DNA of 64,000 bases from Balneolaceae bacterium. GTDB taxonomy: Bacteria; Bacteroidota; Rhodothermia; Balneolales; Balneolaceae. Numbering within the stretch: the first letter of the stretch is position 1; each line of letters opens with the position of its first letter. The position numbers and the translations under genes were made by a program. The notes under the pieces were generated by a model, which saw only the letters and a list, made by a program, of their open reading frames with translations, was not told the origin of the DNA and did no database searches. Location: the NCBI GenBank assembly GCA_020832285.1, contig JAFIFB010000024.1, positions 62,001 to 126,000 of the forward strand, given 5' to 3'. This document shows positions 1-64,000 of this stretch, piece after piece.

Positions 1-1
1 T

Positions 2-1051
2 TCACTTGCTGGTTATGCCCTCATTGCGATTGGCGACCGTCCGGCACCCTATGCGGCCTTTCGGTATCTGATCATTGGTACCGCAGGCGGAACACTCTAC
101 CTGCTCGGTGTCGGCTTTATGTATACCGTAACAGGTACGCTGAATATTATTGATATGGCAGCGATGTTGCCTATGCTATATGAAAGCAACGCTGTTTTTG
201 CAGCACTGATTCTGATGATTGTAGGAATTGGGGTTAAAGCAGCCCTGTTTCCAATGCACGGCTGGTTACCTGATTCGTACACCTACGCATCGTCCAGCTC
301 AACCGCACTTATTGCACCGATCGGTACAAAAGTTGCTGCTTATATTCTTTTCAGAATTATACTTTGGCTCTTCGGTATCGAAATTACTGATGCCGTTGCA
401 CCGATCTCCTATTTTGTGGGTGTACTGGCCTGTATCGGTATTTTATACGGTTCAATCATGGCCATTGCCCAGTCGGAAATGAAGCGGATGCTTGCTTACA
501 GCAGTATTTCACAAATCGGCTACATCATTATGGGCCTGAGTCTTGCCAATCCCTGGGGTTTTGCAGGCGCCCTTCTCCATGTACTGAATCACGCGATTAT
601 GAAAGCGTGCCTGTTCATGATCAGCGGACAACTGCGATTAAAGGAAGGCCATTCCGACATCAGCCGGTTTGATGACGGTTACCGCAAAAAGTACCCCTGG
701 ACGATGGCCTATTTTACTATTGCAGCCATTTCGATGATTGGCCTGCCGCCGCTGGCCGGATTTTTCAGCAAGTGGTACCTTGCGCTCGGAACCATTGACA
801 ACAGCAACTGGCTCTTTCTTGCAGTTATTCTGATCAGCTCGCTGCTCAATGCCGTCTATTTTTTCCGTGTGCTTGAAAAAGTTTATATGATGGATCCTTC
901 AAAAGGACAAAAGGAGCCGACTGATGCCAAACGCGATGAAGCCTCCGCCAGCATGCTCTGGCCTACCGGCATCCTCGCTGTGAGCCTGATTGTAATAGGT
1001 TTTGCCAATGCCGTCATCGTAGGTGTATTGCTGGATATTTTCCCGATGTAG
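2..1051 (+). CDS. Mrp-type antiporter subunit D-like protein (5' end cut off)
   Basis: Membrane subunit of the proton-conducting family shared by Mrp Na+/H+ antiporters and complex I (NuoL/M/N, MrpA/D). The frame is open from base 2, so the start lies outside the window. Visible family marks are the 'GVKAALFPMHGWLPD' segment with its conserved channel lysine, 'EMKRMLAYSSISQIGY' in the central half, and 'GLPPLAGFFSKWYL' in a discontinuous helix. About nine membrane segments remain. It is followed after 137 bases by a second and then a third subunit of the same fold, which points to an Mrp/Mnh operon rather than to a complete nuo operon; no peripheral-arm gene is seen here. It probably exports Na+ in exchange for H+. 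The exact subunit letter cannot be fixed without the missing N-terminus. Confidence 0.85.
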   Translation, partial: SLAGYALIAIGDRPAPYAAFRYLIIGTAGGTLYLLGVGFMYTVTGTLNIIDMAAMLPMLYESNAVFAALILMIVGIGVKAALFPMHGWLPDSYTYASSSSTALIAPIGTKVAAYILFRIILWLFGIEITDAVAPISYFVGVLACIGILYGSIMAIAQSEMKRMLAYSSISQIGYIIMGLSLANPWGFAGALLHVLNHAIMKACLFMISGQLRLKEGHSDISRFDDGYRKKYPWTMAYFTIAAISMIGLPPLAGFFSKWYLALGTIDNSNWLFLAVILISSLLNAVYFFRVLEKVYMMDPSKGQKEPTDAKRDEASASMLWPTGILAVSLIVIGFANAVIVGVLLDIFPM

Positions 1052-1188
1052 TGAGTTTGACAGTTTACAACTGACATTTCAACTTCGGATCAGACTTGTA
1101 ACTGTCAACCGCCTGATGTCAGCTTTTTGAGTAGACAATTTGAAAAAAGATTTCTGAAATAAAAGACATTAAACCTTAAACAAATCCG

Positions 1189-2676
1189 ATGGATCTTTCC
1201 CTCGTACCTTTATTGGCAGTTCTTGTTTCGCTTATAGCGGTGGTACCGATCCTGCTGAGTTCAACCAAACCAAATCTGCGGGAGTTCTGGACAATACTTG
1301 CCGCAGCGATCAAATTCGGGCTGGTTTTACTGCTTCTTCCCGGTGCTCTCGAAGGAGAGTCGGTAGAACTGCACCTTGTAGACCTGGCTCCCGGCTTGCC
1401 GCTGGCACTCAAAGCTGACCCGTTGGGTGTTTTCTTTGCTGTCATTGCCTCCGGTCTTTGGATTTTCACATCATTTTATTCCATCGGATATGTTCGCGGT
1501 GCAGGAGAGCATAAACAAACACGCTATTTTGCCAGCTTTGCTGTCTGTCTTTCTGCCACTATCGGTATCGCATTCTCTGCTAACCTGCTCACTTTTATTC
1601 TCTTCTACGAAATGCTTACTGTGGCCACCTACCCTCTCGTTATTCACAACGAGAAAAAAGAGGCTGTGGATGCCGGGCGGAAGTATCTTGCTTTCACACT
1701 CACAGCCGGCCTTCTCCTGGTTGCTGCCTCAGCGATGGTTTATCACTACACCGGCACGATTGATTTCACACCGGGTGGTGTATTTGATGGAGTTGAACTT
1801 CCACACACAGCCATGCTCGTACTGTTTATTATGTTCCTCGGGGCCGTTGGTGTCAAAGCAGGTATTATGCCCATTCACGGCTGGCTTCCTGCTGCAATGG
1901 CCGCACCAACTCCGGTAAGTGCCTTGCTTCACGCTGTAGCAGTTGTAAAATCGGGTGTATTCGCAGTACTCCGTGTTGTCGGGTATGTGTTCGGCACAGA
2001 TGTAATGGGTGATTACAACCTCAACGATATTTTAATAATACTGGCAGGAACCACTATCATCCTGGCTTCACTTATTGCATTTAACCAGGACAACCTGAAA
2101 CGGCGGCTGGCTTACTCAACCGTAGGACACCTTTCATACATCGTGCTGGGAATAGCCCTGCTCACTCCTATCGGGATGACAGGCGGAATCATGCACATCG
2201 CTGCTCACGCCACCATGAAAATCACCCTCTTTTTCTGTGCCGGAGCGATTTATGTAAACCTTCACCGAACGGAAATCAGCAACCTGAACGGAATAGCCAA
2301 AGTGATGCCCTGGACGATGGGCTCTTTCGCCATAGGTTCGATGGGACTGGCGGGCATCCCTCCTATCAACGGGTTTTTCAGTAAATGGAACCTGGCACTC
2401 GGTTCCCTGGAGGGAGATATGATCATTCCCGTTATAGTGCTGGTGGTGAGCGGACTTTTGAACGTTGGCTATTTCTTCCCGATTCTATACCGGGCCTACT
2501 TCAAACCGGGCGAAGGACTTAAAAAATATGGCGAGGCATCCCCGTTAATGGTCGTTCCTATCGTGATTACGGCTGCACTCTCAGTACTTTTCGGCCTGTT
2601 TCCGAACCTCTTTTTCAACTTTTTTGATCTGGCCGTGGATATCAGTTCAACCCTTTTTAATAACGGATCCCCATGA
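1189..2676 (+). CDS. Mrp-type antiporter subunit D-like protein
   Basis: A complete 495-residue proton-channel subunit with roughly 13-14 predicted membrane helices from the N-terminus on. Conserved polar residues of the family are visible: the TM5 glutamate in 'FYEMLTVATYPLV', the lysine in 'GVKAGIMPIHGWLP', the histidine/lysine stretch 'LLHAVAVVKSGVFAVLR', and 'NLKRRLAYSTVGHLSY'. The discontinuous-helix motif 'GIPPINGFFSKWNL' lies near residue 395. Its TGA stop overlaps the next start in ATGA, so it is probably translationally coupled to the small membrane gene. Its length is usual for MrpD, but MrpA-like or hydrogenase-associated paralogues have the same fold. Assignment to the family is secure and the subunit letter is not. 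Confidence 0.88.
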   Translation: MDLSLVPLLAVLVSLIAVVPILLSSTKPNLREFWTILAAAIKFGLVLLLLPGALEGESVELHLVDLAPGLPLALKADPLGVFFAVIASGLWIFTSFYSIGYVRGAGEHKQTRYFASFAVCLSATIGIAFSANLLTFILFYEMLTVATYPLVIHNEKKEAVDAGRKYLAFTLTAGLLLVAASAMVYHYTGTIDFTPGGVFDGVELPHTAMLVLFIMFLGAVGVKAGIMPIHGWLPAAMAAPTPVSALLHAVAVVKSGVFAVLRVVGYVFGTDVMGDYNLNDILIILAGTTIILASLIAFNQDNLKRRLAYSTVGHLSYIVLGIALLTPIGMTGGIMHIAAHATMKITLFFCAGAIYVNLHRTEISNLNGIAKVMPWTMGSFAIGSMGLAGIPPINGFFSKWNLALGSLEGDMIIPVIVLVVSGLLNVGYFFPILYRAYFKPGEGLKKYGEASPLMVVPIVITAALSVLFGLFPNLFFNFFDLAVDISSTLFNNGSP

Positions 2677-2885
2677 AGAAAATCCATTGGATCATATTAG
2701 GCGTACTTTTTGTCATCACCCTCGGGTTTGAATTCACCGTATTGGCCGATTATGACAGCCACTGGTGGAATGCCATTCCCGCATTTTACGCTATTTTCGG
2801 GTTCGTCTGCTGTGCGGCTATCGTCTATGTAGCAAAATTTATCGCAAAAAATATTGTAAACCGCGACATCAACTACTATGATTGA
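2673..2885 (+). CDS. Small two-helix membrane protein of the antiporter operon
   Basis: A 70-residue protein with two hydrophobic helices (about residues 5-24 and 33-55) and a short polar C-terminus, 'IAKNIVNRDINYYD'. It overlaps the upstream gene by 4 bases (ATGA) and the downstream gene by 8 bases, so it is almost certainly a translated, coupled member of the antiporter operon. It does not resemble MrpE, MrpF or MrpG closely enough by eye to name it. The position between two MrpD-like subunits suggests an accessory or assembly role in the complex, which is inference from context. Confidence 0.75.
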   Translation: MKKIHWIILGVLFVITLGFEFTVLADYDSHWWNAIPAFYAIFGFVCCAAIVYVAKFIAKNIVNRDINYYD

Positions 2886-4593
2886 GTTTTTAACCATCCC
2901 GGGCGTCATTCTTATTACCGGTGCGCTCCTACTGCCGTTTCTGCCGGAAAAAATACGTCCTTCGGCGTTTTTGATTTTTCCGCTTATGGCCCTCTTCGTG
3001 GTCTTTACAAGGCCAGACGGATACTCGGTAACCGGCTCACTCATCGGCTATGAATTGGTAATGATGCAGGTGGACTCCCTCAGCCGTATCTTTGGAATTA
3101 TTTTTGCGATCACAGCTTTTGTTGCTGGTGTCTATGCATTCCACATGAAAGAGCTTGGGCAGCAGAGTAATGCCCTGGTCTATGCGGGTGGTGCCCTCGG
3201 TGTCACATACGCCGGAGACCTGCTTACACTTGTCATTTTCTGGGAATTGATGGCCGTAAGCTCAACCTGGCTTATTTGGGCGCGACGCACAAAAGAGTCT
3301 GATGGCGCCGGAATGCGCTACCTGATTTATCACATTCTTGGAGGGGGACTCCTCTTTGCAGGAATTCTCTGGCATCTTGCCACTACCGGTTCTCTTGCAG
3401 TTGAAACCGTTGCCCAGGAATATTCCATTGCTAATGTATTGATGCTGATTGGCGTATGTGTGAACGCTGCGGTGATTCCGCTTCACACCTGGCTGGCCGA
3501 TGCCTATCCAAAAGCAACCATTACCGGTTCGGTGTTTATGAGCGCGTTCACTACCAAATCTGCCGTCTATGTATTAGTGCGCATGTTCCCCGGCTGGGAA
3601 GTACTCATCTGGTTTGGCGCCGCTATGGCTCTATACGGAGTTATTTACGCGGTAATATGCAAAGATATTCGTGAAATTCTGGCCTATCACATTGTGAGTC
3701 AGGTAGGTTTTATGGTTTGCGGAATCGGAATTGGAACAGAAATGGCACTGAACGGTGCCACTGCACATGCGTACAGCCACATTCTCTACAAATCTCTACT
3801 CTTCATGGGAACCGGAGCCGTACTCTATGCAACCGGAACCAGCAAGATGGTACATCTCGGCGGACTGTTCAAAAAAATGCCTTATACGTTTGGCCTTTAT
3901 ATGGTGGGGGCTCTCTCCATTTCGGGAATTCCGTTATTTAATGGTTTCATCAGTAAAGGGATGACAATCGATGCAGCAGGTTATGCCGGAAATGAAACGG
4001 CTATGCTGATGCTCCTGCTCGCCTCTGTGGGTACCTGGCTGAGTGTGGGCCTGAAACTCCCCTACTTCACATGGTTCGACAAAACTGAAAATGATATCGA
4101 GGTGAAGAAGCTTCCCGTTAATATGTACATTGCGATGGGAATTGCGGCATTTGCCTGTATTTTTTATGGACTCTTTCCCAATACACTCTACACCTATCTT
4201 CCTTTCGAAGTAGATTATGAACCGTACACAATATACCACCTGGTTGAGGTGATTCAGATCAGCCTGCTCACCTTCCTTGGTTTCTGGCTGCTCAAAAAGA
4301 AGATGGCTCCCGAACTCATTGTTGCACTTGATGTAGACTGGTTCTATCGGAAAGCCGCTCCCGCTACCCGTTTGGTATTTGTAAAGAAAGTGGATGAATT
4401 TTTCGACAAAGTGGAAGAAGGAATCCTTGCCATCGCCCGTTGGCTGAGTGCAAAATTTCAAAACCCTATGGCTTGGCTTAATCCCTTCACCAAAAAAGGA
4501 AATGAAGCTTCAAACTACAGCCCGGCTATGGATGTAGTAATGAGCTTTATACTTCTCAGCTTTTTAATTTTTGCAATCGTCTATTTCGTGTAG
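2878..4593 (+). CDS. Mrp-type Na+/H+ antiporter subunit D-like protein, long form
   Basis: A 571-residue proton-channel subunit. Family marks are the TM5 glutamate in 'FWELMAVSSTWLIWARR', 'NAAVIPLHTWLADAYPKA', the conserved lysine in 'FTTKSAVYVL', 'IREILAYHIVSQVGFM', and 'GIPLFNGFISKGM' in the discontinuous helix. The C-terminal 120 residues are longer than in standard MrpD and run through an amphipathic stretch ('VKKVDEFFDKVEEGILAIARWLSAKF') to a final hydrophobic helix. This resembles the lateral helix tail of NuoL/MrpA in place, though the sequence is not obviously the same. It overlaps the small upstream gene and is the last gene of the operon: a hairpin repeat element starts 16 bases after the stop. 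Confidence 0.87.
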   Translation: MIEFLTIPGVILITGALLLPFLPEKIRPSAFLIFPLMALFVVFTRPDGYSVTGSLIGYELVMMQVDSLSRIFGIIFAITAFVAGVYAFHMKELGQQSNALVYAGGALGVTYAGDLLTLVIFWELMAVSSTWLIWARRTKESDGAGMRYLIYHILGGGLLFAGILWHLATTGSLAVETVAQEYSIANVLMLIGVCVNAAVIPLHTWLADAYPKATITGSVFMSAFTTKSAVYVLVRMFPGWEVLIWFGAAMALYGVIYAVICKDIREILAYHIVSQVGFMVCGIGIGTEMALNGATAHAYSHILYKSLLFMGTGAVLYATGTSKMVHLGGLFKKMPYTFGLYMVGALSISGIPLFNGFISKGMTIDAAGYAGNETAMLMLLLASVGTWLSVGLKLPYFTWFDKTENDIEVKKLPVNMYIAMGIAAFACIFYGLFPNTLYTYLPFEVDYEPYTIYHLVEVIQISLLTFLGFWLLKKKMAPELIVALDVDWFYRKAAPATRLVFVKKVDEFFDKVEEGILAIARWLSAKFQNPMAWLNPFTKKGNEASNYSPAMDVVMSFILLSFLIFAIVYFV

Positions 4594-4609
4594 AATTTTT
4601 TTGAAATGT

Positions 4610-4746
4610 AGTGTCGTGTCAACTGTAAAATTGTGAGAGAGTCATCAGACGAGTCGTTTCGGGATCATCCCAATCATCTACATTGGTATATTTTTTGAAA
4701 AACTCGTCAGATGACTTACCCGACGTTTTATCTTTGACATAACAGT
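4610..4746. repeat. MITE-like hairpin element, copy 1
   Basis: The left end reads TA|GTGTCGTGTCAA and the right end TTGACATAACAG|TA, giving imperfect terminal inverted repeats with TA on both sides. The interior is itself a long imperfect palindrome: 'gtcatcagacgagt' on the left answers 'actcgtcagatgac' on the right, around a 'gggatcatccc' centre. It matches the reverse complement of the copy at 57140-57278 at nearly every base. It begins 16 bases after the antiporter operon stop, so it may also end transcription. Confidence 0.8.
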
Positions 4747-4754
4747 AGTGCTGT

Positions 4755-4870
4755 AGTGTCATTTGCAAAAATGTAAGAGAGACATCGTTATATCTTTCGA
4801 CACAATATGCCCGACAGATTCATTTCATTGGTATCGAAGATATCAATGAAGCAAAATCTTTGATAAAAAG
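4755..4870. repeat. Diverged or truncated MITE-like copy
   Basis: Directly after copy 1 the sequence restarts with TA|GTGTCATTTGCAAAAATG and 'gtaagagagacatcg', which parallels the left arm of copy 1. The inner inverted pair 'atatctttcga'/'tcgaagatat' can fold. A matching right terminus was not found, so this is either a truncated relative or a chance likeness. Confidence 0.35.
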
Positions 4871-5115
4871 CTCTTTCCTTTTACCTCCCTTTTTTAGTTA
4901 TTGAAAAGTACACCTTAACCGTACTGAAATGATTATTTCCGATGTTTAATGTGATCTGTGCAGATTGGCCAAAAATCTGAATATGAGATCAGTAAAAGAG
5001 CTTTACCCAGTCTGTTTCTGAATAGAATAATGAGAGATCTCTTTTTGATGCCGGAATCTTGATGCAACTCCGGCATCAATCCTGCAATAATCTTTTCAGG
5101 TACTATGAATAAATT

Positions 5116-8100
5116 ATGAAAGTAGAGGGTCACCAAATCTGGATTACGCTGTTTCTGGCCGTTTTCATTGTAAGCGGATACCTTTACTACACGGTGCACA
5201 CAAATCAGATTCAACTTCAGGAACAGAGTATCAGGAGTTTCAGCCTTGCCAAAAATAATCTGATGAGCAGCTGGGAGAACTATAAAGTTCAATGTCAGTC
5301 AGATACAACACTCACACGCTCCATTTCGAAAGATGCAGACCTGAAGCAAGTGCTCAACTTTCTTCTCGATCAAATGCCTCCGGGAGATTTTTTTGATCTT
5401 ACCATTATTGCCGACAGTTCGGGAAAAATTATGATTGCCGAACCTGACATTCCTGTTGCCAAAATGCCTGTTGATGACAGTACAACAGCCGATGAAATCA
5501 AACTCGGTATTTTACAGTCAAATATGAACATCTCTACCGAGGATTACCAGGTATATCAGGCGCCGCTTACTCTGGAATGGGAAACAGATGATTGCATAAC
5601 CGAAGAAAATGAAGATGAAAATAGTATTAACAGCCAAAACGAAGAGGGAGTATCATCAGAAAGCCGGCAAATTATTCTCTACACAGCCCTCAGCCAGGAT
5701 GCATTAAATCAGGTACGCTGGCACATTCCATTCCTGACAGTTTATGTTTTACTAAGTTTGGTCATCTTGATAGTGGTTTCATATCCTATTATCCGGATTT
5801 TAGGGATGGGCCGCGGTGACAATTTCACAGGTGCACATGTCTATCAAACCGGACTTTCTATCATCCTGCTTTCTCTCTTTATCGGTTTTTCGATCTCTTA
5901 CTTTTCCAGCCGTACCGAAATTATAAAAAATCAGAAAAACGCCGTCCAATCGCTTTCCGATAAAATTGAGCAATTTCACAACGAGCAGATAAATTACTAC
6001 AGTGACCTGCTTACTGACTTTATGAAGTATGGAGCAGATGCCGTTCATACAGAAGATTTTCCATTCAAAGAGCTGATAAGTATTGGAAGGGATGGAAGGA
6101 TTTTAGATATATGGCTTTACGGTGAATCTGCTGCTGAACCGGATAGTTTTATACAGACTCTCCCCAACCTTGCCGAACGCCACTATTTCAGGCGTGCAGA
6201 TACTGAAAGCTTCTACCATGGCTCTCATTTTTCTTACTCCGATGGCAACTTTGAAGGAGTCATTAGTAAAAAAGTATCTCATCGCGAAAATCTTGCTGAT
6301 GATGATGTTTATATACAGGCTATCACATTCAGCTTTGATGATTTTGACCGGGCCGACTCTACCCATGTAACACGAACCATCTTTGAATCCATCAATTGTT
6401 TGGACATTCAATCCGGGATTGAATCCATCCAATTAAATAAAATTGGCCTTAAATATCTCATCATCAACAGGAATGGTGAGGTATATTATCAGTCTCCTTC
6501 CGTTAAAACCGCCACCTCTACCGTGCACGATGTAGTGAATCCGGCCCAGTGGAATGAGTTACAGGCATTGATGGCAAATAATCCAGAAACCAGCCAGCCG
6601 CTGGATTTACGACTCTCTTTTGAAGGACATTCATTTAATGCGTCTCTGCAGAAGCTGGCTGCAGAAAACCCGGCTATGAAAGAGGAATCCTGGCTTCTGG
6701 TTTTTGATGACCCCAACCTGATCGCATTTCGCAGCTATTCGGTGTTTATGTACTCGACTATTGGCTATTTTGTTATTCTGATCGTGTTTTTTGTGATCGG
6801 CCTCATTTTTTATCTGCTCCGGCCAAAACGACTTTATCTCTCTTTTCGCAGATTTAATGATTACCTGTTCAGGCCATCCTTTAAAAAAAGAAAGGAGTAT
6901 GTGATTCTGACCCTTATCATCTTTACTCACATACTCTTTTTTTGCATCATATTTTTAATGGACTTGCATCATTTCTGGTTGTTCATTCCACTTTTTGGAT
7001 TAACGATTACCTTCATCGCTCTCACCCGCCACATGCTGCTTTCAGGGTTTTTGAAAAATCAACGCTCATTTTCCGACTGGAAACTTCCTCTGGCTCTCGG
7101 TACTTTTTCACTGCTTATTACTTCTCTTCTTTTCCTGATGATCTTTTTTGGAATCACGTACACCTGGCTCACAATCGCTCTCATTATCATACAGCTGGCC
7201 TGGCTCTGGTTTCTGTTTTCATCGAAAGGTATTTTTTCATTCTCTTTTGTGAAAAATAAATCGGGATCTGTCATTAACCAACTGAGAGCATTCATCCGGA
7301 AACCGAAAGAACTCTATGCATTTGTCTTTGCATTCTGGGCTCTTTTGATCGGCATGATGGCTGGATATGCCATTCATCATTCTGCATTCCATTTCGAAGA
7401 TAAACTCTGGGAAATTGCAGTTGAACACACCACTGAAGAAGTTCAAGCACACAGCAGCTCAGACGGTTTACAATTTCTGCACAGAAACAGAAAACACAAA
7501 TTCTTAGACCATCTTGAGTATTGGCGAAGGCAATGGCTCTTCAATTATTCGGGAGTGGATTACCCGGTGATGGACCGGTACATCTACGCTGGTAGAGGTC
7601 AAATTTTCGATGCTTTCGATCATGATGGCCACACCCATGAGAATATTGACGGCCATGATCATGAAAAAGATTTCCTCGACAGAACTGTTATTATTCTCTC
7701 TTTTTTTGGAGGCTTTTTTCTGCTTTATCTGATCATCAAAAACCTTTCCCAGCGAATTTTTCTTACCGAGTACCACGATTTTATATCTGAGGATAACCCT
7801 GATCCTAAAGTAGAAAACCATACCTATATTCTGACATTAGATCATAAAAAAACTATGGTTTACCTGAAGGATGGTTTTCTGAAAAACAGAAAATACCATC
7901 TGTTAGATCTTTCTGCACAATCAGATCGGGAAAAAATTAAACTCTTTGAAAGCCGGGATTCAGTTGATGGCCTGCTGAATGATACCGACGGGCTTGTTTT
8001 GTTAAACGCAGACCGTGCCTTGATATCACCAGACACCATGCACAAGTTGACAGACCTGATTGCAGCCTCTATCAGGAGCAATAAGTTCTTGATACTTACC

Positions 8101-8865
8101 GGTTCAAAAAGTATGAAAGAGCTATCAGAGATAATTTCCGAAAAGAAAGATCAAGATCTTGAGAAGGCACTTTCCAACTGGCTGGATGTAATTTCCTCTT
8201 TCTTTACCACTATCATTCCCATAAATCATGGTTTAAAAATACCCTCAGAAACTCTTCAATCCAGTAAAAATAAACTGATTAACAAACTAAAAACCGAAAC
8301 TCAGTTTGGCCCACATACCGAAAAACTGACTGATTTACTTGAACAGATTATCAACAGAACTGGTACAGAGCGGTTCACAAAAAAAGAGTATGAGGCTTTT
8401 ATTTTACGTGTTCAGAGGCACAATAAAACGTTCTATCAAAATATTTGGGATCAACTCACTTTTCGCGAAAAACGTATGGTTCATAATTTTGCCAGGGAGG
8501 GATTTATAAATTATTCCAATATAGACGTACTCACCGAACTCCTGCAGAAAGGAATATTCAGGGCAGATAAAGAGTCTGAAGAGATGCGTCTTTTTAATCT
8601 CAGTTTCTGCAATTTTGCCACCCAGTCGGTTACCCAGGAGCTTGCCAGGTTGTTTAATAAAGACAGAAAACAGAATGGAAATGTGAGTCATATGAGAAAT
8701 GCGCTGCTCACCATCATTTTTCTAACCATACTTGCAATCAGCCTATTTGCCCCCGATCTCCCTGAGCGGTATATCGGCGCAATCAGCGGCGGGCTTGCAC
8801 TGATCAGTTCACTGGCGTCTGTTGCTGGTAAACTTTCATTGAACCTTCCTTTCTTTGAAAAATAA
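5116..8865 (+). CDS. Large multi-pass membrane protein with extracytoplasmic domains and a cytoplasmic winged-helix-like tail
   Basis: I do not recognise this 1249-residue protein. Seen: an N-terminal helix (residues about 8-26), a first outer domain (27-200), two helices (about 203-226 and 242-262), a second, Cache-sized outer domain (about 265-540), then a block of about seven helices (545-760). Next comes another outer segment with a histidine-rich stretch (about 834-850, several H-D/H-E pairs), one more helix (about 855-875), and a cytoplasmic region of about 310 residues. That region has an alternating strand/helix pattern with 'DGLVLLNADR' and 'FLILTGSKS' (about 900-1090), then 'LTFREKRMVHNFAREGFINY...LLQKGIF' (about 1110-1150), which resembles the winged helix that follows the ATPase in STAND/AAA-type proteins. 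No Walker A loop is visible. Two C-terminal helices finish it. The architecture suggests a sensor; this is inference. Confidence 0.8.
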   Translation: MKVEGHQIWITLFLAVFIVSGYLYYTVHTNQIQLQEQSIRSFSLAKNNLMSSWENYKVQCQSDTTLTRSISKDADLKQVLNFLLDQMPPGDFFDLTIIADSSGKIMIAEPDIPVAKMPVDDSTTADEIKLGILQSNMNISTEDYQVYQAPLTLEWETDDCITEENEDENSINSQNEEGVSSESRQIILYTALSQDALNQVRWHIPFLTVYVLLSLVILIVVSYPIIRILGMGRGDNFTGAHVYQTGLSIILLSLFIGFSISYFSSRTEIIKNQKNAVQSLSDKIEQFHNEQINYYSDLLTDFMKYGADAVHTEDFPFKELISIGRDGRILDIWLYGESAAEPDSFIQTLPNLAERHYFRRADTESFYHGSHFSYSDGNFEGVISKKVSHRENLADDDVYIQAITFSFDDFDRADSTHVTRTIFESINCLDIQSGIESIQLNKIGLKYLIINRNGEVYYQSPSVKTATSTVHDVVNPAQWNELQALMANNPETSQPLDLRLSFEGHSFNASLQKLAAENPAMKEESWLLVFDDPNLIAFRSYSVFMYSTIGYFVILIVFFVIGLIFYLLRPKRLYLSFRRFNDYLFRPSFKKRKEYVILTLIIFTHILFFCIIFLMDLHHFWLFIPLFGLTITFIALTRHMLLSGFLKNQRSFSDWKLPLALGTFSLLITSLLFLMIFFGITYTWLTIALIIIQLAWLWFLFSSKGIFSFSFVKNKSGSVINQLRAFIRKPKELYAFVFAFWALLIGMMAGYAIHHSAFHFEDKLWEIAVEHTTEEVQAHSSSDGLQFLHRNRKHKFLDHLEYWRRQWLFNYSGVDYPVMDRYIYAGRGQIFDAFDHDGHTHENIDGHDHEKDFLDRTVIILSFFGGFFLLYLIIKNLSQRIFLTEYHDFISEDNPDPKVENHTYILTLDHKKTMVYLKDGFLKNRKYHLLDLSAQSDREKIKLFESRDSVDGLLNDTDGLVLLNADRALISPDTMHKLTDLIAASIRSNKFLILTGSKSMKELSEIISEKKDQDLEKALSNWLDVISSFFTTIIPINHGLKIPSETLQSSKNKLINKLKTETQFGPHTEKLTDLLEQIINRTGTERFTKKEYEAFILRVQRHNKTFYQNIWDQLTFREKRMVHNFAREGFINYSNIDVLTELLQKGIFRADKESEEMRLFNLSFCNFATQSVTQELARLFNKDRKQNGNVSHMRNALLTIIFLTILAISLFAPDLPERYIGAISGGLALISSLASVAGKLSLNLPFFEK

Positions 8866-8923
8866 TTTCAAAGAAAGTTAACTTAGAGTTAGAGAGGATT
8901 TTGAACAAAAAACGGAGAAAACA

Positions 8924-9322
8924 ATGCCCCAAAAACCGGCCCCACACCGACGAAAAAGGAAAGAATCCGATCTTTCAGGTGATTATTTCATTCTTTTTAA
9001 TCTCCGGCACTTTCTGTTAATTTTCCTCCACTTTTTAATCATTATTCCACTTGTCACCGGATGCTACCATTACCGGGTGATTGCTCCAGATCCCGAACCA
9101 GCCACTGAATATGAAAAGCGAACCGTTCACTCACTGTTCTGGGGACTGATGCAGGCCAGGGATATCTCTGCCGATGATTGCCTCAGTAATGCTCTCGATG
9201 AAGTACGGATAACCACCAATCTGGGCTACTCGATTGTTTCTGTAGCTACGCTTGGAATATGGATGCCGATGGATATGAGGTGGCGATGCGCCAAGGAGCC
9301 TCTGATTGATGGTGAAATATAA
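8924..9322 (+). CDS. Bor-like lipoprotein
   Basis: A 132-residue protein with a basic N-terminus, a hydrophobic segment (about residues 28-45) and a lipobox 'LVTG-C' near residue 47, so it should be a lipoprotein. The mature part follows the pattern of the phage lambda Bor/Iss family: 'HSLFWGL', an 'ADDCLSNALDEVRI' helix, 'LGYSIVSVATLGIWMPMDMRWRCA'. Bor proteins are outer-membrane lipoproteins linked to serum resistance in E. coli. In environmental bacteria the role is unknown. The N-terminal extension before the hydrophobic core is long for a signal peptide, and no better internal Met is available. The next gene follows after 17 bases, so the two are probably co-transcribed. Confidence 0.7.
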   Translation: MPQKPAPHRRKRKESDLSGDYFILFNLRHFLLIFLHFLIIIPLVTGCYHYRVIAPDPEPATEYEKRTVHSLFWGLMQARDISADDCLSNALDEVRITTNLGYSIVSVATLGIWMPMDMRWRCAKEPLIDGEI

Positions 9323-9339
9323 ACCCGGGAAAATTCAAT

Positions 9340-10866
9340 ATGCCCAAAGAACTGAAAGCAAGGATTGTAAAAAAATCATCCCGTAACTGGACCAACAAAC
9401 ACGAAAATTTCACTCAGCAGGTTGCCGGACTCTATGATGTATGGAATCCCTCCGGATCGGCACACCGCCAGATTGAAGCTTATAATGCCACCACCCAGGC
9501 TCTTTGTGAATTCATCGGCAGGGCAGCAAAAAAAGGTGATCGCATTCGGGCATTGGGAAGTGCATGGTCAATCTCCAATGCCGCTGCAACTGACGGCAGA
9601 CTTGTCAACACCAAACCGCTAAATCGTCTTTTTCGTGTTACCGGATCAAGTATTTCTGATGACTATAATGGCGATCCTGATAACCTCCTGTTTGTACAGT
9701 GCGGGGTTTCAATCGGTGAACTAAATCGTTTCCTTCGTCAGCAGGGAAAATCGCTTAAAACCTCCGGTGCCAGTAACGGTCAAACAATAGCTGGTGCACT
9801 CTCAACCGGAACTCACGGTTCAGCTATTGATACTGGTGCGATTCAGGACTTTGTGAAAGGATTGCATCTCATCACAGGACCAAACCGCCATGTATGGCTC
9901 GAGCGATCTTCCGATCCGGTAACATCTCCACAGCTTGCAGAACGCCTCGGGGCAGAAGTGATACGGGATGACGATACATTCAACGCTGCTCTTGTCTGCT
10001 TTGGAAGTTTCGGTATCATTCACGGTGTTTTAATCGAAACTGAAGAGCTTTTCTTGCTTGAAGCAAACCGGATAAAATTGCCTTTTGATGATGACCTTCA
10101 ACATGTGATACAGACACTTGATTTTGGCCGGATTACACTGCCTGAGCCGGAACAAAGACCGTATCACTTCGAGGTCGTGATTAATCCACACGCAAAAGAC
10201 GGACAGGCGTTCAGTACAGTGATGTATAAAAAACCTTTTACGCAGCAAGCCGATAACCGGCGAAAGTCCTCCGGAGGGTTTCAGCCGGGAGATGATTTTC
10301 TCTGTGTGATCGGTACACTTCTGGATATTGCTCCAGCCGCTATACCTGCAGCCGTTAACAACCTTATTGCATCACAGTATCAGGAATACTCAGGTCGAAT
10401 CGGTACACTCGGAGATATTTTTTCGTCTACAAGCATTCGTGGTAAAGCAACAGGAGCAGCGATGGGCGTTCCACTCGATGAAGCCGGGCGTGCTCTGAAT
10501 ATCATTCTTGAAATTCACAAAAGAAGCCGAAACTTTCCCGGTGTAATTGCCCTCAGATATGTTAAGAAATCGGATGCAGTGCTGGCATTCACCCGCTTCT
10601 CACCTACTTGTATAATCGACCTGGATGCGGTTGACAATCGAACAGCAAAAAACTTTTCCAGAGGTGTGTGGCGTGCATTTAATGAGCGAAACATTCCGTA
10701 CACTCTGCACTGGGGAAAGGCCAATGAACTGACTGCCGAAAGTGTACGAACCATATACGGCGAAGACCTCGAAGCCTGGCTGAAGATACGCCGCAGCCTG
10801 CTGGAGGAAGAACTCCGCAATACCTTTTCAAGCCCGTTTACGGATCAGTGCGGTTTATCCGAATGA
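9340..10866 (+). CDS. FAD-linked oxidoreductase (aldonolactone oxidase-like)
   Basis: A 508-residue flavoprotein of the PCMH/FAD_binding_4 fold. The FAD-binding part shows 'GDRIRALGSAWSISNAAATDG', 'VQCGVSIGELNRFLRQQGKSL', 'ASNGQTIAGALSTGTHGS' and 'CFGSFGIIHGVLIETEELF', the order found in L-gulonolactone, D-arabinono-1,4-lactone and related sugar-lactone oxidases. The C-terminal part ends with 'YTLHWGKANEL', where the D-arabinono-lactone oxidase domain usually has an HWGK motif. No signal peptide is evident, so it is likely cytoplasmic. The substrate cannot be read from sequence. It probably shares an operon with the Bor-like lipoprotein. Confidence 0.82.
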   Translation: MPKELKARIVKKSSRNWTNKHENFTQQVAGLYDVWNPSGSAHRQIEAYNATTQALCEFIGRAAKKGDRIRALGSAWSISNAAATDGRLVNTKPLNRLFRVTGSSISDDYNGDPDNLLFVQCGVSIGELNRFLRQQGKSLKTSGASNGQTIAGALSTGTHGSAIDTGAIQDFVKGLHLITGPNRHVWLERSSDPVTSPQLAERLGAEVIRDDDTFNAALVCFGSFGIIHGVLIETEELFLLEANRIKLPFDDDLQHVIQTLDFGRITLPEPEQRPYHFEVVINPHAKDGQAFSTVMYKKPFTQQADNRRKSSGGFQPGDDFLCVIGTLLDIAPAAIPAAVNNLIASQYQEYSGRIGTLGDIFSSTSIRGKATGAAMGVPLDEAGRALNIILEIHKRSRNFPGVIALRYVKKSDAVLAFTRFSPTCIIDLDAVDNRTAKNFSRGVWRAFNERNIPYTLHWGKANELTAESVRTIYGEDLEAWLKIRRSLLEEELRNTFSSPFTDQCGLSE

Positions 10867-11399
10867 TCCAGAAGCGCTGCATCTGAGACAAGCGAAGAAT
10901 TTTTATTAAGTTGATGAAAGCTTAAAAATGAACCGCCAGGAACTGTCTGATCATTGATCTGCACGCCCATCCGAAACTAACTCAACCTCCGAAAAACCTA
11001 AAAAATCGTCTCAATGGTTCGTAAAGAACGATTTGGAGAGCCATACACTGCTCTATTAAAAAACTCTAATCCATCTGCCTGTAACAAGCTTATTAGTCAG
11101 GCATCCTATGTGTACATACTACGTTAAGCGTTTTGAGAATTATTTTATAAACCAGACTATTTTTAACTGCACATCATCCCGTATACAAACATTCACCACT
11201 AATGTTAAGTCAAATCAAATTTAATCGGAGAGTCATCGAACAATTCGGTCCGGGATCATCCCAATCATTGTATTTGGCTCATTTTTCGGAAATTGGTCCA
11301 ATGATCTACCCGTCGCTTTATTGTTGATACGACACTAAAATTTATTTCCGATTCCTCTGTATATCATATTAATTAATTAAAAGTATAGCCTGGAAGTTT
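10867..11399. other. Intergenic region carrying a MITE-like copy
   Basis: This 533-base gap holds the hairpin element at 11201-11336. Between 10950 and 11030 one frame reads a short 'IDLHAHP' string, a motif seen at the start of metal-dependent dipeptidases, but the frame closes within 25 codons and nothing else supports a gene. The last 60 bases before 11400 are very AT-rich and may hold the promoter of the kinase gene. Confidence 0.5.
11201..11336. repeat. MITE-like hairpin element, copy 2
   Basis: Left end TA|ATGTTAAGTCAA, right end TTGATACGACAC|TA, with TA on both sides. The interior keeps 'gagagtcatcg', 'cgggatcatcccaatcat' and 'gatctacccgtcg' in the same order as copy 1, but is more diverged than the copy 1/copy 3 pair. 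Confidence 0.75.
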
Positions 11400-12692
11400 A
11401 TGACAAAAATTAAAACCCTGATAAAAAGCAGCCCGGGTGTCATTGCTTTCATCTACATTGTAATTGGCATTTTATGGATCCAGTTTTCTGATCAATGGGT
11501 ACTTGCTTTTTTTGATGACCCGGAAACCATAACCCGTGTTCAGTCTCTTAAAGGCTTCTTTTTTATCATGGCCAGTGGCTTACTGATTTTTCTTTTGGTA
11601 AAAAAGAGTAATACAATTTTTGGTGAATTAATTAACAATCTTGAGGCAACAAATAAAAAATTCCATTCTACGATTGAGTACGCACCGGTAGGTTTTGCAT
11701 TTAATAAACCAAATGAAAAATGGATTGAAGTAAACCAAACCCTTTGTGACATTCTCGGTTACAGCCGCGAAGAGTTGATGCAGATCAATTTTTCTGATTT
11801 TATTCATCATGAAGATCTTAATGAAGGTCGTGAACTGGATCAAAAGCTTACTGATGGAAAGATCAACTCGATAGAGATGGAAAAGCGTTACATTCGAAAG
11901 GATAGATCTCAGTTTTACGGCTTGGTTAGAAAATCTGCCGTACGGGACAAAGATGGCTCGGCTTTATATCTGATCACAGTGCTTCAGGATATTACCAGAC
12001 AAAAAGAATTTGAGACCAGTATCAAGCGATCTCTTGAGGAAAAAGAAGTGCTGCTCTCTGAGGTGCATCACAGGGTTAAAAACAATCTTGCTTTAATATC
12101 GGCCTTGTTCGATCTGCAAAATATATACACCGACAATTCCCAGGTCAAATCCATCCTTGACAAAAGCAACCTGCGGATTAAATGTCTTTCAATGATCCAT
12201 GAAGATTTTTCTTACAGTGGAAACACTGCTGAGATAGATTTTGGAAAATGTTTAAATGAGCTTGTAAACTTTCTGAGCCTGGAACTAAGCCCAAATAATG
12301 ACAAGATTACGGTAAACAAAAACATCTTACCTATCCGGCTCAATATTAACCTTGCGATCCCGGTAAGTATGATTTTTACGGAACTGATGTTAAATTTAAA
12401 TCACCAAAAACCAGACGAAAAAATCACACCGGAGCTTGCTATTTCTTTGTATGAGAAAGAAGGATTAATTACCCTCAATCTTTCTTTTTCTGATCCCGAG
12501 AAAAAACTCAAGGAAACTGATCACAGTGGATCACTCACATGCATGATTATTAACACACTTGTGAGGCAAATTGAAGGTGAGCTGGATATCTCATCACATA
12601 ACGATGGACTTTCCTATCAATTAACCTTTACCAAGAACGATATGAAAGGCGGTGGAAGTGCAATTGCTGAAAATGAACTTCAGCAAAAATAA
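11400..12692 (+). CDS. Membrane PAS sensor histidine kinase (HisKA_2 type) with a divergent ATPase domain
   Basis: A 430-residue protein with two N-terminal helices (about 13-30 and 52-69), a PAS/PAC domain (about 85-205, 'IEVNQTLCDILGYSREEL' to 'DITRQKEFE') and a HisKA_2 dimerisation box, 'LLSEVHHRVKNNLALISALF', with the likely phospho-acceptor His224. The ATPase region is unusual. The N-box position reads 'ELMLNLNHQKP', the usual 'D-x-G-x-G' box is absent ('SFSDPEKKLKE'), and the last box reads 'SLTCMIINTLVRQIEGEL' where family members have G-x-G-L-x-L-V. Catalysis may be weak or lost. No response regulator gene is adjacent; family members often signal through separate small regulators. Confidence 0.82.
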   Translation: MTKIKTLIKSSPGVIAFIYIVIGILWIQFSDQWVLAFFDDPETITRVQSLKGFFFIMASGLLIFLLVKKSNTIFGELINNLEATNKKFHSTIEYAPVGFAFNKPNEKWIEVNQTLCDILGYSREELMQINFSDFIHHEDLNEGRELDQKLTDGKINSIEMEKRYIRKDRSQFYGLVRKSAVRDKDGSALYLITVLQDITRQKEFETSIKRSLEEKEVLLSEVHHRVKNNLALISALFDLQNIYTDNSQVKSILDKSNLRIKCLSMIHEDFSYSGNTAEIDFGKCLNELVNFLSLELSPNNDKITVNKNILPIRLNINLAIPVSMIFTELMLNLNHQKPDEKITPELAISLYEKEGLITLNLSFSDPEKKLKETDHSGSLTCMIINTLVRQIEGELDISSHNDGLSYQLTFTKNDMKGGGSAIAENELQQK

Positions 12693-12697
12693 TAAGC

Positions 12698-12732
12698 ACA
12701 AAAAAGCCTGCCCCAATAGAATCAGAGCAGGC
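12698..12732 (-). terminator. Rho-independent terminator after the cold-shock gene
   Basis: On the minus strand a GCCTGC stem (12727-12732) pairs with GCAGGC (12706-12711) and is followed by a run of six T. It lies 30 bases past the end of the cold-shock gene. The same hairpin is close to the stop of the convergent histidine kinase gene. Confidence 0.75.
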
Positions 12733-12762
12733 ATTCTGTAATAATCAATAAGTTGTTACTAC

Positions 12763-12981
12763 CTATTCGTAAGTCAGGCTTCGCACACCTACGGCGCTGA
12801 GCCCTTTAGGACTATCTTCAACGGAGAATTCTACTTCTTCATTTTCTTCAAGGCCTTGATTCGGGTCAAGGTTTTCAACATTATTTCTGTGTACGAAAAC
12901 ATCTTTGCTTCCGTCTTCGGGCTCGATAAATCCAAAGCCTTTTGTGGCGTTAAACCATTTTACTTTACCTTTTTGTGTCAT
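12763..12981 (-). CDS. Cold-shock protein, CspA family
   Basis: A 72-residue single cold-shock domain that binds single-stranded RNA and DNA and acts as an RNA chaperone. RNP1 is 'KGFGFIEP' (about residues 14-21) and RNP2 is 'DVFVHRNNV' (about 27-35), preceded by the usual '[12 protein letters not shown]' start. It has the normal length for the family and lacks any extension. A 209-base gap upstream, up to the end of the next minus-strand gene, could hold the long structured 5' leader that often controls such genes; no defined cold-box was recognised. A terminator follows. Confidence 0.93.
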
Positions 12982-13190
12982 TGTATTGGGTCTTGTGTAT
13001 TGAATACACCTGAGCGGAGTGATTCTTATCGTATAGAGTTGGTTTTAAACGCGTCACTTAAGAAAAGAGTTCTCTCTTCAGATGGTTGTTTTTATGTTAC
13101 AATCCTATAATAAAGGATTTTCTGTCCATTCCCTATTTTTTTTTGAAATTATTTAGAGCAGATCGGTGGAAAACGTAAATCACAAATAAG

Positions 13191-14006
13191 TTAGCTTGAA
13201 AAGACTGTATAGAGCATCATTGCACAAAGCAGCATCAGCATTATGGCAAACAGCTTTTTAAGAGTGGCCACCGGCAATTTATGAGCCAACTTTGCACCAT
13301 AAGGTGCCGTAAGTATACTCACCAAAGTTATCGCCAAAACGGCAGGCAGATAAATATAACCCATCGAATAATCTGGCAACCCTTCTACATTCAGTCCGCC
13401 TGCAAAATAACCCAGGCTACCTGCAACGGCAATGGGAAAACCTACTGCCGAGGATGTACCTATCGCTTTCTGAATATTCACATTGCACCAGGTAAGAAAA
13501 GGAACGGTGAGTGAGCCACCCCCGATTGCTACAAGCGCCGAAATACCTCCGATACCTGTACCGGCAGCCGAGAGGCCGAATGTGCCGGGTAGCTCCCGTG
13601 AGGGTTTTGGTTTAATATCCATAAACATCCTCGCAGAGACATAAAACATAAAAGCCACAAAAAAGATGGCCAGTGGTTGAGGAGGGATCCACGACGCGAT
13701 ATAAGCAAAGCCAAACGTACCGATAATAATACCGGGTGCAATCTTTACCACCACCGGCCAAATTACTCCACCAAGACGATGATGTGCCCGCAAGCTGGAT
13801 ATTGATGTAAAAATGATAGCTGCCATCGATGTGGCCAAAGCCGCATGCACCGTATGCTCAATCGGAAAGCCCTGAATAACAAACATAGTGGTAAGCAGAG
13901 GCACCATAATTCCGCCTCCGCCAATTCCAAACAATCCGGCAAGAAAGCCAACAAAAGAGCCAAGTACTACATAAGTCAGAATCCATTCAAATTCAATCAC
14001 AGACAA
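13191..14006 (-). CDS. TauE/SafE-family membrane permease
   Basis: A 271-residue protein with about eight helices arranged as two homologous halves, each starting with a glycine-rich motif: 'GLFGIGGGGIMVPLL' (about residues 24-38) and 'GIGGISALVAIGGGSLTVPFL' (about 150-170). These are the signature of the TauE/SafE (DUF81) family, which exports sulfite, sulfoacetate or other organic anions. The substrate here is unknown. The gene lies 36 bases past the GDSL esterase start region's 3' end on the same strand, so the two may share a transcript. Confidence 0.85.
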   Translation of the reverse strand: MSVIEFEWILTYVVLGSFVGFLAGLFGIGGGGIMVPLLTTMFVIQGFPIEHTVHAALATSMAAIIFTSISSLRAHHRLGGVIWPVVVKIAPGIIIGTFGFAYIASWIPPQPLAIFFVAFMFYVSARMFMDIKPKPSRELPGTFGLSAAGTGIGGISALVAIGGGSLTVPFLTWCNVNIQKAIGTSSAVGFPIAVAGSLGYFAGGLNVEGLPDYSMGYIYLPAVLAITLVSILTAPYGAKLAHKLPVATLKKLFAIMLMLLCAMMLYTVFSS

Positions 14007-14042
14007 GTTTTTTAGTCCCGTATTCAGATGAATAAGTTCTCT

Positions 14043-14813
14043 CTACTGGTCATTCTTTTCAAGTATAAATTGAATCGCCTCCTCGGCCAGCTCCGACATG
14101 AGCATATATCCTTCACGGTTAGGGTGAACTCCATCGAAAGCAAGACTTTCCTGCATTCCGTTGTTTTCATCTACCACTGAAGAAAAATAATCCAAATAGT
14201 AGATCCCGTGCTCCACGGCAAACTCTTTGATCAGTTCATTCAGTCTGATAATTTTTCCGGCTGGCTGCTGTCCCGGTCTCCATGGATATTCATAAACCGG
14301 AAGTACAGATGATAATATTACACGAATCCCATTCGCTTTGGCCAGCTCTGCCATTGAAAACAGATTACCGGCTATCATTTCAATTGTGGATGGCCCGGTA
14401 TTTCCGGCAATATCATTCGTGCCGGCCAGAATTACAACCACCCCGGGCTGCAGGGAAATCACATCTTGCCGGAAGCGCACAAGCATTTGCGGTGTAGTTT
14501 GCCCGCTGATTCCTCGATTTATATAACTCTTGCCTTCAAAATATTCGGGATAATGTTCACTCCAGCCCTGTGTGATGGAGTTGCCCATAAATACTACGCG
14601 CCTCTCTCCTTCTCGCGGAGGTCCCAGTGTCAGGTTTTCTTCTTTGAACCGGTTCAGGTTTGGCCAATCATCGCGTATGGCTGACCATCTCTCATACTCC
14701 ACTGCCATCTGTTCGGTTGACAGATCACCTGATTCAGTTTGGGCATACATCTGTCCGGCTGGTAAAAATAACAGCCCAAAAAGAGAAAGGATAAAAAGAA
14801 TTGTAAGCTTCAT
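14043..14813 (-). CDS. Secreted GDSL/SGNH-type hydrolase
   Basis: A 256-residue SGNH hydrolase with an N-terminal signal peptide ('MKLTILFILSLFGLLFLPAG'). I chose the Met at 14813 because a longer frame starting at 14903 would put 30 polar residues before the signal. Catalytic blocks are visible: block I 'VVFMGNSITQGW' with the serine, a conserved glycine in 'INRGISGQTT', block III 'ILAGTNDIAG', and block V 'DGVHPNREGY' with the Asp/His pair. Family members are esterases or acyl-transferases acting on lipids, acetylated sugars or peptidoglycan, so it probably acts in the periplasm or at the cell surface. A strong hairpin sits about 95 bases upstream of the start. Confidence 0.87.
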   Translation of the reverse strand: MKLTILFILSLFGLLFLPAGQMYAQTESGDLSTEQMAVEYERWSAIRDDWPNLNRFKEENLTLGPPREGERRVVFMGNSITQGWSEHYPEYFEGKSYINRGISGQTTPQMLVRFRQDVISLQPGVVVILAGTNDIAGNTGPSTIEMIAGNLFSMAELAKANGIRVILSSVLPVYEYPWRPGQQPAGKIIRLNELIKEFAVEHGIYYLDYFSSVVDENNGMQESLAFDGVHPNREGYMLMSELAEEAIQFILEKNDQ

Positions 14814-14905
14814 AAATTGCAATTGAGGGTCAAATCTTAAAATTGGCAACAGTTTATCAATATAGCGCAAATTTCCTTCCGGGTTCAGGCCGATCTTCCA
14901 CATGG

Positions 14906-14946
14906 AAAAAAAGCGGATGTGTCATTAACATCCGCTTTGTTTTTTA
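14906..14946 (-). terminator. Hairpin with U-tracts in the divergent leader region
   Basis: AAGCGGATGT (14911-14920) pairs with ACATCCGCTT (14928-14937) around a 7-base loop, with T-tracts on both strands. On the minus strand it would end transcription about 95 bases before the GDSL start, so it may be an attenuator or mark the end of an unseen short transcript. Confidence 0.6.
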
Positions 14947-15111
14947 CCTTTCAGTTAATAGCACATCAATTGTTTACTCTGCCGCAATCAGATCAATAGC
15001 TTATATAAAACTACAACTTCTTATATTTATTGAAGGTTACCAGAAATAATCTTTGATTTTCATTTTGATTCTTCCGGTGCTGCCTCGATCTTGTGACCAA
15101 AAAATGAAAAC

Positions 15112-15609
15112 ATGGTTATTATTTTGATGGGTGTCTCCGGCTGCGGTAAAACCACTGTTGGAGAACTGCTTGCCAGACAGCTTGGACTGCCTTTTTTTGA
15201 TGCCGACCATTTCCATCCCGAGGTAAACGTTGAAAAAATGAGATCGGGATATCCGCTGAATGACACGGACCGAATTCCATGGCTGGAAGAACTGGCGCGC
15301 CAAATTGCCAAATGGAACAGGTCGGGCGGGGCTGTCCTGGCCTGTTCAGCATTGAAAAAGTGGTATCGTGAAAAACTGGTATCGCTGTCCAATGAAGACG
15401 ATGTCCTCTTTGTCTATCTGAATGGATCGAAAAAGCTAATCAGTGAACGGCTCAACAAACGACATGGCCATTATATGCCGGCAGACCTGCTGGATTCTCA
15501 GTTAAACACACTCGAAGAACCCTCAAATGCACTGAGGGTTTCAATACGGCCCTCACCGCAACAGATTGTCAGAAATATTTTAAAAGAACTAAGACATCTT
15601 AAAAAATAA
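15112..15609 (+). CDS. gntK: Gluconokinase
   Basis: A 165-residue P-loop kinase that phosphorylates D-gluconate to 6-phosphogluconate. The Walker A loop 'GVSGCGKTT' starts at residue 7, and 'FFDADHFHPEVNVEKMRSGYPLNDTDRIPWL' is the GntK substrate region (shown here only by its key D-x-D-H-x-H-P and D-x-D-R-x-P-W-L residues in the protein), followed by 'LACSALKKWYRE' and 'RHGHYMP'. It has the normal length for the family. Together with the 6-phosphogluconate dehydrogenase gene at 17591 it gives a gluconate route into the pentose phosphate pathway, although two envelope genes lie between them. Confidence 0.92.
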   Translation: MVIILMGVSGCGKTTVGELLARQLGLPFFDADHFHPEVNVEKMRSGYPLNDTDRIPWLEELARQIAKWNRSGGAVLACSALKKWYREKLVSLSNEDDVLFVYLNGSKKLISERLNKRHGHYMPADLLDSQLNTLEEPSNALRVSIRPSPQQIVRNILKELRHLKK

Positions 15610-15961
15610 ATCTGCCTTCTACGGAACCTCAGACTAAAGTTCAGGTAATTCCTTAGACTAAAGTTCAGGTAATTCCTTAGACTTGCTGTTTTCTCGTTTC
15701 TTTTTAAAAAAGTTAAGACTATCATTCGTTTAAAAAAGAAAACATATTCGTACTTTCTGTGCGTCCATTCAAAAAAAATGGCTAAACTTATTTATTTCAC
15801 AAACTAATAGTTGACTGATTTTATTGCTATCTACATAAGTAAGAACTTTCAAAAAAAGCTAAAAAATTTATTCAATGTTTTGTCATACTTAGCGCCCCGT
15901 GCGTTAGCGATTCCAATTTATTGAATTAAACAGGTTATTTTAATTCAGATATTTAACCCTG
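15610..15961. other. Intergenic region with a short tandem repeat
   Basis: This 352-base gap starts with the tandem repeat at 15631-15683 and is otherwise AT-rich (15700-15960), with several A-runs. It probably holds the promoter of the outer-membrane protein gene at 15962, but no consensus was clear enough to mark. Confidence 0.4.
15631..15683. repeat. 24-base tandem repeat, two copies and a remnant
   Basis: The unit AGACTAAAGTTCAGGTAATT plus CCTT is present at 15631 and again at 15655, identical, with the first five bases of a third at 15679. It lies 22 bases after the gluconokinase stop. Confidence 0.85.
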
Positions 15962-16867
15962 ATGAATCTCCGAAAAAACTTTACCAGAACCGTTTCCCTT
16001 CTATTTCTTTTTTTCAGTTGTAATGCGATTGCATTTGCACAAAATCAGATAGAAGAAACTATAAAACAGCTCTCATCCGATAATGTTACAGGATACCTTC
16101 AGCCTTTTTTGAATGGTTTCGGTGCAAATCTAAACTCAGGGTTCAGCGGGACTGCCTCTGTAGAAAACGGACTTTTTATACGTGTTGATGCCATCGGTAT
16201 GGCCACATTTATTCGGGATCCGGAAAAAGTATATGAAGCTGTTCCTCCTGAACCATTCCCACAGGAACGAGTTCAGACGGCCACAATTTTCGGAGGACAG
16301 GGTGCCACAGTTCAGGGGCCACAGGGGCTTACATATCAAATGCAGAACGGGCAGCTGAATCTCGACTATCTTCCTTTTGTAGTACCCCAAATAACTGTTG
16401 GTAACATTTTTAATACGCAGGTCATGGTTCGTTTTTTCACATACACTGGCGATTCGGATATACCTGACATCGACCTGGTTGGATTTGGAGTACGACATGG
16501 ATTCGGACAATACATTAGTGCCCTTCCGGTTGATCTTTCAGGAGGAGTCTATTACCAAAGTTTTAAAATCGGTGAAATCATCGATACCAGCACACTTGCA
16601 TTCGATGTAAAAGCAAGCAAACGGTTCGGACCTCTCACACTCTATGGCGGCACACAGTATGAATATGCAAGCATGAATGTCCAATACACGCTTACAAACC
16701 TAACTGAAGAGATGGAAGACCAGGAAATAGACCTCGATTTTCAAAGCGATAATAATTTACGCCTTACAGCTGGTCTAAACATCTCTTTGGGATTTCTCCA
16801 CCTCAGAAGTGACATTAGTATCGGCAATGTTAGTGTTTGGAGTGCTGGAATTGGAATCGGAATTTAA
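15962..16867 (+). CDS. Predicted outer-membrane beta-barrel protein (DUF6588-like)
   Basis: A 301-residue protein with a signal peptide ending at 'AIAFAQ' (about residue 27), then 'LSSDNVTGYLQPFLNGFGANLNSG', a string of short alternating strands, and a C-terminus of alternating hydrophobic residues ('LHLRSDISIGNVSVWSAGIGIGI') typical of a barrel. The N-terminal layout matches what I remember of the Bacteroidota DUF6588 family, whose function is unknown. Context gives no role beyond a neighbouring lipoprotein 128 bases downstream. Confidence 0.7.
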   Translation: MNLRKNFTRTVSLLFLFFSCNAIAFAQNQIEETIKQLSSDNVTGYLQPFLNGFGANLNSGFSGTASVENGLFIRVDAIGMATFIRDPEKVYEAVPPEPFPQERVQTATIFGGQGATVQGPQGLTYQMQNGQLNLDYLPFVVPQITVGNIFNTQVMVRFFTYTGDSDIPDIDLVGFGVRHGFGQYISALPVDLSGGVYYQSFKIGEIIDTSTLAFDVKASKRFGPLTLYGGTQYEYASMNVQYTLTNLTEEMEDQEIDLDFQSDNNLRLTAGLNISLGFLHLRSDISIGNVSVWSAGIGIGI

Positions 16868-16994
16868 CCCGGATGTCTCAAAGGCATCTTATAATCAATA
16901 TTTCTTGTAAAGGACTGAGTAATAATTAATTGGTGATATGACCGGACTAAAACGGCGGCACAAATAAATCTGGAATAATTTTAATACCCAAACC

Positions 16995-17564
16995 ATGAAA
17001 AAGCGACTTTACACCTTTTTTTCTGCATTCATTTTCCTGACTTTAACTGCAGGCTGTGACGATATTGTGAGCGACAATTACATTATTCTGGATACAATCA
17101 ACAGCTTTGAATATCAAATCGATACTGAAACAGACAACTTCAGTCAAACTCAGCGGCTCCCTCTGCAGGCCATACTAAACGAAATTTCCGGAGCAGAAGA
17201 AGTTAACCTGTACAATGTCACCGTAAAAATAAAGAACATCGGACAAACATCTCCGGAGACTGAAATAACAGCGCGGCTCGATCTATCCAGGGAAACATCG
17301 GATGAAGTTCTGAAACTGGTGGATATTTCCGATGCAACACTCTCACAATTTGAAAACAGGCAATCAATCTTTTTAGAAGATAATAACGGGATTACACCAA
17401 ACCCGGAAGGCGTACAGGCGATCCAGCAGATATTCAAAGAATCCCCTCTGCCTGTAATCGACCTTTCTATTGAAGGAAATGTAAAACGTCCAACGGGTGC
17501 ACCCCAGCGAGTAACTTTTGATTTTGTGATTACCATTTACACTCAACTTTCCAAAAACGATTAA
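16995..17564 (+). CDS. Hypothetical lipoprotein
   Basis: A 189-residue protein with a short signal peptide and a lipobox 'LTAG-C' near residue 21, followed by acidic residues (CDD), so it should be lipidated and exported. The mature part has no motif I recognise. It reads as a small beta-rich domain ('VNLYNVTVKIKNIG', 'RVTFDFVITIYTQL'). It lies between the outer-membrane protein gene and gnd, 26 bases before the latter, so it may be co-transcribed with gnd although no functional link is obvious. Confidence 0.7.
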   Translation: MKKRLYTFFSAFIFLTLTAGCDDIVSDNYIILDTINSFEYQIDTETDNFSQTQRLPLQAILNEISGAEEVNLYNVTVKIKNIGQTSPETEITARLDLSRETSDEVLKLVDISDATLSQFENRQSIFLEDNNGITPNPEGVQAIQQIFKESPLPVIDLSIEGNVKRPTGAPQRVTFDFVITIYTQLSKND

Positions 17565-17590
17565 ACAAACCACTTTCGATACTTGTAATC

Positions 17591-19024
17591 ATGAGCAGAT
17601 CTGATATCGGAGTTTACGGACTTGGCGTGATGGGACGAAACCTTGCCCTGAACTTTGAGGATAAAGGAAATAGCGTGTCTGTATATAATCGCAGGACCGA
17701 AGGTGAAGAAACCGTCACAAATGATTTCCTTTCAGATGAAGGAAAGGGAAAAAACTTCAGTGGCCATGAAGATGTGAGATCGTTTGTTACTTCACTCAGC
17801 ATTCCGCGCAAAATCCTACTGATGGTAAAAGCAGGAAAACCGGTTGACCTTGTAATTGAAGAGCTCCTCCCTTTCCTCGATAACGGTGACATCCTTATTG
17901 ACGGAGGCAACTCCAACTATAGTGACACGAATCGCCGGGTTGAAAAGCTGGCTGCACGCAACATTCGATTTGTGGGTATGGGGGTTTCGGGTGGTGAAGA
18001 AGGAGCACGCCTCGGCCCTTCGATGATGCCGGGTGGAAACCCCGATTCCTGGAAAGATATTCGCTCCATTCTTGAACCGGCAGCCGCACGCGCTTTCGAT
18101 GAATCCCCGTGCTGTACATGGATTGGCAGCGGTGGTGCTGGCCACTTTGTAAAAATGGTGCACAACGGCATCGAATACGCTGATATGCAGATCATTGCAG
18201 AGGCTTATCACCTGATGAAACTCGTTCTTGGAATGAACTCTGAAGAGATATCCAAACAATTCAGAAAGTGGAATAAATCGAAACTTAACAGCTATCTGTT
18301 TGAAATTACAGGTGATATTCTCGCGGTAGAAGATGAATCCGGAATGCCGCTTACAGATAAGATTTTAGACAGCGCCGGGCAAAAAGGAACCGGGAAATGG
18401 ACTGCCATTACCGCTCTTGAACTGGGAGTACCCCTTCCAGGTATCGCACAGTCGGTGTTTTCAAGATTTGCATCTTCATATAAGGAGTTGCGATCAGCTA
18501 TCGCAGCCAGACACGACAAAAGTTATAAAAAAACCGGCTTTAACCGTTCAGAGTTTCTCCCGGCCCTCGCCGACGCTCTGCTTGCCTCTCGTATGGTTTC
18601 CTATGCTGAAGGTTTTCACCTGATTCAGACCAAATCGGATGAAGCCGGCTGGAAGATCAGCCCGGGAGAAGTGGCCAGGATCTGGCAAGGTGGTTGCATT
18701 ATCCGGTCGAAACTGCTGAACGATATCACCGGGGCTTTCCGCCAGGAGCCGGGTCTTTCTCACCTCTTCCTCTCCGAAAGTTACTACAGCAAACTTGCCG
18801 CCCTACAGGATGGATGGAGACAGATCATAACAGAAGCGGTGAAAACTGGCACTCCCGCCCCAAATATAATGGCCTCACTATCTCTCTTCGACACTATGCG
18901 TTATGAGAAACTTCCGGCCAACATCATTCAGGCGCAGCGTGACTATTTTGGCGCCCACACTTACGAGCGAACCGACAGGCCCCGGGGAGAGTTTTTTCAT
19001 ACAGACTGGAAAAATATATCCTGA
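17591..19024 (+). CDS. gnd: 6-phosphogluconate dehydrogenase, decarboxylating
   Basis: A 477-residue enzyme that converts 6-phosphogluconate to ribulose 5-phosphate and CO2 with NADP+. The Rossmann start 'GVYGLGVMGRNLALN' lies at residues 6-20, 'DGGNSNYSDT' near 98, the signature 'GMGVSGGEEGARLGPSMMPGG' around 128-148 and the catalytic lysine/asparagine in 'HFVKMVHNGIEYADMQ' near 186. The all-helical dimer domain contains 'TGKWTAITALELGVPLP'. Length and motifs fit the long dimeric type. It is the next step after gluconokinase in the pathway. Confidence 0.95.
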   Translation: MSRSDIGVYGLGVMGRNLALNFEDKGNSVSVYNRRTEGEETVTNDFLSDEGKGKNFSGHEDVRSFVTSLSIPRKILLMVKAGKPVDLVIEELLPFLDNGDILIDGGNSNYSDTNRRVEKLAARNIRFVGMGVSGGEEGARLGPSMMPGGNPDSWKDIRSILEPAAARAFDESPCCTWIGSGGAGHFVKMVHNGIEYADMQIIAEAYHLMKLVLGMNSEEISKQFRKWNKSKLNSYLFEITGDILAVEDESGMPLTDKILDSAGQKGTGKWTAITALELGVPLPGIAQSVFSRFASSYKELRSAIAARHDKSYKKTGFNRSEFLPALADALLASRMVSYAEGFHLIQTKSDEAGWKISPGEVARIWQGGCIIRSKLLNDITGAFRQEPGLSHLFLSESYYSKLAALQDGWRQIITEAVKTGTPAPNIMASLSLFDTMRYEKLPANIIQAQRDYFGAHTYERTDRPRGEFFHTDWKNIS

Positions 19025-19151
19025 AATTTGTCGAATAGATCCGCCTCCACCCGGCATGATCTTCAAATTCCTGGAATAAGGCAGAAGTTCCAATTGTTAT
19101 ACAACATCTCCATCTTCGTACAGCCAAAAAAGATGAAGGGCCAAAGGTATT

Positions 19152-19841
19152 CTATAAAACCAGGAGCTTTTCCCTCTCCATCCAATCCGGCAGAAAGTGG
19201 TCCATCAAACGGTAAAACCTTTTACTGTGCAGACGTTCCAGCAGATGAACCATTTCATGAACAACAATAAATTCCAGGCAAACGGGATCTTTTTTGGCAA
19301 GTTCCAGGTTAAGCCAGATACGCTTGTCACGGATATTGCAAGTACCTCATCGAGTTCTCATTCTCTTCACCCCGAATTCATTCACCGTTACACCCATTAC
19401 CGGTTCCCACTTTGAAATCAACAAGGGAATTTCACGCTTCAATTCAGCGCGATACCACTCTTGAAGCAGTTTTTTACGGTGATGGATTTTAGTTCCCGCT
19501 TTCACCCAAAGATCCAATGTATCATTGCCATTCAGAAACACCCGCTGGCCATTTTCGGAGTGAATAACCCTCAATTTCTTTTCTACTCCCCATACCGGGT
19601 GCTTTTCTCCGGTTATTAATTTATTTATTTCACATCTTTTTTGATGTTTGCCCCGATCAAGATGTTTTTTGATCCATGAAATTTTTTCGGTGGCAAAATC
19701 GATGACTTTAGCCGGTTTGGTTCGGTACGGGCATGAAATTGCCACTTTACCATCGGCCGGATACACACGCAGGTTAATATTTTTTATATCTTTCCGGGCA
19801 ACATCAATTGTGATGCCCGCAACAGTCAACCTGGATTTCAT
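19152..19841 (-). pseudogene. YgjP/M48-type metallopeptidase gene interrupted by an in-frame TGA
   Basis: The minus strand encodes a DUF45/YgjP-like metal-dependent hydrolase (about 229 codons). The first 164 codons (19841-19350) run from 'MKSRLTVAGITIDVARKD' to 'VKRMRTR'. Then a TGA at 19347-19349 stands where the family has the tryptophan of 'R-W-G-S-C'. After it the same frame continues without break: 'GTCNIRDKRIWLNLELA', then 'FIVVHEMVHLLERLHSKRFY' with the HExxH zinc site, and ends at TAG 19152. One base change (TGG to TGA) explains it. The product would lack the active site unless the TGA is read through. Either a recent nonsense mutation or a sequencing error is likely. Confidence 0.85.
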
Positions 19842-20041
19842 GAAAGTTGTGACGTTTCTGATCAGAGAAAATAAGTTCTGTGAAGATAAAAGACAGACGT
19901 AGCAATATCACCATTATTTTTATCCTTTCATCAATCTAAGGACAATATCAGGCATTCATTCAAGTAGAAAAAAGCAGGCTGTATTTAGGTATCAATTTTG
20001 GATATTTTAACACGTTAATGTTTAAAGATAAAAAATTATAA

Positions 20042-21202
20042 ATGGATACTGTTTACTTTGATAATGCCGCCACCACCCGAGTGGATGAACGGGTATTGGA
20101 AGCTATGCTCCCCTACTTTACCCAGCAGTATGGGAATGCGAACTCTGCACATCAACTGGGCCGGATGTCCAAAGTGGCAATTGAAGATGCACGGGAAGAG
20201 ATCGCTCATTTAATCGGGGCTGAACCCTCGGAAATTATTTTTACCAGCGGCGGCACCGAAAGCGATAACGCCATCATCAAGGGAACGATTGCTGCCACAC
20301 GTAAAAAAGAGATTATCACCTCACCCATTGAACATCACGCAGTAATCCATCCATCCGAATCCCTTAAATTACAAGGTGTTAGAATCACCTATCTTCAGCC
20401 TGATTCAGACGGAATCATTCAGCCCGAACAAGTTGCCGAAGCCATTTCAGACGATACCGCCATTGTGAGCCTGATGCATGTAAACAACGAAATCGGATCT
20501 GTCAATCCGATCAAAGAGATTGCAGATGTATGCCGGGAGCGGAAAGTGGTGTTCCACTCCGACACCGTGCAGAGTGTGGGCAAAATTCCGGTAAATGTGA
20601 AAGAACTCGGCCTGGATGCACTAAGTATCAGCGCTCACAAAATTTACGGACCCAAAGGAATTGGTGTGCTCTATGTGAAAAACGGCACTCCGTGGATTCC
20701 CTGGCTTCAGGGTGGTTCACAAGAGCGGCGTCGGCGTGGAGGAACTTCTAATGTTGCAGGTATTGCAGGCCTCACTGCCGCAATCAGGCTGGCTGTCAAC
20801 GAAATGGATCAGCACAGGGAACTCTTCAACCATCTTCGGAAAACAACAGTAAGCGAACTTGAAAAACGATTTGGCGGGCGCTTCCAGATCAACGGCCCGC
20901 AAACAGGCGGGGTTCCCAACATACTGAACATCGGCTTCATTACTGAGGTTGAGCACGGACTGGACGGTGAAATGCTGTTGCTTAACCTGGATATTGACGG
21001 AGTTTGTGTATCCAACGGTTCGGCTTGCACATCCGGTGCGATGGAACCTTCACATGTGCTGCAGGGAATTGGTGTTCCTGAGCCGATTGCACGCTCAAGT
21101 ATCCGGGTAAGTTTCGGCAAACAAAACAGCGTTGAAGATGTTCAATTTTTTGTTGACAAACTCGAAAGAATTATTGAACGTATGATGGTTGCGGCATCCT
21201 GA
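20042..21202 (+). CDS. Cysteine desulfurase, NifS/IscS-like
   Basis: A 386-residue PLP enzyme that takes sulfur from cysteine for Fe-S cluster or thiolated tRNA synthesis. Motifs: 'VYFDNAATTRVD' at the start, 'FTSGGTESDNAIIKG', 'SPIEHHAVIHP' with the PLP-stacking histidine, 'HVNNEIGSVNPI', the PLP lysine K200 in 'SAHKIYGPKGIGVL', and the catalytic cysteine C329 in 'GSACTSGAMEPSH'. The short loop around the cysteine is of the group I (IscS/NifS) kind. No iscU, iscR or mnmA gene is adjacent in this window. Confidence 0.93.
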   Translation: MDTVYFDNAATTRVDERVLEAMLPYFTQQYGNANSAHQLGRMSKVAIEDAREEIAHLIGAEPSEIIFTSGGTESDNAIIKGTIAATRKKEIITSPIEHHAVIHPSESLKLQGVRITYLQPDSDGIIQPEQVAEAISDDTAIVSLMHVNNEIGSVNPIKEIADVCRERKVVFHSDTVQSVGKIPVNVKELGLDALSISAHKIYGPKGIGVLYVKNGTPWIPWLQGGSQERRRRGGTSNVAGIAGLTAAIRLAVNEMDQHRELFNHLRKTTVSELEKRFGGRFQINGPQTGGVPNILNIGFITEVEHGLDGEMLLLNLDIDGVCVSNGSACTSGAMEPSHVLQGIGVPEPIARSSIRVSFGKQNSVEDVQFFVDKLERIIERMMVAAS

Positions 21203-21281
21203 TACTGAAAGATGCATGCTTCTGGTGAAAAACCGGAAACACAAGTTTACAATCAAAACATTAGAATTAAATTTCAGGAAA

Positions 21282-21935
21282 ATGGGTAAAAAAATAGCAT
21301 TAGGTTGTTTAGGGGTATTTGCAGTAGTGGTGATCGGCGGCGGATTTTTTGCATATCAGTACGTTGCCAAACCGATGATGGGAAGTATCTCTGCACTTGA
21401 AAACATCCATGAAAAAAACACACAAATTTCGAATCAGTCATCTTACACTCCTCCGGCGAATAGAGAACTGGAAGAAGCTCAGGTTGAACGCTTTGTGAAT
21501 GTCCAGCGGGAAATTCGCGAAGGGCTTGAAAATGTACTTGCCGAATTCCAGGATAAATATGAAGACCTTGGCGAGGAATGGGAAGAACGTGATCCCTCCA
21601 TTCGCGAAATGATGAATGTTTGGGGTGATCTTGTGGGTATGTATTCCGGTGCCAAACAGGTTCAGGTGGATGCTCTAAACAACGCCAATTTTTCGCTTGA
21701 GGAGTACCGCTACGTTCAGCAATCTTTTTACCAGGCGCTTGGGGTAGAACTCTTTTCTTACAATATTGACCAGATTGCAAAAGCAGCATCTGAAGGTAAT
21801 TTTGATTTCGATATGGAACAGTTTGAAGAAACCCAGCGGCAGATGGACGAAGTGCCTCAAAGAAACAGAGATTTAGTAGCCCCCTACGCCGATTCGGCCG
21901 AAGATTGGGTGGTATTTGCTTGGTGGGGACTGTAA
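21282..21935 (+). CDS. Hypothetical membrane-anchored coiled-coil protein
   Basis: A 217-residue protein if it starts at 21282, where ATG follows a CAGGAAA ribosome-binding-like site; a longer frame from 21189 overlaps the previous gene and lacks such a site. A single helix (about residues 4-27, 'IALGCLGVFAVVVIGGGFF') anchors it, and the rest is mostly helical and charged, with many Glu/Gln ('REIREGLENVLAEFQDKYEDLGEEWEE'). It ends with the aromatic 'DWVVFAWWGL'. I do not recognise the family. The LOG-family gene follows after 10 bases, so the two are probably co-transcribed. Confidence 0.7.
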   Translation: MGKKIALGCLGVFAVVVIGGGFFAYQYVAKPMMGSISALENIHEKNTQISNQSSYTPPANRELEEAQVERFVNVQREIREGLENVLAEFQDKYEDLGEEWEERDPSIREMMNVWGDLVGMYSGAKQVQVDALNNANFSLEEYRYVQQSFYQALGVELFSYNIDQIAKAASEGNFDFDMEQFEETQRQMDEVPQRNRDLVAPYADSAEDWVVFAWWGL

Positions 21936-21945
21936 AATTTATAAA

Positions 21946-22494
21946 ATGAACATCTGTGTTTACTGTGGTTCATCACCGGGCAATGATACTGATATTCTTG
22001 AGCATGCCGAACAGTTTGGGCGTTTAATGGCAAAAAACGGCCACCGGCTAATTTACGGTGGAGCCTCGATTGGTGTGATGGGAGTTCTTGCCAATGCTGT
22101 GATGAATCACGGCGGTGAAGTTATCGGGGTGATCCCGGCGAACCTGTTTCGCAAGGAGGTGGGCCATACGGGCATCACCCGGCTTATCACGGTAAACGAT
22201 ATGCACGAACGGAAATCAACCATGGCCGAACTGGCCGATGCATTTGTAGCACTGCCCGGCGGCTTTGGCACCCTTGAAGAGCTGTTCGAAATCATTACCT
22301 GGAACCAGATCGGTATTCTCAGCAAACCCGTCACCCTATTCAATCCCAACGGTTTCTACGAACACCTCATAAAAATGATCGATCATGCGGCTGACACTGG
22401 CTTCATCAAACCCCGCAGCCGACGTATACTCAATGTGGCCAAAACCCTGGATGAGTGCTTCAAATATAGCACCTTATCAAATCCCGAAAGTTGA
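21946..22494 (+). CDS. LOG-family phosphoribohydrolase (TIGR00730-like)
   Basis: A 182-residue Rossmann-fold protein of the LOG/YvdD family, whose members release free base from nucleoside 5'-monophosphates such as cytokinin ribotides. Start chosen at the ATG at 21946, because 'MNICVYCGSSPGND' is the usual beginning. Key motifs are 'YGGASIGVMG' and the signature 'PGGFGTLEELFEIITWNQIG' near residues 102-121. In bacteria without cytokinin signalling the true substrate is often a damaged or signalling nucleotide; nothing here decides that. Confidence 0.9.
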   Translation: MNICVYCGSSPGNDTDILEHAEQFGRLMAKNGHRLIYGGASIGVMGVLANAVMNHGGEVIGVIPANLFRKEVGHTGITRLITVNDMHERKSTMAELADAFVALPGGFGTLEELFEIITWNQIGILSKPVTLFNPNGFYEHLIKMIDHAADTGFIKPRSRRILNVAKTLDECFKYSTLSNPES

Positions 22495-22716
22495 CCAACG
22501 AAACCAAATTCCGTTGTAAACAAGGCTCTTTTACAGGCTACTCTTCGTTGAATGTTGAATTTAAAACGGTTTTCCTGTGCTTAGGAAAAAATCTCTTTTT
22601 AAAAGATCCGGGATAACGTTCATCATTTTCCGGAAGGAATGGAATCACACCTCATTCAGGTTCTTTTAGAAGATCTGTAATTCATTTTCGTTGTCACACG
22701 CTCAGTACTTTTTTTT

Positions 22717-23607
22717 ATGCTCCGCGAAATCAATCATTTTATTCTCCACCTGCGACTTCACTACCAGTTTTTTATTCTGAGCGGCGGTTATCTGCTGGGC
22801 GGTTTATTGTCACAGGAGATGAACACCACACAATACTGGCTTCAGTTTTTCAATGTTCACGTTCTACTTTTCGGGGGTGCTACGGCTTACAACTCATGGT
22901 GGGATAAGGATGAAGGGCCCATCGGCGGGCTGAAAAACCCTCCGAAGATGACTCCGTGGATGCATCCTGTTTCCATGCTGATGATGTTCGCCGGGCTGGG
23001 CTGGGCTTTTATGATCGGATTGAGTTACACCGCTGTATTTGGTATCAGTCTGCTGCTTTTCTGGCTCTATTCAACACCTCATGCCCGCTGGAAAGGCAAT
23101 CCACATCTAAGCCTTCTGGCTATTGCGGTCAGCACCGGGTTTAATTCGGTTTTGCTTGGTTTTGGTGCCGCCGGAGGAGTGATTTCCGCATTAATAATAG
23201 TCTGTTCTGCTGGTGCATCCCTTATTTTGCTCAGCCTTTATCCTGTTTCACAAATTTACCAGTCCGAAGAAGACGGAAAGCGGGGAGATCAGACTTTTTT
23301 CCTGGAGTATGGACAGAATGCAGTGAAAATATTTTTCAGATTCAGTTTTATCGGCGGTCTCCTGATTCTGTGCACAGGTTTGTACATGGTGTATCCGGTT
23401 CCCGCAATTTTTCTCTTCATAACTGGTTTATTATCATATCTTATCTTAAACCATTTCGTTACCCATTTGCGGGGAGAACAAAAAGAGTACAAAAACGTGA
23501 TGAAAATTAAATTCTTTGCATCACTCTCTTTTGTACTTTTTTTGTTGATCTCTAATGCCATCCGGCATGAATGGATCGGAGAAACGATTTTTCGTACCTA
23601 TTTTTAA
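22717..23607 (+). CDS. UbiA-family prenyltransferase-like membrane protein
   Basis: A 296-residue protein with about eight to nine helices. The first aspartate-rich motif of UbiA enzymes reads 'AYNSWWDKDEGPIGG' (about residues 57-71), matching N-x-x-x-D-x-x-x-D, and a second acidic stretch 'QSEEDGKRGDQTFF' (about 183-196) sits where the second motif is expected. Family members join an isoprenoid chain to an aromatic or other acceptor (quinones, heme O, chlorophyll, archaeal lipids). No quinone or heme genes are next to it, so the acceptor is open. Two genes on the same strand follow closely (20 and 49 bases), making a three-gene unit. Confidence 0.78.
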   Translation: MLREINHFILHLRLHYQFFILSGGYLLGGLLSQEMNTTQYWLQFFNVHVLLFGGATAYNSWWDKDEGPIGGLKNPPKMTPWMHPVSMLMMFAGLGWAFMIGLSYTAVFGISLLLFWLYSTPHARWKGNPHLSLLAIAVSTGFNSVLLGFGAAGGVISALIIVCSAGASLILLSLYPVSQIYQSEEDGKRGDQTFFLEYGQNAVKIFFRFSFIGGLLILCTGLYMVYPVPAIFLFITGLLSYLILNHFVTHLRGEQKEYKNVMKIKFFASLSFVLFLLISNAIRHEWIGETIFRTYF

Positions 23608-23627
23608 ATAAGACAAATTTTTTTTAA

Positions 23628-24257
23628 ATGATGACTGAAGTAAAAACCACGGCAATTACCCGAAAAACTCTCGAAAATGCCTTCACATACCAGGAATACA
23701 GAGAATTAACTGATCAACTCCTTGAGCAGGGAAAAACCACCGGGGAAAATCACTCCGAAGTGATGCTGCATTACACTAAAATGAACATACACCGGATGAA
23801 CAGACTTGATAACCGGTCCGAAATCAGTGAGGAGTTGGAGAATCGACTGCAGCAAGCAACCCGGCCGATGATTTGGCTGATCCTTACCGAAGCCTGGTGT
23901 GGAGATGCTGCACAATCTATTCCGGTGATCCAGAAAATGGCTGACCTGAGCAGCAAAATTCAAACCCGATATATCCTTCGGGACGAAAATCTGGAAATTA
24001 TGGACCAGTTTCTCACAGGAGTAAAAAGCCGTTCTATCCCCAAACTTATCTGTCTGGATGCCCGCAACCTTGATATACTGGGCAGCTGGGGGCCACGATC
24101 TGCTGAAAGCCAGGCTCTTTATACTTCACTTCGAAATCAAATAGATCTTTCTTCAAGAGAAACTGCAGAACGCCTTCACAAATGGTATGCCGATGATAAA
24201 ACTGTGAGCCTTCAGGAAGAATTCCTGACTCTGCTGGATGAGTGGGAACATTCTTAG
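23628..24257 (+). CDS. Thioredoxin-like protein with a single active-site cysteine
   Basis: A 209-residue protein of the Bacteroidota thioredoxin-like group. The thioredoxin fold begins with 'PMIWLILTEAWCGDAAQSIPVIQKMA' (key part W-C-G-D-A), where the usual C-x-x-C has lost its second cysteine, and has the cis-proline region 'VKSRSIPKLICLD' about 50 residues later. The N-terminal 75 residues are helical. With one cysteine it cannot work as a standard dithiol reductase; a monothiol role or a structural role is possible. It lies between the UbiA-like gene and an aminotransferase. Confidence 0.75.
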   Translation: MMTEVKTTAITRKTLENAFTYQEYRELTDQLLEQGKTTGENHSEVMLHYTKMNIHRMNRLDNRSEISEELENRLQQATRPMIWLILTEAWCGDAAQSIPVIQKMADLSSKIQTRYILRDENLEIMDQFLTGVKSRSIPKLICLDARNLDILGSWGPRSAESQALYTSLRNQIDLSSRETAERLHKWYADDKTVSLQEEFLTLLDEWEHS

Positions 24258-24306
24258 TTTACTGTCTGGTGATATTTTTCCTTTTTTCCTTACTTTTTAA
24301 AAAAGT

Positions 24307-25503
24307 ATGATGAAACAGCCAGATTCCAAACAATCATTTTTCAGGCATATTGCGCAGACCAGCGATGGACCGATGGGCCTCGAAATCGACCGGGCTGAGG
24401 GTTGTTTTATTTATACCACCGATAGCAGGCGCTATACTGACCTTATTTCGGGAATTGCCGTAAGCAGCCTGGGCCATCGCCATCCCGCCGTACTTGAAGC
24501 AATTCGCCGTCAGCTTGACAAACATCTGCATGTCATGGTATATGGTGAGTTTATCCAGGAACCACAGAGCCGGTTCGCACAGCTCTTGTGTAGTCAGCTC
24601 CCCGGCAACCTTGATCGTGTCTATTTTGTGAACAGCGGCACCGAAGCAACGGAGGGTGCACTTAAGCTGGCAAAAAAATCAACCGGCAGACAAAAACTTG
24701 TCGCTTTTCATAACAGCTACCACGGGGATACGCACGGCTCACTAAGTGTTACCGGCCGCAGTATCTATCGCGATCCTTACAAACCACTGCTGCCGGATGT
24801 ACATTTTCTCGATTTCAATAGTTTTGACGGATTGGATATAATTGATGAATCCACGGCCGCAGTTATCATGGAACCAATCCAGGGAGAGGGCGGCATCATC
24901 CCGGCAGAGAACAACTGGCTCCGCGAAGTACGAAACCGATGTAATGAAACCGGTTCTCTGCTTATTTTTGATGAGATCCAGACCGGCTTTTTTCGCACCG
25001 GACATTTATTCGCATTTGAACACTACGGTATTGTGCCCGACATTCTCTGCCTCGCCAAAGCGATGGGCGGTGGAATGCCGATGGGTGCTTTTGTCTCTTC
25101 ATCCGAAATTTTTAAATCTTTCAAATACGATCCTCCGCTCAACCATGTTACCACATTCGGCGGACATCCGGTAAGTTGTGCGGCGGCTCTCGCCAATCTC
25201 CGGGTTTTACTGTCCGGTTCATTTGCAAAAAAAGCAGAAACGATCGAAATAACAGCGAGGAAAATTCTGACTGGATCCGGAATCACCGAGGTACGGGGAC
25301 GCGGAGCCATGCTCGGTTTGCAGCTAAGAGATGCAGAACTGACTCAAAATGTAGTCAAATCCTGTTTTGAAAAAGGCCTGATTCTTGGCTGGACTCTCCA
25401 CTCAAACACACTCGTTCGCATCGCTCCGCCACTTATCATCGAACAGGAACTTTTAAAAGATTCCTTGCAAATTATTCTCGAAGCGATCAAAGAGCACCAG
25501 TAA
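24307..25503 (+). CDS. Class III PLP-dependent aminotransferase
   Basis: A 398-residue fold-type I enzyme of the acetylornithine / 4-aminobutyrate / diaminobutyrate aminotransferase class. Motifs are 'LISGIAVSSLGHRHPAVLEA', 'VYFVNSGTEATEGALKLAKK', 'HNSYHGDTHGSLSVTG', 'PIQGEGGIIPAENNWL', 'LLIFDEIQTGFFRTG', and the PLP lysine K251 in 'LCLAKAMGGGMPMGAF', followed by 'THVTTFGGHPVSCAA' with small changes. The substrate cannot be set by eye: no arginine-biosynthesis or GABA genes are adjacent. Two start codons in tandem (ATGATG) are possible. Confidence 0.87.
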   Translation: MMKQPDSKQSFFRHIAQTSDGPMGLEIDRAEGCFIYTTDSRRYTDLISGIAVSSLGHRHPAVLEAIRRQLDKHLHVMVYGEFIQEPQSRFAQLLCSQLPGNLDRVYFVNSGTEATEGALKLAKKSTGRQKLVAFHNSYHGDTHGSLSVTGRSIYRDPYKPLLPDVHFLDFNSFDGLDIIDESTAAVIMEPIQGEGGIIPAENNWLREVRNRCNETGSLLIFDEIQTGFFRTGHLFAFEHYGIVPDILCLAKAMGGGMPMGAFVSSSEIFKSFKYDPPLNHVTTFGGHPVSCAAALANLRVLLSGSFAKKAETIEITARKILTGSGITEVRGRGAMLGLQLRDAELTQNVVKSCFEKGLILGWTLHSNTLVRIAPPLIIEQELLKDSLQIILEAIKEHQ

Positions 25504-25711
25504 ATTCCAAATATTATATTCTTCCGGATATTTTAACCAATAAGCACCTGTTCTGAAATATTTTATGATTTTCGATTTCAGGTCTCATATTATAAGAGAA
25601 TTAAAAATCATGAATGTTTTACCTAAAAAAACTGTCCATCCCTGAACTAGTGTCTGAAATCACCCCGATCATCCGTACTCCGCCCCCGGTAATTTTGAAA
25701 TTTGGAACCTG

Positions 25712-28582
25712 CTAAAATCCGTCCAAAATCTCTTCAAACGGCTCTTTTTCTTCAAAACTCCCATTCCGGTCATAAAAATCAACCAGCTTCTCTGCGATTC
25801 GCTTAATGTCTGAGTGATTACTGTGATCTTCTTCAAGCAGTTGAAATATTGTTAAGAGATGCTCTTCCGCTGCTTCAGTATTTCCTTCCTCTTCCAGAAT
25901 TTCACTCAGGTAAATCCGCGCTGATGTATGCTCCGACACCCCCTGCGGAAAGATTTCTTCGTACACTTTGGCCGCACTTGCAAATAGTTCAGCAGCCTTT
26001 TCATCTTCATTCATCATACTGTAGATACGGGCTTTTTCATAGAGTACGTCTGCAAAATAGAGATGTTCTCCTCCATAAATTTCCTGCCTTCGCTCTTTTA
26101 CCTGTACCATCAGTTCCATCGCCTGTTTATAGTCTTCCGCATTACGGTGTGAAAAAGCCAGGTTAAGCTGGTTAATCACAGCATGTGGATGAGAAAGTCC
26201 GGTAGTTTCTTCATAAATTTTAAACGCTTCTTCGAGATATGCGAATGACTCTTCGGTTCTCTCCGTCTCCCTCATGTGTCGCCCAATGTTATTGAGTATC
26301 AGTGCAACGGCGGGATGAATATCCCCGAATACAGCCCTGCGGATGGCCAGCGACTCCTCGTGAATACGATCCACTTCTTCATAATCACCGCGTGCTGTAT
26401 AAATCGGTACAAGATTGTTCAGTGAATAGGCAATTCCAATATCTTCATCCCCGAAAATTTTTCTTCTCATTTCAATAGCTTCAAGAAAATAAGTTTCGGC
26501 TTCATCATATTTATCCTGATACCGCATAGCCAGTCCCAGGTTATTCAGACTCATCGAAATATCTGGATGGGCCTCTCCATAAAGTGTTCTTCGCATCTCC
26601 ATCGCCCGTCGATGCATCTCTTCAGCCCGGCTAAAATCTGCGATGTGGTAGTAAAGCATCCCCAGGTCATTTAATACACCGGCATAGTTGGGATGTGGCC
26701 CCTGGAAAAGCTGTTCTTTCATTTCAAGTGCCTCCTGATAATATTTTTCAGCTTCATCATATTCACCGGCCCGGTGATAGGCATAGCCCAGCCGGTGGAT
26801 TCCGTAGGAGACATCGGTATGTTGCATATCGTGAATGGCAGTGAGTGTTTCAATCGCCTTTTTGTGAAGATCTTTTGCCCTTTCATATTCACCCAGATTT
26901 GTCAGAACAATTGCCCGGTTTCTTTTTGATTCTGCCGTAGCTTCATGATTATAACCAAACAGACCCGCACGCATCTCAAGGGCTTTTGCGTGAAGAGAAT
27001 CGGCAGTCTGATAATCAGACATGTAGAAATACAGCTGTCCCAATTCGTTAATTCCGGCCGCTACATTTGCGTGCTCCTCACCATATAGCCCGATGTTTGT
27101 CTCAAGCGAACCCTCCAGCATAACCCGGGATTCATCAAATTTGGCAATATTCCTATAAACCTGACCCACCACATTCATAATATCGGCCTGTATTGCTGGC
27201 TGGTTTTGCAGTTCACGATCTATCCGTTCGGCACTCCTTTCAAGCACTTCGCTCACAGTAATATCGGGCTGGCCCGAAATGGCAGGATCAGATGTTTCAA
27301 ACATGTCAACAATAAAATTGGTAACAGCTGCAGCACGCTCCGCCTCGATCCGGGTCTGCTCCGCCTGCCACAATATCCCTCCTGCCCCGATGATTAACAG
27401 GATTAAAGATAAGGCAGTAAGTGCGGCTCCTGTCCGATTTCGCTGAAGAAATTTCTTGAAACGGTATCCGCGTGAATCGACCCGGGCCATCACCGGTTCA
27501 TCATTCAGAAAGTTGGAAATATCCCGGCCAAACTGCTCCACCGATTCGTACCTGCGCTCCGGTTCAGCACGGAGAGAGGTTAATAGAATGTCATCGAGAT
27601 CACGGCTGATCTTGGTCACACCAATTCCCGATGGTTTTTCGGGCAGGTTTTTAAATGTGTTTCCGGGCCGGGAAACCGGTTCCTCTTTTAAAGCAATCAC
27701 CATTTGAACGCGGCTCATACCACTAAAATCGTAAGGCTTGGCCCCGGTGATCAGTTCATGCAGAATGACGCCAAGTGAATAGATATCTGAGGTGATATTT
27801 AACACACTTCCCTCAAGTTGTTCGGGAGAGGCGTACTCAGGTGTCATAATTGCCTGGCCTTCCCTGGTAAGCGGGTTTTCTGTCCGAATGGACAGATCAT
27901 CGGAGAGTGCTTTTGCAATACCAAAATCGAGCAGTTTTACCTCCTCCTCCCGGTTTACGAGTATGTTCGATGGTTTCAGGTCGCGGTGGATAATCAGGTT
28001 TTTATGAGCATGCTGAACGGCCCGGCACACATTACCGAAAAGCTTTAGACGTTCCCTCAGGCTGAGATTATTTTCATTGCAGTAATGGGTAATTGGCATG
28101 CCGTCGACAAACTCCATCGCATACCAGGGAGTACCGTATTCGGTAATACCCGAATCAATTATCCGTGTGATATTTGGGTGATTGAGTGTGGCAAGAAACT
28201 GCATCTCTTGCCGGAATCGAACCATCACCTGGGGATTAAACCCGGCAAAATGGATAAATTTAACCGCCGCTTTCATATGGAACTGGTCGTCATCACGCTC
28301 GGCCATGTAAACCGAACTCATTCCGCCTGAATCGATCAGAGACTGAATGGACCAGGCACCCAGCTTTTTCGGAATCGGCGGTTCTAAGAAATTCTCCATC
28401 CTGCCGCTTACTTCATCAAAATAGCTGAAGGCATCATCTTCTGATGTTTTCATATCTACGAGCAGTTCACGAATTTCATCGGAAACACCAAGTGTATCCA
28501 GTTCTCGCATAAACTCATCAATGCTCAAATTGCCCAGTGTGTCGTAAACATCGAGGGCTTTATCCCAGGTTTTTTTGTCCAT
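25712..28582 (-). CDS. Membrane Ser/Thr protein kinase with a TPR tail
   Basis: A 956-residue protein. After an N-terminal helical part, an Hanks-type kinase domain (about residues 75-350) shows 'SLIDSGGMSSVYMAE' as glycine loop, 'AAVKFIHF' with the ATP lysine, 'IIHRDLKPSNILV' as catalytic loop, 'LLDFGIAKAL' as DFG and 'YASPEQLEG'. A single helix follows (about 385-403). The extracytoplasmic half consists of about ten 42-residue tetratricopeptide repeats of the kinesin-light-chain kind, with recurrent 'L-G-x-x-Y-x-x-x-G-x-Y-x-x-A'. This kinase/TPR design is common in Balneolota, Rhodothermota and Planctomycetes, often after an ECF sigma gene; no sigma gene is seen here. Confidence 0.92.
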   Translation of the reverse strand: MDKKTWDKALDVYDTLGNLSIDEFMRELDTLGVSDEIRELLVDMKTSEDDAFSYFDEVSGRMENFLEPPIPKKLGAWSIQSLIDSGGMSSVYMAERDDDQFHMKAAVKFIHFAGFNPQVMVRFRQEMQFLATLNHPNITRIIDSGITEYGTPWYAMEFVDGMPITHYCNENNLSLRERLKLFGNVCRAVQHAHKNLIIHRDLKPSNILVNREEEVKLLDFGIAKALSDDLSIRTENPLTREGQAIMTPEYASPEQLEGSVLNITSDIYSLGVILHELITGAKPYDFSGMSRVQMVIALKEEPVSRPGNTFKNLPEKPSGIGVTKISRDLDDILLTSLRAEPERRYESVEQFGRDISNFLNDEPVMARVDSRGYRFKKFLQRNRTGAALTALSLILLIIGAGGILWQAEQTRIEAERAAAVTNFIVDMFETSDPAISGQPDITVSEVLERSAERIDRELQNQPAIQADIMNVVGQVYRNIAKFDESRVMLEGSLETNIGLYGEEHANVAAGINELGQLYFYMSDYQTADSLHAKALEMRAGLFGYNHEATAESKRNRAIVLTNLGEYERAKDLHKKAIETLTAIHDMQHTDVSYGIHRLGYAYHRAGEYDEAEKYYQEALEMKEQLFQGPHPNYAGVLNDLGMLYYHIADFSRAEEMHRRAMEMRRTLYGEAHPDISMSLNNLGLAMRYQDKYDEAETYFLEAIEMRRKIFGDEDIGIAYSLNNLVPIYTARGDYEEVDRIHEESLAIRRAVFGDIHPAVALILNNIGRHMRETERTEESFAYLEEAFKIYEETTGLSHPHAVINQLNLAFSHRNAEDYKQAMELMVQVKERRQEIYGGEHLYFADVLYEKARIYSMMNEDEKAAELFASAAKVYEEIFPQGVSEHTSARIYLSEILEEEGNTEAAEEHLLTIFQLLEEDHSNHSDIKRIAEKLVDFYDRNGSFEEKEPFEEILDGF

Positions 28583-28740
28583 AAAGCAGTTTTGTTAATT
28601 CTGAACCGATAAAAATAATACAAAAAATGTTACGACCTTACAGAAATCCCTTTTATCTGATGGACAGAAGCCCACAACCAATTTTTTGGTAAGAAATACG
28701 GAATAGCGGTTTTTTTAGTTTGTCCATTATCATTTATAGA

Positions 28741-28830
28741 AACAATGACAATTGGCCCTATCCACTCGGACCCATCCCCCGGCCCCTTTCCTTTGCCGCA
28801 AATGCACGGCACAAGGAAGGAGTGACGTTT
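28741..28830 (-). repeat. GC-rich dispersed repeat, copy 1
   Basis: Read on the minus strand it runs 'ccttccttgtgccgt', 'tttgcggca', 'ggaaaggggccgggggat' and 'gggtccgagtggata', in the same order and spacing as the plus-strand stretch at 50610-50690. Confidence 0.75.
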
Positions 28831-28860
28831 TAAGGGTTTATGGATAGTTTAAAAACTTTT

Positions 28861-28905
28861 AGGACCAGGAAAACTTCGAAGAGCAGGCTTTTGGGCAAAA
28901 TTAGG
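28861..28905 (-). repeat. Short dispersed repeat 'gcccaaaagcctgctcttcg', copy 1
   Basis: The minus strand reads 'aattttgcccaaaagcctg' then 'ctcttcgaagttttcctgg'. The same string begins at 47884, where part of it is duplicated in tandem, and its first 19 bases recur at 50401. Confidence 0.75.
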
Positions 28906-29019
28906 GGCTACCAGTGTGATGACTCCAACGCATCTCCATCATCAGTTAAATGAACCAAATCATATTGTTTTTTCGTTATTTAATGTGAATCGGATAACAT
29001 TCATCAAAAACAACACACA

Positions 29020-29625
29020 ATGTTAATACTAAAATCTTATTCAAAATTTTTTATCTTATTCACAGCTCTTTCCTTCCTTTTGATCTCATGCGATGACAGT
29101 TCTACCAATACTCATGATGACATTGCCGATGCATCCGTTTCAGTTACCGGTGATGTTAACGCTGATCTTTCCGGTCAGGCCTACTTCTCTGAGATGGATG
29201 ATGGTCCCGGCGGCATTTATTCATGGCAAATCGTATTGAATGATTTCAACCCTCAGACATTCAGTCTTCAGTTTCAGCATGTCTCAAACGATCCAATTGA
29301 GCAGCCTGCTGAGGGAACTTACGAGATTCGCACAGGTTCTGAAACCCCATTTGATGAGAATGAAAATCCTGTATTCACAGGAATTTATACTGATATTGAA
29401 GATGGTGATTATGCGGATGCCACCGAATATTCCACCCATTTATGTGATGAGGAAACCGACCTTGGAGGGACTCTCGTCATAGAAACATCCGAAACCGATC
29501 TTATTTCCGGCACTTTCGAATTTACAGCCGCAAATATTGATTTTGACGAAACCGGCAATTGTGTAATTCATGGCACGATTGAGGTAAGCGGTGAGTTTAC
29601 TGCATCCGACGAGGCATCATTCTAA
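29020..29625 (+). CDS. Hypothetical acidic lipoprotein
   Basis: A 201-residue protein with a signal peptide ending in the lipobox 'LLIS-C' at about residue 24 and Asp-Asp after the cysteine. The mature protein is strongly acidic and beta-rich, with 'LSGQAYFSEMDDGPGGIYSWQIVLND', 'GTYEIRTGSETPFDENENPVFTG' and 'GGTLVIETSETDLISGTFEFTA'. The closing pattern, a strand that says 'I-x-G-T-F-E-F-T-A', is common in Bacteroidota lipoproteins with an eight-stranded barrel fold (DUF6252-like), but I cannot assign it with confidence. It is probably monocistronic; the next gene starts 67 bases later. Confidence 0.65.
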   Translation: MLILKSYSKFFILFTALSFLLISCDDSSTNTHDDIADASVSVTGDVNADLSGQAYFSEMDDGPGGIYSWQIVLNDFNPQTFSLQFQHVSNDPIEQPAEGTYEIRTGSETPFDENENPVFTGIYTDIEDGDYADATEYSTHLCDEETDLGGTLVIETSETDLISGTFEFTAANIDFDETGNCVIHGTIEVSGEFTASDEASF

Positions 29626-29691
29626 ATAATCCTGTAGTTTGGAAATGTGTAGTGTTCGCCATAATTTACATGTACAAAATATGTGTGTATT

Positions 29692-30750
29692 ATGTCGCAA
29701 CCAATCAAAGGGCGCGGTTCGGCCCATAATCCCAAAAACCGTTTTCGCGATACGCATCTGGAATTTGATGTGGATGAACAAACGGGAGAGCTGAACCGCC
29801 CCAAAACCCAACTACTTACCGATCATACCTCACAGATTATTTCCAGGAATAAAAGTCCTGATATCAGTTTTGAAGTGAGTGTAAATCCATATCGCGGCTG
29901 CGAACACGGATGTGTATATTGCTATGCACGGCCCACTCATGAATTCCTTGGAATGAGTGCCGGGCTGGATTTCGAATCGAAAATTGTCGTTAAGTACGAT
30001 GCAGCCAAGCTCCTTCGTAAGGCTTTGGCCGATAAAAAATGGAAGCCTCAGCCTCTGATTATGAGTGGTGTTACCGATCCCTACCAGCCCATCGAAAGAA
30101 AACTGGAAATCACACGAAAGTGTATACATGTTTTGGCCGAATGCAGCCACCCGCTGGTCATCATCACAAAAAATCACATGGTTACCAGAGACATTGACTT
30201 TCTATCACGGCTTGCAGAAAAAGATGCGGTTAAAGTTGTTTTGTCAATCACATCTCTGGATCCTTCAATCACCAATACAATGGAGCCAAGAACATCCCGT
30301 CCCCAAAAACGGCTTCAGGCGGTAAAGGAGCTGACCGATGCTGGCATTCCGGTTCATGTGAATATTGCTCCGATTATTCCCGGCCTGACTGATGATGAGT
30401 TGGTACCGATCATGGAAGCGGCGGCCAAAGCCGGAGCAGAGTCGGTGGCATTTGTGAATTTGCGTCTGCCCTACGGTGTAAAAGATATCTTTTTAAAGTG
30501 GCTGGAAGACCACCATCCCAATCGAAAAGAGAAGGTAATCAACCGGATAAAAAGCCTGAAAAACGGAAAGCTAAACCGGTCGGAATTCGGTGAGCGATTC
30601 CGGGTTGAGGGTGCTTATGGTGAGCCGTTAAAACAGCTGATGAAAATTCATGCCAAACGCCTGGGGTTGAATCAATACACAACCAAACTAAATTGCCGTG
30701 ATTTTAAGCGGCCGGAAACAGGGCAGTTAGGGCTGTTTGACTCTTTGTGA
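29692..30750 (+). CDS. Radical SAM protein, PA0069 family
   Basis: A 352-residue radical SAM enzyme with 'SVNPYRGCEHGCVYCYARP' (about residues 66-84), where the three cysteines C-x3-C-x2-C bind the 4Fe-4S cluster. The start 'QPIKGRGSAHNPKNRF' and 'MSGVTDPYQPIE', 'TKNHMVTRDIDFLS' and 'IAPIIPGLTD' fit the PA0069/Rv2578c group, related to spore photoproduct lyase and of unproven function. I prefer the ATG at 29692 over that at 29683. The C-terminus (about residues 305-352) is repeated as a relic 4 kb downstream. Confidence 0.9.
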   Translation: MSQPIKGRGSAHNPKNRFRDTHLEFDVDEQTGELNRPKTQLLTDHTSQIISRNKSPDISFEVSVNPYRGCEHGCVYCYARPTHEFLGMSAGLDFESKIVVKYDAAKLLRKALADKKWKPQPLIMSGVTDPYQPIERKLEITRKCIHVLAECSHPLVIITKNHMVTRDIDFLSRLAEKDAVKVVLSITSLDPSITNTMEPRTSRPQKRLQAVKELTDAGIPVHVNIAPIIPGLTDDELVPIMEAAAKAGAESVAFVNLRLPYGVKDIFLKWLEDHHPNRKEKVINRIKSLKNGKLNRSEFGERFRVEGAYGEPLKQLMKIHAKRLGLNQYTTKLNCRDFKRPETGQLGLFDSL

Positions 30751-31427
30751 AGATTCTCATCACTCTTTGTTTCATTTTTCATTTCTTTGAAACAGCTCTA
30801 TTATACGAATCATTTTAGTTCCAAATCAATCTGCATCAATAATATAGAATCAATCCCAGAAATAATTTGTATTTATTAATAATTTTTAATAAAATCGATT
30901 TATAGTTTGCAAATAACCTTTAAGATAATAGTTACTTGGAATCAACAATTGGTGGTATATAGGGGTTGCCATCATAGAATACAACAAAGTTAAAAAAAGT
31001 GTTGCGATGGTTAACACAGCCTGATCAAACCTGCAGTTTTTATTATTGGGGACACTAATCACAGCCTTGGAGAAATAGCGATGAGTGATAAAAGAAGTTC
31101 ATCAACTGAATTTTCAGCATCTGCTTTCTCCCATCGCAGCAAAGCATCTTGCCAGGAACTACTATCATATAGGATCAGTCTTTTATAGTCTAATAAGCAA
31201 ACTATTTGAGCAGTTGATAAAGAGCGACCAAGGGTACATCAAGAATCACGCCCTGTATTTATTACCGATGTTTATTTGAAGAGTATCTCCAAAATGGAAA
31301 CAGTGACAGCAATTCACTGAATTTATCATGAGCAGTAATTCATTTTTCAAATAAACAATTTCGGCCAAACAACTATACAAGAGCATAGCTTGTAGACAAC
31401 TCTTAAACACTACAAGGGGATTAGACT
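30751..31427. other. Long AT-rich intergenic region
   Basis: 677 bases between the radical SAM gene and the sorting-tail protein. It is AT-rich and holds only short frames (one of 64 codons at 31085-31279) with no family likeness. A likely ribosome-binding site AAGGGGA lies at about 31412-31418, just before the start at 31428. No hairpin or riboswitch was recognised. Confidence 0.5.
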
Positions 31428-34400
31428 ATGAAGTACACAATTAGTATCACAAAAGAACTATTTTCTGAATTCATCAAACCAATTCTTTTCGCGTTTTTCC
31501 TTTTAACCATAACTTTAACGGGGAATATTGACAGAAGTCTTGCCCAAAGCAGCAAAACTCCACCAAATGTGTATTCGCCGCTTATTACGGCTACTTATGA
31601 GGATGTTGAAGTTACGACAACTTCTACGCCTTTACTTACATCTTTTAACGATACAGATAACGTTATCGGCGATATAAATACTTTCGCAACATATAACTAT
31701 GCCGTAACAGGCACCGGTTCGCTGAGAGTAACAGACCCGAACGCTACAACCGATCATTTTCCTGCAGGTAGTTATGCCGGTTTTGTCGTTGATAACACCA
31801 TCCTGGATATAGAAATACTTGGGGAAACTACCGTTACTACCTATTTAGATGGAGATGAACAAGAATCGGTTGACGCAACAGATCTGCTGACCCTGGGTTT
31901 ATTAGGAGACAGAGCCAGGGTAGGTTTTGTTACAGAATACCCTTTCGATGCTATAGAAATCTCTTATGCGGCATTAGGCTTGACAGGAAGTAAGGTAATT
32001 TACTACGCTGAAATACTAACCCCCGGCGACTCACCTGAACTTGTCTGTAATGAAACCACCCCGTTGGTTCAGGATGATTTTGCTGTCATCATTGAACCGG
32101 AACGAACGGGAATAGACGGAGATCTAACAGTGGGTTCGGTCAGCAGCACCGAAAATGTGATCAGCGATGACCTGGATGCATTCGGTACAATTACGGTGGT
32201 ATTGGGCGGTGCTGTTGGTACCGGCAGTATTTCAGTCAAAGACATTGGTCAATCATATGATGCCGGCCATTTTGCAGGGTTTGAAATATCAAACACAGAA
32301 CTTGTTGGCCTGGATCTGCTGAACCTGTTGGGTGCCATCACAATCACTACCTATCTGGATGGGGAACCTCAGGAGATCCAATCAGGCATAAATCAGTTGC
32401 TGCTGTCCGTTTCGGTTATCTCAGCCGAAGAACGGCATACGGTGGGTTTTGTAACCGGTGAAGAATTTGATGAAATACAAATTACAATTGGTGAAGGGCT
32501 TTTGGATGTAGATTTGGGTACAACCCAGGTGTACCATGCCGTTTTGACTGAATATTGTGAGCAGGCGTTTGAATGCGGAACCAATTTCTTATCTGCCCCA
32601 GATTTCCCGGTAATTGCGACCTCAGGTGTATCAGGAATCGGTTGTGTGGATGGTTTGGGAGTAGATTGCGGAGTGGAAAATGTTGCCAATATAGTTTCAG
32701 ATGACGCAGATGATTTCGCAACAATTGAGATCCTGGCCGGTGTTGCCGGCACCGTTTCGGTTTCAGTACAGGACCTGATTTCAACATATCCTGCAGGCAC
32801 TGCAGCCGGTTTTGTTATTGAGGATGTCAATAACTTTCTTATGGCAGAGCTTTTTGAAACCCTGGCAATCTGTACATATCTGAATGGCACAGAGCAGGAG
32901 TGTCAATCGGCTTCAAACCTGTTGAGCTTTTCGCTGTTTCTGGGGTTTATCTCTCCCGGCGATGGTCGATATAACGTCGGTTTTGTCAGCACTGAGCCAT
33001 ACGATGAGATCCGGCTTTCCGTCGGATCATTGGCTTCTGTTCTGAATGAAATCAATGTATACAATGCTTTTGTTGAGGCATATAATGAAGACGGCGACGA
33101 AAACCCCTGCCCGCCGATTGAAATCACATTAACCGAAACGGAGTGCTACCGCACACTCTCCTCGCCTGTGTTCGGGCTTACTTATCAAGATATGCTGGGT
33201 AGTTTATGGACGCAAGGCGCAGCCGGCTCCGATCACCCGGATGGTGATACGAACCTTTTTATTTGGCCTGTAGATGAACCGGATGACGATCAGGGTGGCT
33301 GGGTTTCTCTGCCGAATATGAATGATGAAATACCTGCCGGCAGCGGTTTTCTGATTTCAGTTTTTGAAGATGATGAATATGGAGTATCGAGCCCACTGCC
33401 TTGGCCCAAAACCATCAGCATTCCTTTGGGTCCGCAACCCGGAACTTTTTTACTCGATGGAGACGATATGAATCAACACCCCGATGGATGGACGCTCCTT
33501 GGTAATCCGTTTCAGTTCAATATTGATGTAACTGAAATACCAACCAATGATCTTACCGGTGCTTTCTATGTATACGACAATAATGCGAGTGACTGGGTAT
33601 CCAATGCTGCAGGCTTCGGTGATCTTGAAGACAATGCAATTGCCGTTGGCCAGGGCTTTTTTGTACAAACAGACGGAAACGATCCCTCTATAATATTTTC
33701 GGAAGAAAGCCGAACCCCTGATGGAACGTTCTATGGCAAAGAGCAGGAACGCAGAAACTATGTACGCCTGGAACTTCGTGGTGATGATGTCAGCAACTCC
33801 GCATGGATCCGGTTTTCCGAACATGGTTCGTTCCGGAAGACGTATGGAGACGCTCTCCAGCTCTATCCGTTTACTGAACAGTATTCCGTACTTGCAACAC
33901 AGAAAGAAGAGGGGGACTTTTTTGATATCGGGCACTTCCCAAATCCTTCCATCAATGAAAAAATGGAAATACCCTTGTACATCGATATTTCTGCATCGGG
34001 CACATACACTCTGACAGCCACTGACCTGGATCTTCCCGCGGCGACCACTCTATTTCTGAGAGATTTGCAGACAGGAGAAACTGTTCGGATTGATCACAAT
34101 TTTGAATACAGTTTTACCGTATCTAAAGCCGAAAGAATGATCTCGCCGGACCAGGGGTTGGCTTGTACTAATTCAAGTCCCACACAAGCCAAGACAAATG
34201 CAGAACAGCCACGCTTTGTCATCACCAACGAAGCTCTCTCGTATGAAAGTGAACTTCCGGAAAAAATCGTCCTGAACCAAAATTATCCCAATCCATTTAA
34301 TCCAACCACTGTTATCAGTTTCGAACTGCCACAAATCAGCGATGTATCCCTGCAAGTGTTCGATATATCCGGGCGTCTTGTTGCTACGCTGGCAGAAGAA

Positions 34401-34523
34401 ACCGTAGAAGCCGGTACACATACGGTAACTTTTAATGCCGGAAACCTATCCAGTGGAGTCTATATTTACACACTCCAGGCAGGAGATGTAGTACTTAATC
34501 GGAAACTGACACTGATTAAATAA
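31428..34523 (+). CDS. Large secreted protein with three internal repeats and a type IX secretion sorting tail
   Basis: A 1031-residue exported protein. A signal peptide ends near residue 40 ('DRSLAQ'). Residues about 50-555 hold three related units of about 165 residues, each with a strand 'T-x-x-T-Y-L-D/N-G-x-x-Q-E', a leucine-rich stretch, then 'V-G-F-V-x-x-x-x-F/Y-D-E/A-I-x-I' . Residues about 570-820 form a second region starting 'CYRTLSSPVFGLTYQDMLGSLWTQG'. The last 80 residues ('NQNYPNPFNPTTVISFELP' onward to 'GVYIYTLQAGDVVLNRKLTLIK') are a typical Por_Secre_tail sorting domain, which directs proteins across the outer membrane by the type IX system. The role is unknown; adhesion or surface-layer function is possible. 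A PID-CTERM mini-protein follows after 42 bases. Confidence 0.88.
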   Translation: MKYTISITKELFSEFIKPILFAFFLLTITLTGNIDRSLAQSSKTPPNVYSPLITATYEDVEVTTTSTPLLTSFNDTDNVIGDINTFATYNYAVTGTGSLRVTDPNATTDHFPAGSYAGFVVDNTILDIEILGETTVTTYLDGDEQESVDATDLLTLGLLGDRARVGFVTEYPFDAIEISYAALGLTGSKVIYYAEILTPGDSPELVCNETTPLVQDDFAVIIEPERTGIDGDLTVGSVSSTENVISDDLDAFGTITVVLGGAVGTGSISVKDIGQSYDAGHFAGFEISNTELVGLDLLNLLGAITITTYLDGEPQEIQSGINQLLLSVSVISAEERHTVGFVTGEEFDEIQITIGEGLLDVDLGTTQVYHAVLTEYCEQAFECGTNFLSAPDFPVIATSGVSGIGCVDGLGVDCGVENVANIVSDDADDFATIEILAGVAGTVSVSVQDLISTYPAGTAAGFVIEDVNNFLMAELFETLAICTYLNGTEQECQSASNLLSFSLFLGFISPGDGRYNVGFVSTEPYDEIRLSVGSLASVLNEINVYNAFVEAYNEDGDENPCPPIEITLTETECYRTLSSPVFGLTYQDMLGSLWTQGAAGSDHPDGDTNLFIWPVDEPDDDQGGWVSLPNMNDEIPAGSGFLISVFEDDEYGVSSPLPWPKTISIPLGPQPGTFLLDGDDMNQHPDGWTLLGNPFQFNIDVTEIPTNDLTGAFYVYDNNASDWVSNAAGFGDLEDNAIAVGQGFFVQTDGNDPSIIFSEESRTPDGTFYGKEQERRNYVRLELRGDDVSNSAWIRFSEHGSFRKTYGDALQLYPFTEQYSVLATQKEEGDFFDIGHFPNPSINEKMEIPLYIDISASGTYTLTATDLDLPAATTLFLRDLQTGETVRIDHNFEYSFTVSKAERMISPDQGLACTNSSPTQAKTNAEQPRFVITNEALSYESELPEKIVLNQNYPNPFNPTTVISFELPQISDVSLQVFDISGRLVATLAEETVEAGTHTVTFNAGNLSSGVYIYTLQAGDVVLNRKLTLIK

Positions 34524-34565
34524 GGAACGAATATTTGATATTCCAAATAAAAAACTTTTAGACTT

Positions 34566-34784
34566 ATGAAAACTTTCTTCTACTTCTTCGCAATTATACT
34601 AATATCAGTACTTATTATATCGGTTTTGCCGGAACTTCTTTCAGCCCAGCCAGCACCACCGCCTCTTCCTGATAAGCCTGCTCAAACCCCAATTGACGGA
34701 GGCCTTGGGCTGCTGGCAGCAGCCGGTGGCGCATATGCTATAAAAAAGATCAAGGATCGGAAAAATAATTCCAGTTTTTTTTAG
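34566..34784 (+). CDS. PID-CTERM-type mini-protein
   Basis: A 72-residue protein: signal peptide (about residues 1-27, 'ELLSAQ'), a proline-rich linker 'PAPPPLPDKPAQT', then 'PIDGGLGLLAAAGGAYAIKKIKDRKN', which has the P-I-D-G-G motif, short hydrophobic helix and basic tail of the PID-CTERM sorting signal known from Bacteroidota. Almost the whole mature protein is therefore a sorting tail. Such proteins are usually tiny and their processing enzyme is not firmly known. It lies 42 bases after a type IX cargo gene, so the two may be made together. Confidence 0.85.
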   Translation: MKTFFYFFAIILISVLIISVLPELLSAQPAPPPLPDKPAQTPIDGGLGLLAAAGGAYAIKKIKDRKNNSSFF

Positions 34785-34813
34785 TATAGCCTTACAATCG
34801 TTCAATGTTCTTC

Positions 34814-34948
34814 ATGGGTGCTTATAGTGAGCAGTTAAAACAGCTGATTGAATTTCATGCCAAACACCTGGGGTTGAATCAGGCTGTTACACGGCTCAAC
34901 AGCAATGATTTTAAGCGGCCGGAGACAGGTCAGTTGAACCTATTTTAA
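34814..34948 (+). pseudogene. C-terminal relic of a second PA0069-family radical SAM gene
   Basis: Translation from the in-frame ATG at 34814 gives 'GAYSEQLKQLIEFHAKHLGL', then 'NQAVTRLNSNDFKRPETGQLNLF' and TAA. The C-terminus of the gene at 29692-30750 reads 'GAYGEPLKQLMKIHAKRLGL', then 'NQYTTKLNCRDFKRPETGQLGLF'. The nucleotide match is also close and stops abruptly upstream of 34814. The radical SAM core is absent, so this is a leftover of a duplicated gene. Confidence 0.85.
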
Positions 34949-35048
34949 TCTAAAGAATCGGTATCCAGTGCATTTTGGTCTGAATTGGAATGACCGCAGA
35001 TCGGCTCTTCCGGTGACTCACGTAACTTCACATATGACACGGTAATAG

Positions 35049-35660
35049 AATGAAAACCCGAACAATTCCGAACCTTTTGCGGGCTACAATATCAAATTCG
35101 GGCCACATGTTAGTTACACACAATATATCAACACAAGAACCGGCATTTGGGCAGATTTTCAGGGACATCTTAACCGGATATCTCACAGTAAATATGTCAA
35201 TCAAAGTGTAATCTATTGATGTGTATTATTTTAACATCCAAATTTGGGATCTTCAAATAAAACACTCATTTTTTCAGATTATAGCTTAGCCGGAAACGCT
35301 GACTTTGGATTTGCCGGAGGAGGCATAAAAACTGTCTTCAACCTTTTTCAAACATTCAACATTGGAGACATTGTACTCTTTCCACAGATAGGAATATATT
35401 CAAATTTAACCGGTTTTTCCGATCAGCGGTTAAACGGTTACGGTTATAATACTCATGTACAAAACAGCTCAAATATTTCTAACAGTGCAGAGCTTCAGAA
35501 TTGGCATTATAATACCGGAATCTCACTTGGATTTCCAGTATCTGTTCTCCGTGACAGATCATTCAGCGTGGCTTTGGAACCCTCCTACAAAGTTAACATT
35601 GAAAACAATGAATCTCATTCTGCCAGCCGCTTTGAATTAAAGCTGCGATTCGGTTTCTGA
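35049..35660 (+). pseudogene. Decayed outer-membrane beta-barrel protein gene
   Basis: In one frame, 'NENPNNSEPFAGYNIKFGPHVSYTQY' (35049 on), 'TRTGIWADFQGHLNRISHSKY' and 'VNQSVIY' run to TGA at 35217, then TAA at 35232, and the same frame resumes from 35244 (TTG) with 'SDYSLAGNADFGFAGGGIKTVF', 'VLFPQIGIYSNLTGF', 'YNTGISLGFPVSVLRDRSFSVALEPSYKVNI' and ends 'SRFELKLRFGF' with the terminal phenylalanine usual for barrel proteins. The alternating pattern on both sides of the stops suggests one gene broken by nonsense changes, now without an N-terminus or signal peptide. The second half could still be read as a 138-residue frame but would not be exported. Confidence 0.55.
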
Positions 35661-35776
35661 TTAGCGTAACAAGCATTTTGCCATTATTTCCTGATCAATG
35701 ACCGGAAATTCCTTATTTTTTGTTCAAGCAATGACTCACTCCACAAAATAATAATCTTAAAAGTAGATAATCAACG

Positions 35777-36358
35777 ATGGCTGCAGTAAACTCAACCATG
35801 CTACCTCTTGGAACCGAAGCGCCGCATTTTTCATTGAAAGATACCATCACAGGAAAAACCGTTTCTCTCGACAAGTACATGGGAAATTACGGGATTTTGG
35901 TGATGTTTATCTCCAATCACTGTCCATACGTAAAATTGATAAAAGAAGCGCTGGTAGAGTATGCTGTTGATTATATGGATAAAGGAATCAGTATCGTGGC
36001 AATCAGTTCGAATAGTGTAGAAACCCATCCGCAGGATGGCCCTGACAAAATGAAAGAAGATGCCGAAAAGTTTGGTTATCCGTTTCCCTACCTTTTTGAT
36101 AAAACCCAGGAAGTTGCCAAGGCCTATAAAGCCGCCTGCACACCCGACCTATTCCTTTTTGATGAAAAACACGAACTTTTCTATCGAGGCCAGTTTGATA
36201 ATTCCCGTCCCAAAAACAGCATTGAACCAACCGGTTCTGATCTGCGAAACGCCACCGATCTGATGCTTGCAGGTAAATCGTCTCCCGAAAATCAGACTCC
36301 AAGTATCGGCTGTAATATTAAGTGGAAAAAGGGAAATGAGCCTGCCTATTTCGGATGA
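35777..36358 (+). CDS. Redoxin/AhpC-TSA-like thioredoxin-fold protein
   Basis: A 193-residue cytoplasmic thioredoxin-fold protein of the group often annotated 'thioredoxin family protein'. The start is 'LGTEAPHFSLKDTITGKTVSLDKYMG', followed by the active-site region 'LVMFISNHCPYVKLI' (N-H-C-P-Y-V), 'GISIVAISSNSVETHPQDGPDKM' and the cis-proline region 'AACTPDLFLFD'. Only one cysteine lies in the active-site helix, with another at 'AACTP', so a peroxidase-like mechanism with a distal resolving cysteine is possible. The protein has the normal length for this group. Confidence 0.85.
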   Translation: MAAVNSTMLPLGTEAPHFSLKDTITGKTVSLDKYMGNYGILVMFISNHCPYVKLIKEALVEYAVDYMDKGISIVAISSNSVETHPQDGPDKMKEDAEKFGYPFPYLFDKTQEVAKAYKAACTPDLFLFDEKHELFYRGQFDNSRPKNSIEPTGSDLRNATDLMLAGKSSPENQTPSIGCNIKWKKGNEPAYFG

Positions 36359-36414
36359 AAACTTAATCCCCAAGCGAATCCAAAAAAGCCAGTTCGTTCA
36401 CATTAATCAGCCCG

Positions 36415-37101
36415 ATGTCCGGAAAAAATAAACGAAAACGGATTGCCGACATAAGCCGGTTTCCGAATGTATTAGAGTACACCGATTTCTCAGATGCTGC
36501 CCCGCCCAAAGGAAAATGGAATTCCGATATTTTCAAAAACGACTACCCGATTACACTTGAACTTGCCTGCGGGAAAGGTGAATATTCTGTATACCTTGCT
36601 CGTAAATTTCCATCCCGGAACTTTATTGGAATCGACATTAAAGGGCCCCGTATATGGCAGGGGGCAAAAATTGCACTTGACGAATCACTGGAGAATGTGC
36701 GTTTCATTCGAATGTACATCGATCACATCGAACATTTCTTTGCCAAAAATGAAGTAGATGAAATATGGATTATCTTTCCCGATCCCTATGTTCGCAAGAA
36801 AGCCAGAATTTCGAAAAGGCTCACATCACCCAAATTCCTGAACATCTATCGAAAATTGCTCAAACCCGGCGGCACCATCCACCTTAAAACCGATTCGGAA
36901 ACTCTCTACCATTTCACGCTGGCAACTATTGAACAGGAGAGCTGCAAAATCATAAAAACTTCAGATGATCTTTACAGGGAAATGTCGGATGACGAGCTTC
37001 TTGCCATTCAAACCTATTACGAAAAAATGCACCTTAAAGAGGGAAAAAGAATCTGCTACGTCGCTTTTCGACTGAGTGATGAAGCTGAAAACTCTTTATA
37101 A
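36415..37101 (+). CDS. trmB: tRNA (guanine-N7-)-methyltransferase
   Basis: A 228-residue SAM-dependent enzyme that makes m7G46 in the variable loop of tRNAs. Seen: 'ITLELACGKGEYSVYLARKFP' as the SAM-binding loop (about residues 45-65), 'NFIGIDIKGPRIWQGAKIA', 'EIWIIFPDPYVRKKARISKRL', and 'LKPGGTIHLKTDSETLY'. The 'FPDP' motif is the family hallmark, usually F-P-D-P-W; here the next residue is Tyr, as in many Bacteroidota. A 56-base gap separates it from the redoxin gene upstream. Confidence 0.92.
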   Translation: MSGKNKRKRIADISRFPNVLEYTDFSDAAPPKGKWNSDIFKNDYPITLELACGKGEYSVYLARKFPSRNFIGIDIKGPRIWQGAKIALDESLENVRFIRMYIDHIEHFFAKNEVDEIWIIFPDPYVRKKARISKRLTSPKFLNIYRKLLKPGGTIHLKTDSETLYHFTLATIEQESCKIIKTSDDLYREMSDDELLAIQTYYEKMHLKEGKRICYVAFRLSDEAENSL

Positions 37102-37836
37102 GACTGAATAACTGTAACCGGCTGTTCTCTCTATTGGTCAGTCCGACTCTTTACCCAAGGACTTATAGTAAAAAAGTACCGCTCTTTGAAAGGCCTGTTA
37201 ATTAAAGGATCTACTGTAATTACAGTAGGTAAGTTGTTATTACAGACCCTGAATCCTCCTCTTGCCTGTCCCGCCCGTTTCGAGCTGCTCCCCCCCTGAA
37301 TGAATTCCGCCACGGTTTTTTTCCGGATTCCAGATTCCAGTGAAAACCCCTCGAAATTGTGTGTTGCTTTTTCAAAACTATTCGCCTCGGGTTTTTTTAT
37401 GTTACATTTTATCCCAGGGCGTCGTTCGCGATGCTCACATTACCCTGGGCTCTGTGATGGCGCCATTACAGGGCTTGACAAGCACCTCCCTTGTCAGTCA
37501 TTAAATCAAATACATGTCGTGTTTTTGATTAACTTTTTTAATCTCAAATTGAGTCCGTTTCGAAATACTAAACAATCGTGAAGGGAATTTCAGTTATCTC
37601 AAAAATATCTTCCCGAAAAATTTCCTGTGGAACTTAATTTATTTACCGACTCTTAATCAGAGAACGCTATCCCTAACCTGGCGAAGCCAGAACCAAAAAA
37701 TTTGAATATGTTAAGCTATCAGCATTTTTTCAGCAACGATCATCTGACGGCTGATAGCTGATAGCTTTCCTTCCACTTTCACAAAGCGTTTAAAAGTTTT
37801 CTTGCCAGTTTTTGGCCGGAATTAAAATCTAAGACA
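37102..37836. other. Convergent intergenic region with palindromes
   Basis: 735 bases between the 3' ends of trmB and the TonB receptor gene. It holds a perfect 18-base palindrome (37211-37228), an inverted pair 'cccagggcgtcg'/'accctgggct' near 37411-37452, and a hairpin 'agctatcagc'/'gctgatagct' (37714-37723 with 37750-37759) that may end the receptor transcript on the minus strand. No gene is supported on either strand. Confidence 0.55.
37211..37228. repeat. Perfect 18-base palindrome
   Basis: CTACTGTAATTACAGTAG equals its own reverse complement. It could be an operator, but both flanking genes end here, so no promoter is expected nearby. Confidence 0.8.
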
Positions 37837-40113
37837 TTAAAATATTACCTCCATCACGATATGATAGCTTCTTGGGGGAGCAAAGATAGCAGGGCGTTCT
37901 ACATAGTAGTAATCGAAAAGATTTTTCACCATCAGGGTAACGCTCATTCCCTTCCCCCGCAATGGGTTTGTATCCTGAAAACGGACTCTGGCATCGGCCA
38001 CATAGACCGACGGAAACACTTCAGCATCATTCACAAAAAAAGAAAAATCGGTATCCACCTGTTCGGGTGCGCTTGCATAGCGAAAATCGGCGCCGGCTTC
38101 CATCCAGGGTCTCAAAATACTCCGGCCTGATACCTGTACAAGATGACGCGAGCGATAGGCCAGGGACCGGTTCTCTTCCATGTCCCGCGGGTCAAGCAGC
38201 GTATAGCTTGTACTGAGATGATGATCCTGATCTATCGTTGAAACCGCTGCCGAAATCTCAGCCCCGCGAATTCTCGCTTCCGTGAGGTTTACAAACTGAA
38301 AGGCTGATGTCTGGGGCTGAAAAGCCGGTTCAACCAGTCTGCGATAGTTATTCCAGAAGCCCGTGAATTCCGCTTTTAGTGAAAATCGATTCTGAACCGG
38401 CCCCTGCCAAGTCAACCCTGCTTCGTAACCCGTGCTTGTTTCCGGACGAAGCGCAAGGTTCGATTCAAGCGGGAAAAAATCGCGGTTGTTAAAAAAACGC
38501 TCCGCCACACTTGGAACCCGGAAACCTTTCCCAAATGATGTGCGTGCAGTCAGGTGGTCCGAAATCATATAAGATGCACTAAATTTGGGGCTAAACTGAG
38601 TCGCCGTATCCAGCGTATGAACGCGGTATGCATCGTAACGAAATCCGGCTGTTGTGGTCAGTCGGTTATTCCAGCTATACTCTCCCTGAACAAAAAGAGA
38701 ACCCTCGGGCTGATTGCGTACCATCAGGGAATCTTCACCCACAAACACATCCGAACGCACATAATTTTCATCGAATGTAGCGCCGCCGGTCAATATCAGC
38801 TCATCTGAAACCCGATAGTTCACCTGAGCTTCACCTCCATACCGGAAACCAACATTGTGCCGATCAGACGGACGAATATTTCCCTCCCTGTCGATTGGAC
38901 GAAATGCGACACCAAATACCCTCCCCTTCAGCGCATATTGAATATCCGGGCTTATGTTGTGCGTAAATACGGGAAGAAGCGTGAGCCGGTCCGACAGCCC
39001 CTGGTTTGCACCCGATGCACTATCACCGGTAAGCAGAATTTCTCCGGGTCGAAGCGGATCGCTCAGTCCATTCCAGTATAAAAACTGCTGATTCCGGTTC
39101 CGGCGAATTCCGCTGTAAAGTGAAAGATTTTTATCACCTGAGATTTCCCACCCGACCTTCGAGTATAGCTCCAGTCCCTTCGACCGGTTGTTTTGAAGAT
39201 AACCGGAATCATCCTGTATTTTCCCGCTTACCCAGTAGCCCCAGCGTTCAGTTAACTGTTCCGATCTGCCAAATTGAACTCCCCGGTTAGCCCGGTAGTC
39301 AGCGGCACCTTCCCAGCTTTGCCGCCATACATCAAAACGTACCGGTTCGTATGCCCCTCCGAAAAGGCGGATGGTGGTTTCCGGTTCATCAGGGAAATCG
39401 CGCGTAATCAGGTTGATGACGCCACCCAGTGCCCCTCCTCCATATAGAGCCGATCCGGGACTTTTCAGCACTTCAATCTGACGGGTTTGCATCAGTGGCA
39501 GTCCGTCAAAATCCATTCCTCCCTGATCCGGCCCCATCAACGGAACACCGTCTACTAAAAGCAGAACCCGGCTGCCCACTCCGTACGCAAAACCGGACGA
39601 TCCGCGAACATTCACCGAATTTCCGAGCACCTGAACTCCGGGTACATAATCAAGTGCCTGATCCAGTGAGGTAACATTGCGTGATCGAAGCTCTTCGGGA
39701 GATATGATATTCATACTGACCGAAACCTGCCCGATCAACTGGCTTCGGCGAGATGCCGTCACCACCAGCTCCCCGGCCTGAAGGGTAACCGGGTTCAGCT
39801 CAATGTCCAGCCAGGCCGTTTCACCGGGTTCCAGGCTGATAGCTTCGGTTATTGTCTGAAATCCAACCATTGAAAAGCGAAGGATGTGCTCACCGGATGT
39901 AATATTTCTCAAACGGAAAAAGCCATCAGAATTGGTGGTGGCACCCGACTGAAGTGCCGTAATAGAAACATGCACACCCGGCAGAGTTTCACCCGATTCA
40001 TTTTTGATAATACCCTCAATCGTTCCGTGCTGCTCCTGTGCTGCCAGATAATCTGCAGAGTAAATAAATATCAAAAATACAGATAAAAAGATTTGAGCGA
40101 TCTTTTTTCTCAT
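37837..40113 (-). CDS. TonB-dependent outer-membrane receptor
   Basis: A 758-residue receptor: signal peptide (about 1-25), carboxypeptidase-regulatory-like domain (about 29-110, 'GTIEGIIKNESGETLPGVHVSI'), plug (about 125-235, 'SRRSQLIGQVSVSMNIISPEEL' and 'SSGFAYGVGSRVLLLVDGVPLMG', 'IEVLKSPGSALYGGGALGGVINL') and a 22-strand barrel that ends with the terminal phenylalanine of 'HIVMEVIF'. It is smaller than SusC receptors and lacks the SusC-specific signature, so it resembles BtuB/iron-siderophore receptors more. A lipoprotein gene lies 6 bases upstream on the same strand, and both probably form one operon. The substrate is not shown by sequence. Confidence 0.93.
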   Translation of the reverse strand: MRKKIAQIFLSVFLIFIYSADYLAAQEQHGTIEGIIKNESGETLPGVHVSITALQSGATTNSDGFFRLRNITSGEHILRFSMVGFQTITEAISLEPGETAWLDIELNPVTLQAGELVVTASRRSQLIGQVSVSMNIISPEELRSRNVTSLDQALDYVPGVQVLGNSVNVRGSSGFAYGVGSRVLLLVDGVPLMGPDQGGMDFDGLPLMQTRQIEVLKSPGSALYGGGALGGVINLITRDFPDEPETTIRLFGGAYEPVRFDVWRQSWEGAADYRANRGVQFGRSEQLTERWGYWVSGKIQDDSGYLQNNRSKGLELYSKVGWEISGDKNLSLYSGIRRNRNQQFLYWNGLSDPLRPGEILLTGDSASGANQGLSDRLTLLPVFTHNISPDIQYALKGRVFGVAFRPIDREGNIRPSDRHNVGFRYGGEAQVNYRVSDELILTGGATFDENYVRSDVFVGEDSLMVRNQPEGSLFVQGEYSWNNRLTTTAGFRYDAYRVHTLDTATQFSPKFSASYMISDHLTARTSFGKGFRVPSVAERFFNNRDFFPLESNLALRPETSTGYEAGLTWQGPVQNRFSLKAEFTGFWNNYRRLVEPAFQPQTSAFQFVNLTEARIRGAEISAAVSTIDQDHHLSTSYTLLDPRDMEENRSLAYRSRHLVQVSGRSILRPWMEAGADFRYASAPEQVDTDFSFFVNDAEVFPSVYVADARVRFQDTNPLRGKGMSVTLMVKNLFDYYYVERPAIFAPPRSYHIVMEVIF

Positions 40114-40119
40114 AAACTT

Positions 40120-40593
40120 TCACTCCGGTGGAAAAGGTGGAAGATTGTCAAAGTCCACGTGGATATGAATGGTAGTGGTATCACCGCTTACAATAATCTC
40201 TCCTCCGTTGTCTGAGTAAACTCCCACAGGGCGCCATTCAAAAGCCGTTCCGTAACGATGAGCAATCACATTGTAGATGTAACGGCCATTTTCCACTTCA
40301 TCCACAAAAAACTCATCACTGTCGGTATAATAAGCCAGTCGATCACTGAAACTCAGGTTTTGGAAATCCATTATGATGTCAGTAAATGCGGCAGGAACTG
40401 ACTTCAGCGGCACAAACCTCAGGTCATTCAACGAATCCTGCGGTGGCCACTGTCCGGAATAGGTAACCGTTCCCAGGATCACTCCATAAGGTTCATCCTC
40501 GATTACAGGAGGTTCCAGTCCGCCCTCACAACTTAGCAGCCATATCAGCACCGCTGCCAAAAAAAGAGGCCATATAATTCGAACGATTCTCAC
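40120..40593 (-). CDS. Lipoprotein upstream of the TonB receptor
   Basis: A 158-residue lipoprotein if it starts at the GTG at 40593, which gives a clean signal peptide 'VRIVRIIWPLFLAAVLIWLLS-C' with the lipobox cysteine; a longer ATG frame from 40650 adds 19 residues. The mature protein reads 'YGVILGTVTYSGQWPPQDSLNDLRFVPLKSVPAAFTDI', a beta-sandwich-like pattern, then 'NGRYIYNVIAHRYGT' and 'GVYSDNGGEIIVSGDTTTIHIHVDFDNLPPFPP'. I do not recognise a named family. The 6-base gap to the receptor gene suggests a partner for the same nutrient. Confidence 0.72.
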   Translation of the reverse strand: MRIVRIIWPLFLAAVLIWLLSCEGGLEPPVIEDEPYGVILGTVTYSGQWPPQDSLNDLRFVPLKSVPAAFTDIIMDFQNLSFSDRLAYYTDSDEFFVDEVENGRYIYNVIAHRYGTAFEWRPVGVYSDNGGEIIVSGDTTTIHIHVDFDNLPPFPPE

Positions 40594-40830
40594 TATATCT
40601 TTTTCTGTTAATATGATCAACCCAATGGATGCAGTCAAGAGGTGTGCCAAATACTATCAAAAAAAAGAGGTATAAAAAGGAAAACATATCTGCTTGACTA
40701 AATCAAAAATTAATCAGCAAAGTGAAAATGAGTTGCACATATAGAAAGTGAAATGGCCTGGCTAAAAAACACAAAACAATATGTTTATTCACAATAATAA
40801 TTTAACTTTAAATAAAATAACTCTTAAAAA

Positions 40831-41931
40831 ATGGCAAGAAGCGTCTGGTTGATTTTAATCTTTTTTTCGACACTGCTTCAAGCCAACAATATGCTTGCTC
40901 AAGAATATATTGTAGGCGACGACTCTGATTATGCTCCTTTCTCATTTATTGATAAAACAGGAAAACCAAGCGGACTTGAAATTGAGGTGACAGAAGCCAT
41001 TGCCAAGTTAAGTGGTATTAAGTTAACTATTCAACTTCACAGATGGGACGCGGCATTATCCAATGTTCAATCAGGTGAAACCTACATCATTGTTGGTATT
41101 ATATTTTCTGAAGAACGAGCAGAGTTTCTTGATTTTACCATTCCCATTCACACAGAATACTATACCATATTTATCCGAAAAGACCTGAAACTCGACGATT
41201 TATCCACCTTGTTTAATTACAAACTCGCGGTTTTGGATAAAGATATATCAATCGATAAGTATCTAATACCCATGGGGCCCTTTGAGGATTATATCTTGAC
41301 AAAATCTCTGCCTGAAGCACTTTCAGCGATTAAGTTGGGTTTAGCTGAATATGTTTTAGCTCCAAACCTTATTGGTTTGGACGAGATTGAAAAGAACAAC
41401 TATCAAAATATTATGATAAAGGGGCCATCAATCATTCCCAGTATTTACACAATGGCAGTTAGTAAGGGAAATGCCGAATTATTGAACATTTTAAACGATG
41501 GTGGCTCGGAGTTGCGGAAAAGTGGTAAGCTTACAGAAATTCAGGAAAGGTGGAAAGTTTACGAACTTGAGGATTATGAGTACAGGCAAGCTGCCAGAAA
41601 TATCGGGATAATTTTCATCATTGCAATCGTTGTGTTAATTCTGGTTTTCATATGGGTTTGGTCGTTACGTGTTCAAATCAGAAAACAAACACAAAGCTTA
41701 AATCTAAAAAATCAGGAATTGCAAAAAAGCGAGGAGAAATTCAGGATCATAACTGAAAACTCGAGTGATGTAATCTGGCATTTGGATAGTAAATTTATGC
41801 TAACCTATATCAGTCCGGCAGATGAGAGAATACGAGGCTTTAAAAAAGAAGAAGTCATTGGTCAATCTCTTTTTTCTATTTTAAAACCTGAGGGTGTTCA
41901 GCTGCTGATGGAAGCGAATAAAAAAGAATGA
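40831..41931 (+). CDS. Sensor kinase, 5' half: periplasmic binding domain, TM, start of PAS
   Basis: A 366-residue frame: signal peptide (about 1-23, 'ANNMLAQ'), a type 3 solute-binding domain (about 25-245, 'DSDYAPFSFIDKTGKPSGLEIEV', 'ETYIIVGIIFSEERAEFLDFTIPI', 'GKLTEIQERW'), one helix (about 255-277), a short coiled coil, and the first part of a PAS domain (about 305-366, 'SDVIWHLDSKFMLTYISPADERIRGFKKEEVIGQ'). It stops inside the PAS domain at TGA 41929-41931, after a run of six A (41920-41925). The rest of the PAS domain starts at once in the -1 frame. Together the two frames make a normal hybrid-type receptor kinase. Confidence 0.85.
   Translation: MARSVWLILIFFSTLLQANNMLAQEYIVGDDSDYAPFSFIDKTGKPSGLEIEVTEAIAKLSGIKLTIQLHRWDAALSNVQSGETYIIVGIIFSEERAEFLDFTIPIHTEYYTIFIRKDLKLDDLSTLFNYKLAVLDKDISIDKYLIPMGPFEDYILTKSLPEALSAIKLGLAEYVLAPNLIGLDEIEKNNYQNIMIKGPSIIPSIYTMAVSKGNAELLNILNDGGSELRKSGKLTEIQERWKVYELEDYEYRQAARNIGIIFIIAIVVLILVFIWVWSLRVQIRKQTQSLNLKNQELQKSEEKFRIITENSSDVIWHLDSKFMLTYISPADERIRGFKKEEVIGQSLFSILKPEGVQLLMEANKKE
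41918..41931 (+). other. A6 slippery run at the frame junction of the split kinase
   Basis: Zero frame reads AAT AAA AAA GAA TGA. A one-base slip backwards on AAA AAA gives AGA ATG AGT GAT, which continues the PAS domain directly. A seventh A, as in an ancestor or through polymerase slippage, gives the same fused reading. The ATG of the second frame overlaps the TGA (ATGA), so re-initiation is another way to make the second half. Confidence 0.75.
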
Positions 41932-42875
41932 GTGATCTGAGCAAGGGAATAAAATCTGCTCCGGCGATTTACGAGCTGGAGGAGCTTTGTAAAGATGGCA
42001 GCTGGATTTGGGTTGAAGCCACTGCGGAGGCATTTTACGATAAGGATGGTAACATTACTGGTTATCATGGTGTCTCGAGGGATATAACAAAGCGAAAAAA
42101 AGCTGAACTAAAGCTTATAGAGCATGAAGCTCAGTTAAAAGAACTTAATTCCACGAAAGACAAACTCTTTTCAATCATTGCTCACGATTTACGAAATCCG
42201 TTTACCGCCATTTTGGGTTTTTCGGATATGCTAATTGACAAAACAAACAATTTTAATGCTGCTGAATCTGAAGAGTACCTCGGCTATATTAAGTCTTCAG
42301 CAAAAAGAGCCCTTAATTTACTTGATAACTTATTAGCCTGGGCAGAATCACAAACCGGAAATAATATTTATAATCCTGAAAAAACCAATTTACAGTCGGT
42401 TATCGACGAAATCCTGGATCTATCAGAATCAGCCGCAAAAATCAAAAACATATCTTTACATTTTAATAAAAGTACTGATCTTGATGTTTATGCGGATTTA
42501 AATATGCTAAAAACAATTTTACGAAATCTTATTTCTAATGCTATAAAGTACACTCACACTAATGGAGAAATAAATATTTCGTCTCTTCAAAGAAAAAACA
42601 ATATCGAAATTACCGTTAGTGATAATGGAGTTGGGATGAGTGAAGAAATTCGCAATAAATTATTCAAAATTGACAAGGGTATCACAACCAAGGGGACAGC
42701 AAATGAAAAAGGTTCAGGATTGGGCTTAATTCTGTGTAAAGATTTTGTAGAAAAGCATGGCGGTGAAATCTGGGTTAAAAGTGAGTCCGGAAAAGGAAGT
42801 GCTTTTATATTTTCTTTACCTTTAGATGATTTTGACAAATCAAAATTATCTAAAGCTGCCCATAACAGCGTATAA
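41928..42875 (+). CDS. Sensor kinase, 3' half: PAC, HisKA and HATPase
   Basis: A 315-residue frame starting inside a PAS domain: 'YELEELCKDGSWIWVEATAEAFYDKDGNITGYHGVSRDITKRKKAE' is the second half of PAS plus the PAC motif (key part G-V-S-R-D-I-T-x-R). HisKA (about 78-145) has 'LFSIIAHDLRNPFTAILGF' with phospho-acceptor H86. The ATPase is intact: N-box 'NLISNAIKYTH', G1 'DNGVGMS' and G2 'GSGLGLILCKDFVEKHGG'. No receiver domain follows. Without the upstream frame it would be a soluble kinase with half a PAS domain, so fusion by frameshift or loss by mutation should be considered. Confidence 0.87.
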   Translation: MSDLSKGIKSAPAIYELEELCKDGSWIWVEATAEAFYDKDGNITGYHGVSRDITKRKKAELKLIEHEAQLKELNSTKDKLFSIIAHDLRNPFTAILGFSDMLIDKTNNFNAAESEEYLGYIKSSAKRALNLLDNLLAWAESQTGNNIYNPEKTNLQSVIDEILDLSESAAKIKNISLHFNKSTDLDVYADLNMLKTILRNLISNAIKYTHTNGEINISSLQRKNNIEITVSDNGVGMSEEIRNKLFKIDKGITTKGTANEKGSGLGLILCKDFVEKHGGEIWVKSESGKGSAFIFSLPLDDFDKSKLSKAAHNSV

Positions 42876-43233
42876 AATTAAGCACGATTTTCTTAGTGAT
42901 AATAAGGTCTTATGGTTCGCTACAACCACGGTGTATTTCGATTGTACAGCACCCTCAACCCGAACCTGACCAAGTGATTTTCTTGCAAGGCCCTGCTACC
43001 CTACCCCACTTCGATGAAACTTCGAGGGTCAGAAACACTTCACAGAACATACAATGAACGTAGCACGATTGCTCTCCGTAGCTTTATGCTCAGGATAACC
43101 TTTTATAATTCTCTCTTGAGTATGCCTTCGGCAAAGGTAGTTTAGCGGTAGAAATGTAACAGAAAAACAGTGTAATTTGTTCGAAGTTCCCGAATTATGT
43201 TGGTGACTGTTTTAGACAAAATAGCTATACGGC

Positions 43234-43258
43234 GTACAACGGGTCGCTGACCCGTTAC
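43234..43258. repeat. REP-like palindrome, copy 1
   Basis: The arms 'acgggt' and 'acccgt' are split by 'cgctg'; the unit starts GTACAA and ends GTTAC, exactly as in the copy at 43381-43405 except for the centre. Confidence 0.75.
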
Positions 43259-43380
43259 CTCGGCAACTTGCAAACATCCATCCGAACCATAAACTCCAGA
43301 ATCCTCAACTGAACCTCCATTCAATCGGTTTTCAATAGATACCAAACCTTCCGGTTCGGCGAACCGGGCTACATATCCCC

Positions 43381-43405
43381 GTACAACGGGCAACCTGCCC
43401 GTTAC
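43381..43405. repeat. REP-like palindrome, copy 2
   Basis: The arms 'acgggc' and 'gcccgt' are compensated relative to copy 1 ('acgggt'/'acccgt'), so the stem is kept while the bases change. The frame GTACAA...GTTAC is the same. Confidence 0.75.
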
Positions 43406-43527
43406 TCAGTAACCAATCAGAACACAGGATCTTTTCACCTGCTCAAGCACACTAAAATACAGTATCCTTAGAACGAATTGATCCCTCTTCAAACTCCCGA
43501 GTGCCGGACAGACTGTCCGTCGTACAG

Positions 43528-45015
43528 CTATCCAAGCTTCTTCACTGCCGTATCAATCCGCCGAAGCACCGTCTCTTTACCCATCAGTTCCATCGAAGCA
43601 AACAGATCGGGACCGAAACCTTGTCCGGTCGCAGCAATTCTCAGCGGCATCATCAGCTTTCCAAAACCGACCTCTTCAGCATTGATCACTTCTTCCAGCA
43701 GACTCTTCAGCGTGGCGGGCTCAAACTGATCTTCATCCAGTGAAGCAATTTTTTCCTTGTAGGCCTGAACCAGCTCTGAGCTGCCATCCTTCCACTTTTT
43801 TACAGCGTTTTCATCGTATTCCTGTGGATCTCCGAAGAAAAAGCTGCCCATCGTTATGATTTCGTCAATTTTGCTGACTCTCTCTTTCAATAAACCGATC
43901 GCTTTTTCAAGAAATTCATCATCGGCATTTTTTACGGCCTCATCACCGGCAATCTTTTTAATTCTCTCAGCAAGTTTTCGATCTGAAATCTCACGAAGGT
44001 AATGTTCGTTATACCAGAGCAGTTTTTTGTGATTAAACACGGCACCACCCTTACTCACCCGATCCAGTGTAAAAAGACGGCAGAGATCATTAAGTGAATG
44101 GATTTCACTGTCATCACCGGGGCTCCATCCCAGGTAGGCCAGGAAGTTCACAAGCGCTTCTGGTTCATAATGCTGTTCAATATAATCTTTCGTATTGATC
44201 GGAATCCCCTCCGATTCGGCTTTCCGTTTAGAGAGCTTTCCTCCGCTGGGTGACATAATGAGCGGCAGATGGGCCATTTTTGGCAGTTGCCATCCGAATG
44301 CCTGATAGAGCAGCACATGTTTGGGTGTACTGCTGAGCCACTCCTCACCGCGGATCACATGTGAAATTTCCATCAGATGATCGTCCACCACATTGGCCAG
44401 GTGGTAGGTGGGCATACCATCAGACTTGAGCAGCACCTGATCATCAAGCCCTTTCGATTCGAATGATACATGGCCGCGGATCAGGTCTTCAAAGCGGATC
44501 GTTTCGCGACGTGGCACTTTCAAGCGCACTACGTATTCGTCACCTGTATCCAGCCGTTTCCGGACCTCATCGCTGGGTAAGGTGAGGCTGTTGATCATTG
44601 ACTGACGGGTGATGGCATCGTATTTGGGCGACGGATTCCCTGATTTCTGAAGGCGTTCGCGCATCTGATCAAGTTCTTCGGTTGTATCGAAAGCATAGTA
44701 GGCGTGGCCATTTTCAATGAGCTCTTCAGCAAACTTTTTATACATCTCCTTTCGCTCACTTTGGCGATATGGGCCAAATTTTCCCGGATTTTCAGGGCCT
44801 TCATCAATCTCAATACCACTCCACTCCAGGGATTTAATAATATCCTCCTCGGCCTCTTTTACGTAACGGCTCTGGTCTGTGTCCTCAATACGCAGAACAA
44901 ACCTGCCATTGTGATGGCGGGCAAACAGGTAGTTGTAAAGTGCGGTTCTAAGCCCCCCGATGTGTAAAAAACCGGTTGGTGATGGTGCAAATCGAACGCG
45001 AACATTGTCTTTCAT
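43528..45015 (-). CDS. gltX: Glutamate--tRNA ligase
   Basis: A 495-residue class I aminoacyl-tRNA synthetase that charges tRNA-Glu. The HIGH-type motif lies in 'RFAPSPTGFLHIGGLRTALYNYLFA' (residues 7-31; key part P-S-P-T-G-x-L-H-I-G-G) and the KMSKS-type motif reads 'GGKLSKRKAE' around residue 254. 'DTDQSRYVKEAEEDIIKSLEW' and 'DDHLMEISHVIRGEEWLSSTPKH' are the usual catalytic-domain elements. The C-terminal anticodon-binding part is all helical. Length is normal for bacteria. Confidence 0.96.
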   Translation of the reverse strand: MKDNVRVRFAPSPTGFLHIGGLRTALYNYLFARHHNGRFVLRIEDTDQSRYVKEAEEDIIKSLEWSGIEIDEGPENPGKFGPYRQSERKEMYKKFAEELIENGHAYYAFDTTEELDQMRERLQKSGNPSPKYDAITRQSMINSLTLPSDEVRKRLDTGDEYVVRLKVPRRETIRFEDLIRGHVSFESKGLDDQVLLKSDGMPTYHLANVVDDHLMEISHVIRGEEWLSSTPKHVLLYQAFGWQLPKMAHLPLIMSPSGGKLSKRKAESEGIPINTKDYIEQHYEPEALVNFLAYLGWSPGDDSEIHSLNDLCRLFTLDRVSKGGAVFNHKKLLWYNEHYLREISDRKLAERIKKIAGDEAVKNADDEFLEKAIGLLKERVSKIDEIITMGSFFFGDPQEYDENAVKKWKDGSSELVQAYKEKIASLDEDQFEPATLKSLLEEVINAEEVGFGKLMMPLRIAATGQGFGPDLFASMELMGKETVLRRIDTAVKKLG

Positions 45016-45251
45016 GAAATGGGTTTTTCTTATTATTTCTCATTTTTTGTCACAACTTTTAAAAATACGGTGATTTCTGTTTGAAGGCTAATTTAATCGG
45101 GAACCTGTATAATGAGTTAATTATCAAAAATCTGAAGGCACGGAATCTTTTTTCGAAAAATCAGCTTTAGTTTTCTGACATTGGAATAATTAAACATATC
45201 TACATTCATTTTTTTATAATGAATGAATTCCCCTAATCAAAAAAGCTGATC

Positions 45252-45974
45252 ATGGTTTTTGCCCGAATATTACTTTATTTATCACTGGCCACTTCCTTTA
45301 TTTTTCTGATTTCCGGTTACGGTTATCAATGGGATATCTGGTCCCTCTCTGTCGGAATGTCTATGTTGCGATACAGTGCATATACTGCCATCGGTCTTGT
45401 AATTATCGGTCTTGCATCTTTCTGGTTTCTTCGAAAATCCCGGACAAGAGCCATAGCATATGCCGTCATTGCATTTCTGTTTACCGGAATTATTAGTGGC
45501 AGCGCTTTATATTGGAACCACCGTGCAACATCCGCTCCTCCCATTCACGATATCTCCACCGATCTCGAAAGTCCGCCCGAATTTGTTGCCTTGCTTCGCC
45601 TTCGTGAAGGAGCCAGAAATCAGCCCGAATATCCCGGAGAAGCCACTGCTGATGAACAGCGCCAGGCTTATACGCATATTCAGCCGCTTGAACTGGAAAT
45701 AGATCTTCAGGAAGTAATGGATGCTGCCGTAATAATTCTGGCAGAGCGCAACTGGGATTTTGCAGCCATTAACCGGAATGAAGGGCGTATTGAAGCTACT
45801 GAAAAACTACCGTGGTTTGGATTTAAAGATGATGTAATTCTTCGTTTCACTCCAACAGCAACTGGTACTCGTGTGGATATGAGGTCGAAATCGCGTGTGG
45901 GCAGAGGAGATCTTGGTGTTAATGCAAGACGAATTGATCGTTTCCTAAGTGACCTTGAAGATAGTTTGAACTAA
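45252..45974 (+). CDS. DUF1499 family membrane protein
   Basis: A 240-residue protein with three N-terminal helices (about 4-21, 36-58 and 67-87) and a soluble DUF1499 domain (about 93-240). The domain marks are 'PPIHDISTDLESPPEFVALL' at the start and 'RSKSRVGRGDLGVNARRIDRFLSDL' at the end. Function of the family is unknown; members occur in many Proteobacteria and Bacteroidota. The region before it (45016-45251) is AT-rich and divergent from gltX, so it should hold both promoters. Confidence 0.87.
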   Translation: MVFARILLYLSLATSFIFLISGYGYQWDIWSLSVGMSMLRYSAYTAIGLVIIGLASFWFLRKSRTRAIAYAVIAFLFTGIISGSALYWNHRATSAPPIHDISTDLESPPEFVALLRLREGARNQPEYPGEATADEQRQAYTHIQPLELEIDLQEVMDAAVIILAERNWDFAAINRNEGRIEATEKLPWFGFKDDVILRFTPTATGTRVDMRSKSRVGRGDLGVNARRIDRFLSDLEDSLN

Positions 45975-46172
45975 TGGACGGATATCACAGGGAATTTATC
46001 CCCTTTGATTGAGTACCATTATGTGAAGTTTTTAAAATGATTATTCATAAAAGCGATCAGCTCACAGCTGTCAGCGATTAAATTCATTTAGTGTGATCTT
46101 CAATAGCTCAATCCAGGAGCATCCCTGTGGAAAAGATTTTCAGTCAAACTTTAACCAGGTTGAATCTCCATG

Positions 46173-47039
46173 TCAAAATAATCCGAGTTGTTTATCTTTT
46201 TTTTCCGATGGCCATTCCGGCATTGGGCTGATTTCGATCAGTTTTGCCAACTCTTTGTGAAAGTACCGTGCAAGCTCAGGAGCGTGCAATGTTTCCGGTG
46301 CATGTATAAAAATATAGGGGTGTCTGGATTCCCTGATCCAGTTGGCCGTGATGATAGCCCACTCCTTCAAATGGGCCTGATTATTGAGAACATCATTCGC
46401 TCCCACAAAACGCACAAACGGATTTGCACCTGTTGCATCAAATCGTACGGGCAGTTTCGGCTTGCGGCTCTGTGCTTTTTTCACCGATGGCTCTCCGCTT
46501 TGCAGTTCATGGAGCCTGCGTGTATCAAAAACCACACGGTTCACTCCATAGCTCTTCAAAAAATCGTTGAAATATCTCTCCTTTTTTCCTTTATCAAAGA
46601 AATCGGAGTGCCGTACCTCCACGGCAAAACTGAGATGAGGAGGCAATACCTCAATCAAAGTCTCCAGATCTTTCATCTGCTCAAATGAAAACTGAGGAGG
46701 TAACTGAACATGAAAAGGCCCGATTTTGGTACGTATTGGACTGAAGAGATCCAGGAAGGAGAGGGCTTCCTCTGTAACATGTCTGAGATGCTTCTCATGA
46801 GTAATAGTTCGCGGAAATTTGAAACAAAACTTAAAATCGGCCGGAACCTGCGATCCCCATTTTTCGATCGTTTTGGGAGCAGGAACATTATAAAATGTAG
46901 TGTTTCCTTCTACCGAATTGAAAACCGATGCATATTGCATCAAAAACTCATCGGGTTTGGCATCATCCCGGAAAAAATTACTTTTCCAATCCTTATACCC
47001 CCACTGAGTCAGGCCGATATGGTATTTTTTGATGCTCAT
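46173..47039 (-). CDS. DUF72 family TIM-barrel-like protein (YecE-like)
   Basis: A 288-residue protein if it starts at the ATG at 47039, which has a GAGGAG ribosome-binding site 8 bases upstream; a frame from 47102 adds 21 basic residues and is less likely. DUF72 marks are 'IGLTQWGYKDWKSNFF', 'NTTFYNVPAPKTIEKWGSQVP', 'FKFCFKFPRTITHEKHL', 'VEVRHSDFF' and 'PYIFIHAPETLHAPELA'. Family function is not established. The canonical start of the family, 'I-G-T-S-G-W', is changed here to 'IGLTQWG', which is common in the Bacteroidota branch. Confidence 0.87.
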   Translation of the reverse strand: MSIKKYHIGLTQWGYKDWKSNFFRDDAKPDEFLMQYASVFNSVEGNTTFYNVPAPKTIEKWGSQVPADFKFCFKFPRTITHEKHLRHVTEEALSFLDLFSPIRTKIGPFHVQLPPQFSFEQMKDLETLIEVLPPHLSFAVEVRHSDFFDKGKKERYFNDFLKSYGVNRVVFDTRRLHELQSGEPSVKKAQSRKPKLPVRFDATGANPFVRFVGANDVLNNQAHLKEWAIITANWIRESRHPYIFIHAPETLHAPELARYFHKELAKLIEISPMPEWPSEKKDKQLGLF

Positions 47040-47235
47040 AAGAACTCCTCTAAAATGAGGTTTTATCCGAAATAAACGAAATTTTATGATCAAATCACGC
47101 ATAAACAGAGAAATGTCCTGAACTCTGTTTATCCGTATTCAATTTGACTCTTAGAAAGGGAAGCAGCAATATTAAGCCGCTATTACTTCATTTTCTATAT
47201 ATATTTTCTACTATGAAAAGTTTATCTCCCTTCAT

Positions 47236-47682
47236 CCTGCTGTGCGATTCTCTGAGCCACACGAAGAATTCAGACACCAACACCAGGATATTCGTGAGGA
47301 AAACGGAGTGCAGTACGGAGATCTGCCTCAATTTATGGACTACAACTATGTGGAACGGGTGACTCAGGTAAACCTTGTTGCTCTTGCCAATCTTGCCCGG
47401 GCGCCCATGCCACCTCAGAATGTGGGAATGAATATTTCTCAGCTCGAAAATGATACCCGACTGCGATGGGAACCGTCCGGATCATCACATCTGAAAGGAT
47501 ACGAAGTGGTCTGGCGTGAAACCACCTCACCCTACTGGGAGCACAAAGTTTTTGTAGAGGGCGGAGAAACTCAATTTACCGCAGAACTGCTCTCGAAAGA
47601 CAATTACCTCTTTGGAGTGCGGGCGGTTGGCGAAAGCGGACATACAGGACCTGCTGTGTATCCGTTCCCGTTTCGAGAGTGA
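47236..47682 (+). pseudogene. C-terminal remnant of an M28-type peptidase with a fibronectin-like end
   Basis: The frame reads 'PAVRFSEPHEEFRHQHQDIR', then 'GVQYGDLPQFMDYNYVERVTQVNLVALANLARAPMPP', and a FnIII-like end 'TRLRWEPSGSSHLKGYEVVWRET...YLFGVRAVGESGHTGPAVYPFPF'. The H-Q-H-Q-D string and what follows are the last part of large secreted M28 aminopeptidases. The metal-binding core and signal peptide are missing. Upstream, an out-of-frame 'MKSLSPFILLC' at 47213 might be the remains of the original signal peptide, joined after an internal deletion. Confidence 0.75.
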
Positions 47683-47694
47683 GGTGATCATTCT

Positions 47695-47855
47695 AGTGTC
47701 ATGTCAATGATAAAACATCGGGTAAAACCCGTGCCAAGGGCATCCCTTAGGGGCAAAGTTTCCTTTCTGTATTTATCACTTTCTTCAAAATTGGAAGGAT
47801 TTAATTAAAAAAACTTTGCGGGTTTCTTACGAAACTTCAGACTTGACACAACACT
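47695..47855. repeat. MITE-like hairpin element, copy 4
   Basis: Left end TA|GTGTCATGTCAA, right end TTGACACAACAC|TA, with C before and G after the TA on the two sides (CTAG). The termini match copies 1-3, and 'gataaaacatcgggtaa' matches their end, but the central 100 bases are unrelated and include 'caagggcatcccttaggggc', a string with a near match at 60088-60110. Confidence 0.75.
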
Positions 47856-47883
47856 AGATCTCACACTATTGTCGTGTCAAGCA

Positions 47884-47965
47884 ACTAATCTTGCCCAAAA
47901 GCCTGCTCTTCGAAGTTTTAACGTAGTAGAGCCTGCTCTTCGATGTTTTCCTGACCATCGAAGCT
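47884..47965 (+). repeat. Short dispersed repeat, copy 2, partly in tandem
   Basis: 'cttgcccaaaagcctgctct' then 'tcgaagttttaacgtagta' is followed by a second 'gagcctgctcttcgatgttt' at 47930. It matches the minus-strand stretch at 28861-28905. Confidence 0.75.
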
Positions 47966-48112
47966 TTGATACAGTGGGAAACGTGATTAAACGGGAAACA
48001 CTATTTCAGAAGGGATATTCTGGTAAAAACCAGGGCAACGGCGTAAATCAGGGTGTTGCATGCTTCGGATACTGAAACGCCGCTTACCTATATGAATAGT
48101 AAGCATTGTCAT

Positions 48113-48256
48113 CTCGACCAAGTGAGCGGAGCGAACGCGTGGAGAGATCTCCTTGCGATGGAGACTAACCTGAACAATGCCTCAATACACTCCTTCTAAT
48201 AACAAGGAGATTTCTCCACTCCATTCTACTACGCTTTCGCTCCGTAGAATTCCGGT
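48113..48256. repeat. Long imperfect inverted repeat
   Basis: 'atctcgaccaagtgagcgga' through 'ggagagatctccttg' on the left (48113-48158) answers 'caaggagatttctccactcc' through 'cgctccgtagaattccggtcga' on the right (48205-48258), with 45 bases between. The transcript of either strand could fold into a hairpin of about 45 pairs. Elements of this style are widespread in Bacteroidota genomes. Confidence 0.7.
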
Positions 48257-48422
48257 CGAAAAGACAAGGCGCATTTGGGTAATAGCCGCGGCGTGCATCA
48301 TTCCCAACAAGACCAATGCAAACGGTTACGCCGCTTGAAACTCACCTCGTTACTCAGATCTCCTTCTCCCCGTTCCCGCTGCATCACCACACTTTAAGTC
48401 TCGTAGAGACGACCGAATATAG

Positions 48423-48448
48423 CCCCACAGTTCACTGTGGGGTTTTTT
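48423..48448 (+). terminator. Terminator-like hairpin
   Basis: CCCCACAG (48423-48430) and CTGTGGGG (48435-48442) pair around TTCA and are followed by six T. No intact plus-strand gene precedes it; the M28 remnant is 740 bases away. Confidence 0.55.
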
Positions 48449-48640
48449 GTCGTGCGTCAAACCAGACAAGTCCCGTTACGGGACGACACGCCGTACCCTG
48501 AATCAATCCCTAAACTCAATTCCGACAACAGTTTGAACAATTATCTGAATGGAATGACAGGTAAAATACCAGAACAACGCTGGGTTGTTCCGTCCCTGCC
48601 GGGACTCAGGAATGTAACGTTTCCTTTTTACCCCACGCTG

Positions 48641-50342
48641 AAGTGTCTGTTGCACAACTAAAGATCAGAAAACAGCGGATTCGCAAGATTCATTGATTGT
48701 GGTGAGAGTTTTTGCACTTGATGAGCTAAAATAGTCTCCACAAACGAATAGATCTGTTTAAAATCAAGAACATCATGGCTCCAAGGCGTACTAATGGCTC
48801 TGTGGGCCTTTACCTTTGGGGGCTTGGTGCTGTGTTTGAGCCATTTCTTTAAATTCATGGACATGCTGGCCATCATCACATGTTTATTGGCCGCTTGTAT
48901 GCCCCGGGCATACACCTTCTTCATTGCGTTATTGTGGAGCAAGTTTCCAAGAGCCGGCTCGACAATGGCTTTTCGCTTGCGCAGCAACCACTTGCCATAG
49001 CTGCTGCTCAATCGCCTGGCCATCAGATCATACCACGGCTTGCCGGGCGAATGAGCCAATTGCTTGAACGTGCTTTTGCTGGTAATACACTGCTGGATTA
49101 TCGGGCAGTTTTTACACTGCTTGGTGGAGGTTCTGTAGTTTCGCTTCTTGCGTTTTTTGTTGATAGTGGTTGATCGATACGTAAGATATTCACCCTGGCT
49201 GCATTCATAGCGGTCGGCCTGCTCATTGTAGGTGAACCCGGGGCGCTCCGGGGTGTAGTTTGAAGGATTGGGCATGTAGGCGGTCATATCGGCCTGCTCA
49301 CACCAGCGAATATTCTCTCCCGTGGTATAGCCTGTATCGGCCAGAACTTCGTTGATGGACAGGCCATATCCAGCGAGATTTTCACGGGCTTTTGCCAGCA
49401 ATTCCGCAAAGCTATAGTGATCATTTCGATCCCCGTAATCGCCCATGGCAGCGGTAACCACCCCGTGCTGACTATCCACACACACTTGCCCGTGATAGTA
49501 CATGTCTTTTGGTTTATTCGGTTTGAACCCCATGCGGGCGTCCGGATCGCTGCTGCACTGGTGAGTATCATTATTTTTACTGGATTTATCTTTAGAATCC
49601 TTCGTTTTGGACGGAAGTGCCACCGCCTCTAAGGCTGGCCCGGGGCAGGGCAGGGCATCGTCTTTGTTTTCCCGGATCACCTGCCGGCAGTACTCGCTGG
49701 CATCTTCCAGGATCTGCTTGCGTTGCATCGACCCAATATGAGCATTGGCCTTGACCAATGCACTGTCAACCACTTGCCGGTCTCCCTGAACTAAACCCGC
49801 ATTCACACATAAACCCAGGATTTCGCTGAACACCTGTTCGTAAATATCTTCACCGAACAGGGATCGGGTGCGCGAAAGTGTACTGTGCACTGGGAGAGCT
49901 TGGTCAATGTCATATCCAATAAACCAACGGGCTGACAAGCTATCATTGCAAAAGCGAATCAGGGCCCGATCGCCCGTGAGATTATTGAAGTAGCCCACCA
50001 GACAGATCTTAAAAAACACCACCGGATCAATACTTTTTTGTCCCTGTGATCCATAGTACGGGCGGGTTTGTTTGTAGAGAAACCGCAGATCAAGAACGTG
50101 ATCGATTCGCCGCAACGGATGATCGGCGCTGATGTGGTCTTCGAGGCTGAATTGGTAGAAAAGTTTCGAGGTACGTGGTTTTATTCCTTGCATGTAGGAA
50201 GATACGAAAAAAGCTAAATAGTTCCCACTATATAATTGTTATAATTATGTTTATAAACAATAAAATGACATAAAAATGTCCAGAGCGGTTGATTTTTTCA
50301 GGGCCTTGTGCAGGCACGGGTTGAGTTGTGCAACAGACACTT
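48641..50342 (-). mobile_element. Complete IS1182-like insertion sequence
   Basis: A 1702-base element bounded by perfect 19-base inverted repeats: AAGTGTCTGTTGCACAACT at 48641-48659 and its exact reverse complement at 50324-50342. It holds one full transposase gene on the minus strand. Outside the repeats the flanks are also complementary ('ccccacgctg' on the left, 'tagcatgggg' on the right), so it sits in the loop of a pre-existing hairpin. No clear direct target duplication was found. Confidence 0.9.
48658..50193 (-). CDS. IS1182-family transposase
   Basis: A 511-residue DDE transposase. The N-terminal DUF772-type domain reads 'YQFSLEDHISADHPLRRIDHVLD', 'PYYGSQGQKSIDPVVFFKICLVGYF' and 'RFCNDSLSARWFIGYD'. 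Candidate catalytic acids are the Asp in 'RQVVDSALVKANA', the Asp in 'EVLADTGYTTGENI' and the Glu in 'AIVEPALGNLLHNN'. A cysteine-rich stretch 'KQCKNCPIIQQCITSK' sits before the last. The frame is intact and the repeats are perfect, so the element could be active. The stop codon lies inside the left terminal repeat region. Confidence 0.93.
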   Translation of the reverse strand: MQGIKPRTSKLFYQFSLEDHISADHPLRRIDHVLDLRFLYKQTRPYYGSQGQKSIDPVVFFKICLVGYFNNLTGDRALIRFCNDSLSARWFIGYDIDQALPVHSTLSRTRSLFGEDIYEQVFSEILGLCVNAGLVQGDRQVVDSALVKANAHIGSMQRKQILEDASEYCRQVIRENKDDALPCPGPALEAVALPSKTKDSKDKSSKNNDTHQCSSDPDARMGFKPNKPKDMYYHGQVCVDSQHGVVTAAMGDYGDRNDHYSFAELLAKARENLAGYGLSINEVLADTGYTTGENIRWCEQADMTAYMPNPSNYTPERPGFTYNEQADRYECSQGEYLTYRSTTINKKRKKRNYRTSTKQCKNCPIIQQCITSKSTFKQLAHSPGKPWYDLMARRLSSSYGKWLLRKRKAIVEPALGNLLHNNAMKKVYARGIQAANKHVMMASMSMNLKKWLKHSTKPPKVKAHRAISTPWSHDVLDFKQIYSFVETILAHQVQKLSPQSMNLANPLFSDL

Positions 50343-50809
50343 TAGCATGGGGCTATTATCGGTCATCCCTGACGGGATTTATGTTTATAAACCTCCTGTC
50401 ACTAATTTTGCCCAAAAGCGGGACAACACTATTTCAGAAGTGACAGGAATTAACTTTATATAGAGTTATAATTTCGATCATTGCGGACCCACCCCAACCC
50501 CTCCCTCCGGCGAAAAGCACGCCGCAAGTTGAGTGCTTTTCGAAATCCCGACCGCTCGTGGAGAGGGGCTTTTACCTATTTCGAAGGCAACCACTCAACA
50601 AAAAAGTCACCCCTTCCTTGTGCCGTTCTTATGCGGCATAGGGAAGGGGCCGGGGGAGGGGTACGAGTGGATAATAGGGCTAAACCAATCTATCACCGGT
50701 AGCCTGAAATGTCGTAAGCTCCGAGCGCAGCGTTTCCCGCGAAAGGAAACCATCACTCCTCCCCTACAACCCCAATAAAGTTAAGGAAACCAAAAGGTTC
50801 AACTTATAA
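50343..50809. other. Intergenic region with dispersed repeats
   Basis: 467 bases holding the right half of the IS target palindrome (50343-50390), a 19-base match to the short repeat family (50401-50419), and a GC-rich palindromic block (50480-50690). No gene is supported. Confidence 0.6.
50480..50690 (+). repeat. GC-rich dispersed repeat, copy 2
   Basis: 'ccttccttgtgccgttctta' then 'tgcggcatagggaaggggc' and 'cgggggaggggtacgagtgg' (50610-50674) match the minus strand of 28741-28830. The left part, 'ggacccaccccaacccctcc' (50485-50504), is complementary to the right part, so this copy also forms an inverted pair of about 190 bases. Confidence 0.75.
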
Positions 50810-51658
50810 TTAGCCCAGTGTAATATCCAGTACCATCATCACGCAGAAACCGATGATGGTTCCCATAGTGGCAATGTCGGTATTTCCGGCCCGCTGGGAA
50901 GTGGGAATTAGCTCTTCCACGACCACAAAAATCATCGCACCTGCGGCAAAACCGAGTGCATAAGGCAGAATGGGCTGAATAAAAATTACCGCAAGAGCAC
51001 CGATCACAGCTGAAGGCGGATTCACAAGACCGGAAAGTTGTCCGTAATTAAAACTGAGTGCCCTTGAAACACCCTCCCCTCTCAGCGGCATAGATACAGC
51101 CATTCCCTCAGGAAAGTTCTGAATACTGATTCCGATTGCAAGAGCAATGGCAGCCATTACAGTTGCAGTTCCGGTCGGGTCTATCCCCGAAGCAGCTGCA
51201 CCAAAAAGCACGCCTACGGCAAGTCCCTCAGGAATGTTGTGAAGAGTAATCGCCATAACCAATAGTGTGGCACGCCGCCAGGTAGTCTGCACTCCCTCTG
51301 CCTCATCGCGCGGCAGGCCAAGGTGAAGGTGAGGCACGTATGCATCGGCCAGGCGAATACAGAGCGCACCCATGATAAAACCGAGAACAGCCGGAATCCA
51401 TTTAATCTGTCCCATTGCTTCAGCCATTTCCATCGATGGCTCAAGAAGAGACCAAATGGTTGCCGCGATCATCACACCGGCGGCAAATCCAAGTGAAGCA
51501 TCCAGAAATTTTCGGCTCACGTTTTTATTCAAAAATACTACTCCGGCTCCGATGGCAGTTGTAATCCAGCAGAGCGTTCCCGCAATAAATGCCTGCATCA
51601 CAGGATGAAGCTCAAAAAACCAGCTCATAAAAGGGAGTTCAGCCATTATAGTCATCAA
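50810..51658 (-). CDS. ZIP-family metal transporter
   Basis: A 282-residue protein with eight helices that imports divalent metals, usually zinc. The two metal-site helices are visible: 'ITLHNIPEGLAVGVLFG' (H-N-x-P-E-G, helix IV) and 'ISIQNFPEGMAVSMPL' (Q-N-x-P-E-G, helix V). The loop between helices III and IV has 'PHLHLGLPRDEAEG' with histidines and acids, as in the GufA/ZupT branch. Start may be the first or a nearby internal Met ('MMTIMAEL'). No Zur-like operator was identified in the 51659-51800 upstream stretch. Confidence 0.92.
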   Translation of the reverse strand: MMTIMAELPFMSWFFELHPVMQAFIAGTLCWITTAIGAGVVFLNKNVSRKFLDASLGFAAGVMIAATIWSLLEPSMEMAEAMGQIKWIPAVLGFIMGALCIRLADAYVPHLHLGLPRDEAEGVQTTWRRATLLVMAITLHNIPEGLAVGVLFGAAASGIDPTGTATVMAAIALAIGISIQNFPEGMAVSMPLRGEGVSRALSFNYGQLSGLVNPPSAVIGALAVIFIQPILPYALGFAAGAMIFVVVEELIPTSQRAGNTDIATMGTIIGFCVMMVLDITLG

Positions 51659-52508
51659 AAATAAATTTTTCAGGTTAATCGGTTATTTGTAAAAGAGTAA
51701 AAAGCTTGCAGTATTCTGACAGAAGAAAGTTAGCTTAGAATAAAATTTTTTTTAGTTACTGAGAAAGATAATAAAACATCATGAGTTAGCATATTTTTTA
51801 AAAATAGGGTTCTACATGAATTGTTGTGGGTTAATTGATATGATGTCCCCTGCTGGAGGCTGTCCAAAAAGTGAGTTTCAAGATCTTAAAACCTAAAAAT
51901 TTTAAGCTTGTAAAGGCATTGAAAAGGAGCACCCCACGTCGTCAATAAATCAGAACAAATCCGGTTTTTGACTAACTTTTTCTCTTTCGAGAATTTGCAA
52001 TAATAGTACGTAATCAAAGGTTAACGGCCTTTTATTTTTACCACAAACCTTCCGGCTGGCAGAACGATAATACACGAGGTATAATTAAATAGAAATACTG
52101 GCATTCGTGATTCTTCCTGTCTTTGCGACTTCTTGGCAAAACAGTATGAGTGTTTTAAATGCTTACTTTTTATGCTGATGCGCCTGACTGAACGGGTTAA
52201 AAACTTCAGGATATTGTAAATTACAATCCCCTGGCTCCATAACATTCAGATTTGTCAGTATTTATGATATTCAAATCTATTTATAAATTTTGAACATTAA
52301 GCAGATAAGATCGTCAGTTAAATATCTCCAACTCACTTTTCATACCCAAAAACTACGCAAGAACGGATGCCTCTCCGGTGAAAAAAGTGTATATTATAAA
52401 GATCGAAAAAAATGATTTTCTTCCGGAGCCGGTAAGTACCGCTGAACCAAACTTTTCAGCTTTCTGTTATCCGGCAAACCATTTAAATAACATATACAAA
52501 AAAGTTTT
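51659..52508. other. Long intergenic region between ZIP gene and gcvP
   Basis: 850 AT-rich bases between divergent genes, so it must contain both promoters. A 'ggctgtccaaaaagtgag' string at about 51859-51876 is like the end of some insertion sequences, but no partner repeat was found. I looked for a glycine riboswitch before gcvP and saw none of its conserved strings. Short frames here (such as 52021-52245 on the minus strand) have no family likeness. Confidence 0.5.
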
Positions 52509-55442
52509 ATGCAAATTCAGTTTGGCCGTGAAAAGTTTTCATCCCGTCATATCGGCCCGGATGACAAGCAAATTGAAGAGATGCTCGAGTTCTGCGACGC
52601 GAAGACGATGGATCAATTGCTCAAAGAAACCATTCCTGCAAAAATCCGTCTCGACCATCCGCTTAATCTTCCTTCTGCTCTAAGCGAAGATGAATATCTG
52701 GCACACATTAAAGAGATCGCTTCGAAAAATAAGGTGTACAAATCGTTCATCGGAATGGGTTACTACGAGACTATCACTCCGAACGTTATCCTGAGAAATG
52801 TTCTGGAAAATCCTGGCTGGTATACTTCCTATACCCCGTATCAGGCAGAAGTTTCGCAGGGCCGGCTCGAAGCACTCATAAACTTTCAAACCATGGTAGC
52901 CGAACTGACCGGCATGCAGATCGCCAACGCTTCTCTTTTGGATGAAGGGACCTCTGCAGCCGAAGCCATTACTATGCTGCACGGACGGAGACGGGGCAAA
53001 AAGCGAAAGCAGGCCAACACCTTTTTTATCTCGGAAAACTGCCACCCGCAAACCATTTCGGTAATCAGAGGACGTACCGAACCGCTGGGCATCCGCCTAA
53101 AAGTTGGAAATCCCGATGATGCGGATGTTACCGACCCTGAGCTATTCGGTATTTTTCTGCAATACCCCGACACCAACGGGACCGTAAAAGATATTTCAGG
53201 CTTGATTGAAGCCGCTTCTGAAAACGACGTTTTTTCAGTTGTTGCGGCCGATCTTCTGAGCCTAACACTACTCACCCCTCCCGGTGATATGGGAGCAGAT
53301 GTTGTGGTCGGAACCACCCAGCGTTTTGGCGTTCCGATGGGGTATGGTGGTCCGCACGCCGCATACTTTGCCACACGCGAAGAGTTTAAACGGCAGATAC
53401 CGGGACGCATTATTGGTGCCACAAAAGATGCCGAGGGTAACCCTGCATTCCGGATGGCCCTGCAAACCCGCGAGCAGCACATCCGCAGGGAGAAAGCTAC
53501 CTCCAACATCTGTACCGCCCAGGTTTTACTGGCTGTTATCTCCGGCTTTTACGGTGTTTATCACGGACCGGAAGGACTTAAAAAAATTGCAGCCCGTATT
53601 CATGGTCTGACCAAAGTCGCGGCTGACGGCCTGCGCGATCTTGGCATGAAGGTACTGAATGAACTGTTTTTTGATACGCTCACGGTGGGTGGCCTCTCAG
53701 AAAAACAGATCTCGGCCATTCGTGAAGAAGCGCTTAAAAACAAAGTAAATTTCCGATTCGGAGATGACGGTATCGGCATTTCGTTTGACGAAGCCAAAAC
53801 ACCAGCCGATGTGAAGCTCGTACTCGATATTTTTGCCGCTGCCCTGGGGAAAGTCTCGTCCATGGACTTACAAAAAGCTTTTGAAACCGTCACTGTAAAA
53901 TACCCCCGGGCGCTCACACGTACATCAACATACATGGATCATCCGGTTTTTAACGAATTCCATTCCGAGCATGAAATGTTGCGCTATTTAAAAACGCTGG
54001 AAAACCGCGATTTGGATCTCACCCATGCAATGATTTCGCTCGGCTCCTGTACGATGAAACTGAATGCCACCGCAGAGATGATACCACTCACATGGCCCGA
54101 ATTTGGGAAGCTGCATCCATTTGTTCCGTCTGACCAGGCCCGGGGTTACCAACAAATATTTGATGAACTGGATTCCTGGCTTTCTGAGCTGACCGGTTTT
54201 GCAAAAGTTTCACTGCAGCCCAATTCCGGAGCGCAGGGAGAATTTGCCGGTTTGATGGCAATCCGGGCTTATCATCACGCAAATGACGATGTCGGCAGGG
54301 ATGTAACTATTGTACCATCTTCGGCCCACGGAACCAACCCTGCCAGTGCGGTAATGGCCGGAATGAATGTTGTTGTTACCAAGTGTGATGAACATGGCAA
54401 CATCGACCTGGACGATCTCAAAAAAAATGCGGAAAAATATAGTGAACGCCTCGCAGCGCTAATGATCACTTACCCCTCAACACACGGTGTGTTTGAAGAA
54501 GACATTCGTGAAATCTGTGACCTGATTCATCAGCATGGCGGCATGGTGTATATGGATGGTGCCAATATGAACGCACAGATTGGCTGGACCACTCCCAAAT
54601 TAGTGGGAGCAGACGTTTGTCATCTGAACCTGCACAAAACTTTTTGCATTCCACACGGAGGGGGCGGCCCCGGGGTTGGGCCTATCGGTGTGGTAGAGAA
54701 GCTCGTTCCATTTCTGCCGGGTCACGATATCATCCCCACTGGCGGCAAACAGGCAATGCCTGCAATAACTTCAGCTCCCTGGGGCAGTGCCAGCATTTTA
54801 ACCATCTCGCACGCCTTCATTCGCATGATGGGTGCCGAAGGGCTGAAAAAAGCTACAGAAGTGGCTATCCTGAATGCTAATTACTTGAAGGATCGACTGA
54901 AAAATCACTTCCCGGTTCTTTACACCGGCCGCGGCGGACGTACTGCTCATGAGTTTATAGTAGATATCCGGGGGTTTAAACAGAGCGCCGGAATTGAGGT
55001 AAATGATGTAGCAAAACGGCTGATAGATTATGGATTCCACCCACCCACTATGAGCTTTCCCGTGCCCGGTACACTTATGATCGAACCGACCGAAAGCGAA
55101 TCGAAAGAGGAGCTTGACCGGTTTTGCGATGCGATGATCGGCATCCGGAATGAGATCCGGGAAATTGAAGAAGGAAATTCTGACAAACAGGAGAATGTTC
55201 TGAAACATGCCCCACACACCACACGGGTGGTAATGGATGAGGAGTGGAATCGCCCATACTCCAGAGAAAAAGCCGTATTTCCGCTGCCCCATCTGAGGTT
55301 TAACAAGTTTTGGCCATCGGTAAGCCGTGTGGATGATGCTTACGGTGACAGAAACCTGATGTGCAGCTGCCTTCCGATTGAAGCCTATGCAGAAGGTCAA
55401 GAACCTGCCGCAGGAAGCATGGTTTATCCCGTGGAAAGCTAA
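52509..55442 (+). CDS. gcvP: Glycine dehydrogenase (decarboxylating), P protein
   Basis: A 977-residue full-length P protein of the glycine cleavage system: it decarboxylates glycine and passes the aminomethyl group to the H protein. The N-half starts 'FSSRHIGPDDKQIEEML' and has 'YTPYQAEVSQGRLEALINFQTM' and 'ANASLLDEGTSAAEAITM'; the C-half has 'GSCTMKLNATAEMIPLTWPEFG', 'QPNSGAQGEFAGLMAIRAYH', and the PLP lysine K710 in 'NLHKTFCIPHGGGGPGVGPIGV'. Both halves are fused, as in E. coli and eukaryotes, not split as in Bacillus. No gcvT or gcvH is adjacent in the window. Confidence 0.96.
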   Translation: MQIQFGREKFSSRHIGPDDKQIEEMLEFCDAKTMDQLLKETIPAKIRLDHPLNLPSALSEDEYLAHIKEIASKNKVYKSFIGMGYYETITPNVILRNVLENPGWYTSYTPYQAEVSQGRLEALINFQTMVAELTGMQIANASLLDEGTSAAEAITMLHGRRRGKKRKQANTFFISENCHPQTISVIRGRTEPLGIRLKVGNPDDADVTDPELFGIFLQYPDTNGTVKDISGLIEAASENDVFSVVAADLLSLTLLTPPGDMGADVVVGTTQRFGVPMGYGGPHAAYFATREEFKRQIPGRIIGATKDAEGNPAFRMALQTREQHIRREKATSNICTAQVLLAVISGFYGVYHGPEGLKKIAARIHGLTKVAADGLRDLGMKVLNELFFDTLTVGGLSEKQISAIREEALKNKVNFRFGDDGIGISFDEAKTPADVKLVLDIFAAALGKVSSMDLQKAFETVTVKYPRALTRTSTYMDHPVFNEFHSEHEMLRYLKTLENRDLDLTHAMISLGSCTMKLNATAEMIPLTWPEFGKLHPFVPSDQARGYQQIFDELDSWLSELTGFAKVSLQPNSGAQGEFAGLMAIRAYHHANDDVGRDVTIVPSSAHGTNPASAVMAGMNVVVTKCDEHGNIDLDDLKKNAEKYSERLAALMITYPSTHGVFEEDIREICDLIHQHGGMVYMDGANMNAQIGWTTPKLVGADVCHLNLHKTFCIPHGGGGPGVGPIGVVEKLVPFLPGHDIIPTGGKQAMPAITSAPWGSASILTISHAFIRMMGAEGLKKATEVAILNANYLKDRLKNHFPVLYTGRGGRTAHEFIVDIRGFKQSAGIEVNDVAKRLIDYGFHPPTMSFPVPGTLMIEPTESESKEELDRFCDAMIGIRNEIREIEEGNSDKQENVLKHAPHTTRVVMDEEWNRPYSREKAVFPLPHLRFNKFWPSVSRVDDAYGDRNLMCSCLPIEAYAEGQEPAAGSMVYPVES

Positions 55443-56141
55443 AAACCAAACAACCACTGCTCGCCTGACGAATTCCGCGTATGCGGTTCGTCTGGCGAAT
55501 TCTTCACCCTCTTCAAATTATATACCTGCCGCGAATCAACAATACAGATCGTAACAGGCGCTCCACAACACTCAACAAACAAGCTGGGTCGACAGGCAAC
55601 TTGTGGGCAGACCTCTAAATCTATCAGGTAATACAAAACCGCAGCTGGAAAATCTCAACATTTAGCGATTAACCTTGAAGTAGAGTTTGCCTGTAAAATG
55701 TTATTGAACATCTTATTTGCTGTTGATCAAAACAAGCTGACAGGAGGCTAAATTGAACAACCAAGATATTGTTATGATTGAACGATTTATGAGATATTCG
55801 ATATTCGACGTAGCGATTTTAATGTCCATCAAATCGAATATAGTTGCGTCGTTACATCTTAATAAATCGAATATCATGGACTGGCGGTTGATAATTTTTT
55901 CGATATCAGAACAAACAAAAATAGTCCTGTTTATGAAATCAAAAAAAGCAGAACCTACAAAGTAAATTCCGCTTGTTTCCGCATGCTATGGCTCAGAAAA
56001 TGAGTTGCCTTATTCTCAACCTCGTCCGATACTCGACATTATAAACATTACTACATATCTTTTCGAAACGCGACCCTGCACACCATTGTTGATTTGATAT
56101 AACCGATAAAAAATCATGATCACTTAAATAAATTACGAGAT
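55443..56141. other. Intergenic region after gcvP
   Basis: 699 bases. A hairpin follows gcvP at 55461-55498. An AGGAGG site at about 55742-55747 precedes a TTG-started frame of 70 codons (55753-55965), but the protein contains repeated 'tcgaatat' motifs and resembles no family, so I do not call it. The last 150 bases before 56142 should contain the promoter of the oxidoreductase gene. Confidence 0.5.
55461..55498 (+). terminator. Hairpin after gcvP
   Basis: TCGCCTGACGAA (55461-55472) pairs with TTCGTCTGGCGA (55487-55498) with a single mismatch, and inside it CCGC/GCGG forms a second stem. No T-run follows directly, so factor-independent termination is uncertain; it may protect the 3' end. 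Confidence 0.5.
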
Positions 56142-57098
56142 ATGAATAGCGAGATGAATGCTGCATTTTTTGAAAAGTATGGAGAGCCTGATGTTGTAAA
56201 AACGGGTAAATTACCAAAACCTGAACCTGGAGAAGCAGAGGTACTGGTCCGAGTGAAATCGGCGGGGGTTAACCCGGTGGATACCGCTATTGTGCGCGGA
56301 CTTATGAAGGAGAAGATTCACGCAGAATTTCCGGCAGTACCCGGATGGGATTTGGCCGGAAAGGTTGAGGAGACCGGATTTGCCGCGCGCCGGTTCAAAC
56401 CGGGAGATGAGGTGTATGCGTATGTCCGCAGGCCTTTTATTGGGCAAGGCACATTTGCGGAGTATGTGGCCATACCGGAAAGTTACCTGGCACTGCGACC
56501 CCAAAACATATCGATGGAGGAGGCGGGCGGAATTCCGCTGGTCGGACTCACCGCCTACCAGTCGCTCTTTGATGCAGGCAACCTTCAACAGGGGCAAATA
56601 GTACTGATTCTTGGAGCCTCAGGAGGTGTGGGGACATTTGCCATTCAGCTCGCAAAAACAAAAGGGGTTGAGGTGATTGGCGTTGCCAGTGAGAAAAATC
56701 ACAACTATATGAAGGAACTGGGCGCCGATCACACGATTGATTACAACGACAACCACGTGGGTGAGGCAGTCTCCGCCATTGCACCCGGAGGAGTGAATCT
56801 CATTTATGACTGTTCCCGCGGAGTCGCGTTTGGGCAGGTGATGGAAACAGGTGTGCTCAAAAAGGGCGGCAAGATTGTGTCCATTACCAAAAGCAAGCCT
56901 GACATCAGTGATGATATTGATTTCAGTTATGTTTTTGTGGAACCGAATGCACGGCAGCTTGAGCGCATAAGTGAACTGGCCGATGAGGGCAGTATCCGGG
57001 TTCCCGTCACAAAAAGCTACTCCCTGGATGATGTTCCGGAGGCGCTGAAGGCCATCGAAAAACTGCACACACGAGGTAAGATTGTAATTACTCTTTAA
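56142..57098 (+). CDS. NADPH:quinone-oxidoreductase-like zinc-free alcohol dehydrogenase superfamily protein
   Basis: A 318-residue medium-chain dehydrogenase/reductase. The GroES-like domain reads 'VLVRVKSAGVNPVDTAIVRG', 'PAVPGWDLAGKVEETG', 'FKPGDEVYAYV' and 'GTFAEYVAIPESYLALRPQNIS'; the Rossmann part has 'GQIVLILGASGGVGTFAIQLAKTKG' (key part G-A-S-G-G-V-G) for NADPH and 'LGADHTIDYN'. The zinc cysteines of alcohol dehydrogenases are absent, which fits quinone/enone reductases. Start may be the first Met or Met5 ('MNAAFFEKYGEP'). Confidence 0.9.
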   Translation: MNSEMNAAFFEKYGEPDVVKTGKLPKPEPGEAEVLVRVKSAGVNPVDTAIVRGLMKEKIHAEFPAVPGWDLAGKVEETGFAARRFKPGDEVYAYVRRPFIGQGTFAEYVAIPESYLALRPQNISMEEAGGIPLVGLTAYQSLFDAGNLQQGQIVLILGASGGVGTFAIQLAKTKGVEVIGVASEKNHNYMKELGADHTIDYNDNHVGEAVSAIAPGGVNLIYDCSRGVAFGQVMETGVLKKGGKIVSITKSKPDISDDIDFSYVFVEPNARQLERISELADEGSIRVPVTKSYSLDDVPEALKAIEKLHTRGKIVITL

Positions 57099-57139
57099 TG
57101 CAGCGTGAAGATTAACCGTTGTAAGTGCGAAGAGACATC

Positions 57140-57278
57140 TTGTGTTATGTCAAAGATAAAACGTCGGGTTAAGTCATCTGACGAGTTTTTCAAAAAATAT
57201 TCCAATGTAGATGATTGGGATGATCCCGGAACGACTCGCCTGATGACTCTCTCAAACTTTTACAGTTGACACGACACT
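57140..57278. repeat. MITE-like hairpin element, copy 3
   Basis: In reverse orientation to copy 1 and nearly identical to it. Ends are TT|GTGTTATGTCAA and TTGACACGACAC|TT, so the flanking pair is TT instead of TA on both sides. It lies 42 bases after the oxidoreductase stop and 7 bases before the stop of the convergent DUF429 gene, so it separates two converging transcripts. Confidence 0.8.
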
Positions 57279-57284
57279 TGATTT

Positions 57285-57992
57285 TCAAATATAATGAATA
57301 GCCATTTTAAGGCCTTTCGAATCTTCAGGAGGGTTACTGGGGAGGGTTTTGATGGTTTTAGCCAGTGATTGTTTGGCAGCCAGGGCGAGCGCCATCGAAT
57401 CCACAATATCATCCTCTTCAACTTCATTGCGCCGATATTCCTCTTTGATCTCCCGAAAAAAATCAGCCGCAATTTTCTCTGTTTTCCGGATCAGATCCAG
57501 CCGGTGACGAAGTCCTTTTTTAGTGTTTTTCTTCTGGAAAATCATACCGCCGTTCAGGTTCATAAAAAGCAGTTCAGGATGACTTTCGAACAACTTTTCC
57601 TGAAGCTCCGGTGTTTCGGCTAAAAAACGATCCAGCACCCTTATTTTTGGTGTGATGTTCCACGCCTGCACCGTCAGTTTTTTCTCGGTGTATTCGAAAC
57701 TTTCCATATTGGCTTCCACGTATGATGGAGCGTGAAGTGCAGGACGTATTGGAGGACTGAATACACTGGATGCGTACTCTGCTCCCAGCTTTTTTCGAAG
57801 CAGTTCATCACATTCGCGTGTGTACTTTTCATCCTCCAGTCCAATCGGCATGTCGATAAAAATACGCCCGAAATCATTGAGCGTTCTGAACAGATCTTCA
57901 TCTGAACGGATAATTTCATATCGCGGATTTTCCTCGTCAAAGGTTGTCAGTATCCATCCGGCTTTACAGCCATCAATTCCGGCAGTTTTCAA
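57285..57992 (-). CDS. DUF429 family protein
   Basis: A 235-residue protein of the DUF429 family, which has an RNase H-like fold and is predicted to be a nuclease. Marks: 'AGIDGCKAGWILTTFDEE' at the start (first acidic residue of the fold), 'IFIDMPIGLED' (second), 'SSVFSPPIRPALH', 'ESHPELLFMNLNGG' and 'DDIVDSMALALAA' near the end (last acid). No neighbour suggests a pathway. The gene end is only 7 bases from a MITE-like element. Confidence 0.85.
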   Translation of the reverse strand: MKTAGIDGCKAGWILTTFDEENPRYEIIRSDEDLFRTLNDFGRIFIDMPIGLEDEKYTRECDELLRKKLGAEYASSVFSPPIRPALHAPSYVEANMESFEYTEKKLTVQAWNITPKIRVLDRFLAETPELQEKLFESHPELLFMNLNGGMIFQKKNTKKGLRHRLDLIRKTEKIAADFFREIKEEYRRNEVEEDDIVDSMALALAAKQSLAKTIKTLPSNPPEDSKGLKMAIHYI

Positions 57993-58110
57993 TGTGGTAA
58001 TATTTTAAGGTAAAATGATTTTTTCAGGAAATCGATCTTTTAACAAAAAAAACATTAATTTTGGCCGTTCATCACAATACAGAAATTTTTCCAAAATCAA
58101 TTTTCAAATG

Positions 58111-59886
58111 TTAACTCAAAACCGATTTTCGCAGTGATATGTGTAATTCTTTAAGCTGTTTTTCATCCACAACATCGGGTGAGTTATCCATCATACTTTG
58201 AGCCCGCTGGTTTTTCGGGAATGCGATCACATCCCGCAGACTTTGAGCACCAGCCATCAGCATAACAATACGATCGAGTCCAAGTGCAATTCCACCGTGC
58301 GGAGGCGCACCGTACCGAAACGCATCGAGTAAAAAGCCAAATTTGTTCTGGGCTTCTTCTTCATCAATACCGAGAATACCAAATACTTTTTGCTGCAGCG
58401 AAGTATTATGAATCCGGATAGATCCTCCGCCGATTTCATTCCCATTCAGAACCAAATCGTATGCTCTGGCATTCACTTTTTCAGGTTCTTCATCCAACAG
58501 ATGCATGTCATCATCAACCGGAGCAGTAAACGGATGATGCAGTGAATGATAGCGAAGGTCTTCTTTTGACCATTCAAACAGCGGGAATTCTGTCACCCAT
58601 AAAAAGCGGGTTTGTGATTCATCAATCAGATCAAAATCGTGGCCGGCCATCAGTCGGAGTGCTCCCATCTGGTGATACACTTCGGGAGCGGGGCCTGCAA
58701 GAATTAGCACCAGATCACCCTCTTTTGCACCGGAGGTATCGGCCATCTTCTGCATGGTTTCATCATCCAGAAATTTACCCACACTGCATGTAATCTCTTC
58801 TTCTGTTTTCTTCATAAAAATCATTCCGGCCGCACCGGTCTGCGACTGCACCCGTTCGGTGAGACGGTCAAGTGCACCACGCCCCAGTGTTCCCTGCCCC
58901 GGTACAGTAATTGAGAGTACGCGTCCGCCTTTTTCAACTGTACTTTTGAAAATTTTGAATCCTGAATTCGCCACATCATCCGAGATATCATTCAGTTCCA
59001 CACCAAAACGGAGATCGGGTTTGTCGGAGCCGTATCGCTGAAGTGCCTCTTTGTACGTAAGTCTGGGGAACGGGGTCTTCACATCCACATCTTTATATTT
59101 CTTCCAGATCCCGGACATCAGCGCTTCATGTTCGGCGTAGATCATTTCTTCATTTACAAAAGACATCTCCACATCCACCTGGGTAAATTCGGGCTGACGG
59201 TCGGCACGGAGGTCTTCATCACGAAAACATTTCACAATCTGAAAATAGCGGTCGAAACCGGAGACCATCAGAAGCTGCTTGTATGTCTGTGGGCTTTGCG
59301 GCAGTGCAAAAAACTTTCCGGCATTCACACGGCTGGGCACGAGATAGTCGCGGGCGCCTTCGGGGGTGGAACGCATCAGTACGGGTGTCTCCACTTCTGC
59401 GTATTTTCGTTCGTGGTAAAAGCTGCGAATGGTGTGATAGAGGTCAGACCTCATCAGCAGATTCTTTTGAATTTCGGGCCTGCGAAGATCCAGGTAGCGG
59501 TAGCGCAGGCGCACTTCTTCATTGGTGGGAATGCCGTCTTTGATCTCGAACGGTGGAGTTTCGGCTTTTGAATATACTATCAGCTCCGTCACCTCCACTT
59601 CCACTTCGCCAGTACCCATAGCCTGGTTGATTGTTTCTTTATCCCTTTCAAGCACCTTACCTTTCACCCCGATGGTATATTCCGGGCGGAGCTGCTCTGC
59701 CTTTCCGTGCAGATCTTTATTGGTTTCATCAAACACAATCTGAGTAATCCCGAATCGGTCCCTGAGGTCAATAAATATCAAACCACCCAGGTCACGGCGA
59801 GTGGAGATCCAGCCATTCAGTACTACTTCCTCTCCCTTGTTTTTTAGTGATAGTTCTCCACATGTATGGGTTCGTAACCAGCTCAT
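58111..59886 (-). CDS. aspS: Aspartate--tRNA ligase
   Basis: A 591-residue class IIb synthetase with the bacterial-type GAD insertion domain. N-terminal OB fold 'VVLNGWISTRRDLGGLIFIDLRDRFG', class II motif 1 region 'RPEIQKNLLMRSDLYHTIRSFYHERKYAEVETP', motif 2 'KCFRDEDLRADRQPEFTQVDVEMSF', GAD domain about residues 300-410, and motif 3 'GAPPHGGIALGLDRIVMLMAGAQSLRDVIAFPK' (key part G-L-D-R). Normal length. It may be discriminating or not; the AsnRS/GatCAB status cannot be judged from this window. Confidence 0.97.
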   Translation of the reverse strand: MSWLRTHTCGELSLKNKGEEVVLNGWISTRRDLGGLIFIDLRDRFGITQIVFDETNKDLHGKAEQLRPEYTIGVKGKVLERDKETINQAMGTGEVEVEVTELIVYSKAETPPFEIKDGIPTNEEVRLRYRYLDLRRPEIQKNLLMRSDLYHTIRSFYHERKYAEVETPVLMRSTPEGARDYLVPSRVNAGKFFALPQSPQTYKQLLMVSGFDRYFQIVKCFRDEDLRADRQPEFTQVDVEMSFVNEEMIYAEHEALMSGIWKKYKDVDVKTPFPRLTYKEALQRYGSDKPDLRFGVELNDISDDVANSGFKIFKSTVEKGGRVLSITVPGQGTLGRGALDRLTERVQSQTGAAGMIFMKKTEEEITCSVGKFLDDETMQKMADTSGAKEGDLVLILAGPAPEVYHQMGALRLMAGHDFDLIDESQTRFLWVTEFPLFEWSKEDLRYHSLHHPFTAPVDDDMHLLDEEPEKVNARAYDLVLNGNEIGGGSIRIHNTSLQQKVFGILGIDEEEAQNKFGFLLDAFRYGAPPHGGIALGLDRIVMLMAGAQSLRDVIAFPKNQRAQSMMDNSPDVVDEKQLKELHISLRKSVLS

Positions 59887-60497
59887 AAAGTAAATTTGAT
59901 TTAAATCGTTTTAATCGTTTCCAGTTTAGTCGCCAAAAATAAAGAATCTGGCAACCATTCGCCTACTACAACTTAAAAGTTTTATTATATCTGATTTTGA
60001 ACACCCGACGCAGGTGTTTAACGGCTCGAACTTAAATAACCTGACAGCGACCGCGGCGGGTGCTGCCAGGTGACGGAAAAATTTTGCCCAAGGCATCCCT
60101 TGGGGCAAGGCCGATTAAGTTTCAATTCCTTCATAACATTAATTTACGACTGATGAAATTTTTCTATACGTCACCCATCAGCCACACTATCCCAACAAAT
60201 TGATTCAAGACCAGGCAAATCTCAATCAAAAACGAATAAGAAAATTCCAATTGACACCTCCTTCTTCCTTATTATCCGGTTCCAGTATACCGCCTGCTTT
60301 CTTCTCAAAAAATTGAACTAAATGAGATTTTTTTGTATGAAATTTTCATTAATAATTTTCTTTACATTTACAAATAATAAAGTATATTCTGAAACAGAGC
60401 GGTTTAATAGAATAGAGTTAATATTTACGGTTTGACCATCTTCCGGCAGCCATTCAGCATGTTTTTTCAGGCCGGACATTTAAAGTGTACAATAACC
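59887..60497. other. Intergenic region between aspS and the LuxR-type gene
   Basis: 611 bases between divergent genes. At 60004-60116 lie three nested hairpins: 'aacacc'/'ggtgtt', 'acctgacagc'/'gctgccaggt', and 'gcccaaggcatcccttggggc', the last matching a string inside MITE-like copy 4. The stretch 60330-60430 is AT-rich and likely holds the regulator promoter. No gene is supported. Confidence 0.55.
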
Positions 60498-61142
60498 ATG
60501 AAAGCAATTAACCTGATAATAGCAGAGAGCCTTGATCTATACAGGCTTGGTATAAAAACTGCTCTTGATAATAACAGTCGATTTCGCATCATTGCATCTG
60601 TTAGAACCCGTAAAGATCTTGTCAATACCTTTCGGAACGAGTCAGATGCGATCTGTCTTATATCATCAGGTATCCAGGATGGCAATATTCATGAAATTAT
60701 GAAGGAACTGAGGCAAATTCAGCCTACCGTTACCGTAGTTGTAATTTCCAACTCAACGGAAATGACTCACCTGAACCAATGTATAAAAGCCGGGGTAAAA
60801 GGGTACTTTACCAGAAATGTTTCTGAAGATGAACTGAATGATTTGCTGCTAACTGTAGCATCGGGCAGTCAGGCTTTCAGTAAGTCTGTTTCTCAACTGA
60901 TGATTGGCAAATATACCGACCTGGCTAAGCGCATTCAAACCACAAATAAGAACGGAATCACAAAACGGGAACGTGAAATTCTGAAACTAATAGTAGACGG
61001 TTATACCAGTTCTGAAATTGCAAATCTTTTATATATCAGTACCAGGACAGTAGAAACCCACCGGTCTAACATCATGAATAAACTTGATTTAAAAAATACA
61101 GCTGCCCTTGTTCGCTATGCCATTGAAGAAAATCTATCCTGA
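60498..61142 (+). CDS. LuxR-type regulator with a pseudo-receiver domain
   Basis: A 214-residue NarL/FixJ-type regulator when started at the ATG at 60498 ('MKAINLIIAESLDLYRLGIK'); a longer frame from 60432 adds 22 residues without family likeness. The N-half has the receiver layout, but the acid pair is 'ES' ('LIIAESLDL'), the phospho-acceptor aspartate position reads Ser in 'ICLISSGIQDG', and the conserved lysine near 'KGYFTRN' is Arg. It should not be phosphorylated in the standard way. The C-half is a normal LuxR helix-turn-helix: 'TKREREILKLIVDGYTSSEIANLLYISTRTVETHRSNIMNKL' (key parts T-x-R-E-x-E-I-L and V-x-x-H-x-x-N-I). A terminator follows at 61258. Confidence 0.88.
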   Translation: MKAINLIIAESLDLYRLGIKTALDNNSRFRIIASVRTRKDLVNTFRNESDAICLISSGIQDGNIHEIMKELRQIQPTVTVVVISNSTEMTHLNQCIKAGVKGYFTRNVSEDELNDLLLTVASGSQAFSKSVSQLMIGKYTDLAKRIQTTNKNGITKREREILKLIVDGYTSSEIANLLYISTRTVETHRSNIMNKLDLKNTAALVRYAIEENLS

Positions 61143-61162
61143 GTAAAAATACGTATTTTTAC
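61143..61162. repeat. Perfect 20-base palindrome after the regulator stop
   Basis: GTAAAAATACGTATTTTTAC equals its own reverse complement and begins within two bases of the stop codon. It may be an operator or an A/T-rich hairpin. Confidence 0.8.
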
Positions 61163-61257
61163 GTACGCAAATTACGTTCAAATACTTATTGCAGAAAGCA
61201 CTTGATATAAATATGTTAAATTTGCAAATGGGGTAATAGCCGTCTGTAGATGATATT

Positions 61258-61295
61258 TAGCAGCATTCTTTGGTCGGAATGCTGCTAATTTTTTT
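61258..61295 (+). terminator. Rho-independent terminator downstream of the LuxR-type gene
   Basis: TAGCAGCATTC (61258-61268) pairs perfectly with GAATGCTGCTA (61277-61287) and is followed by seven T. It lies 116 bases after the regulator stop, so the transcript has a long 3' tail or a separate short RNA is made. Confidence 0.85.
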
Positions 61296-61518
61296 AGCTT
61301 TAAGGCAATTATTCCTCCCTCTACTTTCAAGTGCCCAATTAATGATCAGTTATATACCTGGCACAGAAATAATCTCATCAATGTAAATAATACAACTAAC
61401 GGAAAGGTTATAGCAATCCATTTTCTGCACTATTCTGAATGACTGATACCTGATTTTTGGAATAAATTAACCAGAATGAACTAACAAAAACAGAATCAGC
61501 TCTTTGACCTTTTTAACA

Positions 61519-61552
61519 TAAAAAGCCGCACCCTGAAATTCAGAATGCGGCT
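61519..61552 (-). terminator. Terminator of the tRNA-Met gene
   Basis: On the minus strand AGCCGCA pairs with TGCGGCT (61546-61552 with 61524-61530) and is followed by five T. It starts six bases after the tRNA end. Confidence 0.75.
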
Positions 61553-61557
61553 CTTTG

Positions 61558-61631
61558 TAGCGTGGGAGGGACTTGAACCCTCGACCTCCGGGTTATGAAT
61601 CCGACGCTCTTACCACCTGAGCTACCACGCC
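61558..61631 (-). tRNA. tRNA-Met (anticodon CAT)
   Basis: 74 bases with acceptor stem GGCGTGG/CCACGCT, D-arm 'GCTCAGGTGGTAAGAGC', anticodon loop TTCATAA, and T-arm 'GAGGGTTCAAGTCCCTC', discriminator A. CCA is not encoded. The anticodon stem lacks the three G:C pairs of initiator tRNA, so elongator Met is more likely; an Ile2 (lysidine) tRNA has the same CAT anticodon but usually a different acceptor stem. Confidence 0.92.
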
Positions 61632-61829
61632 GATTTATTGTCATTTTACACTTCCCCTTTTGAGGTGTAAAATCGAATAGCATTAAATATAAGAACTTTT
61701 CTAATGAATGATGAAATGGATTTCCATCTTTTTTGCACTTTTTTCACCTGTCGCTCAATTGAGACTTTATCTTGATACGATCTTGGGGTATTTTCCCTAG
61801 GTTAATGATAATTGCATGCAAACCTACAG

Positions 61830-63296
61830 ATGGCAAAACGAATTACAAACAGAAAAGACGATTATTCACAGTGGTATTTAGATGTTGTTAAAGAAGCAAA
61901 ACTGGCTGACCACTCTCCCGTGCGTGGCTGCATGGTCATTCGACCCAACGGCTTTGCTTTATGGGAAAATATGAAAAGTGCCCTGGACAAGATGTTTAAA
62001 GATACCGGCCACCAAAACGCTTACTTCCCCCTCTTTATACCCAAATCTTTTCTCTCGAAAGAAGCCCGGCATGTAGAAGGTTTTGCCAAAGAATGTGCAG
62101 TTGTCACCCACAGCCGTCTTAAAAGTGTAGATGGTGGCGTGGAGGTTGACCCCGAATCAAAACTGGATGAAGAACTGATTGTACGCCCCACTTCCGAAAC
62201 CATTATCTGGGATGCCTATCGCAACTGGATCCAGTCTTACCGCGACCTGCCGATACTCATCAACCAGTGGGCCAATGTTGTTCGGTGGGAAATGCGAACC
62301 CGGCTTTTTCTGAGAACAATGGAATTTCTCTGGCAGGAAGGGCATACTGCTCACGCCTCCAAAGAAGAAGCGGTGGAAGAAACACTGCAAATGCTGGAGG
62401 TGTACCGTACTTTCGCCGAAGAGTACATGGCCATGCCTGTGGTAACCGGCGTAAAAACCGAGAGTGAACGATTCGCCGGGGCCGTTGACACCTATTGTAT
62501 CGAATCGCTGATGCAGGATGGTAAAGCACTTCAAGCCGGAACCTCTCACTTTCTGGGGCAAAATTTCGCCAAAGCGTTTGATGTAAAATTCCAGGACAGC
62601 GACGGTGACCATAAATATGTCTGGGCCACGAGCTGGGGCGTTTCCACCCGGCTGATCGGCGGTTTGATTATGACCCATTCAGATGACAACGGCCTGGTCC
62701 TGCCTCCCAAACTGGCTCCTGTACAAGTCGTCATTGTACCCATTTTCAAAACTGATGAACAAAAAAACGCTGTTCTCGATTATGCCCGGCCGGTTGTCGA
62801 TGAGCTCAAAGAAAAAGGCATTTCCATTAAGCTGGACGACCGTGATAATTTCAAACCAGGATGGAAATTTGCCGAGCATGAAGCCCAGGGCACCCCATTG
62901 CGGATTGCCATTGGTCCGAGGGACGTGAAGAATGGTAACATGGAAATTGCCCGCCGCGACACACTCGAAAAGAAGATCATCAGTAAAGAAGGCTCTGCTG
63001 AACTGATTTCAGAGCTTCTTGATACCATCCAAAACGATATGTTACGGGCAGCCAATGAGCGAATTGATAACCAAACGCGCCATGTTGACAGTTACGAGGA
63101 GTTCAAAACCATTATCGAAGAGGGCGGATTTGTGTACGCCCACTGGGACGGAACTGCTGACACCGAAGAGAAAATCAAAGAAGAAACCAAGGCAACCATC
63201 CGCTGTATTCCGCTGAAGGGTGATGATACACCCGGAACCTGCATGGTTACAGGGAATCCATCAGAGAAAAAAGTACTGTTTGCCCGCTCTTACTAA
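61830..63296 (+). CDS. proS: Proline--tRNA ligase, short (archaeal/eukaryal-like) type
   Basis: A 488-residue class II synthetase started at the ATG at 61830 ('[20 protein letters not shown]'); a TTG 18 bases upstream would add six residues. Motif 1 lies around '[34 protein letters not shown]', '[14 protein letters not shown]' is the proline-enzyme signature, motif 2 is '[25 protein letters not shown]', and motif 3 follows near '[14 protein letters not shown]'. There is no bacterial editing insertion; the C-terminal zinc-like domain ending in Tyr ('KVLFARSY') is of the archaeal/eukaryal kind, which many Bacteroidota also use. Confidence 0.95.
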
Positions 63297-63306
63297 TCAC
63301 TTAACT

Positions 63307-64000
63307 ATGCCCGATGAACTTTCCATACCGGAGTCCTGCAAGCTTTACACAGCTGAAAAAAGCCGGGAGCTGGACGGCCATACCATCAACGAGTTTGGCA
63401 TCGATGGTTTTACATTGATGGAACTGGCCGCATCGGGTGCGGCAAAATATATTGGTGAAAAAGAAGGCTCCGGGCGCTGCGGGCTTTACATTTGTGGAAA
63501 AGGAAACAATGCAGGTGATGCCCTTGCAGTAGCCAGGTACATGGTAAATACTCTCCGCCATTCCCTGACGGTGTGCTTTTTATTCGGTCAAGATGATCTC
63601 TCAGCAGACTGCGGCCACAACCTCAGTCTTCTGAAAAAGTTAAAAGAGAAGGGTGCAGATATTCGGTTTTCAATTGAATTTGATGAAGCCGTACAAGAAC
63701 CATTCGATTATATAGTTGACGGTATTTTTGGAACCGGACTGAACAACGACCTGCGTGACCCACTTCCCGGGATAATCGAAAAAATCAATTCGCAATCCAC
63801 CCCTGTTTATGCAATGGACATCCCTTCCGGGCTGAATGCAGACACCGGCCTTCCTCACGGAGCTGCCATTAAAGCAGATTTCTCCTTCACGTTTGGAACA
63901 AATAAACTTGGCTTCTATCTGAACAGTGCCAAAAAGTTTACAGGTGAGGTGGTTTATATACCTCTGCCCTTTCCATCTTATCTTCTTTCTGATGAAACAA
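63307..64000 (+). CDS. NAD(P)H-hydrate repair enzyme, N-terminal epimerase domain (3' end cut off)
   Basis: The frame from ATG 63307 stays open to the window end (231 codons). It reads as the YjeF N-terminal domain (NnrE, NAD(P)HX epimerase): 'CKLYTAEKSRELDGHTINEFGIDGFTLMELAASGAA', 'GLYICGKGNNAGDALAVARYM' (key part G-x-G-N-N-x-G-D-A), 'YIVDGIFGTGLNNDLRDP', 'VYAMDIPSGLNADTG' and 'FSFTFGTNKLGFYLNSA'. In many bacteria a C-terminal dehydratase (NnrD) is fused; whether it is here cannot be seen. It starts 10 bases after proS, so the two are probably co-transcribed. Confidence 0.9.
   Translation, partial: MPDELSIPESCKLYTAEKSRELDGHTINEFGIDGFTLMELAASGAAKYIGEKEGSGRCGLYICGKGNNAGDALAVARYMVNTLRHSLTVCFLFGQDDLSADCGHNLSLLKKLKEKGADIRFSIEFDEAVQEPFDYIVDGIFGTGLNNDLRDPLPGIIEKINSQSTPVYAMDIPSGLNADTGLPHGAAIKADFSFTFGTNKLGFYLNSAKKFTGEVVYIPLPFPSYLLSDET

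Follow-up and report, generated by a model that had tools for sequence, protein, structure and literature searches.

The gene at positions 5116-8865 of the window (the whole 64,000-nucleotide stretch of Balneolaceae DNA analysed here) encodes a membrane protein that combines a periplasmic double Cache (dCache) domain with a cytoplasmic AAA+/STAND-type P-loop domain in which the Walker A motif has been lost. The protein is interpreted as an inner-membrane, Cache-gated receptor with an inactive STAND module that would recruit or license a partner enzyme, and a probability of about one half is assigned to this interpretation. What is new is the position of such a receptor gene beside exchangeable enzymes, most of which are devoid of signal peptides.

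Gene, membrane topology and a probable recombined core

The open reading frame can be regarded as a gene and not a product of chance, because open full-length homologues at 79%, 54%, and 41% identity are found in three related genomes and the dN/dS of the whole gene is 0.17 with the 79% homologue as reference. Purifying selection therefore acts on it. The genome that holds the 41% homologue also contains a second, more distant copy of 1551 aa, the similarity of which is located at the C-terminus. Hydropathy and the distribution of basic residues place 12 transmembrane (TM) segments in the protein, with the basic loops inside. Along the hydropathy profile, TM1 is followed by a first outer domain (residues 27-203), TM2 and TM3, a second outer domain (264-548), TM4-9, a His-rich outer loop (754-856), TM10, a cytoplasmic region (876-1196), and finally TM11 and TM12, as listed in Table 1. 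This topology bears out the domain order that had been proposed in a sequence-only reading of the same DNA. The run of TM segments placed there after the second outer domain and before the His-rich loop is indeed present, although it consists of six segments instead of about seven. In the model, the first outer domain is composed of a long helix followed by a small mixed alpha/beta domain, and at a guess it is single-Cache-like. The loop at residues 754-856 is His-rich in the window clade; its counterpart in the Pedobacter/Mucilaginibacter clade is an outer segment of greater length. As a whole, the architecture is well supported.

Table 1. Features of the receptor gene and of the two genes downstream of it in the window.
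Feature	Position	Strand	Residues	Basis or remark
Whole gene	5116..8865	+	1-1249	ATG start, one open frame; 12 predicted TM segments
Outer (periplasmic) domain 1	5194..5724	+	27-203	Topology; model secondary structure
Stretch seemingly replaced by recombination relative to closest homologue	5880..8680	+		DNA identity, dS
Outer domain 2, double Cache (dCache) sensor fold	5902..6750	+	263-545	Model, fold match, family profiles
Six-TM bundle	6760..7374	+	549-753	Hydropathy, positive-inside count
His-rich outer loop	7375..7683	+	754-856	Sequence, topology
Degenerate AAA+/STAND P-loop domain	7801..8226	+	896-1037	Model, fold match, motif scan
Winged-helix-like region	8401..8655	+	1096-1180	Predicted secondary structure, conservation, weak profile matches
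C-terminal TM hairpin	8704..8829	+	1197-1238	Topology; conserved family-wide
Bor-like lipoprotein	8924..9322	+		Lambda_Bor; next gene downstream, 58-base gap
FAD-linked oxidase (ALO type), candidate partner	9340..10866	+		FAD_binding_4, ALO; no signal peptide at N-terminus

The earlier statement that this order fits no known family also held. Searches with the window protein against Pfam, NCBIfam, PADLOC, and PDB sequences returned nothing above the cut-off, with no Pfam family near it, and profile-based searches of PDB sequences gave nothing useful. A Pfam match to PARP_reg (E 0.028) was dismissed as chance. No histidine kinase or MCP output domain was matched by Pfam in the protein, where an AAA+ fold is found instead.

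Comparison with the closest homologue (L006, genome G017) demonstrates that the gene is not uniformly diverged. From about 5880 to 8680, a stretch that runs from the dCache domain through the winged helix, DNA identity is 67-83%, whereas it is mostly 90-98% between 2878 and about 5880, 86-97% from about 8680 on, and 93% over the 10 kb after the gene. The dS is 0.14 in the first outer domain and 0.8-1.9 across the core, with a low dN/dS. Since the core of low identity lies between more similar flanks, and its high dS is accompanied by a low dN/dS, the sequence comparison suggests that import of a diverged allele by recombination would explain the core better than rapid change in place. Elsewhere in the window, four short stretches (approximately 11226-11293, 15791-15885, 35170-35279, and 37346-37640) match several to many contigs of G017 and are probably dispersed repeats.

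Cache domain and decay of the NTPase module

The second outer domain was analyzed in an AlphaFold2 model of residues 1-580 (pLDDT 68, pTM 0.63), for which the window sequence aligned with the surveyed relatives served as input. Over residues ~259-550 the model matches the folds of PctD (Z 14.8), PctA (14.3), and a sensor kinase domain (14.1), so that the Cache-like fold predicted for residues 265-540 is recovered as that of dCache ligand-binding domains. Two PAS-like lobes lie behind a long helix, between TM helices. The dCache_1 profile matches 19 of the 31 aligned sequences (best E 1e-14) and gives no match to the window protein itself.

For the cytoplasmic part, the model of residues 850-1249, likewise built from the window sequence aligned with relatives, is of modest confidence (pLDDT 62, pTM 0.47). 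All 50 of the 50 matches listed in the fold search are AAA+ proteins. Hda is matched with Z 11.6 and rmsd 2.8 over 119 aligned residues, corresponding to window residues 896-1037, and ORC subunits and Avs4 are also listed by Foldseek. Among the profile matches of the relatives, nSTAND3 is best (E 2.8e-4), accompanied by nSTAND1, NB-ARC, and archaeal ATPase. Strands resembling Walker B and sensor 1 are kept in the domain and Walker A is lost: where an active motif reads GxxxxGK[ST], the window protein has TLDHKKTM, at a position which is approximate because the window clade was aligned there at about 18-20% identity. The segment after the NTPase is modelled as helix-helix-helix-strand-strand-helix, a conserved pattern whose predicted order would fit a winged helix. 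Its winged-helix profile match is weak, no fold match covers it on its own, and the segment is termed winged-helix-like. It is the best-conserved region of the whole family, with a mean column identity of 0.58 in the family alignment, compared with 0.37 for the AAA region and 0.31 for dCache. Measured against the 79% homologue, dN/dS is 0.06 for this region and 0.16 for the AAA+/STAND domain in the window clade. What had been claimed for this part from the sequence is thus largely upheld. The Walker A loop is absent by motif scan, the P-loop fold emerges in the AAA+ match, and the description of a degenerate NTPase agrees with relatives in which a partial or intact motif displays the decay. 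Within residues 890-1190, the P-loop half of the prediction was recovered as a fold, and the winged-helix half is suggested by predicted secondary structure, conserved pattern, and weak profile matches. The partner enzymes and the recombined core described here had not been anticipated in that reading.

A winged helix might also bind DNA, in which case the protein would regulate transcription from the membrane as a one-component system, like CadC or ToxR, and the ORC rows near the top of the Foldseek result, which represent DNA-binding AAA+ plus winged helix, are compatible with such a role. The net charge of the winged helix, however, is -2 to 0 in the window clade, as it is in the three sequences of the patatin/DUF2235 clade for which it was counted, and the region runs on into the TM hairpin. 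Regulation of this type is considered very improbable.

The decay of the NTPase can be followed stepwise among the relatives. Walker A was scanned in the 31 relatives obtained from the survey with a Pedobacter-clade alignment. A complete motif, GPPGSGKT, was found in one (L092). The lysine is kept and the Ser/Thr gone in 26, mostly as GxPGSGKL, one has GLPGSNKL (L069), and the lysine is lost in three (GLPGSSIL, GPPGASVI, and GSPGANTL); Ser/Thr is missing in 30 of the 31. In the window clade, TLDHKKTM or a similar sequence occupies the position and the motif is gone. In genome G202 most of the NTPase domain has been deleted, and the winged helix and the TM hairpin are retained. Relatives within Bacteroidota span all stages: intact, GxPGSGKL, lysine lost, motif gone, and domain deleted. 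Loss of the lysine falls on several branches of the family tree, a quick tree with several long branches on which counts of changes are approximate. We read the NTPase module as structural, with catalysis no longer needed, and the winged helix as a conserved contact surface. As the NTP site is lost, the module would act as a structural switch and docking platform, and not as an ATPase. An alternative is that the NTPase continues to act as a switch with nucleotide bound at an unusual site, as might be expected from the relative with the complete motif and from the many that keep GxPGSGK including the lysine. The near-universal absence of Ser/Thr, the repeated loss of lysine, the disappearance of the motif in the window clade, and the deletion in G202 argue against such a switch, which is thought improbable. 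In two genomes, apparent remnants of the C-terminal TM hairpin occur without the rest of the gene (L056 7214-7513; L055 6997-7158). The remnant in L056 is directly followed by an amidase gene, and GH19 and phosphoesterase genes belong to the same run.

Neighbouring genes and candidate partner enzymes

The neighbourhoods of homologues were checked in 36 loci with 528 ORFs, as the sequence-only reading had proposed. A patatin phospholipase is encoded in 9 of them, each time by the gene directly upstream (position -1) in the same orientation; the neighbourhoods contain no patatin at any other place, and other exchangeable enzymes are found at other loci. This tight linkage, in a quarter of the sampled loci, spans several lineages (Pedobacter, Mucilaginibacter, and Hufsiella). 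The single patatin tested resembles PADLOC phospholipase effector models, which we take to be those of CBASS effectors. A DUF2235 (Tle1-like) lipase adjoins the gene in G046 and in Pedobacter sp. SYSU D00535. The remaining enzymes, adjacent or in the same run, are GH19, amidase_2, DUF5675, calcineurin-like phosphoesterase, haem peroxidase, M19 dipeptidases, papain, and caspase. With coarse labels on the quick tree, the type of partner switches at least 11 times. Signal-peptide-like N-termini are mostly absent from the inspected neighbour enzymes, so that the partners would be located on the same side as the NTPase/winged-helix module; an exception is one M19 protein of L092, the N-terminus of which resembles a Tat signal.

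In the window, the receptor gene is preceded by Mrp-type antiporter genes. No lipase stands beside the gene in the window clade; the oxidase is the sole enzyme there, and even this is missing next to the 54% homologue in G013. In Mucilaginibacter sp. JRF, a comparable Bor-oxidase pair and the homologue are about 2 kb apart. The FAD oxidase occurs in 10 of 385 genomes, 2 of which hold the receptor gene. Owing to this weak linkage, with only two genomes phylum-wide that have both genes, the oxidase is treated as a candidate and not as an established partner. Without the receptor, the oxidase is also present, alone or paired with Bor, near proteins that, judging from their sequence starts, are patatin-like (L104), SIR2-like and hydrolase-like (L107), and M19-like (L103). 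An unnamed membrane protein of approximately 340-415 aa recurs near the receptor gene in 8 of the 36 loci, usually 3-5 genes upstream of it (for example L024 3328-4572, L050 4659-5843, and L092 5205-6221), as well as near the enzymes of L056; those tested match no Pfam family above the cut-off. In 9 of the 36 loci, among them L024 (2465-3229), L058, L060, L068, L070, L080, L083, and L091, the opposite strand encodes a PAS-LuxR protein, a candidate regulator of the cluster, next to the receptor gene or within a few genes of it.

In the proposed process, the periplasmic dCache domain, together with the other outer domain and the His-rich loop, would bind a signal, which the 12-TM core would relay to the cytoplasmic module formed by the decayed STAND-type AAA+ domain, the winged helix, and the TM hairpin. 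The conserved face of the winged helix would bind a cytosolic enzyme and subsequently release, recruit, or activate it. Such an enzyme could be encoded next door or elsewhere, being a phospholipase in many relatives and perhaps the FAD-linked oxidase in the window. Its attack on lipids, the cell wall, or redox balance would damage the envelope, comparable to the outcome of a conflict or altruistic-death system. Several points weigh against this reading, among them the missing lipase in the window clade and the modest confidence of the C-terminal model. In about half of the relatives the apparent operon contains no enzyme, indicating that a partner in cis is not needed; as the gene is solitary in many genomes, its partner may lie at another place in the genome, or the protein may have a wider role. 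Moreover, many of the adjacent peptidoglycan enzymes would need export to reach their target, which the model leaves unexplained. A broader proposal, in which a previously undescribed class of conflict or self-recognition receptors licenses interchangeable killing enzymes by means of a transmembrane Cache sensor and an ATP-free pseudo-STAND module, and in which strains exchange alleles of the sensing core by recombination, is put forward tentatively and is rather doubtful.

The main rival is an immunity-like restraint or tether, in which the inactive STAND module would hold export-bound enzymes, for example those of a contractile injection system, inactive at the membrane until they are loaded. 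At least two patatin loci (L058 and L080) contain genes for eCIS_core-OmpA proteins a few genes upstream, and a similar N-terminus occurs in L070. The peptidoglycan-lytic and lipolytic neighbours without signal peptides, and the direct contact of partner genes with the receptor gene, as for immunity genes, point in the same direction. Restraint would hardly call for a dCache sensor and 12 TM segments, however, and one conserved winged helix serves many unrelated enzymes, whereas immunity proteins usually diverge with their toxin. Restraint is accordingly judged improbable. A receptor for envelope housekeeping or signalling, with no role in conflict and with neighbour enzymes that are coincidental or metabolic, would agree with the solitary half of the loci, with the antiporter genes that precede the window gene, and with the single relative (P0008) for which tblastn in plasmid and phage collections gave no match. 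It is nevertheless regarded as unlikely. The gene is patchy, with 4 holders among 98 near relatives and, phylum-wide, 6 strong holders in 394 genomes, and the decayed remnants in two genomes, the strict patatin linkage, and the recombined core are unlike housekeeping genes. Nine full-length holders were found among 251 genomes in the family of genome G216. It should be noted that the query of the locus survey, the Pedobacter-clade alignment, favours relatives that keep the KLYQMG or HFEY motifs and leaves out the window clade.

Comparison with known systems

STAND proteins are bacterial kin of plant and animal immune receptors and have been studied as ATP-driven switches for intracellular sensing. 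Like Avs and the nSTAND1/nSTAND3 NTPases, the window protein has a P-loop AAA+ fold followed by a winged-helix-like region; unlike them, it has neither a catalytic motif nor a C-terminal repeat sensor, is embedded in the membrane, and senses, on the preferred reading, from outside. With the dCache chemoreceptors and histidine kinases (PctA, PctD, and DctB) it shares a periplasmic double Cache between TM helices, but kinase, MCP, and cyclase outputs are absent and the NTPase-like module takes the place of the output.

The nearest precedent is the iSTAND proteins of MoxR-vWA ternary conflict systems, in which an inactive STAND is the constant component and is proposed to coordinate sensing with variable effectors, a subset being thought membrane-proximal (Kaur et al. 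2020, PMC7159879). The principle of an inactive STAND coordinating conflict systems is hence not new (PMC7159879). By the published description, an inactive STAND-like domain would be common to both; in the window protein the inactive domain sits inside a 12-TM protein with a dCache sensor, and no N-terminal effector-associated domain was detected. No MoxR or vWA was found by Pfam among the window neighbours, nor any MoxR motif by regular expression in 525 ORFs of the homologous loci. The open-access literature on Cache-STAND or phospholipase-STAND membrane proteins yielded only the iSTAND precedent. Within the reach of these searches, an inactive STAND protein that is embedded in the membrane, carries a Cache sensor, and has no MoxR-vWA pair beside it is thus undescribed.

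The patatin partner of the relatives, through its match to the PADLOC models, also invites comparison with CBASS-type phospholipase effectors. Here the membrane sensor stands in the position of the cyclase, and no CD-NTase cyclase family was recognised among the genes scanned in the patatin operon of L024. Stepwise decay of the NTPase up to its deletion, alongside the most conserved winged helix, provides a natural series on what the NTPase is for, and on whether a winged helix alone can serve as an output surface. If the preferred reading is true, an extracellular small-molecule sensor would be linked to phospholipase-type effectors without the second messenger.

Follow-up and report, generated by a model that had tools for sequence, protein, structure and literature searches.

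An in-frame TGA at a conserved tryptophan codon of a ygjP-like metallopeptidase gene in a Balneolaceae genome, probably a recent nonsense allele

The ygjP-like metallopeptidase gene described here, the only one found in its genome, carries an in-frame TGA at a tryptophan codon and was probably interrupted by a single recent nonsense change from that Trp codon to TGA. A nonsense allele is the simplest account of this stop in the window (the whole 64,000-nucleotide stretch of DNA that was analysed) and a consensus error is its main rival. With a nonsense allele, RF2 would stop translation after 164 residues, ahead of the zinc-binding HExxH, and given termination before this site the product is expected to be without its active site. 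Ordinary low-level leakage of UGA to tRNA-Trp would put back the original residue and could yield a little full-length protein, such that the loss may be incomplete. We infer that the base is real in the DNA rather than an error of the consensus, that function is lost and that leakage takes place.

The gene and its internal stop

Read on the minus strand, the gene starts with ATG at 19841, closes with TAG at 19154→19152 and contains 229 codons ahead of this final stop with no frameshift; codon 165 is TGA at 19349→19347 (Table 1). With the TGA read as Trp, the protein matches PF01863 over residues 21–223 with 184.5 bits, the curated cut-off of the family being 26 bits. The part before the stop (E = 1e-23, profile 2–142) and the 59 residues past it (profile 144–200) score 84.9 and 80.3 bits when searched separately, each above the cut-off, and both matches are far beyond chance. 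The two halves thus end and begin at profile positions 142 and 144, and the reading frame is indeed intact on both sides of the TGA, as an earlier note on this DNA had described it. That note also placed an intact HExxH beyond the stop, which is found as HEMVH, and set the stop at the Trp of an R-W-G-S-C motif. The Trp position stands, whereas the motif letters do not: the local motif is R-*-G-T-C, and the T of R-W-G-[ST]-C is also present in many near relatives.

Table 1. Features of the ygjP-like gene, in window coordinates.
Feature	Position	Strand	Remark
ygjP-like metallopeptidase gene (PF01863) with internal stop	19152..19841	minus	single frame; PF01863 E = 3.3e-54 when read through
codon 165, a TGA within the frame at the position of the conserved Trp	19347..19349	minus	TGG in all examined relatives covering the site
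open reading frame up to and including the TGA	19347..19841	minus	predicted product of 164 aa, without HExxH
59 codons past the stop, with HEMVH	19170..19346	minus	PF01863 match alone, E = 2.5e-22

Judged by its sequence, the gene is a member of PF01863, while the predicted 164-residue product, in which the zinc site encoded past the stop is missing, is not a complete member. Scanning of the 59 codons past the stop revealed no ATG, GTG or TTG as a restart ahead of the Met inside HEMVH, so a separate catalytic piece is not expected from the usual start codons; the rarer start codons ATC, CTG and ATT are present in this interval. A PF01863 search of the whole genome (5.33 Mb in 130 contigs, 99.08% complete) returned one match, the window gene, with one TGA inside. 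The protein matched no NCBIfam family at E 0.001 and no solved structure by sequence search at E 0.01, and the SprT-like family (PF10263) reached 24.3 bits, just below its cut-off of 25.6. A text search for YgjP returned papers with the name in none of the titles or abstracts available.

The stop site in related genomes

Each of the 25 genus loci that span the site has TGG at this codon. The genus set consists of 26 loci other than the window's own, paralogues included as some genomes give two, with one locus (L022) ending before the site. In the genome_contigs set, TGG is present in all 17 covering loci of 18 (L045 does not cover the site). Four of these 17 duplicate loci of the genus set, leaving 13 further loci that may include near-duplicates, and the nearest named loci of the set come from Balneolaceae MAGs, Rhodohalobacter, Gracilimonas and some others. 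No orthologue lacking the downstream part, a case that the earlier note had named as speaking against its reading, was found among the 25 covering genus loci. In the wider family, one genome (G076) has a partial PF01863 match restricted to profile 3–109, which may be truncated where its contig stops or may be genuinely short.

The nearest relative, the Balneolaceae MAG CSSed162cmB_94 (L026, identical to L028), has an intact ygjP copy with 92.4% protein identity to that of the window, and is 92.6% identical in DNA over 8.7 kb. This locus is syntenic with the window and shares the same neighbour genes, which we take to encode proteins like 6-phosphogluconate dehydrogenase and cysteine desulfurase. 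It is the only covering relative closer than 65% protein identity, the level of the next one. Use of L012/L029 as outgroup places the change to TGA on the window lineage. Across the loci compared, the premature stop is private to the window lineage, and the relatives examined are intact at the site.

Counting the window genome, a PF01863 match is present in 22 of 28 genomes of the genus (13 of the 18 of good quality) and in 60 of 92 genomes of the family, leaving 6 and 32 respectively without a match, some of which are incomplete genomes. Because 6 of the 28 genus genomes are without a family match, loss of the ygjP-like gene seems tolerable.

Stops inside PF01863 matches occur in 3 of 73 rows of the family, namely the window gene (one TGA), G046 (one TGA) and G078 (two TAG). 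Recurrence of the same TGA in G046 was considered and rejected, as the TGA of that genome lies elsewhere, at a non-Trp place, and the Trp codon is kept. The G046 copy (L098, G046:C3:709-3071) is a partial second family copy near a contig start. The match in G078 (L099, G078:C14:7341-9613) is likewise partial and, with its two in-frame TAG, keeps the Trp of the motif. By eye, these two TAG stand at places that are aromatic in relatives, mostly Trp.

Selection on either side of the stop

Comparison with the nearest relative (L028) shows 10 synonymous and 15 nonsynonymous codon differences in codons 1–164, and 8 synonymous and 1 nonsynonymous in codons 166–224. With L029 as outgroup, the single nonsynonymous change past the stop falls on the other (L028) lineage, and the changes derived on the window lineage in this part are three nucleotide changes, all synonymous, although few in number and polarised by an outgroup that is remote (65% protein identity, with saturated dS). 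Over the whole gene there are 17 amino-acid differences, of which 3 are derived in the window lineage (the stop included), 4 in the other lineage, and 10 are unpolarisable.

The NG86 estimate of dN/dS for the ygjP gene without its stop codon is 0.035/0.145, a ratio of about 0.24, compared with 0.036/0.220, 0.018/0.161 and 0.021/0.191 for three neighbour genes (ratios of 0.16 for the 6PGD gene and 0.11 for the other two). The ratio of ygjP, the highest of the four genes, is due to the codons ahead of the stop (0.043/0.109), with those past it giving 0.014/0.267. On these ratios, constraint on the pre-stop part is already mild on both lineages, and the post-stop part is tightly held, with no sign of decay as read from its substitutions. 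This lack of decay, read from three derived changes, suggests that the stop is either very recent or an error. As a side observation, the window lineage has 12 derived nucleotide changes, and 5 of them are near one another, perhaps by chance, in codons 164, 165 and 177–179 (19305–19352, minus strand).

The alternative of an error is that of a sequencing or consensus error, or a mixture of strains in the assembly, with the living cell having Trp at codon 165; a wrong base or a minority strain would look the same in the assembled sequence. This is unlikely, although it carries the greatest weight among the rivals: the post-stop part looks fully selected, a single codon is involved and the genome was assembled into 130 contigs, all of which would be in keeping with it, but the sampled DNA gives no hint that the consensus is poor in general, as judged from the extensions of 224 ORFs described below (seven viewed by eye), a test that is blind to frameshifts.

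Purifying selection past the stop is also expected of a functional readthrough product, and the three derived changes are few. Gene-specific programmed readthrough of the UGA, with Trp inserted and both a short and a long form produced, would agree with the selection that seems held past the stop. It is nonetheless improbable, given that the stop is present in no relative examined, including the one at 92.6% DNA identity, and that no stimulatory fold was found in the 60 bases past the stop, the predicted RNA folding no better than its shuffles (43 of 200 did equally well, z = −0.82). A little less probable again is that the TGA is fixed in the species and that readthrough by the normal tRNA-Trp gives a low dose of active enzyme, the stop being tolerated as a selected down-regulator.

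Decoding of UGA in the genome

The use of UGA was examined in 313,894 bases, comprising the window and 14 stretches of the same genome, from which ORFs of at least 120 aa with little or no overlap were called mechanically. The 224 ORFs end in TAA (115), TGA (81) or TAG (28). Their in-frame extensions of at least 30 codons were assessed with a codon model whose training ORFs came from this sample itself, a test that is blind to frameshifts, and were coding-like in 6 of 22 cases after TGA (the ygjP gene included), 9 of 28 after TAA and 2 of 5 after TAG. Coding-like extensions are no commoner past TGA than past TAA or TAG. Besides ygjP, 16 of the 224 ORFs have a coding-like extension, and none of the seven viewed was recognised as a similarly broken gene: by eye, the five after TAA or TAG looked like neighbouring genes in their own right or short stretches of unclear nature, and the two after TGA showed no recognisable protein continuation.

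The RF2 gene prfB is present (459.3 bits, cut-off 370). Its start (L076, G000:C110) contains AGGAGG followed by an in-frame CTT TGA C, after which the protein resumes in another frame. Many bacteria are known to have an early in-frame stop in prfB that must be passed by a programmed frameshift (PMC12421855); the available text of that source yielded no passage on family names or the slip site. Such a frameshift site would be expected solely in organisms that terminate at UGA, and it is a useful marker of UGA as a stop in this lineage.

The tRNA search of the genome gave 36 matches, named by ARAGORN, from an incomplete set in which 150 of 291 candidates were scored. No UCA anticodon was present among the 36. 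A tRNA-Ile with a GAT anticodon was also absent among them, which indicates that the assembly or the search lacks part of the tRNA genes; this one probably went missing together with an rRNA operon that did not assemble. The one tRNA-Trp found has a CCA anticodon, A9, G24 and a 5-bp anticodon stem (our numbering). Variants that read UGA have a UCA anticodon, a 4-bp anticodon stem, or A9C or G24A in tRNA-Trp, according to the available part of PMC13092985, and the tRNA-Trp of the window genome has none of the suppressor variants given there. It is identical over 74 bases to that of six congeners (G006, G010, G016, G017, G021 and G023), in which all eight ygjP loci carry TGG. A search for tRNA-Trp in the genome of the nearest relative (G011) gave no match.

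Reading of UGA as Trp, through general recoding or a suppressor tRNA-Trp, would account for a stop that coincides exactly with a Trp invariant across the examined loci, and the incomplete tRNA set, with its lack of tRNA-Ile (GAT), would allow for a missed tRNA. This explanation is very improbable and was rejected on stop usage, prfB and the incomplete set of tRNAs found: TGA closes 81 of the 224 sampled ORFs, the genome has a prfB in which AGGAGG precedes the CTT-TGA-C site, no anticodon UCA was found, and the tRNA-Trp (CCA) is without known suppressor features and the same as in six congeners with TGG. The earlier note's view that general recoding is unlikely is therefore borne out by TGG in relatives, UGA as a working stop and no UGA-reading tRNA among the 36 found. 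Of the three options it offered, a nonsense mutation and a sequencing error remain, and UGA read as Trp is unsupported.

Insertion of selenocysteine has the in-frame UGA in its favour and nothing further. In relatives the site holds Trp and neither Cys nor UGA, and the selB model gave 10 matches in the genome with none above the cut-off of 242.25 (best 104.1 bits). With Trp in relatives and all selB matches below the cut-off, this candidate was rejected as the least credible of all.

Relation to known systems

The window gene resembles the YgjP-like metallopeptidases of PF01863 in its match over residues 21–223, its HExxH and the position of the Trp-Gly motif, and differs from them in having one in-frame TGA at the Trp. 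Pseudogenes that arise by nonsense mutation are known in bacteria. A recent nonsense allele would share with these its single copy, patchy distribution, one private stop and an intact syntenic relative, but the window gene shows no further decay yet, being at the very start of the process or an error.

Reassignment of UGA to Trp is described for Mycoplasmatales and others in the available part of PMC13092985. The window gene is similar to the cases given there in having UGA at a Trp position, but the genome has RF2 and uses TGA as a common stop, and neither a UCA tRNA among the 36 found nor a 4-bp anticodon stem in its tRNA-Trp was seen. There is no case for a changed genetic code, and the finding is an ordinary one.

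As it stands the finding is of little importance, representing one more patchily distributed gene seen at about the time of its inactivation. It indicates that, when an in-frame TGA is met at a Trp position, the tRNA, RF2 and relatives should be checked before recoding is invoked. Were the stop fixed and the enzyme still made, the gene would offer a small natural test case of UGA leakage that restores Trp. Elsewhere in the window, positions 15627–15683 hold a short tandem repeat with a 24-base unit in 2.4 copies (96% matches).
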